NCBI RefSeq assembly: GCF_037975245.1
Contig: NC_092574.1
Location: 24,208,713 to 24,272,712 of the forward strand
Direction of reading: 5' to 3'
Length of the DNA stretch: 64,000 bases
Origin: Apostichopus japonicus
Lineage: Eukaryota; Echinodermata; Holothuroidea; Aspidochirotida; Stichopodidae
The position numbers and the translations under genes are program-made. The notes beneath the pieces are model-generated. The model was given only the letters and a program-made list of their open reading frames with translations, was not told the DNA's origin and made no database searches. This document shows positions 1 to 64,000 of this stretch, one piece after another; the first letter of the stretch is position 1, and each line of letters begins with the position of its first letter.

Positions 1-52
<52 letters not shown>
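1..52. repeat. (AT)n microsatellite at window edge
   Basis: The window opens inside a pure AT dinucleotide run of at least 49 bases, so its true length is unknown. The bases after it return to ordinary AT-rich sequence. Confidence 0.95.
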
Positions 53-2699
53 GCTTGCAAGGGAGAAAGAATACTTCAGACTTCAGAAAATTATAATCAG
101 ACTTCAGAAAATTATAACAGTATACAGACTTACAGGAAATGGGATTTCAAACCAACCTATAATATTACAAACAACTTAAGAAACTGATAATATGCACAGG
201 CTGGGATCCAAGAGTTAGAATGGGATGTACCCTCTCTTTTCAGCCTCACACAAACCTGCAACAGACCTAATTCTAAAAAGAGCCAATAATCTAAAATATG
301 CCTCAGAATGCACCTTTTGACGTATACGAAAAAGTTGTTCTTTGCTCCACCCAGGGTATCTCTAGGTATCTCTCTTGCAGATGTGATTTTTAGCAAATAC
401 ATCCAATATTTCTTCCTTCTGTTTTCATTTATCTTGCACTAACAGCTGTTTCATTACGGTAACGGTTGTTCAGAACAACAAGATAAAATTTTAGAAAAAT
501 TTTATCTCCAAAGTTTGGAACTTTGTTACTTATTTTTTTAGTTGTTAAATACATGATAGATGCACTGAATTTACATGGCTTCCCATGGCCAGGTGTCTTG
601 TTTGTTACAAATAAACCCACTGTCCACAACCATATGACCTTCACACATCAAACATTTTCTTCTGACGTCGTCGCTCAGAAGTTTGGAAACTATAGCAGCT
701 ACATAGTTTCGATTCCCTCATGAAACAAGTTTTGAATTTAACATCGTTGCAGGATGGGGTAAAAGTGGGCGTGGCCTTCATTGATGAACACCTGGTGCGT
801 TACATTACCACGTTAAGACGGGGCTACCTTTTACTTGGTGCAAATAACATCACTCAAAATATTCAATTTACAATTCCACATTGTGCACACGGACACGGTT
901 TCCAGTCCCAGTTGAAAGGCGATTTGCTGAACATTTTCCAACACGCGACGCTTTGACAAGCACTCCCAACGGATGCAAGGGGGAAACTTTCCCGTATTTA
1001 TTTCAAAGTCTTAAGACGAGAAAATTAATTTTCCGATGACTATTTACATAGAGGTTTTGTAGCACTAAATAATATCATACATAAATGGAATATTTTAGGT
1101 AAATCTTGAGGGACTGCGATAGTTGTTAGTAGCATCCCCGAGGCCTCGGATCGATATATTGTATCTTCGCCTCCTGAAGACTTGTTTTGCTTTAATCAAC
1201 CTTGGAGGTAGAATGAGACCCCTCAATCAAGAAGAGATTTTCCAGTTGTATTTGGTTAATACAGGAAATTTTAATTCATTCAATTTCTCTTAATTCCAAC
1301 TGATCTCCGGTGATGGTGACAAGCTGAGCGTGTCTGAAACAACGTTTTCTATTTTAAGGACCTATTGTAATTTATAGAGATTAAAAGAGAGAGAGAGAGA
1401 GTTATTTGGTCATTGTACTCTTTCAAGCTTCCTCTTCTGATGGAACGACAGAGAATGAAATGAAAATAATTACATTTGATGAAAAACCTAAGGGCAGGAT
1501 ATCATTGAGTGCGAACTAAGGTCAATAAATGCTGGCGATGCGGGCATTAAAGGAATTTTGTCATCTCTCTCACTGTTTTTGTTGTTGTTGTTTTAAATAT
1601 CCCAAACGATTATACAGTCAGGTTAATGGATCGAGCCACGAATGTTATGTAACATTTTATTTTGGCCTTTGAAGAGGGGAGGGGGGGGGGAGGATTAGAA
1701 AGATCCTAAACGTTTGTATAATTGGTTGTACTGCTATAGGCAAATAAAAGGTAGAGAAAGCTTCTGATTGGTGGGAAATTATCAAGTTTTACGTCACCAT
1801 TTTTTTTTTTATATATTTATATTTTTCTAGATCACAGAGGTGTCAAACATAAAGCGTCCATCAAGATCCGATGCCAATTCATCAATTTATTCAAAATAAG
1901 CCTTAAATAATCGCAACAATAACATCTTTATGCAGAGATCATGTTTGCACGCCACTATGTTTACTTGATGTCATATACATGATTTTATTCCATACATTTT
2001 GTCTCACTCTCTCGTTCGATCCATCTACTATCAAACTATACCATTTTTTTGGTAAACACACCTCGTCGAAAGTTACGATTTTTAATGTCAAGCAAAAAAA
2101 CAGATCTAATTATGGTAAAAAAGTCTAGACGAAACATTACCATTAGTTTATCCATCGAATGCCATTGAAAATGTTTCGTTTTGAGTATTGTATTATAATT
2201 CGATTAATGGACTCGAGAATTGAACCTTTCGATTTGTGAAATCAAATAAAATAGCAATTCAACTTTATTTAGCTGGTAAATTGGAAGGCAAATTATAAGT
2301 AAATGCCATTGCTGATAATTTATGAGCTTTTCCTCATAAAACATTATTTCTTTGATAATTGGTGGCTCGTAGGCACGCACCAGTATACGTCGTCAAGGTT
2401 ACGTCAATAACGAAATAGGTAGAATGACTGTGGTAAATAACTTTAAACATAAGTATAAACGGTTCTTCAAATTGTTAATTTCCAAGGTAATTTTCCCTTC
2501 ATCAAATGACGTAAGAAAAGTGAAGCGGGGAAAAAATGGATCTCTTCACATCTTGTAATGGAAGGAAAATAAAATATAGAATAATGTGAAATTGCATTGG
2601 TGAATGTTAAGCCAATGATAATATATATTATTAATTTTTATGTAAATATATATATATATACATATATATATAAATATAGGCCTATATATATATATAATT

Positions 2700-2754
<55 letters not shown>

Positions 2755-2758
2755 CCTA

Positions 2759-2832
<74 letters not shown>

Positions 2833-5800
2833 ATATTCACGGCAAATGTGATTTTTTTTGGTAATGTTTTCATTACTTGATTTGTATAATGTACCTAATG
2901 TCATAGAAAAGAAATATATGTTATGATTGAGAAAAGTAATTCCATTTTGTAAGAGCTGGGTGTATTTCTTAAGTACGATGTAAGATATATATTGCTCTCG
3001 TTTCAAAATAGCTGTATGTATGAATGTGGAATGCTCTCGTCTTTGCCTTGAGGAAAACGCTATACGTTAAAGACACGCCACGTGACCATTCACTGCGCAT
3101 GACAACATATACATGCCACTTCAGTTCCATACATGCAGAGAAGAATGAAGTTGCTAGTTAGGTTTGTTACGGATATATCTTCTATATCATCAGGATTTTA
3201 AATAAAGTCAAATAAATGACACATCACCACAGAGCGTGTTGATATACTAACTATGTGCATGCATGGTGTACTCATACCATATTTTAAAATGATCTACATC
3301 AATAAAAAATTAAAACATTTTAATTTTTCTTTATATCTAAAACCATCTTATTTTCAGTGTCTTTGTCTCTGTTAAACCTCGTTTGGGAGTTACACTATTT
3401 GCTTCTCAACATATTCATTCTTGTAATAAACAAAATAGAAACGCGAGCGTATAGAAATATTGTCTCGAATAAATTTTCAAAGACATGACAAATATTTTTA
3501 GATTAGTTTTTTTTTCTTTTCTGTTTCCTTAGTTTTTTTTCTTCTCTATACACATGTATTTTTTTTTTGTTTCCTGATGGAAATTCAAGCTTCCATTCAT
3601 GTTGCTTGCTACTTTGAATTAAAGACATTTGCATCACTAATTTGTTTATATACAAACTAATGCTTCAATGATAGCAAGTGAACGGTAATGAAAGTCAGTA
3701 AGCCTTCGAATTATCTATCCGATATCTTTATATACATTCCTACATTAAGAAGTAAGACCGAGAAATGCTCAAACCGAAATTTGCTCTGACAGTTTGCAAA
3801 TGTCAATTTAAGACGCATCCATTCTAATGGGCGAATCTGCCTTACTTTTCGCTGCATCTTGGTTAAGTTATAGTCGACTACTCGGCGGAGGGAACGTTTC
3901 AATTTCTCTCGTTACGGCTTCCAAATCAATAAATCTCTGATAATTTCAATAAACGTTCCTGGAGTTCAATTTACGTTTTTGGGATCTGATCTAGCGGTGC
4001 TTGGTCCGTTTTAAATCGTCATTTTAATTCCGACAGACAGCTTGGTTTATCGACGCCTGTACTTTTACGGCTCTGGCTAAGATTAAACTCTTTCTATTTC
4101 TTTCTCTCTCTCTTTGACGTTTAACCAAAATGTAAGCAACATTTAGCGGACAAATTTATATAAATGTCAGTGATGAAGTTAATACAAATCAATAGGGAAC
4201 AAATCAGAACAAACAGAAACAGAGCGACTCCCAATCGCTGATCATCGTCCTCTGCTGAGAGGTTGTTTACTTCAAAAAACTTCGTAATTGACATTGCTGT
4301 AAACTCTTTATTAAACTATATACTTGCACATTTTAATGTGCTTGTAGGACCGATGTGAAGTGCGCAATCGCAGCGCTGGTTGTGTTTTAAACGCTGAATA
4401 CGCATGCATCATTTAGCTTCATCTTGTGGCATTGTTACCGTTACATGTGTATATATGATTTGTACATTTTGATTTTATGTTATTAAAGAAATACATGAAA
4501 GCAAGTCCTTCTACAAACATGTTGCTATACATTCTAGACTTTCTAGGTCATGTCCATGGTTGAGATATTATTAGAAAATAATTGGAACATATCAACAATT
4601 TAATATTATTAATGTTATGCCGAATATTCATCTTCAAAAGATGACTCTCGTAGGCGGATTTCATCCATAACTCTGTAAACATCGAAGGCTCATCAATTAA
4701 AGCGGTTGGTATACTGAGTCTAACGAAGAGATCATTAAGTCAAATTCACAGGTGCAACACAAAACGGTAAAGGAAAACATAAGTCTATTATGGCCCCATA
4801 TAACATGTAATGCAAATACATGATTAATATGGTTAGGTACAAATGGCCGGTATGGTGTTCATATGAAGTTAACAAGAACAAGTTTTGATTGATTTATTAA
4901 TATTAGAACTAATTAAGCAATGGATTAAACATAACAGCTCTGTGGAGTCGACGTCATCTTCGAATTTTACTTTCAAAGAGGATTCGAGATTTTTAGAAAA
5001 TATTCAAGCGGAATAGCTATAAAAGAACATTAACTTACACTCAAATTGTATTCAGTGTGTGGAATATAACATTGCAAGACATGTTAAACATGTAATTCAT
5101 GTTATTTTATGCCATTAGAAGGGAATAGGCAATGCCTTACAAGCGCAGGCATCACATAAAAAGGACATTTACTTGTTACGATGTGTGTTTCTAACGATGT
5201 GTTTTACGATGTGTGCTAACCTTGTTACATTTTCCCTCTATACTCGATTGGAATGAATGTGTATGTAAACATTTCAGGCCTTTTTGTCTGCCGTTTTGTC
5301 GAAAAATAGTCAAATACTGCAATTTTTAGTACAAAATGCTAAAAAGCATTAATTTTCAGTTATCAGTTTGTTACTTTGCACCTCACATCAAAATCACAAG
5401 TCCCACTGTCCCTCGACGTTTCTGCCCCCCACCCCCTTTCCGAGTGGACCCATATATTGCGCCACCTCTGGACCAACCCACGGGAGTTTATAAGTCGATT
5501 ATTAAAGATGCCATTTTTATTCTTATAATTTAGAGAGATTTTAGCTGACAAGACAGATAATTTCAAAAATCTTGAATTCTTCTCAGAGCTGCCGTCTTCA
5601 ATTCCCTGCGAATTACATCTTGCAAGGCTGAAATATACTGTTATGAACCAAATCCGGATATGTAAGTACATTTCAAATTTATTTCTCTACTCACGATCGA
5701 AATTGATATCCACTTGTAATAAAGGAGAGTTTATATCCTTTCGATCGTTCGTTCGTTCGGTTTGAGATATAAGCCATCTCCGCTGTATACTTATATGTTC

Positions 5801-6944
5801 ACTTTAGAAAAAAAAAGAAGAATGGTATATCGTGACGTCATAACTGATAAAGAAATCTGTTTTTAATTAAATATTCGCCTTTTTTGAGATACATCCGTTC
5901 ACCTGTCGTATAAACAATATCGCACAGAAGCCTTTCTTCAAATAAACAACAATCAATTATCAACGTACATTAGGTTTATATACTATTACGTTTGTCCTGG
6001 GTGCATCGTTACTCGTAACTTTACGCGGGAAGACCTATCGCAAGCAATTATAATGGTTGATATTAACTCTATACTCTAACAAATAAATTACTCATCCTCA
6101 GTCCGATAAAAAAGAGTGCACATATATGAAGCATCTAATTTACGGGCTCAGACAGTATTATAAGGACGGATCTTCTTATGCACTGTTTTTGTCATTCTGT
6201 CCTTGCGCTAAAACATTTTCCTTTTTTTTTATATAAAACTTTCATTATAGTTGAGAATAAAAAAAATTGATTTTATACCTTTCTTTGTGTAAAAAAAAGA
6301 GGAAAAACGTTTAAACGGTGATGTAAACATCAGGCTTAGTGAGTCCTTATCATTTTTTGCAGTATTTGGTGAAGTATATACAGCTCTGCAAAACAGGTTT
6401 TGAGGTTTTGCCGACTATTGTTGACAGCAAGTATCTTGCACTACTTTGGACATATTCATGAATTCATGCAAGCAGTGGCTTTTAGAGTGATCACGTTTAC
6501 AAAAACCTTTCAGAAGTATACCACAAGTGACCGTTGACCTCCAACAAAAACAATGAGTTACCTGTACTCACTATAAGGTGGCTCCACATATACCTTTAAT
6601 TATTAAGCTCATTCAAACTTTGCTGTTGGAGTTGGCAGGGCTCAGTGGCATTTAGATGTTTTCCTCTATTGACCTCAAATGACCGTCCACAAGAACAGAC
6701 TATACTTACTAACGTTGGGCTACACACCACGAGTGAAGTGTTTTTGAGATGATCGTATTTGCAAGGCTTCCAGACTTTGACCATTAAAAGGATCTTGGAA
6801 CTCACAAAGGTTAATGTGCTCCCTGTGTCTACACACCACTCATAAAGTTCATCAAAGCTTAACTTACAAAAATTATCATTTAACAACGTTTTCAAACTTT
6901 AACCTATATTGAACCTACTAGGATTTCAAACTTAATTTAATTCA
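53..6944. other. Intergenic DNA, no supported gene
   Basis: Open frames here are all under about 105 codons, lack flanking splice sites in a matching phase and resemble no protein I know. The block holds scattered A/T runs and a short G run near 1680. At about 6470-6900 there are two diverged blocks rich in TGACC/GGTCA that resemble the dispersed repeat sequence inside the large element at 48557-51450. I see no RNA gene. Confidence 0.6.
2646..2831. repeat. Compound (TA)n microsatellite
   Basis: Nearly pure TA dinucleotides, interrupted by two copies of the palindromic-looking TATAGGCCTATATA. The two interruptions suggest a local duplication inside the array. Open frames made of alternating Y and I residues on both strands are artefacts of the dinucleotide. 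Confidence 0.95.
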
Positions 6945-6946
6945 CT

Positions 6947-7329
6947 AGAGAGGAGAGGAGAGGAGAGGAGAGGGGAGGGGAAAGGAGAAGAGAGGATGGG
7001 AGGGGAGGGGAGGAGGGGAGAGGAGAGGAGAGGAGTGGGTAGGGGAGAGGAGAGGAGAGGAGAGGAGAGGAGAGGAGAGGAGAGGAGAGGAGAGGAGAGG
7101 AGAGGAGAGGAGAGGAGAGGAGAGGAGAGGAGAGGAGAGGAGAGGAGAGGAGAGGAGAGGAGAGGAGAGGAGAGGAGAGGAGAGGAGAGGAGAGGAGAGG
7201 AGAGGAGAGGAGAGGAGAGGAGAGGAGAGGAGAGGAGAGGAGAGGAGAGGAGAGGAGAGGAGAGGAGAGGAGAGGAGAGGAGAGGAGAGGAGAGGAGAGG
7301 AGAGGAGAGGAGAGGAGAGGAGAGGAGAC
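6947..7329. repeat. GGAGA pentanucleotide satellite array
   Basis: About 380 bp of purine-only sequence. It is irregular for the first 95 bases (GGGGA and GGGTA variants), then an essentially perfect 5-bp repeat from about 7041 to 7327. The purine/pyrimidine strand asymmetry can form triplex (H-DNA) structures. The near-perfect half is probably the recently expanded part. The repeat has no stop codon in some frames on either strand, giving long false open frames. Confidence 0.97.
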
Positions 7330-8351
7330 ATGATTTACTATTATGCTTTTTGATTTACTTTTCCTGGAGTTTTCCAGCCTATCTGTCGTGTGCGCAATTT
7401 GATCTCGAATTTAAAAATGTTGGGTTGTTCTTTGCAAGTCTACGTCTTGCCTCAAATACAATAGTTCTTTTAATTTAGCTAAGTATGAATTTTACACGAA
7501 GAATGGAAAACTACAGTTGTCTCATAGAAAATTGTTTTGTCATATTTGTATTAAGAACAAAACATAGCCAAATTGATACGTTATTATTGACCAGATGGCA
7601 TTGTTTATACGATTCGCGCCAAAGACCACAGGCCATACAGTGATAGATCAAAATGGCGTTTATTAACCAACAAATAAAATATTATTGCAATTGCGTTTTT
7701 CACGCAATAATTTCCCACTTGGTGGCCTCATATGGTAGAATGAAAACAATAAAATACGTTGTCTTTGGAAGATAATTGGATATGAATTATTTGAAACGGC
7801 TGATGGATATTGTTAAACAAAACCAGAGACAGTTGCAGCAATAATCAATTTGTAACCGTGTTACACGGTAACAAAACTTAATAACATCGTATTCTCATAT
7901 ATGATAAGATTGTTTAAAGTGTAAACAATGTTGAGTCTCTCTCACCTGACTACTTTGCTATTTGAAATTGTCTGGTTGAGTGAATGTTGAAATATTCGCT
8001 CAATTTTTAATTTCATGAGCCAATTTTTGTCCTGTGTAATGTACATATCTCGTGAAGTATAATTGTACAGGCCTTGTCAACATAATTTTCAGATATTTCC
8101 ATGTCACGAACCGTAGTTTATAACACTCAATTGAAACAGTTTTATTTTATTACAATATTTTCAGTTGAATATTAAGAACATTATGTTCAAACTAAACGAT
8201 GCTCCTTCGGGAGGGATAAAACTGTGGAAACGAATACAAAGACTATAGGCATGTTTTTCTACAGATGCAAGCAGCTTTAGACACATATACGCACACATAC
8301 AACCCACTCAAAAACACACACAACTTTGTATTGTTGACGGTACAGTATTTA

Positions 8352-8640
8352 TATGTTTTCTTGTTAATCTTATCAGTTAACCACATTGTAACACTGACGG
8401 TATTTAGGCTATTGTTAATCTAGTAATGTTATTATCAGTTAATCACCTGTAACACTGACGTTAGATAGGCTATTGTTAATCTAGTAATGTCATAATCAGT
8501 TAACCACCGTGTATAACACTGACGGTAATTAGGCTGTTGTTAATCTAGTAATGTTATTATCAGTTAACCACCTTGTAACACTGACGGTAGGTGAGGTTCT
8601 TGTTATGTCGTTGGCAGTTAAGTTTGTAACACTGACAGCA
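8352..8640. repeat. Minisatellite, about 62-bp unit, about 5 copies
   Basis: The words GTTAATCTAGTAATGTTAT, CAGTTAACCAC and GTAACACTGACGGTA recur in order with a period of about 60-65 bases. The inner three copies are closely similar; the first and last are partial and more diverged, the usual picture for an array growing from its centre. Confidence 0.85.
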
Positions 8641-10165
8641 TGCATTTATAGGAGATATTTTTCACAGTTAGCTTTGTGATGTATATATATGGTACATAGC
8701 CAAGTTCCAGTTCCTTGTTATTCTTTGCATTGTGAGTAAGTTTCATAGTGTTCGGAATGTTGTTTATTCAACTGTTCCTGGTAGTTTACGGTTTTCTTGG
8801 TACTATCATTGATATTTCGAAGTAACACGGTTTGGAATTCCCATGATTATCACCTGGTAAGAATAACGGCTGACTCGGCCTTCCATGAGAGCTTCTCTCT
8901 GCAAAATAACAAACATACACCCATACTAAAATCCGCTTAAATCTGCTAAATAAATAAGCAGATTTCAATGTTGAACTTAAACATTATAGTTGAACATAAC
9001 CGGATACCTACAGTGACATGAATTGGAGATACGGGGGGGGGGGGGGGGGCTTATACTTTATCAAACACACCGATCCAGATCAGTAGGTGACGATCCCATA
9101 GATTCTTGGAAAAAAAACGCGAATGCTGGAAACCGGATAGCTACACGGTAATAGTAAAATATAGAAACAGTATTATAACAATTCAATTCAGAAACTGTTC
9201 AAAGGTTATTGGATACATCGGATGTCCTAGTAATTGCAATATTTATTCTAATTCTTGAACAATGATTCTATTAAACCCCAAGAACAATCTTTGATTTCCG
9301 TTCATAAACGGTTTCTGTTCCAGTTTACGGGGTTAAAGGTGATTAGGCATGCAGGTTATTGTCAAGGTTGGTCATTTTTGCACGTACCACTAATACTAAT
9401 AAAAACAACTGTACATCCTCTCTTGAAACAGTTCGGAAATAGAAGCTTCTTTGCTTTCAATTTATCAATCAAATCTAAAGAACAATAAAAAAAAAGATAT
9501 ATAAACCAAAACCTCAATGAACCTCATAAAGAATGGTATGGAATGGTACACGACAAAAGTTGTGGTCGCACCTCTGACGTCACGGAGTAGAATGTGACGG
9601 TGCTTACGTCATAACAATAAGCGGAACAATTCCGTACCTCACTCATCAAAGTTATATACCTGGACCAGTTATTTCACAGTTGTACATGTCTGACAGTTGT
9701 TTGACACGAAGAAGATGCCTGTATGCGTATCTCACCAGCAACCCCCACTCCCCTACCCCACCCACCCCACTCCCCCGCCAATAACACCCGTCAGCCAATA
9801 AACAGCAGATACCTTCTGCTTAGATTACGTAACTTCAGATTCAGGAACAGTGAAATGAACCGTTATCATGGTGGCGTTCTTTCATCACAGTCTATTTATA
9901 GTCTGCCACTAAAGAGTCGTTAGTTCATTACAGCCTGACAAAAATATCATTTCACGCTCATATAACTGAATTAGCACAATATTCATTGATATTTGAAAAG
10001 TTATATATTGTCTATTGGTAATAAAGACCGGTGTCAATACTGTTCTGCGTGTGAAATATCCCTCAAGCAGAGAATATCATATCAAGCATTGATTATATAA
10101 GTACATCCTGAAGTTAAAGGGTAACGTATCATTGTTACAGACTCCCCAAATAACTGAAGGCAAGG

Positions 10166-10252
10166 AGAAGGTGGTGAGGGGAAGGTGGTGAGGGGGAGGT
10201 GTGAGGGGGAGGTGTGAGGGGGAGGTGTGAGGGGAGGTGTGAGGGGGAGGGG
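10166..10252. repeat. G-rich minisatellite, GAGGTGTGAGGGG unit
   Basis: Several tandem copies of a 13-14 base unit of the form GGAGGTGTGAGGGG. The repeated G runs could form G-quadruplexes on the plus strand. Confidence 0.85.
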
Positions 10253-13200
10253 ACGGACCCGACGAGAGGAGAGGGAAATCAGAGGGGATACAGCCCCGGG
10301 GGCCCGAGGTTGGTCAATAAGGGGCCCAGGAAAATTATTGATAAAAAGTAGGGTATTCTCTTAAACTTAAAATGGAAAGAGGAAAGAAGTCGGTAACGTC
10401 ATTCCCCACCCCCCCATCTTCTTCCCTCGAGGCCTCTGGGAAGGGACAGGGATAATGGATCTGTGTGTCCACACAATGTTTGACTGGTCACCACACAGAT
10501 TCTGTAAAACAAAGGTTTGTAATTAGCGGGTATACACTGTTATATTACAAGTTTGTCCAATAGTATAACAATGAACCTTTATCCAAAGTAAACGAAACAT
10601 TGCGAAATATTTGCGATGACTGACAGAGGTAGGAATAACAATTCTATTGATTAGTGATTCACACAGAATTACCAGTTACTTTGACGAAGAACCCACTTTC
10701 CTTCATCACGGCGATATTCTTTAACTGATTAATTTGGAACGATGAGCTGTAATCTTTAGCGGACAGCTCCCCGACGAGAATGCTGTCTCTGTCGACATGT
10801 CTCTCAATACCTACGGTTACAAATCGCGCATACTAATCACCCCAAAACATTTTAAAAAAAAATACTCTCCCCCCACCTCCTTAAAGCTGACTATAGAGAA
10901 CAATATGTGAGTAGTGTAATGGGCTGGCTGGCAATCAGTGACTTTAACCTATTTCTTGCTTAGATAAATACTGTTGCCAATTGTAAGATACACTCGTGTT
11001 GAGATTACCATCTATTGTACCAGTTTATAGAGACACGAAATACGATGAAAAGCCTATAAACTGATTGTATTTCTTCCATTTCAAAACAAAGTATCGTTTC
11101 CTTGCGACTTGCAGGTCAGTGAAATGTCAAAAGCAACAACATATGAAAAGTGATCGGTTGACGAATAGGTAAATTAGATAACGATCTTTGCCGAATCCTT
11201 CCGAAAGTGATTGATTACAGAAGCGAAAGCAGATCTATATTACGATCGAAGTATAGTCAGACTATGATACATATATGTGTAAATACACGTATAGAGTATC
11301 TGTAATACAAATCATTGTTCGTAAAAAGCGTTGTTTGTTAATGGCAATCGCAATAATCCTTGAAACCCTCAATTTACACTCAATAAACTTTAAGAAAATA
11401 CAATGCCACATTCATAAAATATAAAAGTAAGACTTCATTAGAGAGATTCAGCGATAGAGAGAGAGATGGAGGGGGAGGGGGGGGGGAGGGGTGGAACGCG
11501 CTTAAAACAAAATCTATAACTTAAAAACACTATACGGCTGTTACCGATGCATTTGTTCAAAATATATTTATACAAAGCTGGCATAGAATTGTAATATGTT
11601 TGATTCAAGCAATGAATTGAAAATACAGATGACAGCCTCCGAGAATGGCAATAAAAGAATCATTATTATTATTATTACTTTGTCTTGTGCACCTGACAGA
11701 CGGAAGTGGCCGTTCTTGGTCTATTTGACATTAATGGAGTTTATTGATTTATAAACAAGCTCAGTTATCGACTAACTTAAAATCTTTAGAAGATATCATA
11801 TTTATTGACACACGTATCAAGTTATAAAGACAAATAATTTTGCAATATTTTCGCTTTTATTTATTGTCAAGCGGCGATAAGTACCTTTTGCGTCGTCGTC
11901 TTCTTTTTCTTCTTCTTCTTCTTCTTCTCCTTCTTCTTCTTTTCAATCTTCTTATCCTCCACAGCAAAAGATTTTGTTGGCGCAAACTTGACTGATAAAT
12001 ATAAGGAAGACACTACTACAATTACACAGATGCATGCGAACGGGTACGGTGGCGACGTTTAGCAGGATTCGAGTCATAACTAGGAATCGAGCCCATTTAG
12101 GAGGATTCGAACTAAGAGGTGAACGACTCGGACTGAGACTTGAACCTTCAAGATTCAAGGTCTCGAATCGAGACCAACAACAAGTCCAAGAAAATGAAGC
12201 CTAGTGTATCTAATTTATTTCACTGTTACCTCACTGTTACCTCAGAACCCCACACTGGTCGTTTCCGCTTAGTACACTAAATAAAAGTATATCATAATTG
12301 GTATTTACTTTTTTTCATAACGAAATTACCCATATGGTTGCCTTAAAATGTTTCATATTTGGCTGTAGACCATCAAAGTAACCTGACAGGAGCGCAATCA
12401 CCATTTATGTATGTGTGTGTGTGTGTGCGGGGGGGGGGGGGGTGACGATAGTATGTCGCCCGGGAACGGGTATTAGGGAAGGGTTTTTTACCCCTCCCCT
12501 TGAGAAGATGAACAAATTGTTGAAGAATTTCGAATGTTTCGTTGTCATGGGGGAGGGGGTTTACTATGTTGGAGGGGTTTGGTCTCCCCTTTGATTATTA
12601 TGGTAAACTTATTTTGGTAAAATGTAGGATGCTTGGGTGCATTTCGAGTGCATCTATTTCGGAACCCGGCTTTAGGATTCACAAGTGATATCGAGTTGGT
12701 TAGCATCATGATTGAATTCTAGAGTAAGGCAAAATATGTTACCAAAGGGGGCTAGCATTGTTCGAAAATAGGTCTAATTCAGTGGATATTTGTCTTCGCA
12801 TCGCCTTCTTCGCTGGTCACGCCATACTTGTTTTATTACGCTATGCCGTCACCTTCACGAATAATTGGGCATAATGCTTGGTATTGAAATATCACCTTGA
12901 CAGTGGTTACATTATACATATAAGAATCCAGATTTATTGGTAGGCTCTTTTATGTAATCTTTATATATTCATTTGCTGAACCTTTATGAACCTTTGTGCA
13001 AGTCATTGTTTCGGTGCTATTCACAAGAACTAATTTCTCCTGATTCACCACAAATTATCGTTTTCAAGTCCCCGGGACTATACTATAGTAAGATTGTACA
13101 CCGTACTGCCCATCATACTATCAGATCCAAAACATGCCTTATGCGACTACTGGCGCAGAGAGAATTAAGGTTAAGGTAAGGTAATACATCATCAACCTTT

Positions 13201-14140
13201 TTCCAAGCGAGGAGGCGAGAAAAGGTCCCATTTGAGTGTCTTTGGCATGACCCGACCAAGATTTGAGCGCCACCGGGAAGTGAATATAGTTGCAACCTTC
13301 CTCTCCCCCCCCCCCCCTCCACAACATTTCTGGAGGGCTCCATGTCTTGTCGTAGGTGAAGTTGAATTAATTAGCGATAATTATGGACCACATAAGGCTA
13401 ATGAAGATATCATCTTTATGTTAATTATATTATTTACAACAAAGCTGCACAGACTAACGTAGTTCACAAGAAACATTTCTCAACATTCTCATCTCTTGGG
13501 GAAACTTAATTAGGGTTATGGTGGCCGTAACAATAACATCTAGTGACGTGGATAGGATTTGGAGCTGGAAGGTGGGGCCAAATTTCCTCGACTGGATAAG
13601 GATTAAGCATGAATCTTTATGTAGGCTAGGTTGCAGGGGAGGGGGAGAATGCGTGGCTGTGGGGTTTTCGAATGTGACAAGTAGGGGTAGGTGGGTGGGG
13701 GGGGGCCTGGACGCCATCCTCAATTTTAGAGGCCAAATGGTATATTCTGAGGCATAGGCCTATTCAGATTACACATTAGGTCACATAAGTATAGGTTTAA
13801 CTGAACGGAAGATTGTGCTAATAAATACTGTTGAATTTGGAAAAGTCCTCGTCTGCCTGATGGTGGTGGTGGGAAGGGGGGGGGGGGAGTGAAGGGCATG
13901 TTCCACGCCCTTTGCCCATGCTATTGCTTTGTACAGGTCTTTTAAAATCCTTTGATAAAACTTTCATTCAATATCCTAGCTGCATTGAAAAGGTTTTGAT
14001 ATATTTTCCTTTTCTCTTCCCAATGTTAATGCCCTTTCAAAATGGCATCCAGTGTGTTTTTTTCTTTCCTTGTATAGTCTCATATCACGTCCATGCATGC
14101 CTATTAAAAACACATTCATTTGGATAGATATTTATTTGCA

Positions 14141-14626
14141 GGCTCATACACCATTTGGCTATACAGACCTACAATTGCAAACGTCACAATCCAATCCTCA
14201 TACAGACAGATTATACATTTACAACTAGTGAGTGATTTTGAAACGTGTGTTACTGGGAATGATGGCCACCCGCTTCATGAGATTAAGTTTTATAGCAATA
14301 CAAACAGACTTGTCACATTTAAAGACGCCAACAGTTCATGTTCTCCATCAAGTTCAGATCTTGAAAGGCACGCGACAGCTTGGTTATCTATCGCGTGCCG
14401 TTCGCACCCGGGTGGTACTCCTCGTACCCCGACTTAAACGACAAAGCCTACAACAACCACGGTGGAGCCATAAGTCGCAATGACCCCTGCCCCCGCTGGG
14501 TGACTGTCAGCGAGGCAGGTAAAGTACGAGACTTCTGGGCTGACGAGAAACAAAATGAATTACATTTAAATGAGTATTTTTACAGTATACAAAAGAAGAA
14601 ACAAAAATACACAATTCGAGCAACGG
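14141..14626 (+). other. Candidate coding island, possibly a broken gene
   Basis: Two adjacent protein-like stretches lie in different plus-strand frames. The first, about 14120-14370, reads through GNDGHPLHEIKFYSNTNRL. The second, about 14365-14626, reads through VPFAPGWYSSYPDLNDKAY and then DPCPRWVTVSEAGKVRDFW. Composition is mixed and not repeat-like, and the third codon positions of the second stretch are GC-rich compared with surrounding DNA. A good acceptor (TTATTTGCAG) ends at 14140, a donor-like GTGAGTGA follows 14225, and a good donor (ACG|GTAAGT) follows 14626. I recognise no family. It could be a low-expression gene, a frameshifted pseudogene or an old retrocopy fragment; chance is not excluded. 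Confidence 0.3.
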
Positions 14627-17384
14627 TAAGTATATGGGGGAAGTTACATGCCATTTGTCAGAGAGACTAGATATGTAGATGAACAAAAGACTCAGAGAGG
14701 TATGGTAGGTTTACGTAGCTGTATTGGCGTGTCCTGGTGGTATACGGGTTAGGCTGACAAATGGAGGAATTGGATTAAAACGTTAGGTAACGATTTTCGG
14801 CTCCTGGTCATCTTTAAGCATATATAACATATGCGAAAGAAGGGAGCTTTAATGACTCAGGAAGGTAGATTTACGTTAATAGTACGGGAGTACGTAAAAG
14901 AGATATTTGGGACTTTAAGGCACCAGCAGTTTTTGTCAGTTCATTTAAGAACAAGAAAAGTAAGGGTCTCATCACCCTTACATTCTCAACTATTTTCCCG
15001 ATAGATGAGTATATATCTACCAGAAATTGATGCAATGCAGCTCATGCATTAACACTTCCCTTACTACAATTTAACGTCGTATGACGTAATTTAGACAATA
15101 TGCTTTACCTTCTTAGTACGTTACCTAGACGCAAACCGTACCACTAACATATTCATACGACGTAATCGAGAGACTCTACCCACTATAGAATTCATATGAC
15201 GTAATCTCGACATTCCCCTCCCCTCCTTTACATCATCATACGATCTAATCTAGCCGATCAACCCAACACGTCTGCTCCCATGACGTCACATTTTGGTTTT
15301 CTTTTTTTCGTCCTCGACAAACATGGTTATTTTTGTGTTACTAACTGGCTTCCAAATTGGCCGTCTATCTCTCTTTAAGAGAAAGATCATTTTCAAATAA
15401 CCAAATCACATGATCATAATAACAACGTTCGCCTCAAAAATTGCCTCCGCTTTGCGTTGTATCTAGAGATTCATTTTAAGAAACAAAAGTATACTCTCTT
15501 GAAAAAACAAAACAAAGTCAAAACAAACGACATTAATGTAACACACTCAAAGTGTGTTTTGTAACCAGACCTTGCCGTATAGGGTAACGTTACGTTGCCA
15601 AGGCAACATCCCGCCCCTTATTTCGTCATACAGGCCTACGTAGAAATAGAAGGCCTCTACTGTTTGCTTAAGCCTGTAAGTAAATAACCGTATGTTAAAT
15701 TTCTTCTTTTCGAAACGCTTAGTGATAACAAACATTAATAAGCAAATTTAAAGCTCAATGTAGTTTTATGATCAACACTCTGTGTTGTGCTCCCATAATT
15801 TCAAACATACACACACATGGAACGCTACTTTAAATGATGTGGTTGCGAAATAGGACACAAGTCGAAACTGATATCAAGACCAAACATTGAATTCCAGAAA
15901 TAGATAATAAACGTTGATCGAATTAAATATTAAATTCATGGTTATAAACAGATGTATAGGAGACCTTCGCTAATTCAGCGGTTAGACTGTTATTTATATA
16001 TATGTATATATAAATATACATTTTGCAGTGACAAAAATGTGTTAAGTTATCGTTAAACGAGAGTTGACCATATTTTATTTTGGAGTTGCCAACTTGCGGG
16101 TATGGTTTATTTCATTTTAGCAGGTAGTAAGAAATATGATTTCCTTTACGCAGCGTGATACATAAAATGGACGATAAATTTAAACCGTCTAAGTAGTGGA
16201 AAACCCCAAGTTATCTAAAGACACTAAAATATGAAACATAATCAACACCTATACATTTTATCAGCGACTTTTAATCATTAGACGAATGCAGAGGGCTTCA
16301 GAAAAGTATTGCAAATCAGAAACGGATGATGCAAAGACAGTGAATAAATGAAATCCTGAGGATGGATGTTGAAAAAGGAAGCGCAGTGTACGGATTTGTG
16401 TCAAAGTGAACACCAAATAGCTCTACGCCAGGAATTGCATGTGCACTGCATTGTGTGATATGCCATCAGTGGTATAGATCGGGGCGGCGTAAGGGGTCAA
16501 CCTGAGGGGATGGGGGGGGGGAAGGGGCACTAGCTCCGAAGGTTAGCGGAATCTGTGAATATGATTTCAGGGGGCAAACCACAAAATCATCTCAAATAGT
16601 TCCGACAAAATGGACCCCCTCTGTGTATTCTGGAGCACAAATTCAGGTATTTGAAGTGTTTCCAATAAAACGACACAATGTAAGATTTAGTTTTGTTTCT
16701 AAGGTGACACTTTCTAATTACAATTCTCTTAATTTGTCAACAAAGGGGCACTTTACAAATAACAACAGGTCACCTTTGTTGTCACAAAAGAAAAAAAAGA
16801 AGGTGCTTTTCATTAATAGAAAGGGGGCTATTCTAGTTTGTGAAAAGGGCCACTTTTGAAGGTTTTCACAAAACGGAGAGGGAAGGGGGGGGGGGGAGGG
16901 GTAGCACGTAAATATATTAAAACAAACAACAGCTTACCCAAACTTTCAGTTCTAGAGTCATGAAAAAGTCAAACTGTGTCAAAGATAAAACTAGTGATAT
17001 CTTCCATGCCAGAAAATGTCAAAATTGTCATTTCGTATCACGGCCAAGAATATACTTATTATACTTACCGGTAAATAATTATATCGTTGTTTGTTCATTT
17101 CACTCTCTTCCGAGACTACATAGTATTCATTTATGCTGATATCACCATGAGAAAAGTACTTTTGAAAATTCATAGGCAGGTTTAAAGTGCTAAACTTTGG
17201 GGGCGGTAGGGGTGTTTTTTGGGGGGGGGGTGGGTGGGTCCTTTCTATGTGTATTGACTTATCAAGTGTCGTGGAAATGTCTACATATATAGAGAAGCAA
17301 TTCTTTCATCTTAGCTTTGAAATATAAAATGTATTAAGTTGATGTGCTGAAGATATCTCATCATCGGTGCACACGTACTAACCC

Positions 17385-17433
17385 ACCCCACCCCACCCAC
17401 CCCACCCCACCCCACCCCACCCACCCCATCCCA
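17385..17433. repeat. CCCCACC short tandem repeat
   Basis: A tract built only of C and A in CCCCA and CCCACC units, with one T interruption near its end. The opposite strand is a GGGGT/GGGTGG repeat. Confidence 0.85.
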
Positions 17434-17627
17434 CCTCTTTTTGTTTTTCCTTGATGGTCAGGACACATGGACTCTATTTAATGTTTACAAAAAATTGCTC
17501 TTTCTATCATCGATATGCAATTGTCTTTAGACAGGAATAAAATGTTAATCTAGCTATATTTGAAAATTCGACTAAGGACGGTGTGTTGATGATCTTACAA
17601 CATTAATGCACACTTGTTCACTGTTTT

Positions 17628-18215
17628 TCTTTTTCATTCTAACCACTTTATTATAAAACAAGACTATTAAATTGTCTCAATTAATATGAAATTTAAGGGG
17701 AAAAAACAATAATGTCAGTGATAAGAATATCACATGAGGCATTGTTAGTAAGTGTTGGAGAGCGGGTGGGGGAAGGGAGGTGAATAAAAAAAAGTCAATT
17801 CTTGAAGCAAAATATTCTAGGTTAAACTGTCAATTCAAAACTAAAGCAGATACTTCTACTACTTTCTGCTTTAGTTATTTTTGCCTTTATATAGTCTTGT
17901 TATCCAGTCGTTTTTGTTTTGTCCATTCTAACCACTTTATTATACAACAAGACTTTTAAAAAATCTCAAGTAATATGAAATTTAAGAAAATAAAGAAATA
18001 ATGTCAGTGATAAGAATATCACATGAGGCATTGTTAGTAAGTGTTGGAGAGGGGGTGGGGTGGGGTGGGGTATGGGAGGTGAATAAAAAAGTCAATTCTT
18101 GTAGCAAAATATTGTAAGTTAAACTGTCAATTAAACTAAACCAGATACTTCTACTACTTTCTGCTTTATTTATTTTTTCCGTAATATAGTCTTGTTGTCC
18201 AGTCGTTTTTGTTTT
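17628..18215. repeat. Tandem duplication, two copies of about 290 bp
   Basis: Copy one (about 17628-17915) and copy two (about 17920-18215) share the ordered words CATTCTAACCACTTTATTAT, GTCAGTGATAAGAATATCAC, ATGAGGCATTGTTAGTAAGT, ACTTCTACTACTTTCTGCTT and GTCTTGTT. They differ by point changes and by the length of a GGGGTGGGGT run, which is longer in copy two. High similarity suggests a fairly recent duplication. Confidence 0.9.
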
Positions 18216-20842
18216 GTCAGATCCTTGTACCATAATGGCTCATATTTTTGGACAGGGTTCCCTGATCCTTTCACTGTTCGCCGTAATTTGAATTACGCAT
18301 AGGTCTATGCCAATTCTTTGCATCTCAACCACATTTCTAACTGTGAGCACGTCATGAACGAAAACGTGCTTTTTCTTTATTTGCCATCATCTTCTTCATC
18401 ATCATCATCATCTATATTCAGTTTGTAATCCTAAAATATTGCAACGTCTCTGGAATAAATTACATCCTAAATTTGATACTTCCCCATCAAGTAAGCTCAT
18501 GGGTTGGAGGAAAGCTTTCAATGGGAGAATCAAACACAGTTGCAACCAGTCAAAGAAATTATCAATGATTGTTGTATCCCTTTTGTTTCCTCTCTACTAA
18601 ATTAATTTCGACAATCCAGCTTTCCTGTTACAAATGAAAGATTTTCACATGATATTAATTTCAAATTAAGAAGCGGCTATATAGGCACTATAGTATAGTA
18701 CTTAACGTAAACATTGCGCGACTGTGCTCTTACACGTTACAAACTCCCGGGAATACTCTGTAGGGAAAGGGACGCACACGGGAAGTTAGAACTTAGCACC
18801 TCGGTCAATTCTGAAGACTGACTCGAAATTAAAGATGTCCTTAAGTCAATAGGTCTGATTGAGTCTTCCGTTTCTACAGATTAATCGGGACAATATGCTA
18901 CAACTGTCCGACACGTGTTTGTGATTAACAGCGCGAAAATATAAAGAACTGTATAGTTAAACGTATCACTATTATTTTATTTGGAAGTTATTATTAAAAT
19001 TCAATTATTGAACTTGATGTCTGGGATTTGGAAAGGCTTATTTATAGTGGCAAACGAATGCCCAAGGCTGCATGGTTAAAAAAAAAATGGAACCACGCCG
19101 CGAGGGAAATTCGAAGACAGAAATAGACATCAGTAGTTACATTATAGAAATGTACCTTAGTGGGATCCCGAGTTTCTCCGTCCAAATATCGAAACATATT
19201 TTCTGTGAAAATGAGGGTGTTGACATGGGCTAATATCTTCCTCTAGAAAAGGACCACGAAAGGAGCATCGGTGAGAAAGTCGGAATGGGGTTCTTTCATC
19301 ACCGAAAGTGTAGTCATGAGCCGTTGGAGGGGGGGAGGGGGAGCGGGTGGGGTGGGGGGGGTTAGCATGGAGGATACGATTGCACCTAGGGAAAGGTTTA
19401 ATGAGACTGATGAGTATAGGTGTCATCAATGGACAATCATGAGGTGCTATGATTTTAATGACCTAAACTGGATCACGATGATGGATTAAGGGGGGGGGGG
19501 GGTGGGAGTTGAGGATAGGACCTGTTTGACGATGAGGTGAGGGGGAAGTGATGTAAATGAGCGTCAGATGTTAATCTACAATCAGTCGTCGATATTAGTG
19601 ACCCTAAAGTTACATGTATTTTAATGAGTATTTCAAATGTTCTCTTTGTATTTTTTTTTAATCATTATTGCTTGTAAGTTGTTAATTACCTATTGTTTTG
19701 CCTTTGTTCTTTTCCTCTATTGTTGTATTGCGTATATCTGCATTGTTTAACTTGTTTAAGGGGGACCGCTCGTACAAGATAATGCTTCATCAGTCCTCCT
19801 CCACCACCTTGTTTTATCTTGACTCTGTACTACTCCTCTCTTATTGTTGTGGAAATATACTCAAACTCAAATTATTAAAGCTAAATGTTTTACATTAAAA
19901 TTAAATCATTACATATATCGGCAGAAGAAATTCAATGGCCGATTAATTTGTAGTCATGTGTTTTCACGCAGTCAAATAATACTGCAGAGCTTGAATGGAA
20001 CATTAAAGTCTGGATCCAGTATCTCCGTACTTTTAATGTCTACATGCAGCACTACAGCTTCCACGCATAAAGTAAAAGTTGTGGTTAGATTGTACAACCA
20101 TTACCAACGCCGATCCAGATGACGTCATTAATGTCGAAACAAGGTTGATGGTTTTCGACAACCACTTTAAAAGTGTTCGATTGATACCGCTTAATACAAT
20201 CTCATAACTGAAAAATAGAGAAAATTATTGCGTAAACAACTTCATTTTAGTTTCCGTTAGAAGAGTATGAGATGTTTTTCTTCTTGTATTTCAATTGATA
20301 AATAAATTTATTCCAGATATAGTAATAATAACAAGATCAGTGTCATGTTTTGCAGCCTACGCAAGCAGAACAAGTTTAACCAGACAGTGTTAAAAGGCAT
20401 CCAATCATTTCTGTACACAGGTTTCTCAGTAAAACATGACAAATCAATTTCGTAGAGCAAAATGTTAATTCCAAGAATTGGTTGGATGTATATTATTACT
20501 CAGTGTTGGTTAAAAGTCAAACATTTAAGACGCTTTTAATGTCAAAATAAAAGTTTCGTATTTATATCATTGTTTATCTTATTCATTGATATGTGAGGAT
20601 TGTGAGAGTTAACACTTTTATTAGTGCAAAGGTAACTTTGTTTTGTGGATACACGTATTTCTCAGTGGCATCATCGAGGATAATCCGAAGGCCCGAACAG
20701 TTATGTCACCGGGCCCCTTTAAATTCTTCATGTCTTCATTTCTTCCTGAAGTATATTACCCTTTATTTCTCGGGTCTCCAACTTTACTCAGAAAAATGTT
20801 GAATTGGCGAGATATGATAAGTTGTCAATTAAACATTTTGCA

Positions 20843-20997
20843 GAAAATGTTTTAATTGCTCAGTAAAAGCCACAGAGCAATCCAACATGTTTCTGATTTT
20901 GATAACATATTATCTTGTCATCTAAACAATTTACTGCAAAATGTTGACTTATTGGGGCAAAGTTTTCTTATGTTGATGGCACTTTTAAGCTTCTGTA
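20843..20997 (+). repeat. Dispersed repeat segment, partner inverted at 38679
   Basis: This segment, with words such as CAGTAAAAGCC, GAGCAATCCAACAT and AAACAATTTACTG, reappears as its reverse complement at about 38679-38822 inside a CCDC138 intron, with order preserved over about 145 bases. The family is not identified and no ends were resolved. Confidence 0.75.
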
Positions 20998-21057
20998 ATT
21001 AACTCCACAAAAGGAAAGAAATTCAATATACCACAAAAAGCCCGAGCAGATAAGTAC

Positions 21058-21128
21058 ATAAAAGTTAAAGGGCCTGACGTTGCGATCCTAGCTGGTAGGA
21101 TAAAAATGTCAGGCCCTCTAACTTTTAT
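21058..21128. repeat. Imperfect inverted repeat (hairpin)
   Basis: The left arm (21058-21078, with core GGCCTGACGTT) pairs with the right arm (21108-21128, with core ATGTCAGGCC) around a loop of about 29 bases. The loop holds GCGATCCTAGC, which nearly recurs at about 34432-34452, so this is probably the end of a dispersed element and not a structured RNA gene. Confidence 0.6.
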
Positions 21129-22387
21129 ATAGAACTATGTATCACGAGAGAGATTTTTTAGTATCCATATCTTTCCGAGAACCCCTCCATATAATTCCCG
21201 AGCACCCTAATTTACCCCCGTAGCCCCGGGACTGTAGAAACTTGTCCCCCTTCTCATCAATTCATTTCGTTTGTTTCATGTTTTCTTACAATTATTTTTT
21301 ACCATGACCTCACTTTATTAATTTGTTTTATTTCATTTCCTTCTATTAACATACCTTCTATTTATACGTTGCTTGTAATTAATCATTGTACTGGAATAAA
21401 TGTAAAACTGAAACATGCCTGCTCCAATCTTGTTGCCAGCCTTCCTCAGCTCCCCCTCCCCCGCCCCCGCCCCCTGATGTAAAGGGCTGGTTACTCCTGT
21501 GACAATAGCAAGGGCTGTAGGGTTTTCTCTTCTTCTTTTTAGAGAAATTTGAGTTTTCCGAAAATTTTAACAAAAGTAATAATTTTCCATCGGGTCGCTG
21601 AATCAGGAACATGCAACTCCGCAGGTCAAGTTTTGTTACTGATATAATAATTGAAACTTAATCACTTCTTATTTTATTTTCCGGGGCACGACCAACAAAT
21701 GAATTAGATTATGTCGCATTCATTAAACTATTACAATTAGCAAAGACACATTTCGAATGTAAGGAAATGATTTATTTATGGACGAATAAAACAACAGCAG
21801 ACTAAGAAAGAAAGAAAGACATGGTGATAATATACGTGTGGTGAACACTATATCAGAAAGCTAATTCTACACTTTCACTGATAAACAAGAGTGTATATAT
21901 ATATATGTGTGTGTGTGTGTGAATGTGTATAGAGAACCTATAAAATACCACACTGGTACACATCGTATTTTGGGTGGAGGTCCAATTGGTTCTCCATATT
22001 AAGACTAATTGCTATAAAGAAGGACTGATACAATGAAACCGACCATCCCTAACCCCCCCCCCCCCCCGGCACCTCCATCCATACACCAAGTAATACATTC
22101 GATAAACTATCACGAATAGTCTACATTTCGGGATTTGTGATACAATTTTTAATTCAAGAAATGCATTCACTTTGCTTACCACGTGTAACTATTAATTGTA
22201 GTATTTGAGTAAGAGTAACCTAGATTGACACCAATCCCAGCACTACATCTAATCGGGGGGGGGGGAGGGGCAGTAGCACATGGGAATTTGATTTGAGAGG
22301 GCAAAACAAAATGAAAATGGGCACATTTCAGTTTTTTATTCACAAAACTCGGTGGGGAGAGAGGAGGGGATACCCCCTGCTCACACC

Positions 22388-22765
22388 CAGTGGCGTAGGA
22401 AGGTACTTTTGAGTGGGGGGGGGGGGCTGAAGACTGATGGCCGGCCTGGGGGAGGGGTCTAAGGGGAGGGGTGTCCCCCTCCCCATTGGAATTTTTTGCA
22501 TTTCCAGGTAGCCTCAGATGCAATTTGGTGCAATATAGCACACTTCAACACCCACTCCATTTTGTAAACTTAAGTTTGTATTTTCACCAGGCCTTAGATG
22601 CAATTTGGTGCTCCAAATGAGATTTTTTTTCTCATTTGGAAATGAAAAAGGGGTTTTCTGACTTGCGAAGCGGGGGGGGGGGGGGGCGGAATGATACTTC
22701 CCGCCCCTCCACATTTTTCACTGGGGGGCTGGCGCCCCCCAGCCCCCCCGGTTCCTACGCCCTTG
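22388..22765 (+). mobile_element. hAT-type MITE, copy 1
   Basis: A 378-bp non-autonomous element. It begins CAGTGGCGTAGGAAGG and ends CCGGTTCCTACGCCCTTG, so the termini are inverted repeats of the CARKGGCGTAGGAA type. It is flanked by an exact 8-bp direct repeat, CTCACACC (22380-22387 and 22766-22773). An 8-bp target duplication with CA...TG ends is the signature of the hAT superfamily. It encodes no transposase. Internal poly-G runs differ in length between copies. Confidence 0.9.
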
Positions 22766-24793
22766 CTCACACCACTCCAGTTCCGATGACTGGCCCTAAA
22801 TTATTACAACTTTCAATTACTGAATGCTGAAAAACTCAATCGAGGTCTCATAGAGTCTGTTATGAATTGATCTTGATAAATCATTGATCACATCCTTGTC
22901 TTATCAATTCTCGTTAAACTTCAGTTACAAGAAAATGAAACAAATAAATTATATGATGACAAATAAAACTATTTTGTATTCTTTCCGGCTTCCAGTATAT
23001 CAATCATTTTCGCACTGATTAAAGGATCGAACACCTCTGACCGATTTTCACGCGAACACCCTTCCTTTGTTTAGTCACGGCTCCCAATTATAGAATGCAA
23101 TTATCTAGATCATATAGAGGGTATCTGTATTCAAAGATACATACGCTTGACCAGCCAACACGTCACAACGTATTTTCTTCTCATTATACAGAGCTATATA
23201 TCACGCTCTATTTCTCCGTATTCAATTTCTCTAATTCCATATTCTTATGATGCTTCTACAGTTAAACATCCATCTCTCTCCACCTCTCTTTCTCTCTCCA
23301 CCTCTCTCACTCTTTGCCCGGTGACGACTTGCTCTGACGACTCGGAATCAAAATTCATCAAAACGAGGATATTTTGTCATCTTGTCTTTGCTGGTAACAT
23401 ACACCAATATGTGATGAAATTTGTCAAAATGGTCAGTTGAGGTCAATATTTGGCAATTGCAGCTGTCCTCGGATCGTGAAGACTGTCACGTGAACTAGAT
23501 TTGCATAATTTGATTCTTCTGAGACTAAAATGCAATAGTTAAACTCGACTACAAACTACACATTGGTATCCTGGGGGACAGACAGCCCTATAATGAGACG
23601 CATGGGTACCTGTAAGGCATTTGTTTGTTTGAGTGCCTTTGATGGATTTCACTATTTGAAGAGAGAGAGAGAAATCTCTCCAAAAAATGTTTCAAAAAAA
23701 AAAAGGGGGGTGGGTGTATTGAGGGGTGGTTGTACGGTTTATATTTAGTTCACTTCATATCTGGTCACTACATAGTACATTACAGTTTTATTAAGTTATT
23801 AAATTTGAATATATTCCATCATTTTAAAGATATTCCTTAGTTTGAGATACTCTAATCGTAACCTACAGGTAACTAGTATATCATAGGAGATAACATCGTC
23901 GTTGTTTATGGCCCACGGATGACCACGGGTTCGAGGTAACTTGGAGGTAACGCATGTAGGTAATATTCAAGTTAGAGGTTAGCAGAAACCCTATAGAAAC
24001 AAGGGACGAGGTGGTTAGTTTTAGACTTCTCGTTGATATTATCATAAAGAAATACTGATATGGGTTCTATTCTTCTTGAGATTCATAAAATATGACCTTT
24101 CAACTTAGAAAATATGGAACCTGAAGATGAATTTATCCCTTTGTACGATTAATTCATTTTCCAGTGCAATATCTTATATTCTAACTCGTAGTTACTAAAT
24201 GTATTGGAGGATGTGTGTTAATGTAAGAATTAATAAACACCTATAAGTTTTCTTAAGAATTTGCGTTACAGTGGACTCGCACACTATACCATACTGGTTC
24301 ACTTCACATGTCTTGCGATTTCTTTATGAAGTACGTGACTCAGAAGGCATGGCAGGACCTCTGTGCAATATACAAGTCTACGTACAGCCGTACAGCTTAC
24401 ACCTTGGTACTAATAGTTGCATCGTGCATAAGTATAAACTACCATGAACAGTGACGTCATACCTTCTTAAAATTAAGCAAAAGACCAAAGTTCCTCCCAT
24501 GTGATGTCTCTTAGTGTATGGTCCTGCTATGGTTATTGAACGCAATAAAACTGTCAGAATAGATGGCGCTGTAGCATAACTCCAGTCAGAGACGTATTTT
24601 ACTACTCTGATTCGAGCCAGATACGACTTGAGTGAAAGGTTTACAAGATACGCTAGTTTTCGCAACGTGGGGAAGACAAACTAACTCCAACATATGCATT
24701 CTCAACGTAACAGTGTTCTTATTAAGTTCATACAACCTCCATATGCATATTACCTTCGCCAGTGATCCTTTTATAATAACATAGAAATGGATG

Positions 24794-24955
24794 TTAAAGG
24801 GTGTGAAGACTCGCGCAAAAAGAAACGTCTAATGCCGGTAATTTGACCTAGTTTCGAATGAGGTGTAACAGAAGGGTTAAACACTACCATCGATCCCAGA
24901 AAATACACACACATCTTGCTACCGTCGGTAATTAGACACTAGTGTACAGTCAGTT
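24794..24955 (-). mobile_element. TTAA-flanked MITE, truncated copy C
   Basis: It begins TTAAAGGGTGTGAAGACTCG, the reverse complement of the right end of the copies at 33981-34377 and 55778-56151, and follows them through CCGGTAATTTGACCTAG and CGGTAATTAGACACTAGTGT. The match stops at about 24955, so the other terminal repeat is missing. No second TTAA end was seen. Confidence 0.8.
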
Positions 24956-25104
24956 CCCTTATAGATTCTGGTCTGTTCTATTAGCTTCTATTTTGCAGAA
25001 AATGAAGGTCTACGTAGACCTTATAACAAATATCTATCAATATATAACTCAAACTTTGTCTAGAAATTAGCACATTAACATGGAGACCGTGAGATTGCCT
25101 TTAT

Positions 25105-25125
25105 AAACCGGGAGACTCCCGGTTT
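25105..25125. repeat. Perfect short palindrome
   Basis: Arms AAACCGGGAG and CTCCCGGTTT are exact reverse complements around a single A. It lies in AT-rich DNA with no adjacent gene, so no function is assigned. Confidence 0.6.
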
Positions 25126-25710
25126 AAATAACCTGAAGTTGTTATTTCCGCCCCAAGGGCGCACTGGCCCCAGTCACTTCACACACTATAATTTGTGATT
25201 ATATCGTCATGCCTTCTGCCAGGTAAACCGTACCCACCGAGAGACATACACACAGTTACAATGATAGACTCGTGTAAGGCACAAGATGCTACCTCACAGC
25301 CGAGCATTATCATTGTATTATCATCACCACTGTATATATATAACACTAATTACAGATATGGAATAATTGATTCAGTCCTTATCTTTGTGGCGACTTTGAA
25401 TCTTGAATGTAAACAGGGAAGACAATGTAGTCGACTCTTTCCTTATAATGTATATATAGTTTTTATTATAAATGAGTAAACATGTAATTTATCTCATATT
25501 TGACATGATTATTACTCTGAAAGCAAGATGTAACATTCGTTGTTATTGATTTCCAAAAAAAAAAAAAAAAAAAAAAAATGAATATCGGTATAAATGACGA
25601 ACATGTTTGACTCGGACCTTATTCTAACAAATTGTTCTCATGTATCATAAGATTATATATTTATAGGATAATTTTGAACTACTACAACTTATATATTTCT
25701 TCTGTTTCAG

Positions 25711-25743
25711 GTTTGAAAGATGATCTGAAGATAAAGCTATTAG
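25711..25743 (+). other. Candidate 33-base microexon, unassigned
   Basis: A pyrimidine-rich tract ending TTCTTCTGTTTCAG lies directly before, and TTAG|GTAGGT directly after, an open 33-base stretch that reads LKDDLKIKLLG in one frame. The splice sites are good but the segment is too short to identify. It may be a real exon of a gene whose other exons I did not find, or chance. Confidence 0.25.
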
Positions 25744-26107
25744 GTAGGTCGTTTGTCTGGAATTAATTCAATTATTCGACTACATGTTTACATCATTCAA
25801 ACTAATAACTGCTGCTAGATCTATTCGTGCCACCGAAATAATCGTCCTCAATCTTCATAAAAGTGAAATGACTGATTATATTATCGTTGCTAGAACGACA
25901 GTCATAAGATACCACAATTAATCCTGAATGAAACGCAATCATTGTTATATTATGAGAATGGGGGTGGGGTGGGGGGGGGGGGGTGGAGCGGAAGCTTAAA
26001 CTAATCGGGAAGAGACATGATACTGTATAGCAGATAATCAACCTGCTGGTGGGTTTTCATCCGCTACCATATATACTTCTCATGAGGATGTACTGTATGG
26101 AACTTAA

Positions 26108-26487
26108 CAGTGGCGTAGGAAGGTACTTTTGAGTGAGGGGGGGGGGCTGAAGACTGATGGCCGGCCTGGCGGGGGGTCTAAGGGGAGGGGGTGCCCCCTC
26201 CCCTTAGACTTTTTTTGCATTTCCAGGTGGCCTCAGATGCAATTTGGTGCAATATAGCGCACTTCAACACTCACTCCATTTTGTAAACTTAATTGTATTT
26301 TCACCTGGCCTTAGATGCAATTTGGTACTCCAAATGAGATTTTTTTTCTCATTTGGAAATGAAAAAGGGGTTTTCTGACTTGCGAAGCGGGGGGGGGGGG
26401 GGGCGGAATGATACTTCCGCCCTTCACATTTTTCACTGGGGGGGGGGGGGCTGGCGCCACACCAGCCCCCCGGTTCCTACGCCCTTG
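26108..26487 (+). mobile_element. hAT-type MITE, copy 2
   Basis: A full-length copy of the family at 22388, same orientation, with the same termini and internal segments. It is GC-homopolymer-rich, with G runs near 26140, 26388 and 26440. The flanks are imperfect: AACTTAA precedes the element and recurs after it, but five extra bases (GTTTC) lie between the right end and the second AACTTAA. The target duplication may therefore have been altered after insertion. Confidence 0.88.
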
Positions 26488-27067
26488 GTTTCAACTTAAA
26501 ATCTTCCATCGATATTGTTAGCTTTTTTCCTTCGTTCTTTCTACGTGATAAGGAGGCTGTATGATTGATTTCTCACTGCACTTAATAACTCATACGTCAA
26601 CATAATGGTGTCGAAGTCTGATATTAAGACAAATAGTGATTATGAGAGTTGTATTTGATCAATTACGTTTAACCAATATGATAATTTATTTCGCTTTGCT
26701 AATTGCAAGACTGTGTCGACCCTATTATCAAACCCGCTCATCAGATAAAAGTGTTATTAAATGCTAACTGATATATCCCTTGGTGACTTTTGCTATTCGT
26801 ACTGAGGATGACACTTCCGTTGTTCTCTTCACTTTACGCATTTAGCCTACTCTTTGCAAATGTCAGCATTGGACAAACTGTGTACCAGGCGCTAACCACA
26901 CACACACACAAATTAGTTATTATCACAACCTTTCGTGTGCACATTACTTATAGCCTAAATGAGCCACATAATGCTCAATTTCACGTCCAAAATTTGAAAC
27001 TTTCCCAGAGGAGGGGCAGGGCCCACTCACGTCCATCTACGTGCGACTCGACTTCAATGACCTTAGG

Positions 27068-27425
27068 CAGTGGCGTAGAAGGTACTTTTGAGTAGGGGGG
27101 GGGGCTGAAGACTGATGGCCGGCCTGGGGGAGGGGTCTAAGGGGAGGGGTCCCCCTCCCCTTTGGAATTTTTTTGCATTTCCAGGTGGCCTCAGATGCAA
27201 TTTGGTGCAATATAGCACACTTCAACACCCACTCCATTTTGTAAAGAATTTTGTATTTTCACCTGGCCTTAGATGCAATTTGGTGCTTCAAATGAGGTTT
27301 TTTTTTCTCATTTGGAAATGAAAAAGGGGTTTTCTGACTTGCGGAGCGGGGGGGGGGGCGGAACGATACTTCCGCCCCCATATTTTTCACTGGGGGGACT
27401 GGCGCCCCCGGTTCCTACGCCCTTG
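27068..27425 (+). mobile_element. hAT-type MITE, copy 3
   Basis: A full-length copy (358 bp) of the same family. Exact 8-bp direct repeats ACCTTAGG flank it at 27060-27067 and 27426-27433. It begins CAGTGGCGTAGAAGG, one base shorter in the terminal repeat than copy 1, and ends TTCCTACGCCCTTG. Confidence 0.92.
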
Positions 27426-27593
27426 ACCTTAGGGCCCCGCCCATCGGACTATTTTAATATGCTGGGCCTGCCACTACGTTTGTAGTTCACTTGCCATAGC
27501 GCCGATATACACACGGAGTAGCCACGGACTGGGGAGAGAGAAGGGGTACAGACGTTGGTGTTAAATATTCATGAGCACAAAATGCGTATCAGC

Positions 27594-27752
27594 CAGTTGG
27601 GACAATTTCTTAATGCTAATACCTCTCTAAACTGAACTCCAATATCATGCTCTCAAAGAGCTGGTATTGAGAGTACAAACAGTTCCTGACCTTGATCTGA
27701 TAGAAACATGATATTCATACTGCTCGTACTGACAATAAAATTGTCCCGACTG
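27594..27752. mobile_element. Short fold-back element candidate
   Basis: CAGTTGGGACAATTT at the left and AAATTGTCCCGACTG at the right are inverted repeats with one mismatch, about 130 bases apart. No matching target duplication was found, so it may be an old MITE or a chance inverted repeat. Confidence 0.5.
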
Positions 27753-28210
27753 GGAGTGCGTACCTAGAAAATTTACTACTGTGGCTTTGCGTTGACGAAC
27801 TTAAACTCAAACTGATGTACTGTCAGGATTACTGGTTTGATGGCAGTCTTTGTGAGACTAAGTAAACCTATAGATGATCAATACGTAATGGGCTACATGT
27901 TAACTATAATAAAATAATTAATTACCCGTGTACGTTCAGTCGGGCTATTACTTCAAAGACACAGCTTTCGTTGCACAAGTTTTACAATAGTAATTTGCTA
28001 ATATTTGAGCAGGCAGAACAAGAAGGTATAAACTATCAGTGACTATTTCAAACTCTAAAGAACTTGATCAGCATCATTCACTCCCAACCTGGTTCATTTC
28101 AGTAACGTCGCTCACTGTCACAAAACACTTATATACTTTCGTCAATTCAAAAATATAGTACAAACAATGATAGATACTGAATATGTTGGTTCCCCAGAGG
28201 AAGAATTATA

Positions 28211-29400
28211 GTGGGGGGGGGGGGGGTCAGGGAGGGGGTTTGTGTGAAAATTGTGGGATGGTGGGCAGGGAGGTAGGAGAATGGGGTGGGAGGGAGGAAT
28301 ATGGTGGAAGGGAGGAATATGGTGGAAGGAAGGGAGGAGTGTGGGGCAGGGAGGGAGGAGTATGAGGGCAGGGAGGAAGGAGAATGTGGGCAGGGAGGAA
28401 GGAGAATGGGGTGGGAGGGAGTGATATGGTGGAAAGGAGGAAGGATTGTGGGGCAGGGAGGGATATGGTGGAAGACAGGGAGGATTGTGGGGCAGGGAGT
28501 GAGGAGTATGAGGGCAGGGAGGAAGGAGAATGGGAGGAATATGGTGGAAGGGAGGGAGGAGTGTGGGGCAGGGAGGGAGGAGAATGTGGGCAGGGAGGAA
28601 GGAGAATGGGGTGGGAGGGAGTGATATGGTGGAAAGGAGGAAGGATTGTGGGGCAGGGAGGGATATGGTGGAAGACAGGGAGGATTGTGGGGCAGGGAGT
28701 GAGGAGTATGAGGGCAGGGAGGAAGGAGAATGGGATGGGAGGAATATGGTGGAAGGGAGGGAGGAGTGTGGGGCAGGGAGGAGGAGAATGTGGGCAGGGA
28801 GGAAGGAGAATGGGGTGGGAGGGAGTGATATGGTGGAAAGGAGGAAGGATTGTGGGGCAGGGAGGGATATGGTGGAAGACAGGGAGGATTGTGGGGCAGG
28901 GAGTGAGGAGTATGAGGGCAGGGAGGAAGGAGAATGGGATGGGAGGAATATGGTGGAAGGGAGGGAGGAGTGTGGGGCAGGGAGGGAGGAGAATGTGGGC
29001 AGGGAGGAAGGAGAATGGGATGGAAGGGAGGAATAGGGTGGAAAGGAGGAAGGATTGTGGGGCAGGGAGGGAGGAGTATGAGGGCAGGGAGGAAGGAGAA
29101 TGAGATGGGAGGAGGAATATGGTGGAAGGGAGGGAAGAGTGTGGGGCAGGGAGGGAGGAGTATGAGGGCAGGGAGGAAGGAGAATGGGGTGGGAGGGAGT
29201 GATATGGTGGAAAGGAGGAAGGATTGTGGGGCAGGGAGGGAGGAGTATGAGGGCAGGGAGGAAGGAGAATGAGATGGGAGGAGGAATATGGTGGAAGGGA
29301 GGGAAGAGTGTGGGGCAGGGAGGGAGGAGTATGAGGGCAGGGAGGAAGGAGAATGAGATGGGAGGGAGGAATACTGTGGAAGGGAGGTACACAGTGGCAG
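28211..29400. repeat. G-rich minisatellite with higher-order structure
   Basis: About 1.2 kb built of GGGCAGGGAGG, GGAGGAAGGAGAATG and ATATGGTGGAAGG modules. The word GTGATATGGTGGAAAGG recurs at 28421, 28621, 28824 and 29199, showing a higher-order unit of about 200 bp for the first three. At the right side a second unit containing AATGAGATGGGAGGAGG is duplicated at about 29098 and 29268. Runs of GGG make it a strong G-quadruplex candidate. The C-rich strand lacks stop codons in two frames, producing false frames of 458 and 418 codons. Confidence 0.95.
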
Positions 29401-30998
29401 GTACGTAGGAGTTTGTTATAAAGGTAGGACGTATGGGGAGGAGAAGGAGGAGTATAGGAGACATGAGAGAGGAGTAAGGGCAAGTGACAGGGTAAGAGAT
29501 GGGTACTTTGTCAGTCATCTATCCAAAGGGAGCAGAACTAGTATCTGCTCCTTCGGACTGAAGATGCTTGTGAGTGACACTTGGCACAGATACACAATCT
29601 GAGTGTTTACAATGCTGAGTATGAATGACGGCAATTTTTAGGTTTTTGACAAACAGTTGTTTTTATGAATAACCAATAAGAACTACTATAATATTATAAA
29701 TATTTAACATGGCTGTGCTTGCAAATAAACACTGCAAATAAACATATGAAGGAATAATATAAGATAAAATGCAAGAACTTCATATTTATTCTACATCAAG
29801 ACAGTTTCTTTGTTAAAATCCACTTCACAAGCACTACATCACACATCTGAACATTGTCTTCATTTGTTCATTATCTCACAAAGGATATATATTTGCCATT
29901 TAATCTCCATTAAAATGACCTTCAAACATTCGGCATCAAAAAGAAGAAAAGATACACACAAGAGGCAAAACAAATAATGAATTACCTTTCATCTGTTGAG
30001 TAATTAGTTTGTGTACTGCTTCCTTAAATCCTCATTATACATTCCATAATACACATGGCCAAACCTATACATATCTTGATGGTCTCTTTTCGTCCTAATA
30101 AGTACGAAATAATCACAAAATCATTGCGATATACTTTTTATTGGATCAGTGGACACATTCCCTTAAGGCTCATTAGTGACTTGCTGTAAATCATTAATAA
30201 TATTACACCACATTGAAAACCTCCTCACTTGATATACACTTATGCAAGGTTAAGTCTGGGCACAACTGTTGCTAAGGGTGTCCTAATTCTGACATTTGGT
30301 TTTGACAGCAGCCAACAGATGCTGATCAGGAATTAAACATATATGCCAGCAACTCTACAGCAATTAATGATATACATGTTTGCTATGTCTGGTCATTGTT
30401 GGCAGATACTTTTACATTTGCAAGCATTGTTCATTGCTTGAGTGATGGACGGTATAAGATGTAATGATATTGTATTATATTGTTAATCTTAGAAGTGTTT
30501 TTGGCCTGTACGGCCTTCTATATATTATTCGGCCTTCTATATGTTATATACTTAGGTTCGTTTTGATGGTTGTGTTTTGTTGTTTAAAACCTCATTAAAG
30601 GTCTGTAATCAAGTATATCTGTCGTCATCATTAACACTACATAAGACTTGCTAGGTGGTGTTCTGGTTGCATGTCTTGTATGTGTTGAAACCTTATCCTT
30701 GCATTCTATGTGTTAATCTTCAATAAACTAAGAGGTTCATATCTTTTGTATATGAATATTCAAAAGGCTCTTGCTCCCAAATATCCTAGGAAATGTTCTT
30801 GTTTGTAAAAGATAGATGCATAGGAGGTCTATTCTTCTATCATTGTTCATTTAAATGCACTTACATTTATGACTAACTGTGATAATTAAGGTGGAAAACA
30901 TTTCTACTTGAATCTGCCATCTTGTATATATTCTTTGATAAACCAATCACATACATACTCTTTTAATGAATATTCATGTCACTAACACATAGCATTAT
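29401..30998. other. Downstream flank of CCDC138
   Basis: AT-rich sequence downstream of the CCDC138 stop codon on the minus strand. Minus-strand poly(A) signals that could serve the gene include ATTAAA at 30962-30967 and AATAAA at 30137-30142; neither is backed by other evidence. No other gene is seen. Confidence 0.4.
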
Positions 30999-33900
30999 CT
31001 AGGAGGAGCTTGTCTTGGTAATGTTCAGATTAAATAGGATGGATTTCAAGTTGAGGGAGAGGAAGGCATTCTCCTGGCATGGACCGGCTCTAGACATCTC
31101 CTGAATCAAAAGAGACAGACCTGATGTCTCAAATAACTTTCTCGTGTTTCTGAAAAGGCAATGGATGAAATAAATAAATTCACAGGCTTTTCATCACATG
31201 GAAGGGTGGGTACCTGAGGACCTGCTAAATGCAAGTTCCCTACAGCAACCACTGACTGCATGTTCACCCCAGCAACCACTGACAACAGCAAGCTCACCCT
31301 GGCAACCATCTAGCTACCAACTGCATTATCACCCTGGCAACCCCTAACTGCAATCCCACCTCTTGCAACTGCTTAAAGCAAACAACCCCCTGACAACCAC
31401 TTACTGCAAACTGCATGGCTACCCCAGCAACAGTGACTGACTATTAACAACTAACTCACCCTGGCAACCACTCACTTTCAACTACCAATCACCCTAGCAA
31501 CCACTATCTGCAACCCAGGGAACCATTTATTGCTTACTGCTGGCCCTCACCAAGGTTCAAAGCAGAGGTAATGAGACATGAACATTTAGTGTATGTTGGC
31601 TTTTAGATCAGCATTCTGCGAACCTTTAGGTTCACACACCAGGATCTTCTACAATGACTGAGCCATGACCTAACAGACCCCTACCACGAAGTGATGCTCA
31701 GAATTCATGAATGCTAGGTCAGACTTTCGACTTGAGGATAAAAGACAAAGTAAGTTAAGTCTTCTTTATCTATTGAACACAGTAGATAATATTTTCCCAT
31801 GTCTGCAAACCACTGAAAATAGTTTTTCGATCCACTTTTTGGGTCATGCCCAATAGTTTGTGGACCGTCAAGATGTTGGGTACAAAATAGATTAGTATCA
31901 CTTATTCTTACTTTAATTTTGACAGCTTCTGCAACAAAATGCTGATTTTTTCCAGTATTTTCAAGTCCAGAGAGGTCGATTTGAGAAGAAGACTGCAAGC
32001 CTGAAACCAACCTTCATTACAGCAACTTTCCAAAAACTTAAGCAAATATACTGGAAGGATAAAAGATAAGAAGAAGTGCAAAAAACACATTTAAAATGGT
32101 TCTTTCCGGAAGAGATCAAGAGCAAACTTAGTAAGAAATCCTTCTTTTCTTGAAAGGTGCGAGTGATTTCATAGAAAATGGTAATTCTAGGAGCAAAGGG
32201 GGGTTTTATCCATAGTTACAATCCAATATTTAAATCTGGTAGATTTCATCAATGTTTCACCACCAATAACATTCCTCAGAATATAGGTTAGCCATTAGCC
32301 TATCACATTGGTCAGAAAACATGGAATGAGTCACTGACATTTCTCATAAAATCAAGGGCGTAGGAACCGGGGGGGCTGGGGGGGCACCAGCCCCCCAGTG
32401 AAAAATATGGGGGGGCGGAATGCTATATTGCACCAAATTGCATCTGAGGCCACCTGGAAATGCAAAAAAATTCCAAAGGGGAGGGGGACACCGCCTCCCC
32501 TTAGACCACTCCCCCAGGCCGGCCATCAGTCTTCAGCCCCCCCCCACTCAAAAGTACCTTCCTACGCCACTGCATAAAATAGATCAGCTAGTCACACTGC
32601 TTTCAACAAGGATGTTTGATGAATTTACCTGATTCCATAGACATCTGTAGAAACACATCCACAGCTCCAGCAAGGATTGCTATGTTTGATGATTTCAGGA
32701 AGGGTAGAATGATATCAGTCGCCCTGTACTCTAGGAAAAGCTCCTTGGACCTCTCATCTTTCAAGTCGGCCCTTAAGACATCAAACACATTGGCCAGCAA
32801 GTCAACTGGGAAAGAAACAAGGCAGATAGCATAGCATTGCTGTTTCCATTTGAAACCTTTTAACCCCAGAAAGATATCAACACTTGTTACACATGCAAGT
32901 AAATGCAACAACGTTATCTTTGAATATATGGCTTCTACAAAACAGAGGAAAATAGAACCATTGATGGCAATAATCACTGTGATGCCATTCACCCTGTTGT
33001 TATTACATAATTCATAACATTACACAAATATATAAGCATTTGTTCCTCCCCCCCCTCCCCAAAGAAATAAAAAATCATAACATCAGTATGTAGTGTTTTT
33101 AAATAGTTATTGCCCTTCTGTAACCAAATAATCTGATTTTCTAAAGTAAAGACTAAAAGTAACTAAATAAGCTAAAAATTATTTTTGAAGATTTCTTACC
33201 TTGTGATAAAGTCCTCAGAATGATCAAAGAAGACAGAAAGCGAATATGTAAACTAGGGCTCTTGAAGAACAAAGACACCTTGGTTTTGCCTTCAGTCTCG
33301 GAGTGCGCCCTCAATCGCAACGCCGATGGTGTCCGATAAAGTTCTTCCCCTAACCTTCGGAGTGTCGACACCAATGAGACAGCCTGTTATTAAAGCATCA
33401 TACATAGGAATAAGGGCAACTAGAAGCAATAGCAAACTCATGTACTGCACACACTGACAACTTACACATTACTGTAGACTGATAGGAGACCGTGTCATGG
33501 TGGCACTATATATAACTTGCTTCCTTTATTTTCATAACCAAAGTCAGAAGACCTTGAATCAAAACAGGATGCCATAATACTTCAACTGAGCATCTGACAA
33601 TGCTAGTCTGTTTTATTCACAGAATATCATCTTATTATCACAATTGAAAATATATATCTCTAAATAGTATATCTGAAGACAAGCGCTTTTTCATGGACAA
33701 GAGAATGCAAAAGAGAAAGGGTAGTGTATTTAGTATTGAGGTTGACCTTACCTGTTCTTGCTGCAGTGAGTATGACAGTGCCCAAAGAATAAATTGTAAG
33801 CAAGGCAGATGAAGTTTACTACTGCTGGTTGGTAAATTGTGGAGGGTATCAACTAACAATGGCAAAATCTGCATAAAGACAAATTAGAAAACAAACATAA

Positions 33901-36900
33901 TAAGATATGAATATTCAACAACAGTTTCCTTTGGCTTGGTCTCAAGCTCTAATAATCAGAAGAATTTCTTCAGATCTTCCTTAAAGGCATTGAAGACTCG
34001 CCCCAAACCCCATGCCGCCCTCTGAAAAAAGTAAACTTTCCGTTGCTTGCAGGTGAAGTTTTCTTCTTGTCCCTACAAAATGCAGACAGTAATGAAACGT
34101 GATACCTTGTTATCTTTTATCTGGACCTGACATCAGGGAGTTCCATAACAACTCCCTGCTGAGTTGTCCATTTCTGCTATGTACACTGTGTTGTGGGTAT
34201 TGACCGTAGCTGCATGTATTGACTGTACACTAGTGTCTAATTACCGACATTAGCAAGCTGTGTGTGTATTTTCTGGGATAATGGTGGTTCCTAACACTTC
34301 TGTAACACCTCATTCGAAACTAGGTCAGATTACCGGCATCAGACGTTTCTTTGTGCGCGAGTCTTCACACCCTTTAACACAATCAGTAATTTTGATCAGT
34401 CCAAACTTTATTTATGTGTAAAAGTAAGTTGGCCTGACGTTTTGATCCTAGCAGGATCTTCTTCAAAGGCTAAATGACAATTAACAGTAACAGAAGGGAC
34501 AAAAACATGCATTTAGTTACATTGTTATCTATTCATGATGTGCTTGCACATATATATGCCCCCCCCCCCCAAATAATTATGATCTAAATACGAGTCACCT
34601 TGAGACATCTTTCCTTAGTCATGTCCAGAGATTCTGGATAATCACCAGGCTGAATTTCCTTTAAGTGAACATCACTGATCCATTCAAGGAGAATCCCAAG
34701 AATATCAAACACAGCATGGTCAGGCTGCAAGAAAATATCAATATTCATTAGCTACATCCATGGTATCATCTTGCGGTTTTTCTATGGTTGGCTTTTGTAT
34801 ACTTTTGAACATTCTATTACAGGTACTCTCAATTAATACAAAGGTCAGAGCAAAACCGTGGTTGACGCAAAAGGGCCAGAGAAAGACACTGGTTGGAGCA
34901 AAAGGGCCAGACGCCATCTCAGTCTCATCATACTAAGATTGAGCAACTAACAGGGTCCAGTAGGGTCCGTATCCCTAGGACATGATAGGGTGTGTATACC
35001 CCCATTAGTGCAAACTTTCGGGGCCATTTTTTTATTCTTTCCCACATGCAGTATGGGAATCTTTTTCATCCCCAGCCGACCTATTGACAAACCTCTGTGA
35101 TATTAAATCACATTCTATCAGCAATATGAAGAGTAACTACATCCAACGTTAGACTTGCAGCATGAGTATGATTACAAGTAGGAATTCCCCTCCGTATGAG
35201 TATGAATACAACAATAAGTTTGCACTAGTACCTATAAATTCCAAATGACCTGGAGTATGAGTACAAATCCATGAGTACAGACAACTATGCCAGAGTACAG
35301 ATTTACTATAATCTAGTATCCACTGTCAAGTCTGAAATGAATTTCAATGTACCTTTGAATGTTGATTAAAACCTTGCTTTCCACTCTTTGCGATCTTATT
35401 GCCTTGAGCTTGAGCCCTCAACTGATCTGTGAATTTATCTGCTGCCCTCTGTCTGTCCGATACGTCTTGTTTCCGTTGCAGGTTGGTGAGTCTGTGCTGG
35501 ACGCTGATAGCCTGCGTTTCCAATTTCTTATTTTTGGTGCATATTTCATCAAGCTGACAAATGCAAATGTAATGTTTTGTAATGAAATTGCTAAACATGA
35601 CTGTGTATGTAAATTATATACATATTATGTAAATTGTATGCATATGAACAACAACAAACATGTCTCTCAAGACTTCAACATTAAATGGCACGTGAACACA
35701 TGAAATCCGAAACAAAGTTACCTTATATTACAGTTTAAGAACACAGTGAAAAGGGATCATGCTTTTCATCAATCACTTATAAAACAACTATTGAATGACA
35801 TGTGAACACACATGAAATTCTAAACAAAGTTAGTATTATAGCACAATTAAAGAAAAAAATTAAATGGGATCACGTAAAAGTTTGATCTTTTGAATCCAAT
35901 CACAAAAACAGCTCAACTTTGTCAACTGCAGACATTTCCAAGATTCTCATACTCAATGGAACATTGAGAGTAGAAACTATGTAAATAGGCAACAACGTGA
36001 AGCCAAATTTTTCATCGATCCGTCTAGTAATTAACTGACCTGTTTACGGAGAGAGTCGTTGACATTTTTCAGGGTATCAAATGATTCCTTTAGACGCTTA
36101 TTTTCCTTTGCTTTTTCAGTCATCACTTGATGAATTTCTTTCAGTTTGGTATGTTGTTCCTTTGAGAAGAGAAAATGAAACGTAAAAGCACTATTTCACG
36201 TACTCAACGATGGCTAAAGGGAAACCGAGGGGATTAAGGCTGTGAAAGTTTTATGCCATTCTGTTTAGTTTGGTGTTGTGTCTGTAGGTTAGACTGAGAA
36301 GTCCAGTCACTTTAATCGATGTCTCTGAGATGTTCAAAGGGTCACTTAGCATTTTCAAAAGCAGCACAGAAAATACAACCAACAACAAATCAAAAACAAT
36401 TTTGTGCCTGGACTCATCCTTTAAACAAGCCAATTGTATTATTTCAGTCACTTATTATACTGCGTGGTTGCTCATTTAATTCCAGGAAGCACTAGATGGA
36501 ATTGTCAACGGGACCATGAAAACGTAGAAGTTTCATCACGATAAAGCAAAAAAAAAAACGAACTTAATAGTCCAACTTCTGTCTTCATATCTTGTTCCTT
36601 TCAAGGGTTTGACCTAAATCTTGTAAACCTGATGCTTCCTACATTCTCTGGTTGACAGAAATGGGCTGATCACCGGGAGAGGATGGTGCTAAAAGTCTCA
36701 AAGGTTGCTAAGAGCTCTAAACATGGAAGAGAGAAAGTATGCAGTTGTTGTGAGGAGACAGGGAAGTGATGAGCAAGTTAATATTTATCACCTTCTCCAT
36801 TTCCTTTAGTCTTCTTTGGCAATCTTCTTCCAAATCTCTGATAGACTTGTCCAAGTCTCTGCTCTTCTTCTCTTCCTCTGCTTGCAGTAGTTGCAGCTTT

Positions 36901-39900
36901 TCATTGACAATTACCTCATGATCCAAGAGGGCAGCATGTTCTCTCTGATAGTCAAGAAATTTATTAAAATAATTAATTTACATATTTAAGTTAGGTATCA
37001 AGCTTGTATTCTAACCTTTGTGTTATTTTTCAGGTCTGACATCTCTGTGAGATATTTACGCTTGCCAATATTGCAACGAAAAAAAATTCCAATCTCGTAC
37101 TTTATGACAAACTTCAGAGAAAAATATCCATTGACTTCAATAGTTACTACTCGGCTATCCTTAAAGGCAAATTTAAGTCATTATCGACTTTACAAAGCTA
37201 TAATCTCCTAAAGCCACAATTAATTAAGTAGTGACTCAAAAGACCATAAATCTGGGGTGGGCAAACTATGGCCAACGGGCCACATGCGGCCCGCCAGTGA
37301 TTTTTGCGGCCTGTGAGATGTCTCAATAATATAATATAATAATAAATAAATACCATATATTAAAGTGCTGTTATCATGAAATAAAACATGCCCAAGAGCA
37401 CTGTACAAAAGAACGAATACCTTGAATATAAAATTACCAAACTTAAGAAAACCATAAAGTAATAACAACAGCAATAAAAGTAGAAGTAAAACATGCTCAA
37501 GAGCACTGTACAAAAGAACCAAATCTTGGAATAAAAAATTACCAAACATAAGAAAACCTAAAAGTAATAACAACAGCAGTAAAAGTAGAAGTAAAACATG
37601 CTCAAGAGCACTGTACAAAAGAACCAAATCCTGGAATATAAAATTACCAAACTTAAGAAAACCTAAAAGTAATAACAACAGCAGTAAAAGTAGAAGTAAA
37701 ACATGCACAAGAGGATTGCACAAAAGAACCAAAACCTGGAATATAAAAATACCAAACTTAAGAAAACCTAAAAGTAATAACAACAGCAGTAAAAGTAAAA
37801 CCTGATAAAAGACAGGGTAATAAACCACAAAAAATAAAATAAAAAATATAAATATACATAAATATGGGCACAGTAAAGTGAATAAAACAAAGAAAAGTCT
37901 CAAGAAAAAGAAAAAAAAACAATCTATTTTATATCATCACAAAAAACGAGCTAGCTGCTTAGAATTTATCGGCACTAATGATGCTGTCAGGTAGGCCTAT
38001 TATCCCTAATAATTATCAACTGTACTGTATTGAAATAATGTTTTGGGGAATACAGATTAAGTACATACACCTATTGCTTGAAAGTCCTCGGAATCAAAGG
38101 TTTGAAATCAACAGCAAGTCGTTGGTTAGGTGCGGCCCAGTCAATTATTCACTCCTTATATCTGGCCCATTCATTCACCCCTGCCATAAATACAAAGCCT
38201 ACAAATTGAGGACAGAGTTACAGGTACCTTTAACTTGTCACTGATAGCGGCCAATTCTTCATAGACCATATTAATATTCTCAGGTAGATTTGAATGTTGT
38301 TGGGAACCACGACTAGGAGTACCCGACTGTTGAGTTGAAGAACTTTGTCTAGATCCAAATAACTCATCACTAGAAGCTTCTACATCATCCAACTGATATG
38401 AGCCATGCGTACCTGTACGAATAATCAAGGTAATGATGTAGTAGGAACACATGTGATATTGGCTGAAATGTAGGACATAGGTCCAATAGAAGAAGACAGT
38501 AGAAGGGTTTACAATCCTTGCCCGAAGGCTAAGGATTGAACAGTACCCACATTTAATAGGGTGGCAGCCAAAACATCTGTTGATGAGAGGGACAGAATCT
38601 GGAGATCATTTTCACCTTTGTTTTAGCTTAAATGATTGTAGAATTAGCAACCATAAGTACCTGGTTTCATACAGAAGCTTAAAAGTTCCATCAACATAAG
38701 AAAACTTTGCCCCAATAAGTCAACATTTTTCAGTAAATTGTTTAGATAACAAGACAATATCTTATCAAAAATCAGAAATATGTTGGATTGCTCAGTTGCT
38801 TTAACTGAGCAATTGAACATTTTTTAAAGAAAGTTTCACAATAGTTGAATCAAACAAACATATTTACGATTTAGCATGTTGCTATGGCAAACAATTCGAG
38901 GTATTGATTTGACTTATAAAACTTTAAAGAGAACTTAACAAGAATTTAAAATTGAAACAAGGTGACATAGTAAGCACATCCTCTAGTAGATTTGGAGCTG
39001 GGGTAATGTCCAGACACAGCTTAGCAAAAGTTATCTCCACCAATGCAAATGGTTACTCTTTGTATACAAAAATTTGTTCTATGTATATACTTCGACTGAG
39101 GGACAATCCAGTTAACACAACAGTAGGGGCAAAATATAGATTAGTAAAGTACTTTTCAAATATTTTAGCAATTCTTAGCATAATAAATTTTGTGCAGACT
39201 TCTGTTGATCTACTGTATGTGCCCAGACTTGGACATAACAATTTTGCTAATAACATATTTGAAACTACTCCTGGCTGATCGCCTTAACTTTCAATTTGCA
39301 ACTTCAATTATGCTTTATTAGTAGAATGGTTTACAATGTAAATATTGTGTATATACTTGTTTTTTTGGGAATAATTTCAAGATGCCTTACCATTTCTCCT
39401 TCTTCTTGGTGTTTTCTTTTGGCTCTGTGGTGTAAATGCAGCATTTGAAACATTCTCAACGCCATCTAAGTAATCGTCACCATCCATAAGTTGCGAAATT
39501 TCAAGTTGCCTTGAGTCTAACTTTATGATATGGCACAATTCTCGAAGTGCTCTATTGTAATGTTTTCTTTCTTGACTATTCAGAGCAGATGGGGAACTGA
39601 CTGTCATTTGAGATCTACGACTTGAGTTTGCTGTAGGAAAAAGAAGATAGTATAAGATGAAGAATATGAGAATTAACATTTTTAATGAAATTTATGATAC
39701 ATTCCTCTGTAACAATATTAACACAAATGAACATGAAATGATATTCCAGTGTTTACACAATAAAATGTACATTGGAAGTCTTCAAGCATTACATATAGTA
39801 GGCTACTCAGAATCAAGAGATGGAAAAAGCGACTGAAACCTTACATAATAACTACTGTTACATGATGAAAATAGCGTTTGTTTGTTTACAGCAACAAACG

Positions 39901-40511
39901 TGAAGCATGTCCATTCTCGACTCAAAGATAAAGGCGTATCAGATGACTGAATGATACACAGTTTATGCTAATAAGATAAAAACAACAACAACAAAACAGC
40001 AACAAATTGATGTGGTTAGGAATACAACAAATTTGAATTTAACCCCTCAAACTTGCATTTTGACATTTTGAGAAACATCAGTAGAACAGATTATAGAGCA
40101 ATGAATGTCTGGGTGGATAGACTTGGCCTAATCATAGTACTCATAAAGTCTTAGAGTCATACTAGGTCAGATGTCTTCCTTAGTCTTAGCTTAATGTCAC
40201 CTAGCCCTATGGATTCGCCAGACTAGTAGTACCAAGGGGGAGTACTGGACATAGGTCTAGTTTGCTAAACGTTTTTTTAAGCTGCCTAAGTGGTACAAGT
40301 AGACTACGTAATGTAAGCCTATACAAGTGGATGGGGTGGTATTGGTTACGCGATTATTCAGAGGCTTGACTAAATTTTAGGTTATATTATGTGTGAGAAC
40401 GCTTACACAAGATGGATATGGTAAATAGAAAAAAACAGCGAATGCTAACAATTATTTTATTACAATACAATAACTTTTCGCAACCGTTGAAATGTGCTCA
40501 CCCATGATCAT
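30999..40511 (-). CDS. CCDC138: CCDC138, coiled-coil domain protein 138
   Basis: Orthologue of vertebrate CCDC138, a centrosome-associated coiled-coil protein of uncertain mechanism. Minus-strand coding exons: 40511-40502, 39630-39391, 38412-38228, 37060-37016, 36944-36792, 36159-36040, 35553-35353, 34724-34599, 33868-33752, 33383-33200, 32805-32629, 32050-31912 and 31149-30999 (stop TAG). All junctions are GT-AG and in phase, giving 615 residues against 665 in human. Residues about 160-300 are charged coiled coil. The C-terminal half matches best: VSTLRRLGEEL, FFKSPSLHIRFLSSLIIL, KELFLEYRATDIILPFL, LDLKILEKISILLQKLSK and AFLSLNLKSILFNL. Uncertain parts are exon 1 (only MIM plus one base) and the 45-base fourth exon; a longer N terminus is possible because human has about 50 more residues. 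Three transposon copies sit in its introns. Confidence 0.92.
32353..32572 (-). mobile_element. hAT-type MITE, copy 4, internally deleted
   Basis: Reverse-orientation copy in the CCDC138 intron between the exons ending at 32050 and starting at 32629; its right end lies only 57 bp from the exon. It begins CAAGGGCGTAGGAACCGG and ends CTTCCTACGCCACTG. Exact 8-bp target duplication CATAAAAT (32345-32352 and 32573-32580). At 220 bp it lacks about 150 bp of the middle found in the other copies, including the segment with CTCATTTGGAAATG. Confidence 0.92.
33981..34377 (+). mobile_element. TTAA-flanked MITE, copy A
   Basis: Full-length copy of about 397 bp including the flanking TTAA on both sides. 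Ends are inverted: TTAA then AGGCATTGAAGACTCGC at the left, and GCGAGTCTTCACACCCT then TTAA at the right. Target-site TTAA is typical of piggyBac-like elements, but the superfamily is not proven. It lies in a CCDC138 intron. No open frame of note. Confidence 0.85.
37252..38183. mobile_element. hAT-type element with internal 105-bp repeats
   Basis: A 932-bp element in CCDC138 intron 3. It starts CTGGGGTGGGCAAACTATGG, followed by CCACATGCGGCCCGCC, and ends GGCCCATTCATTCACCCCTG. The ends are imperfect inverted repeats of the CAGGGGTG type. An exact 8-bp duplication CCATAAAT flanks it (37244-37251 and 38184-38191). The interior (about 37383-37802) is a tandem array of four 105-bp units starting at 37383, 37488, 37593 and 37698. 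No transposase. Confidence 0.88.
38679..38822 (-). repeat. Dispersed repeat segment, partner at 20843
   Basis: Reverse-complement copy of the segment at 20843-20997, lying in CCDC138 intron 2. Shared words include CAGTAAATTGTTTAGAT and ATGTTGGATTGCTC. The two copies differ by small indels. Confidence 0.75.
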
Positions 40512-41782
40512 ACTTCATCTGAGATAAACTGTGCGGACTTATTTTAGCGGTACTTCTTTCAAACACACCGATTTGAAGCTAGCATGCGCAACAACATTCA
40601 GACCTACAGGCCGTGGACTTGTCGTATGGTGAAAAGAAATACTGTTTCATCTTGAGAGGTGTTATTTTCCCCTTCACGTTTTATTTCTATCAACACACGG
40701 TTACGACAGTCTATCCATGAATCTCATTATTACTGTGAATACGTGCACAGGGCTGGGGAGGGAGTGGGGAGGGGGGAGGGTGACAAATTCCCTCAAACCA
40801 AATTCTGTGCCACCCACATCCAACATGAAAGCGAAATGCATGCAAGTCTGAAGTACAGTTAAACCTTTATAACTTCACTCAAGCCTCTAGTCAGAAAGAT
40901 TTTTGGCCTCAGGACACCATATCATCAACAAATCAATTGATAATGTAAAATAATTGGTACAACAATTAGTGTTCACAAAGGAAAGATTGTAATATTGCAA
41001 AACAATAAAACAAACAAGGGACACATGTCACCTACAAGTACAGTAGAATCTCTTAAATAGTACATATTGGAGTGAACAAAGAAATGAGTACAAAATTAAA
41101 ATCAAATAGCTTTTATCATATTAAATTTAATATTCCTCAGAATGGTTCAACATTTTGCTGATAAATTAATATATATCAATAACATCATTAGCTTTTTCAT
41201 CCATGTATGTGGATGTGTGAAATATTAAAACAACAATATGTTTGCTGTTCTTCAAACAACTGGTAGATTCCAATTTGGTAAAGTGACCATTTAATCATAA
41301 AATCCTTGATGGCCTAATACATCCTTAGATTGTAAGAGAAGAACCTACAGTATCAAAGACCATTCACCTCACTGAGATATTATTGGGTAAACCTTCATCA
41401 ATGCAAATAAATATGCTAATTCCTAACCAAGTTATCCCTTTATCTGTCAGAAAGTTGTTAAAATGTAAATATATCATAACATTATAGAAGTACTCCTTTC
41501 TGTAGGTAACAGGGAATATAGTGGAGGGAGAGAGAAGTTTAAAAGTACTAAAAATAGTTAATTTTGAGCAAATTTTGAACCCTCTTCTTCTCTCTGTGGT
41601 GATCTTCTGAATCCATGAATGTCTTCATTTGTTTAAATCACCTGTACCCTTACTCCTCGATTACACTATTGCAGTATGCTTGTAGGATGTGATGCTAATA
41701 CTTGTTCATCTCTAAATCCTTTATTGCTGCATCTTTGGATAAATATCTCCACCATCTTCTTTATCATAATCTCTTCCCTTTT
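40512..41782. other. CCDC138 upstream region and GUF1 downstream region
   Basis: This spacer must hold the CCDC138 promoter and any 5' UTR at its left and the GUF1 3' UTR end at its right. Both genes are on the minus strand. A minus-strand AATAAA (41720-41725) lies about 380 bp past the GUF1 stop and is the nearest good poly(A) signal noticed. No TATA box is claimed. Confidence 0.4.
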
Positions 41783-42058
41783 CTCTATTTGTCCTCTATT
41801 GTCATTTCCTCTAGTGTCCTTCATTGTCCTCTATTGTCATTTCCTCTTTTGTCCTTCATTGTCCTCTATTGTCATTTCCCCTATTGTCCTTCATTGTCCT
41901 CTATTGTCATTTCCTCTTTTGTCCTTCATTGTTCTCTATTGTCATTTCCTCTATTGTCCTTCATTGTCCTCTAATGTCCTTCATTGTCATCTATTGTCAT
42001 TTCCTCTATTGTCCTTCATTATCCTTCATTGTCCTCTATTGTCATATCCTCTATCGTC
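41783..42058. repeat. 35-bp minisatellite just past the GUF1 stop
   Basis: Tandem 35-bp units of the form TGTCCTTCAT, TGTCCTCTAT, TGTCATTTCC, TCTAT, about 7.5 copies, each made of three related 10-base sub-units. The array starts about 45 bp downstream of the GUF1 stop codon, so it is probably transcribed as GUF1 3' UTR, where the RNA would read GACAAUAGAGGA-like repeats. Confidence 0.92.
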
Positions 42059-42103
42059 CAGCAAACAGAATGCATGGGTCGCTAGAGTTGTCCTTTACCG
42101 ATG

Positions 42104-45100
42104 TCACCTCTTCAAGACTGACAGGAAGGCTTCCTTTGGTACTTCAACATTGCCAAATTTCTTCATCTTTTTCTTCCCTTCTGCTTGTCGCTTTAAGAGT
42201 TTCATTTTACGTGTAATGTCCCCTCCATACTGTGACGAAATAGAAAGAAATATTCATTATGAATCCCACATTTGAATAGCATCCAACTAGTACCCAACGT
42301 AACTACTGGTTACTAACGTACCTAGTTCACATTCCATATAACTAACACAACTTCCAGTGAACCATCCATAAAAGCATGTCCATCTAAAAAAGTACCGGGC
42401 TAAAGTTTCTAGCCAATAACAATGTCTTCTGAAAACCTTTTCCCCTATCATAAGCCCTGTTTATGTAGATATCTGTAATACTATTGTTTTCTTGTGGATA
42501 TGATAATTCTTTATTTCTTGCCATTAATCAATTTTATACGCATTAATACAAATTATTGCTGTAATAAATTGCCTTAATAAAGTCAACAACAATGTCTTTT
42601 GCAAACCTTTTTCTCCATATCATAAGCCCTGTTTATGTAGATATCTGTAATATTACTGTTTTCTTGTGGATATGATAATTCTTTATTTCTTGCCATTCAT
42701 CAATTTTATACACATTAATACAAATTATTGCTGTTATACAATTATTGTGGACATCATTGGACTGTCTGTATTTAACTTGAGAAGTTTCTTACGCATTTGG
42801 CCAAAACATTTTTTCTCAATGCTTTTATGGTCTCCCTGGCAACAATCTTGCTACCGATGGCTGCTTGTATTGCTACTTCGTAGAGTTGTCTCGGAATGGA
42901 CTCTTTCAGTTTGGCACAGACCGCTTTGCCAACTTCCCTGGACTTAGTTCTGTGAACAATGATTGCTAGTTCGTCGACCTCCTTGCTGTTAAGCAAGATA
43001 CGAAGCTTTATCAAGTCGGCTTCTTGATAACCGCTATCCTCATAATCAAAGCTGAAACAAAAACAGATTTAAACAATTTGGGATTGAGCAAAGATGTCAC
43101 AAAAGATTTAATGTAAAATTAACAAATTAAGGATTATGTCATAACTAAGAATTTTTTTTGATCTGCTGCTGCTGAAGTTATCCCATTATCTCAATAAGCA
43201 GGAAAGGTATTGAACCGCAACTCTCACTTAAGAGATTTGAGTTATCTGTCAAATGGAACCTTGGATATATGTGAACAGTTTCAGCCAGACTATAAATTGA
43301 TACAAAAGAGTTTGTCAAGTCACATAAATGTCCCCACAATTCTAAACAATATTTAACAGGGGTAAATAATGCTAATACATGAACGTACAGTTTATGAACA
43401 TGCAGTTATCGAGAGTTGATAACTAAGAATGACAAAAAGAAACTTATTTCGTAAAATTAGCTGAGGGTTTGTAAATTGATCTGTTTATTACCTTGCATAA
43501 CCTGAGGACACCGACTTTAACTGGTCGAAAAAATCCACCACAACTTCATTTAGTGGTAATCTGTACTTGAGGTAGATTCTACTACTATCCACGTACGTAA
43601 GACTCTCTTGCTCACCTCTCTTCCTCTGCATTGACGAAAGGAAAAACAAAAAGTCTGTGAAGTTACAATCTAGAATGTTTGGTTATCTCAGATTGATTAA
43701 GTCTGGAATAAAGTGGTTTCATTGATGTAGTGTGAATGCAAAGGCTGAAAATGGAGGGAGGGGGAAGAGGAGGGGGGGGAAGAGGGGTAGGAAGGGGATA
43801 GTGTGCAAATAGTACTTCATGTCAAATGGTATAAAATGTTTACAATTTTTGTGGACTCTTTGAATCAAATTTGATAATTTTTAACTGTTCAGGTTGTACT
43901 GTACATATCAGTCAAACATTTATGTCCTATACACTGACTTTAATGTTTTGTAATATTCTGTCTGTCACTGGGTGGATTGGGGGGGGGGGAAGGATGTTCT
44001 CCCCTTGATTTTGTTCTGGTGGGGGTGGGGGGGTGTACAGGTAAGATATGTGGCTGTCCCCCCTGCCTTATATAGTTATAGAGTACTTACAGTACAAAGG
44101 TTTATAACTTCTCTAAGATATTCATCTGGAGTGATGATAGTACCCAGGACCATAGGCTCATAGAAACACTCGGCTTGTTGGGGGTCAGGAAACTGTGGAT
44201 GGAATGATAAGCTGAAGTTAGGTGACAACAAAGCAATTGTAAAAATTATCACCTCATATGTGATTTTGAACTGACTCATTCTCTTAATCCTTTCTCTCCC
44301 CCCCCCCCTTCAATTCCTTGCCTCTGAAACAGAGATATTTCAGTGTAGAGTCATCAAATCCAATTTAAATGATTTTCATTGTAATTACTGAGTAACAGCA
44401 GATGTATGAGTTGTTTGGTGCATTGTGCACATTATTGCAAGCATATGTATACATACTATGCAAATCATAATATAATTCAAACTTATTCTATTTCTAAACA
44501 AACTTGAAAATTTGAGCATTGCATGGAAACTGTTAATATTTACTCTTAGCTATCAGTTTTGGAGGTTACAATCAAGCACACGTAAGAACACAAACAATTG
44601 AGCTTAACGAAAATCTATCACAAACGCAGCTTTGGAAAAGCAACCTAGAGTAGAGAAGCCTCTTTGCTGCAAATAGTTTAGCCCCTATGACTGGTCATGG
44701 AAAATTTCATAATTTATTCTGGAAATAAGTTGTTTCACCCATGGAAGGATTAAAGGTAAGAATGCAGAAAGAATCATAAAGATAATAATTACAAAACCAA
44801 CTCAATAATTCTCTTACATTGGCAGGGTTCTGTATAATGATTTCTTGGTTAGGTCCGTATAGCTTTTGGTTTGTTTTGGTGGATTTAAGCTTTGATTTAA
44901 ATGGAACGCTCGGAACGGTGACTATCACATTTGCGTTGTACTCCTGTTCCAGCCTCTGGTTAAAGACGTCCATGTGTAGTAAGCCCAGGAAGCCAAGCCT
45001 CCAACCTTGGCCTAATGCTGGGCTGGAAAAATAATTGCCAGTGGTAAAAGAAATTATAATTAAAAGTGATATGTTTAACTCACAAGACCCTCACCAGAAA

Positions 45101-48100
45101 CAGGAGTATTACAATTAAGGAAGAACATATATATGTACTTCGGTATACACAGTCTTGCTATTTCATTTGATGTCAGTCTGTCAATGATATCACACATACC
45201 TGCTGTCACTGTTTACTGTGACACTACTATCATTTAATATCAGTCTATCAATGATATCACACATACCTGCTGTCTCTGTTGACTGTGACACTGCTATCAT
45301 TTAATGTCGGTCTATCAATGATATCACACATACCTGCTGTCCCTGTTTACTGTGACACTACTATCATTTAATGTCAGTCTATCAATGATATCACACATAC
45401 CTGCTGTCCCTGTTGACTGTGACACTGCTATCATTTAATGTCAGTCTGTCGATGATATCACACATACCTGCTGTCCCTGTTGACTGTGACACTGCTATCA
45501 TTTAATATCAGTCTATCAATGATATCACACATACCTGCTGTCCCTGTTGACTGTGACACTGCTATCATTTAATATCAGTCTATCAATGATATCACACATA
45601 CCTGCTGTCCCTGTTGACTGTGACACTGCTATCATTTAATGTCAGTCTATCAATGATATCACACATACCTGCTGTCCCTGTTGACTGTGACACTGCTATC
45701 ATTTAATGTTAGTCTATCAATGATATCACACATACCTGCTGTCTCTGTTGACTGTGACACTGCTATCATTTAATGTCAGTCTATCAATGATATCACACAT
45801 ACCTGCTGTCCCTGTTGACTGTGACACTGCTATCATTTAATGTTAGTCTATCAATGATATCACACATACCTGCTGTCCCTGTTGACTGTGACAATGCTAT
45901 CATTTAATGTTAGTCTATCAATGATATCACACGTATCTGCTGTCACTGTTGACGGGGAACACTGCTATCATTTAATATTAGTCTATCAATGATATCACAC
46001 ATACCTGCTGTCCCTGTTGACTGTGACACTGCTATCATTTAATGTCAGTCTATCAATGATATCACACATACCTGCTGTCCCTGTTGACTGTGACACTGCT
46101 ATCATATCATGTCAGTCTATCAATGATATCACACATACCTGCTGTCTCTGTTGACTGTGACACTGCTATCATATCATGTCAGTCTATCAATGATATCACA
46201 CATACCTGCTGTCCCTGTTGACTGTGACACTGCTGTCATTTAATATCAGTCTATCAATGATATCACACATACCTGCTGTCTCTGTTGACTGTGACACTGC
46301 TATCATTTAATATCAGTCTATCAATGATATCACACATACCTGCTGTCTCTGTTGACTGTGACACTGCTGTCATTTAATGTCAGTCTATCAATAGCAGACC
46401 GAAGAGATAAATACTCAGACTGGTCCATTGGGTAGAGGCCGGCAAATACCTTAGAAAAAATATAAAATGTTCATGAATTAATTTTCACATCCAGCGCCCC
46501 CACACAACCAAACACCTGCTATGTGATCACGCGATGTGTGCATATCAATTATTGGTAAATAAATGCTCAGTGATAAGTGAAGTAGGCCTTTATTTTAATG
46601 CTGTACCTCACACTGGCTGACTAGACTGACATATGACAATCAGTTAAAACCAACCACTTGATTGAAGATAGTGTGTAGGTATTAGCAATATTCCGTTCAG
46701 CTTCAGGAAGCATTTTAGCCTTGGGTAGGTAATATCTACTCTACAAAACTTTGAACACATGAGGTGAATTAAAACAAAAAGATGCATAAAAATAAAGAAT
46801 TTGAAACTCACCATTGGCTTGGCAGCTCTAAATCCAGGCAAAGCTTCGACTGGATGGCCTGGCTTGTAAAATGTATCGCCAATACTAGCTTCTCTGATAT
46901 TATGCATTCCAGCAACCACATAGCCAACTTGTCCAGCAAGTCTAATGAATGAAGAAAGAAAACAGTAAAACAAATCTCAGTTAACCTTTATCCATATGTT
47001 GTGACGGCGTTACTTCGTGTCCAAGGAGGCTTAAACTTAAAGGCTGAGTCTGGTGAAAGACAATGTTAAAAACTTATATTGAACTTTTGCTCCTTTTCTA
47101 CCACTTACAATAGTAGAAACATCTCTAAAACTTAAGTCAGAAACTTCCTTTATTTATATGGAAATTAACATATTACTTACAGCTGCATTGTGGACTTTTG
47201 ATCTGGGTACATAATCCCTAAATCTTGAACTTCATAGGTTTTCTCAGAAAATGCTGATTGTATTTTGTCTCCTCTTTGCAGCCTCCCATCCATTACGGCT
47301 AGGTTTACGATTGCCCCTCTGTATCTGTTATACCAAGAGTCAAAGAGCAGCGCCCTCAGTGGTCGCTCAGGGTCACTAGGGGGGCTGCGGAGCAACAATG
47401 TTTGGAAAGCAAAGACAAAGAGCATCGTAGATCGATATCAATTATAAATTGATCTTCTAAACTTTAGAAGACTCATATAATTTAGTCCCTATTTACTAAG
47501 AATCACCACTTACAAGACAGCAGGTTTTCACTTTTACTTCCACAAATATACAAAAATGCAAATATCAAACTCACCAACAGACAGTTCAAAACAGACACAG
47601 ACCATATATTCAAATGAGAATAATCAATAGTGCAACAAATAGCAAAGATGTTATTATTGTACTACATCACAAGAGTTGGTCCTCTGCCAGATAGAGTCGA
47701 TTGCTGGACGTTCGTGATTCATGCATGTCAGAGCAATCATGGCTTCAGAGTACTTTTTGAATTATGGTTTAAATTATTTATGGACAGCAAGTAGTTTAAT
47801 ACTGCTTTCCTGATTTCTTACTATACATTCAGTGAGTTTATCACACCATTTGCATTCAAACTTCACCCTATATGGACACTGCTTATAACCATCCTCTGGG
47901 TTTCAATTAATTTTATGAAGATAACATTGAATATGAATTTCATCCATGAGTAACCTTTGGCAAACCAAAATTGCAAAGTTGCTATCAATGAGCACTTCTT
48001 AAACACGCATGACTATTCAGTAAGGATGTTGAATTATTCAGTTCTTTACCTTCGCAACACTCCTTACCTTGGAATTCGGTTAATCACAGCTGGCAGAATG

Positions 48101-51100
48101 GAACTAACACCAGTCCCTTGTTTTGCTGATATGTGCAAAATGTCTTTCTTATTGATATCAAATAAAGACTCTATTTGGTTAGCCACACTTTCTGGGTTTG
48201 CATTCTTCAAATCAATCTGCAAACCGAAATAAAGAAAAAGAAAAGAAAACAAGAAGACAAGATGAAAGAAAAAAAAAACAGATGACAAAGTGCAGTACTT
48301 TCATTAAGACTGAAAATGTTGTTTACTGTATGCAAAGGCGACAGAGGAAGCAACCAAGAAATATAAACAAATTATAGCTAAAGCTTTTATTTAATCTCTC
48401 TCTGTACATTGTAAATAATAACCTTTCTTATTTTCAGACTATGTACATTTTGTCTTTGCCAGGTATCCAGAGAGATATGAGTGATTAACTTGTTAACATA
48501 ACTTGTCAAAGTGTGCAAAATATAGGGGAGCCACATGTAAACTAGTGTAGCAGCAACAAGGGCGGCGGAACCGGGGGGGCACAGGGGGCACGTGCCCCCC
48601 CACTTTTCCTCAGATTAAAAATGTGCCCTTTTTCTACATAAAATTTCTAAATAACCAGAATGAAAACATTTCATGGTTCCTTGCTGCTGTTCATTAGTTC
48701 CATTCATAGGGAAAATTTCTAACAAAGCCCTAATACAACAACAGTAATTTATGCTCACAAACTTTTGTTGCCAAAGTAATGCTAAGCCCTGATATCAATT
48801 GCAACACACATCAGTGTGTGAAGACTATCTACCATTATCATCATACCAAGTTTGACGAAATTCCGACTAGCAATAGTAGCCAAGTAATTGCAATTTGGAG
48901 TATTTCACGTTTGACCCCATGACCTCATTAATATTCATGAAATGAGCACCAAAATCAACAGGGTTAATCTACTTACTATGGGCCACCCACTCACCAAGTA
49001 TGGTAATGATTGGTCATTCCCTTGTTGAGTTATTGTGCATACAAAACTTTTCATAACGAAATAATGCTAGGCCCCCCCCCCCCTTATAAACATGCATGAT
49101 ATCAATTGCAACACACATCAGTGTGCGGAGACTATCTACCAATATCATCATACCAAGTTTGACGAAATTCCAATAAATAGTAGCCAAGTTATTGCAACTT
49201 GGGAGTTTTTCACGTCTGACCCGTGACCTCATTAATATTTTTTAACTTTGACCTCGTATAACTTCGCACACGAAGGTCACACGGGGGTCAACCTATTGAC
49301 ATTTATGATCAGAAGGCACCTTTGACATCTGAAAATAGCATCGAAACTGTAAAAATCCCCAAAACATGAAAAGGTCACCAGAGGTCAAATTGAGGTCAAG
49401 GGTCACCCAGATGCGGGTCGACAATTGGATTAAATTGAAGCAACTCCCAACCCTAACGGACAATTCGTTCTCAAGTTATCGCAAAAATACTAGTTTTTTA
49501 TCATTAATTGACCTTTGGTGACCTCGGATCAAATGACCGTTAAGTTTGAAAATATTCCCCTATACCATTTGCAACTTGTCCCAAAATATCAACCGTGTCA
49601 CACCTTGGAACTGGGAATTATTGCACTAAATGTCTGAAAATTTACTTTGACCTCATATAACTTCACACACAAAGGTCACCTGGGGTACACCTATTGACAT
49701 TTTTGATTGGTGAGACGTGAATATAGCATCAAAACTGTAAAAATTCAAACATTTTTTCTTTGCCCATTTTCTCACCCAAAATACTAGTTTTTTAACATTA
49801 ATTGACCTTTGATGACCTCGGATCACATGACCGTTAAGTTTGAAAATATTCCTCTATACCATTTGCAACTTGTCCCAAAATATCAACCTTGTTACACCTT
49901 GGCCCTGGGAGTTATTGCATTAAATGTCTGAAAATTAACTTTGACCTTGTATAACTTTACACACAAAGGTCACCTGGGTGTCAACCCATTGACATTTTTG
50001 ATCGTAAGGTACCTTTGATATCCAAATCTAGCATCAAAACCAAACATTTTCTTTTTTGCCCGTTTTCTCCCAAACTAAGCACATTTTTTCTAATGTGACC
50101 TTTGACCTTGGTTTCAAATGTAGTTTGATCTGCTGATTCCAAAAATCAACACGATAAGTCTGTACAGCCATCCTAACTCCGACCGAAAACTTTGACCCCT
50201 TATAAGTTCGCACACGAAGGTCACACGGGGGTCAACCTATTGATATTTATGATCGGAAGGTACCTTTGACATCTGAAAATAGCATCGAAACTGTAAAAAT
50301 CCCCAAAACATGAAAAGGTCACCAGAGGTCAAATTGAGGTCAAGGGTCACCCAGATGTGGGTCGACAATTGGATTACACTGAAGCAACTCCCAACCCTAA
50401 CGGACAATTCGTTCTCAAGTTATCGCAAAAAAACTAGTTTTTTAACACTAATTGACCTTTGGTGACCTCAGATCACATGACCGTTAAGTTTCAAAATGTT
50501 TCCCTAACCAGTTCACAACTTGTCCCAAAATATCAACCTTGTCGCACATTGGCACTGGGAGTTATTGCAGTTTTAGTATTTTGGGTTTTTGGACCATAAC
50601 TGACCTTTGGTGACCTTTGTGGGCACCAAAAACAATAGGGTTCATCTACTCACTATGGGCCACCCACCCACCAAGTTTGATCATGATCAGTCAATCCCTT
50701 GTTGAGTTATCGTGCATACAAGCTAAAGTGTCACACACACACACACACACACGCATCCACATACACACACGCCAACCTGAATACATAGGTTCCTTTGCTT
50801 TTAGCAAGGAACCAAAAAAGCGAAACCCACGTCGAATGAAATATTTCGGGAAGTTTTGTTTACTACCACAATCGTAGGAGCCCAATTTGATTTGGGGGGC
50901 TGTAACGACTTGCCCGAAAAATATTACCAAAATTTTTCGCGCGTTCAACATGTTAATGTGCATATCATATAGGCATGCGTTGGTTATTGCATCGCATGCC
51001 AATAACATGCAATCATTTTTGCCGTGTTATAACCCTTCCAAATCGGTTATAATTATTGGGAAAGTCGTTACAATAATAATGATCATAATAATATCAGTTT

Positions 51101-54053
51101 AACCATTGAAAAACACATAGAAAATTACTTTTCTTTCAGTATTTTGACATATTTCATTTGCTTTCATGCATGTATCGATCGCGTGTGCAGGGACTTGGAC
51201 TTTATAATGATTTCACCTCATTTTGTTTTTTTTTCCTTGTTTCCCAATTTGCACATTAGATACTGCAGTGCTAGTATGCATTGTTTCCTTGGGGAGGGGG
51301 GGGGGCTGCGTTGATGGAGTGATGTGTATACGCAAATAAGATAATACAATAAGAGTTAATAGGGTACTAAATATCAGTCCAATCGAATTTCTGCAAAGTG
51401 CCCTTCGACGTTGGTGCCCCCCCAGATTCAAAGTGCTTCCGCCGCCCTTGAGCAGCAATGCTGCAGATTCTCAATACTTTGCAAGTGAAAGGGATATTCC
51501 AGTAGCAGAAATATATTGCTAAATAGAAATACTGTTAAGTTTTCCAATCTTTTAGGTGAAAACCAAATCATCACAGCATTTTCGCATGACAAAGATAATA
51601 TGCACAACAGCATTATTAAATGCTGTTGGCAACAGCATTGTGAAATGATTTCATTTGACAATTAAGCTGATATTATCTGCTTCTTTTCTACAAATTATTT
51701 ATGCACAGAGGGAAACAGTATTTCTAACAAGCTGCATTTTGACAAAATTGTAAATACAGAGAACATTCACATTCACAGATTCCAAATGTAACTATAAACT
51801 TTTATTAGACCAATCACAAGACAAAATCTAATCATGTCTTTTCTTTTCATGCATGACATCAACAAGCTGGTCACATTAGTCAACCTACCTTATTTATTAC
51901 TGGTATTATGTGCAGATCAGATTCAAATGCCAGATAAAAGTTTGCAACTGTCTGAGCCTGCACACCTTGGTTTGCATCAACCACAAGGAGGACGCCCTGA
52001 CATGCTGCTAATGACCTGGAAACCTCATAGTTGAAATCAACATGCCCCTGTAATGTGGAAATCAACTTACATAAATTCAAATAAATTTGATAGAACAAGG
52101 TAAACAAATATGCACCTTTCGAGTTTCGAAGTTATGAAACCATCCCTCTTTATAATGAGGTTGGTCCAAACTAACTAACATACTGATAAATTCTCTTCAA
52201 AATTCATATTTCAGTTTACTGTAAATTTTACAGAGCTGATTAAGTCTGCATAGACTTTTACGATTCTGAGGAACACCTGCTAATTAGCAATATTACCTAA
52301 AATGAGACACATTTTGGGATAAAGCAGTAAACAGTGTCCATGAGCAACAGTGCATGAGCACATATAAAAATATAACCTGTGGTTATAAACAGCTTACAGA
52401 GCACAAAATTCTGAAACCCTGGAACCTTTATGAATAATTCCAACTGAAAGGCCTCTTCCAAAGCCTTCTCCCTCCCCTCTCCTGTATAGTCTAGTATGAT
52501 TTTGAAATACTCACTGGGGTGTCAATTAAATTCAAAAGATATCTCTCTCCCTCGTGTTCGTAAATCATTGATGCTGTTTGTGCTTTCACAGTGATTCCTC
52601 TCTCCTTTTCAACTTGTAATTTGTCCAAAAACTGTTTATTTTCCACTTTGCTGGAGATGGTACCTGTCAACAGGTTAAATGATATTTGAAGATGGATACA
52701 TCATCAACCTTTTAAAATATTTCAAAGCAATATGAAAAAGTGATCATGATTGAAACTAGCTTTATAGCAGAACAATTTAGCATTAACCACAACTGGTTCT
52801 AAAGTTGTACAGTATGTTGCATTTAACTGAAGTGATGTATTATGAAACAGTGCTACTTAATGAAAGATAATTTCAATGAAAGATTGCTGGAATCTATGAA
52901 AATATATTCAAATACATACAATCCGTTAATGGCTCACAAATGTACTTATATTGAAACATATTCAACTGTGCAGAAGTCTATTTTCATTAACTGTGTGCCT
53001 GTTATATATATATATGGCATAAACGTGTAACAGTTAAAAAGTTTTGCAAATGAAATAGCCCTGAAAAGATGCACTTTTCTTCCTTTGGCTACTAAAGGAA
53101 AACATTTCTCGACAGGTACACCATTTTTGTAAAAGGCCATGGCCAGGTCACTTTCCTTTCTTGGATGGAAACATTGTTGATTCACTCCTCACACTATGGC
53201 TCTCCCTGTGTCCTACTTCTATACAGCCACCTGTTCAGAACAACAATAGTGGATTTGATTTATTAGCTTTGAAACCTCACCTGTTAGTTCCAGTAATCTG
53301 TCTGCCAGAGTGCTCTTACCATGGTCAACATGGGCAATTATACTGAAGTTCCTGATGTGAGACACCGGAAACTGAGACATATCAAGTTCAACATCTGCCT
53401 GAGAAAAGACAAAGTATAAACTGTAGGCTGCTGAAGAATGTATGAAACATTTGAAAATGTACACATTTTCAGCTGAAATCTGACATAAGAATTCTAAATG
53501 ATATACTTCTTAGATCAGTACTGTGGCAGAAATTATATGTAGTGAGTAAAGCAATATTTGTTCTTAAATCATTCAATAGGCTGCATACCAAATAGAGCAA
53601 GTTGGATGTTTAACACTGTTGGTACATGGAAACATATATAACCCAGTGTTGAGTGCTGGTATTTCCGTATTGGTTTTTCAGTATCATTCACCATCCAAGG
53701 CACCAGTGTATCACAGAGGACTAACTTGTTGCATTACAGTACTGGTACCAATTTGATGAATTGGTATCCAGCCGGATTTGGTACCTCGATTCTTCTGGAA
53801 ATAGCGTACCAGAGGCAGAACTGATAAGACTAGTTGAAGATGATATGCTACTCACTTGCTGGGAAAATGTTTTTGATGCTGAATATGGCTTCATCTGTAT
53901 ACACGTTTGTACTCGCCTTGGTGTTGGACAATTGACCAATCTGAACTTTCGGTAGGAGAGACAGCATGCACTGATTCTAGTACTACTGGTTACAGTGACA
54001 TTTCTGCAGGGGACAACAGCTTTAGCTGTCCTACAAATCTTAGAAAACAACAT
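42104..54053 (-). CDS. GUF1: GUF1, mitochondrial translation factor EF4/LepA
   Basis: Mitochondrial GTPase that acts on ribosomes (back-translocation or quality control by family knowledge). Minus-strand exons: 54053-53856, 53398-53281, 52663-52515, 52047-51889, 48216-48068, 47384-47181, 46941-46812, 46449-46340, 45022-44818, 44192-44091, 43625-43492, 43051-42793 and 42229-42104 (stop TGA). All are GT-AG and in phase: 680 residues, human 669. Residues 1-66 contain no D or E and many R, K and S, a clear mitochondrial presequence. G motifs: AHVDHGKS 88-95, DTPG 153-156, NKID 207-210, SAK 238-240. Introns split DTP|G and NK|ID. Later come [43 protein letters not shown], and the EF4-specific C-terminal domain with [26 protein letters not shown] and [20 protein letters not shown]. 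No catalytic residue is missing. Exon 8 feeds the 67-bp array; intron 4 carries a 2.9-kb transposon. Confidence 0.97.
42411..42739. repeat. Tandem duplication in last GUF1 intron
   Basis: Two copies of about 150 bp, about 170 bp apart (42411-42563 and 42586-42739). They share CATAAGCCCTGTTTATGTAG, TTTTCTTGTGGATATGATAA and CATTAATACAAATTATTGCT. They differ by a few substitutions. The right copy lies about 55 bp from exon 12. Confidence 0.9.
45153..46392 (-). repeat. 67-bp array copied from GUF1 exon 8 and its donor
   Basis: Read on the minus strand, each unit is 53 bases of exon 8 (coding [17 protein letters not shown] plus AG), then the intron start GTATGTGTGATATC. The exon itself is the first unit (46340-46392). 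Seventeen further full copies follow in the intron, plus a partial one at the far end (about 45153-45194). Donor positions repeat every 67 bases (one unit is 68). One unit, near 45932, has lost its donor (GT changed to AT). Changes between copies are few, and several are silent in the exon frame. Confidence 0.97.
49372..49405 (+). promoter_or_regulatory. DR4-DR5-DR1 nuclear-receptor-like half-site cluster (1)
   Basis: Four half-sites in one direction: AGGTCA 49372-49377, four bases, AGGTCA 49382-49387, five bases, AGGTCA 49393-49398, one base, GGGTCA 49400-49405. By established spacing rules these read as DR4, DR5 and DR1. It is inside the transposon at 48557-51450. Binding is not shown by sequence alone. 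Confidence 0.45.
50316..50349 (+). promoter_or_regulatory. DR4-DR5-DR1 half-site cluster (2)
   Basis: The same four half-sites with the same spacings as at 49372, as part of the internal duplication of the element. The surrounding sequence differs by a few substitutions, but the half-sites are unchanged. Confidence 0.45.
50729..50770. repeat. (AC)n microsatellite
   Basis: A run of CA dinucleotides, pure for about 22 bases and then interrupted, inside the large hAT-like element directly after the block ending GTTATCGTGCATACAAGC. Confidence 0.85.
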
Positions 54054-54517
54054 ATTTAAACGTTGTTCCGATGAACTGTACTAAAAAATCATGACTTTAT
54101 TTTCTTATTAAAAGACTGACGGGAAGTATATTGTAAAAACTGCGACCAAGTCCCCCTGGTACAAGGACTTTTTCAGTCCTATCACGGACTCACGGGCGCA
54201 GACATTTTGATTTGTTAAAGGTTGCACGGATCTATTATTGCCAACACACAATGCTACTAGTACCACTGCTGTAGATCTAACTTCCCGTTCCCAATACAAG
54301 CATATAAAACTAACGACACCAGTGGCTGATGAGCAACGATAAAAGAACTCAACACGAATGATAAAGGACGGAACAGAGATGTAGCGTACATTGGACCCCT
54401 TTGTACCAAGAAAGTGACAAGACCAAACTTACCATAAAAATATTAAGGCTTTTTAGTTTTTACCACTGCTAATGCCCTAAACAGTCCTAACAAAACGAAC
54501 TTGTTATTATTCCTCTT

Positions 54518-54882
54518 CAAGGGCGTAGGAACCGGGGGGATGGAGGGGATGGGGGGCTCCAGCCCCCCCCAGTGAAAAACATGGGGGGCGGAAGCATCAT
54601 TCCGCTCCGCGAGTCAGAAAACCCCTTTTTCATTTCCAAATGAGAAAAAAAAATCTCATTTGGAGCACCAAATTGCATCTATAAGGCCAGGTGAAAATGA
54701 AAATTATTTACAAAATGGATTGGGTGTTGAAGTGTGCTATATTGCACCAAATTGCATCTGAGGCCACCTGGAAATGCAAAACAATTCCAAAGGGGAGGGG
54801 GACCCCTCCCCTTAGACCCCTCCCCAGGCCGGTCATCAGTCTTCAGCCCCCCTCCACTCAAAAGTACCTTCCTACGTCACTG
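54518..54882 (-). mobile_element. hAT-type MITE, copy 5
   Basis: Reverse-orientation full-length copy (365 bp) about 460 bp upstream of the GUF1 start codon. It begins CAAGGGCGTAGGAACCGG and ends CTTCCTACGTCACTG. Exact 8-bp target duplication TTCCTCTT (54510-54517 and 54883-54890). Confidence 0.92.
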
Positions 54883-55120
54883 TTCCTCTTTCCATATATG
54901 TACCAGGTATGGGATGACCGAGTGGTGCGTGAAAGTGAAAAAAAGGGGGGGGGGCGGTATGTTCCCCATTCGCCCACGCTACTGTTATGGTGAAATAAAG
55001 AAAACTAGTTATGAAATTTGCAGATAGTGCATACGAACAATTTTTTAATGCCTGGTTAAATGCTGGGAATAGCACATGAAAAAAAAATGCGTTCAGTTTT
55101 GCGGCCACAAACTTAGATGC

Positions 55121-56460
55121 TGTGAGACACTTTTCTACGATGGCCCATTACCATAGTGCCCAAAAAATTTGTTGAGTAAAAAAAAAAACGAAAAAATAAT
55201 GCCAAAATAAAATAATTCAAGTGAAGAGATAAAAATTGACGAGGGATTTTTGTTGTTGACAAAGTGAAAACAAATATTGTATAATGAAATGAAAAATTGT
55301 GAAATAAAGGAATGAATCCGTCATGATCGATTATTTAGTCTGTCGTAACATATTACTTAATCTGTCATAAAAGATTAATCATATATTGATGGAATGACAT
55401 TGTACGGAAATTTGGACTTGCCATATTACAGTTGCTTTAAATGAGCGAAATGTTAGTAGTTCCGATTCGGTAAGCAAATGATTTTTTGAGTCGGCTTCAC
55501 TCCTCAAGCAAAGTGTGTGGAACGCCAAAAACCGACATAATTGCAATACAAAATGACGTGACCTAATACGTTACTAAAAATTCCCGTCACATATTGACTT
55601 AGAACGGTATAACTAGAGCTACTAGCTATGCACACTTAACTTATAATGGCTGTTCGGTAAGTGGAATATATTATGCGATATGCGCTACTTAATGTGTTGC
55701 ACTTGTTGCAAAGCCTTGTTGTTCAATAAATATATTCTTTACACATGAAAAATCGTGTGTGTGTTTATTTCGATTATTTAAAGGCATTGAAGACTCGCCC
55801 CCAACCGCGTGCGGCCATCTGAAAAAGTTAACTTTCTGTTGCTTGCAAGTGACGTTTTGTTCGTGTCGCTACAAAATGCAGACAGTAATGAAACGTGATA
55901 CCTTGTTATCTTAAATTTAGCTGGACCTGAGATGTCCATCGCTGTATCGTTTGTATACTGTGCTGTGGGTATTGACCGCGGCTGTTTGTATACTGACTGC
56001 ACACTAGTGTCTAATTACCGACGGTAGCAAGCTGTGTGTGTATTTTCTGGGATCGATGGGGGTGTTTTACATTCTGTTACACCTCATTCGAAATTAGGTC
56101 AAATTACCGGCATAAGACTCTTCTTTTTGCGCTAGTCTTCACACCCTTTAATCTGTTACGACAGATTATCCAATATGATTGGATTATTTCTTTGGTTGAA
56201 TTTGTTTTTGCATTGCACAATTTTTTTTTTTTCATTTCACAATTTTTTTTCTTCACTTTGTCAACAAATTTGTTTTCACTTGTAAATTTGTTCTCTTCAC
56301 TTGAATTACTTTGTTTTTCATTTTTGTGTTGGTATTTTTTTTCCTTAGATATTTTTACCACTATGGCCCTAATGGGCCATCGTACTATTCCCAATTGGCA
56401 AGCAAAAAATAATTAAATATCAAATGATATTTTTACAGGCCGCCAAACTAGTGTCTCACA
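55121..56460. mobile_element. Fold-back element with long inverted arms
   Basis: The left arm (about 55121-55385) and right arm (about 56152-56460) are inverted copies. Matching words include TGTGAGACAC, TACGATGGCCCATTA, AATTCAAGTGAAGAG, GTTGACAAAGTGAA and AAAAATTGTGAAAT. Arms have diverged by substitutions and poly-A indels. No flanking target duplication was found. The TTAA MITE copy B abuts the right arm. A 126-codon open frame in the right arm is T/A-rich and not credible. Confidence 0.75.
55778..56151 (+). mobile_element. TTAA-flanked MITE, copy B
   Basis: Full-length copy (374 bp including both TTAA) of the family at 33981-34377. It starts TTAA then AGGCATTGAAGACTCGC and ends CTAGTCTTCACACCCT then TTAA. 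It is nested between the arms of the fold-back structure. Relative to copy A it lacks a stretch near GGGAGTTCCATAACAACTCC. Confidence 0.87.
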
Positions 56461-57307
56461 TTGAACACAAGTACGGGTTTAGCTGCAATATGAAAACACT
56501 TGTTCCATAATATAAATCGATCACTGCATATTTTAATAACACTTGGTTGGGTCTTCAATCCCAAAACTGCACTAACATATGTCAAAAGGCTGGTCTGGAC
56601 ACAGAAGCTAAATGGCAGTTCCCAACTTCCCGTGGCCGAAATATAGTGTGATTAATAAATAACTGGAAATAAACTGCCAGAGTAAAACGTGGAAATGTTT
56701 TTGGTGGTTTTTTTTATGAAGTTACCTGCATTTATCAAGCAGTACGACGACGACTGTGCACGCCGCAGTGTGTGTACATTTGTATAGTATGCTACGTGCT
56801 TTGTGGTAATCAAAGAGAAAAACACATGGCGAAATAATTTCGCAATAGCACAGCTAGTAAGAATTGCGTAAGAGCAAGGATTTACCTACGAATGAAAAGT
56901 TCAACATTGAAGTAATGCAGGTATTTTAGGGAATGAAAGGTTTAGAAAAGGTGCTTTCAATATTTCGAAATATTTGTTTTCAATCTATTTAATGATACTA
57001 TAGCTTCAAATCTAGGTTTGAAGAATGATGGTGAAGATTTTTCATTAACAATTTATCATAATGCTAGCTCTCATGTACATTTATCTGTGTCGACTTACTC
57101 AAGCATCACCCTGAGCGTTGCAGTAGGTGCCTCACTAGCGCTGTACATTGATCGATGTACGAGTAGAGTTGTTCGAGACCTTCACCGAAACACTCTAACT
57201 CACTAGCAGTAGTACAGTTAGCCTGTAAAGATTATGCTTTTTAAGTCTAGTGTATTCATCGGAAGGGACAAAGATCATTATATCACAGAATTCAATAAAA
57301 CTCAATT

Positions 57308-60300
57308 ATGGGAAAACCGAAGAAAGCAAAGAAAGTAAAATCGGCGGATGACGAGTGAGTAAAGAGTCTTAACTGGTAGTGGTAGTTGTACTCCACATGT
57401 TACTTTCGTTAGTAATAGTATTACTATTAGTATTAGAATATTGCCTAGGAAGTAAGTCAATAGTGTTCTTGTATTAGTCGATTGCGTATACAGTATGGCC
57501 AATATGTTTTGTAAACCATAACGAAAGCTGGTCTTTACACAACATTCGATATATTTTATTAACGTGATTGATCAGAACGACTCGATTTATAAAAGTGACC
57601 GAACCTAATTATTGTCAGTGCAAGATATGCTTCACAATCGCTAATTAACAATAACACTTAACAGTGATGCAGTAACAATAGCCCACAGTAGGCCTAGGCT
57701 AGGCTATACGTTTTTAACCAGTTTGTTCCATAAGTTAGTATAAACTTTCATCTTACAAGCCTTATGGAGGTCACAAGTTTGTTGACTGTCGAAAGTTGGT
57801 CCATCTATGTTGTTGAATTGTCACTGTATTTCCCATCTTCACAACATATGTTTGGCTCTCTTGAAAGATTTTTCAGTGTGGTTTAGATAACTGAAGCTGA
57901 TTCAGTGATATTCCAAGCTCTTGCTGACCACACTGATGTGAATGAACTTCAGATTAGAATGAAAAACCGACCTTCTAGTATCATACAATAGCTTTAGTTT
58001 GAAGGAAAATTTCTGGTAATGACTCAACCCGGCCTTAAAATATGTGATCTGCAGACCTGTCAACCTGTTTGACCCCAAAATAGGGAGAATAACATTTTCA
58101 GGGCCAAAAAATAGGGAGAATAAGGGGAAAATATGGAGGTTGGTAATTTTCAACTGAAATGATATAAATACTCCTAAATAAGTAGTCTTAAGTACCGTCA
58201 CGTATAACTGGATGTCCATGTGCACGTGCACATGATCGTATAAAGACGTATAAACAAGTACACTCGCATATAAACTCGTTGACAAACAATCTGTAGCGTA
58301 GACGCCGCGTAGACACCTGGTATAATCCCTGTACGAGTTTATAGAAGGTTATGCTATTGTGCTCATTCAATAGGGATTAAAGTCACCTAGCAGCGAAGTG
58401 GAAGCAGGAAAAGTGTTTGCCGACATAGAACTTAACTGTGTTTCGTCGTATACAAGTAACCCGCATGCGAACTGCACACATATGGTACGCCGTGCCGCGT
58501 ATACAAACCAGATAGAACTTGTGTATATTAAACTGAGTGCACAATGGCATATGCACAGTGCACGCCGTACTACTGTTCTGTATTCAGGACTCGACCAAGG
58601 CCAACGTACAATCACGACCTTGGGCGAAGTCCAAGAACTGACAAAGCAGCCTGCTATTGGTTGAGAGTCCTGCACAGCACTGTGTCAGTCTTGACGTGTT
58701 TGTAAACAATCAATCTATTTTGAGATTACACTTATTACGAGAATAAGCATAGGACTAACTGTTGGCTATTTTCAGAATTGTCGCAAGTGATGAAACATTA
58801 AAATATAATATGAAACCGGGATATTCGGGTAAACACCGGGAGTTGACAAGTCTGGATCTGTGATATCAGTTTCAAGTATGGTATGGAAGCTGAGACTATA
58901 CTCCAACATTTAAGTATGCATGACAACTGAAAACACATTTCCAGGAACATTTTCTTGTACTAGCCTTCATTAGAGGCTTAATTATATGCATTTTTATTTT
59001 TCCAGTGCCTTTGGTGATGATATCTTACAAGAAATAGAATCTATGGAAAATGGCTCTGTTGGACAGAAAAAGGAAAATGACAACCCTGTTAAGCAGGATG
59101 GAGAAGCCGCAATGGAGGAGGAAGAAAAGGTTACATATTTTGTCACTGTTGTATAGTACTTATTGGAAAGAGTTGTATAATGTGATATTTCTTTATACAA
59201 TAATACATGTATATATGTGGGATTGAGTCGTTAGTTTTCAAATTCAAACACATTTTTTTAAAAACAAATTTGTTTTGACAAACACAAATTTAATGTTAAA
59301 TTTAATCAAAAACAAATTTTTGTTTCCTTACCGGCCAAACAACTTGGTATGGCTAAGTCGTTCAAAGGGGTGTTGAAATCCGATCAATTTTATTAAATTC
59401 ATCATAATGGGTATCTGTATTTTGTTTTTAGTTTTGTATTGTTCTTACTTTTAGTTTTGCACATTTTTGACACTTTTCAGCCTTTTCCTACAAATTTTTA
59501 CGTACTTTTATATGAATATTTTATTCATTTTTGTAGATTGCTCACATTTTTTGCAAATCTTTACATATTTTTATAAATTGCCTAACTCATATTTATTACG
59601 GAGTAGGAGGAACGTTATGATTTTCGATGTGTAATATTTGTATACATTGGCTGAATAAATAAATGAAATGAAATGATATCTTATGTGATTTGTAACTTTT
59701 TGTCTTGTTGTCAAACCCATAATTATATGATCTTATTCTTACATGATGTTGTTATTATTTTTTCTTTTCACTTTGCTGTTACAGAAGCCAGAGGGTGGCA
59801 AAAAGTCAAAGAAAAAGAAGAACAAAAATGACTGGTAAGTGATTCAAAATTTCTGTTTAAGATTGAGCTTTGAAAGATGTTTTTTAGTCACAACAGAGAT
59901 ACTTTTCCATTGTTTCTTGAGTTTGTCCAAGTACCCAAATAATTGTTATCACATACAGTAGAATACACTTCTGAAGTACGGGTCAAATCTGTGATTGCAA
60001 TTTGTGGGTGTTTTGGCTTTTAATGATTGTCAGTCACCCTAACTCATGAGAATATTAATTTGTTTGTGTGCATGTTTTATTTATGTGTCTGAACGGCTGA
60101 GACTCAAGCTGTAACCACAATCCTTAGAAAGAAGTTGTGACATAATTGATGCATGGTATCCAATGGCAACGAATTGTGTACAAAAAGCTTCTGTAGAAGA
60201 CTACTTGATAGTGTAGGAACGTAGGTCATAACTTGTTCAAAATGGCAGCAGAGGGCAAAGGGGCAAACAGATTTGTCCCGAAGAAGGGGAATTGTCGTCA

Positions 60301-63300
60301 TATCTTGGTTTAATAATGTTCCATGTTGACACTTTTTTGAGTAAAGAAATGATTGCTCATGGAGGTCATAGATGACAAACAGGTCAGGACACAACAAATT
60401 GAAACAAGTAGCACCAAAATGTTTCGTCAGAATTCATATTTGGTATGCAGATGCCCAATATTACGAGCAAAATACTGTGTAAGCCCTTTTTCTTGGTGCT
60501 CAAAAGATCATTACAATCTGCAGAGGTTATTGCTGGTGGAGGTCAAAGGTGACCACAGGTCAGTCCAGGACACATTGAAACTTGAAGTAGCACCCAAATA
60601 TGCTGTCTGGAGGTTTGTCAGAAGTTATATGTGGTACACAGATGCCCTATATATAGGCTTTGTTTCTTGGTGGTCAAAGGTCGTTGCAGTCAGCCGAGGT
60701 TAAATTTGATAAACCTTGTAAGGGAGGTTTTACCTTATGTAGCACAAGCTGCCATTTTTTTGAAGTTTTCTTTATGATTGATGTCAAAAGTCATCATCCC
60801 AGCAGAGGGCAGAGGTAGGAAACCTCGCAAATGTGTTACCCCCACACTCTGGGTATAGTGGTACCTTATATAATGTGTAAGAACAACCTTTAAAAACAAT
60901 TATATTCCTACTTCAGGGATGTAGATGCTCTTGCTGATGAAGTTGAAGCAATCAAAGTAGAGGGAAGTGGAGGTAGCCCAGCTGCAGGCGGCGAGTCCCA
61001 GACAGGTACACCTGTTCCCTCTGAGAGCACAACGGCTGTACCTAAAGATGACACAGAAGCTGAGTCATCAGGAAAGAAGAACAAGAAGAAGAAGAAAAAG
61101 AAGGATAAGTTGTGAGTATGAAGGTTCCTTCCTTTAAAGTGAACATGTTTTAGTACTGGTTAGTTTAAAGTTTGGACAAGCTACCACACCTCTTCACTTA
61201 CCCGAACATCAGAGTTGGATGTTTTTCCTTTTTCAGCATTCAAGTGATTACACTTTGGAATATGTGGGGTGAGGAGGGGGGGGGGGGAGATTGATGTATT
61301 TGTGTAAACCAATAGGGAAGCACTGTTGCAAACTCTAAATCAGATTATCCATGCTGGAATATATGTGAAGGTGCATGTGACCTTTTAAGGGTGGCTGTCA
61401 CTGCATGTAAACTATTTCCAAAGGGATTTGTTAATCATTATTGATTTGAAGATGGATCGACTTGAATATGTAGCAGGAAAAATTAGATATTTCATGACAT
61501 TGTTTTTGCAAATTCATCGACAAAAAAAGCTGATTACTATAGGTTTGTAAGATTTAAGGTGGAATTATGTCTGCCGTGAGTGATAAATTGCATGTATCAT
61601 ATATGAGGAGAGAGTTGTAGTTTAATAATTCAGGCTTTAAGGAAACTTTTGCTCTGATCTGATCTGAAATCAAAATGATTCTGGTTAACATTTCCCTGCT
61701 ATTTTAAAAATTTGCACCAAAACTGAGCAAAATAAATTTTGGATTGATTACAATCAGGTGGAAAAGTACATACAAACAGGTGTTTATAAGTGGTGTAAGT
61801 TGTTCAAGATAGCTATTTTTTGGGCCACGTCCCAACGATTATACTGAAATGGTGACTAACAGTGTAAACAAAATGATGGAAGATAAAACAGAGAAAAGAA
61901 CTGTTACCCCCCCTCCTCCACCCTTCAGTACTGTAAGGAGCAATTTGGCATTCTGTAAAGCATCAGTGCAGTAATGCTACAAAGTCAATTGTTCGGTGCC
62001 TCTGGGAGTAGAGTGTTTGTTGTCGCTGCACTGTAAAAGAAGTGCAATAACAATTATTCAAATGAATAAATATGACTTGCACACTTAAAATCATCCTACT
62101 TGATAATTATGATTACTGCATACTCTTGGTTCCTCGGACAGTAGACTATAGACCCACACCCCATCTCATATTCTCACTTGACGCTAAACGTCACGATGGT
62201 TTGATACAACAATGTCAGCACTTTTTTTTTCTCCCGTGAGGAATTTGTCAAGCCTGTGAATATTTTGTTTCATGTTGCCAGTAATGAAGATGACCTCTTG
62301 AAAGAAGTTGAAGGATCGGATGTAGGTAAGCCTCCTACTGCAGTATCTACCACAGAAGTACCAGCAGAAGATTCCAAGGCAGTCCATACAGAGGTTAATA
62401 GTTTAAATTGAGTTTACTAGTTAAAAAAAGAAATTAAGAGATTGATAGTTAATATTGAAATGTTCCTCCAGCAGCACCACTCTATATGCCAGGTATTTTC
62501 CATTAAGTTTCTACCAGAGAGAGAAACCATATTTGAAACAAAAGGCATTTGGTATCAAAATCTAAGTATGGTAAGACAGATAATATGCAATTTCAGCATG
62601 TAGGTTACTGTACTGTAGGTTGGTAAGTTGCCCAAGCCAAAGGCCTTTGAGGGTTCATGTATCCAATTTGTATAAGGTTTTAGGCCAAAATGTTTTTTAC
62701 ATCTCTGGCTGTATCGTAATTTGTCTATTGTAAGATTTTCCCAGTAGTTAAGAAACCTTGCGATTGCAATTTTGCTGTCAATTTGAAAGATATCACAAAT
62801 TAATAGCTGTGCTGGATAGGGCTGAACTGCTAGAATCTGCCAAACTTTATCTTAATATTTACCTTTTGAACAAAACACCTTTTAAGTGTGGCAAGCTCAT
62901 AAGACAAACATCTATAACATATTATATAAGACCAATACACTTTTTAACTATTGAAAATTTGATTTTTCTTTATATGTTTATAAGCCAATGGGGTAGACAC
63001 TCTCTGGAACTTTTCTATCACATTATTCATGTCATTATAATATCGGATGCTGAAACTTATCAAGCTTTCAATAACCTTTCGTAGTCACTTGCTCATCTTA
63101 TTGAAAGATGGCTGAAGAACTAGTGGAATTGGAAATGTAATCTGGTCAAGATTGTAAAGTGAAAGGAGAAGAGATCAAAAGAGGAAAGGTATACGGATTA
63201 CCAGCAAGTCAACTGTTCAAATGGACACATGTGGCTAAAAACGTGTTATTAAATATGTTATTATCAACCTCAATGTCTCAATATTTGACAGACTTGTTTG

Positions 63301-63757
63301 ATACCACGGCAGCTTTTCTTTTCTTGGTTCTTTGTCTACTGTTTGTGTTCGGTTAAGGTTGTACTTTCTTTTCCTGTTCAAATGTCTCTTACATTTGTCA
63401 CACAAGTTCGTTTCTTTAGTGTCTGATAAATGTCACGATTAAATTTGGGACCGTGTGCAAAAAAAAGGAAGCTTTGCCAACACTAACAAAATCTTTTCCA
63501 CCAGAAACCAAAACCTGTCGAAAGTAAAGAAACTGGCGAGCAGGAGGGAGGGATGAAGACAGCTGCACAGAAGAAAGCAGAGAAGAAGGAAAGAGAGAAA
63601 AAGAAGAAAGAACAGGAGAGGTTGCTACGGAAACAGAAGGAGGAGAAGACCAAGAAACAGGAAGGCACGAAAGAAGAAGAGAAAGGAAAGGAAGGAGAAG
63701 ATGAAGAAACAAAAGCAGAGCAAACAACAACACTAGAGGGAGGGAAAGAGGGAAGAG
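57308..63757 (+). CDS. EIF5B: EIF5B, translation initiation factor 5B (N-terminal part)
   Basis: Cytosolic IF2-like GTPase that joins ribosomal subunits at the end of initiation. Only the N-terminal region is inside the window. Coding exons: 57308-57354, 59006-59129, 59785-59834, 60917-61111, 62282-62393 and 63505-63757, all GT-AG and in phase, giving 260 residues; the gene runs off the right edge. Start MGKPKKAKKVKSADD resembles the animal EIF5B start (MGKK...). Next come AFGDDILQEIESME, lysine-rich tracts (GKKNKKKKKKDK) and acidic stretches. The diagnostic motif is MKTAAQKKAEKKEREKKKK, close to human IKTVAQKKAEKKERERKKR. The GTPase core lies beyond the edge, so catalytic residues cannot be checked. 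A second donor-like site (GTAG|GTAAGC) at 62326 inside exon 5 would break frame with exon 6. The gene is divergent from GUF1. Confidence 0.9.
58052..58854. mobile_element. Candidate DNA transposon in EIF5B intron 1
   Basis: CAGACCTGTCAAC at the left and GTTGACAAGTCTG at the right are inverted repeats with one mismatch, 803 bp apart end to end. GATCTG lies directly outside both ends (58046-58051 and 58855-58860), a possible 6-bp target duplication. An 88-codon open frame inside (58398-58664) looks like chance and resembles nothing I know. Confidence 0.6.
58217..58234. repeat. Perfect 18-bp palindrome centred on an E-box
   Basis: CATGTGCACGTGCACATG is its own reverse complement and has CACGTG, the canonical E-box, at its centre. 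It lies inside the candidate transposon in EIF5B intron 1. It may be chance or a remnant of the element. Confidence 0.7.
60361..60710. repeat. Diverged tandem duplication in EIF5B intron 3
   Basis: Two units about 178 bp apart, starting GGAGGTCATAGATGAC at 60361 and GGAGGTCAAAGGTGAC at 60539. Both continue through a CAGGTCAG word, AGTAGCACC, GGT(A)CAGATGCCC and a CTTGGTG block followed by TCAAA. A fainter third partial copy may follow near 60776. It is rich in GGTCA, like the dispersed repeat in GUF1 intron 4. Confidence 0.75.
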
Positions 63758-64000
63758 GTAAATAGGAAATTTTTTTAAAATAAGATACAATAAAAAAAAA
63801 TTATAGGAATTCACATTTTGAAGGGTAAGCATGTACAAAATTTGTTTTCTCCAAGACAATATATTGCTGACATTATTTAGAAATTTTAGCGCAATTATTT
63901 GAGCAACACAGGAGACCTGTGAAAGTTTGAAGACTGGCCTTTATTCCTATCATTCTGAGAGTTGGAGTAAAGACTGAAGGAAGAGAAAGTTTGATGAGTG
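63758..64000. other. Partial EIF5B intron 6
   Basis: Begins with the donor GTAAATAGG after exon 6. No acceptor with a following coding segment is evident before the window ends. Confidence 0.6.

Follow-up and report, generated by a model that had tools for sequence, protein, structure and literature searches.

Intron 8 of the GUF1 gene of the sea cucumber Apostichopus japonicus opens with a minisatellite whose unit is the end of exon 8 together with its 5' splice site, so that 17 extra copies of this exon–intron boundary, 16 of them with an intact donor, lie between the functional donor and exon 9. The array was studied in a 64,000-nt stretch of genomic DNA (the window, to which all positions refer unless another contig is named). 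It confirms the reading of the first-pass annotation, which had proposed both the origin of the repeat at the boundary and these copy numbers, and it illustrates that a minisatellite can multiply a splice signal in a gene with an intact reading frame. We conclude that the array is probably a tolerated intronic minisatellite, in which exon definition would select the first donor and NMD would serve as a backstop.

The gene and the parts of it that border the array are as follows.

GUF1 gene, exons 2–13: 42104..53398, minus strand; 614 codons plus stop, uninterrupted, with GT-AG introns
GUF1 exon 1: start near 54053, minus strand; the resolved exons are 2–13
GUF1 exon 8: 46340..46449, minus strand; 110 nt, the last 53 nt belonging to unit 1
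GUF1 intron 8: 45023..46339, minus strand; 1317 nt from donor 1, 177 nt if from donor 18
GUF1 exon 9: 44818..45022, minus strand; its acceptor lies past the array

The GUF1 product is the mitochondrial translation factor EF4/LepA, and the gene matches the lepA family over its length (TIGR01393, residues 14–613; 842.6 bits against a cut-off of 533.9). Among the matches listed, the nearest protein to the window's GUF1 is that of Holothuria leucospilota (82%), with other echinoderms at 70–76%. In the assembly of 671,581,487 bases and 35 contigs, 12 exon matches fall on a single contig (C14); a second GUF1 copy was rejected, the remaining hits being three weak matches (49–51%) on contig C13. The protein junction of exons 8 and 9, NRDS|SPALG, is free of gaps across 10 aligned sequences, which come from the window, one sea cucumber, two sea urchins, two starfish, a brittle star, a crinoid, a hemichordate and a gar. 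Correct splicing must occur, since the gene is single-copy, its 614 codons are uninterrupted and the junction is conserved in all 10 proteins. A truncated or altered GUF1 in a near relative was also considered and set aside, the top identity being 69% in the best 120 of 3381 proteins; in the best 120 of 3300 proteins of a second search the top identity was 84% (entry P0241, similar by eye to the Holothuria protein). Elsewhere around the gene, the window holds a 35-bp tandem array at 41783–42059, directly after the GUF1 stop codon (42104), a 172-bp duplication at 42414–42743 within GUF1 intron 12 and, downstream of GUF1, a minus-strand CCDC138 match at 32603–33019 (CCDC138_C, E 7.3e-20).

The array consists of 18 head-to-tail units on the minus strand (46392–45186) and a partial copy. 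Each unit has 53 nt of exon 8 sequence, from the exon's end, and 14 nt of intron 8.

Unit 1: 46326..46392, minus strand; last 53 nt of exon 8 and the 14 intron nt that follow; first donor base 46339
Units 2–18: 45186..46325, minus strand; 17 extra copies inside intron 8, 16 of them with CAG|GTATGTG
Unit 7: 45923..45990, minus strand; 68 bp, the most diverged unit, with its donor lost (CAG|ATACGTG at 45936)
Partial copy closing the array: 45156..45185, minus strand; 30 nt with a 2-nt insertion

Donors follow one another at 67 bp in 16 of the 17 steps, the exception being the 68-bp step into unit 7. CAG|GTATGTG is kept in 17 of the 18 units, and it is unit 7 that has lost the GT. Tandem Repeats Finder (TRF) reported the array at 45163–46392 with a period of 67, 18.3 copies, 95% matches and a score of 2192; with head-to-tail copies and a unit within 10–100 bp, it is a minisatellite. 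Allowing at most 3 mismatches, a 22-mer that includes the donor is found 18 times in the window, where none would be expected from 100 shuffles. When the unit was searched against the 671.6-Mb assembly, with only the best candidates scored, all 18 matches sat within the GUF1 array, and a dispersed repeat was rejected on this search; viral contigs gave no match. The 17 intact units vary at 12 sites, with a mean pairwise difference of 4.2%. Adjacent units differ less than they do in shuffled order (2.31 against 2.85 differences, p=0.010), as local duplication predicts. Separately, the window contains a complex purine-rich tandem array at 28258–29387, with a 204-bp period over part of it and a 22-bp period over the whole.

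The conserved protein junction is produced by donor 1 only, which agrees with the earlier claim that the first donor is needed. Through donors 2–18 the frame reads AGC AGG TAT GTG TGA, the immediate stop that the first-pass annotation had foreseen; it is the same TGA in every case, ending 10 nt past donor 1 and lying at least 57 nt upstream of the next junction. These donors would extend exon 8 from 110 nt to 177–1250 nt, and splicing from donors 17 and 18 would remove introns of 244 and 177 nt. Local sequence separates the donors poorly, because the intact later donors match donor 1 over at least 8 nt on the upstream side and at least 16 nt on the downstream side. They do differ in position: donor 1 is nearest the exon 8 acceptor, and donor 18 is nearest the exon 9 acceptor.

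Two positional rules therefore make opposite predictions, exon proximity favouring donor 1 and intron proximity favouring donor 18. Five minigenes that each carried two identical 5' splice sites and had flanking introns of 365 nt used the upstream site exclusively; under intron definition the downstream donor was preferred, and this downstream preference was described for the LS class, taken here to mean a long upstream and a short downstream intron (PMC9225289). By analogy, exon definition and use of donor 1 would be expected for GUF1 exon 8, since intron 7, at 362 nt, is close in length to the introns of the minigenes. The last donors form short introns, however, so that the exon- and intron-proximity rules compete in GUF1, and the intron-centric rule, in favouring donors 17 and 18, points against the reading that we prefer.

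Based on these data, we propose a plausible history for the array. First, a 67-bp segment straddling the boundary between exon 8 and intron 8 would have been duplicated in tandem, and slippage or unequal exchange may then have raised the number to about 18.4 copies, lengthening intron 8 from perhaps 147–177 nt to 1317 nt. The exon 8 acceptor would be paired across the 110-nt exon with the nearest donor, that of unit 1. The identical later donors would be passed over by the spliceosome, because no exon is defined at a donor that lacks a good upstream acceptor of its own. Should a later donor occasionally be chosen, or the intron be retained, the TGA within 10 nt of donor 1 would be exposed and lead to NMD; as exon junctions lie downstream of this TGA, mis-spliced transcripts should be removed at little cost. 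That NMD and exon definition operate in sea cucumbers is assumed here by analogy with other animals. NMD has been proposed as a cover for the imperfect splicing of new introns in Drosophila (PMC2809761), and the same cover would fit GUF1.

A different view of the array, which we regard as unlikely, is that it acts as a splicing rheostat, in which a low level of later-donor use rises with copy number and feeds NMD. If so, each added identical donor would send slightly more pre-mRNA to NMD, and the result would be a heritable and variable drop in GUF1 output. This view draws on the identity of the intact later donors with donor 1 in the flanks described above, on the premature stop that every later donor brings, and on the short introns of donors 17 and 18, which an intron-proximity rule favours. 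The donor CAGGTATGT also agrees with the U1 consensus at 8 of 9 positions, the highest value among the gene's 11 donors (5–7 for the others). A position matrix made from the gene's other donors, however, gives the exon 8 donor an intermediate score (6.33), lower than those of two incidental sites at 45094 and 45083. The exclusive use of the upstream site by identical-donor minigenes under exon definition (PMC9225289) likewise argues against a rheostat, as does the pattern of variation among the units.

None of the 12 variable sites of the 17 intact units falls in the donor 9-mer, a result that is not significant (P=0.15), and selection on the donors was rejected. A comparison of donors with other unit positions, which the first-pass annotation had suggested, thus did not find the donors significantly more conserved, and its caution that intact donors may simply reflect homogenisation is in keeping with this value and with the likeness of neighbouring units. 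Three further counts hint at possible constraint around the donor, all of them too liberal because the units share ancestry: every deviation in the donor 9-mers (3.8 expected, 0 observed; Poisson 0.023, which ignores shared ancestry), variable sites in the 14 intron nt (0/12, P=0.044) and variable sites in the terminal 22 nt of each unit (0/12, P=0.005, for a stretch picked after seeing the data). Seven of the 12 variable sites are at third codon positions, a weak bias (p=0.034) that may point to an exonic origin of the variants followed by copying, or may be due to chance.

Coding constraint was seen on unit 1 only. Residues T327, L326 and S332 are invariant in 10 of 10 aligned GUF1 proteins, and intronic copies are changed at invariant residues where unit 1 is not. 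A T-to-I change is found in units 2, 3, 7, 13, 14 and 18; further changes are L-to-P in unit 17, S-to-I in unit 8 and R-to-S in unit 18, while units 4 and 5 have in-frame stops and unit 7 a frameshift. Unit 1 carries none of these.

RNA folding did not single out donor 1 either. Units 2–4 fold no better than shuffled sequences (z +1.29). For unit 1 the donor 9-mer has a predicted unpaired probability of 0.0206, within the range of the other intact units (0.0044–0.0337; unit 7, 0.196), and a role for RNA structure in marking donor 1 was rejected. A regulatory reading of the array, whether as tuning by copy number or as the U1 sink suggested in the first-pass annotation, thus receives no support from donor conservation, RNA fold or the changes in the intronic copies.

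The arrangement of motifs in the units is also that of a poly(A) signal next to a U1 site: ATTAAA is present in 16 of 18 units and the GU-rich GTATGTGTG in 17 of 18, 33 nt after ATTAAA, and all 15 ATTAAA/AATAAA hexamers of intron 8 fall within the array. Donor-bound U1 might then silence premature polyadenylation (telescripting), and limiting U1 would give a stable truncated GUF1 by cleavage in the array. Telescripting has been described for human, mouse and Drosophila (PMC5499120), which counts in favour of this idea. All copies stem, however, from one seed with ATTAAA in its coding sequence, so that the number of ATTAAA copies is no evidence of function. Moreover, no GUF1 ending at exon 8 was seen in relatives at least 70% identical, among the best 120 of 3381 proteins. 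We judge this explanation very unlikely.

Scarless recursive splicing, in which CAG|GTATGTG would act as acceptor and then as donor and stepwise removal would leave no trace in the mRNA, is more improbable still. AG|GT is present at the junction of every intact unit, and stepwise removal would restore the correct mRNA. The CAG directly before the donors is nonetheless a poor acceptor: under a crude acceptor model made from 11 acceptors, the best of the 18 scores −7.62 and four others −9.83 to −9.19, all below the 12 real acceptors of the gene (−5.72 to 14.59). The sequence upstream is poor in pyrimidines (fraction 0.31, against 0.62–0.88 at real acceptors) and holds several other AGs; with AG|GT present and a pyrimidine fraction of 0.31, the junctions do not qualify as ratchet points. 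A CACAG located 16 nt before the donor in many units scores 2.8–3.6, inside the range of real acceptors in the same crude model, and such sites are among the top eight acceptor-model sites of intron 8; their use inside the array, giving a 16-nt exon, is unlikely.

An inflated or wrong copy number is equally far-fetched: tandem repeats are prone to mis-assembly, but the 18 units include 15 distinct sequences, and the window contains no N. An A. japonicus assembly was built from HiFi reads with a mean length of 14.7 kb at 64-fold coverage (PMC10344927), far longer than the 1.2-kb array if that assembly is the present one.

The array is reminiscent of the Rogers model, in which introns are gained by tandem duplication of AGGT-containing segments, with cases in vertebrate ATP2A1 and in the fission yeast genes SPOG_01682 and SOCG_00815, the latter having several non-identical units of 24 nt (PMC4974935, PMC3629103). 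As in these cases, a segment with a proto-splice site has been copied in tandem, the copies are partly or wholly intronic and, as in fission yeast, several non-identical units are present. The model makes a new intron from exon sequence, whereas the GUF1 unit spans a 5' boundary, its copies are intronic and the CAG that precedes the donor is poor as an acceptor. A duplicated AG|GT does not supply the GT and AG of a new intron here, because the intron 8 acceptor (45023) lies outside the array and the unit CAG scores below the 12 real acceptors. A duplication in a potato RdRp gene likewise crosses an exon–intron boundary and copies a real splice site (PMC4974935); as described there, it is a single event at a 3' splice site that gave a new intron, whereas GUF1 has 17 copies at a 5' splice site and shows no sign of a new intron. 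CeRep25B of C. elegans is, like the GUF1 array, an intronic minisatellite with a possible effect on splicing; in the available part of that report, its units hold candidate regulatory motifs, with no copied coding boundary or donor described (PMC4039745). In titles and abstract openings of the open-licence literature, no donor-bearing array at an exon boundary was found.

Choice among identical donors has so far been studied with two engineered sites. The minigenes of PMC9225289 resemble GUF1 in that identical donors compete for one exon, and differ in having two such sites in transfected cells, as against 17 natural and graded ones. GUF1 thus amounts to a natural library, a single-copy gene in which 17 identical donors span exon lengths of 110–1250 nt and intron lengths of 1317–177 nt.

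The first-pass annotation had called arrays of this kind unusual, which is not supported for this genome. Tandem arrays are common in it, supporting the tolerated-minisatellite reading: a background sample of 199,001 bases (including 2500 N), taken as 20 stretches, 19 chosen by position and one beside the window, contained 15 arrays with a period of at least 20 and at least 3 copies, two of them with at least 10 copies. A strong donor in at least half of the copies was found in the GUF1 array only, 1 of 21 when the 15 sampled arrays are combined with six from the window. Genome-wide, three occurrences of MAGGTRNGT at 35–65-base gaps gave 1184 matches against 1057 for the reversed control; the corresponding counts were 321 against 77 for CAGGTATGT and 65 against 56 for CAGGTAAGT. 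We claim no general excess of donor arrays from these numbers, because single large arrays dominate the pattern counts.

We then read 24 other donor arrays, 13 from contig C1 and from C2 up to 24 Mb, and 11 from C3–C10. Four of them start at the donor of an exon with a protein-family match.

Malate/L-lactate dehydrogenase array (L038): G000:C2:3107500-3108700, positions 860-1201; Ldh_2, E 1.2e-14
PSMD13 donor array: PSD13_N, E 2.8e-16; proteasome subunit 13 in the PDB, E 3e-18
RWD-domain array (L046): G000:C1:11373400-11374600, continuing to 11377402; RWD, E 1.6e-5, above the cut-off
Calbindin/secretagogin-like EF-hand array, irregular: PDB match, E 1.8e-11; Pfam EF-hand_1, E 1.3e-5, just below the cut-off

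Only the dehydrogenase array among these four clearly has the build of GUF1: its 67-bp unit joins about 42 nt of exon to about 25 nt of intron, five donors lie in the piece read, and a stop precedes donor 2. The RWD-domain array runs for about 3 kb from the exon's donor as short units with CAG|GTATGT every 27–59 bases. In the PSMD13, RWD-domain and calbindin/secretagogin-like units the exon content is 2–7 nt; these arrays too start at exon donors and further weaken the claim of rarity.

Among the remaining arrays, 15 of the 24 had no evident exon in the piece read (mostly 0.7–1 kb on the exon side, so that a more distant exon would escape notice), and in L044 and L056 the frame is open up to the donor only, with no family match. 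Three others, L049, L042 and L051, contain about 44, 28 and 24 exon-derived nt in an open frame; none had a family match, the best value being 0.048 (L049), below the cut-off. Two of these are likely exons.

L042: G000:C2:13554900-13556000, about 360-120, minus strand; likely exon, with a tttcag acceptor by eye
L049: G000:C2:23926200-23928200, 580-1, minus strand, the array continuing down to 23925275; likely exon, with a good acceptor by eye

With at least one more gene of the GUF1 build and these candidates, ordinary RNA-seq from one animal could test the positional rules and measure how often the choice of donor fails. It is quite improbable, in our view, that donor arrays at exon boundaries are a recurrent device here whose copy number tunes gene output within populations as a splicing rheostat. 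Were a rheostat at work, a unit that is a multiple of three and free of stops would add repeat units to the protein. L049 is built of 51/52-bp units with about 44 nt of exon and the donor CAG|GTGAGT, and its frame stays open for 246 nt past donor 1; nine donors lie in the fetched piece, and some 20 places were listed for it in the genome-wide MAGGTRNGT search. L042 repeats the exon's last 28 nt and donor in 33-bp units; this length is divisible by three and the frame runs beyond donor 2 with no stop, so that its later donors would be predicted to preserve the reading frame, each unit adding 11 residues.
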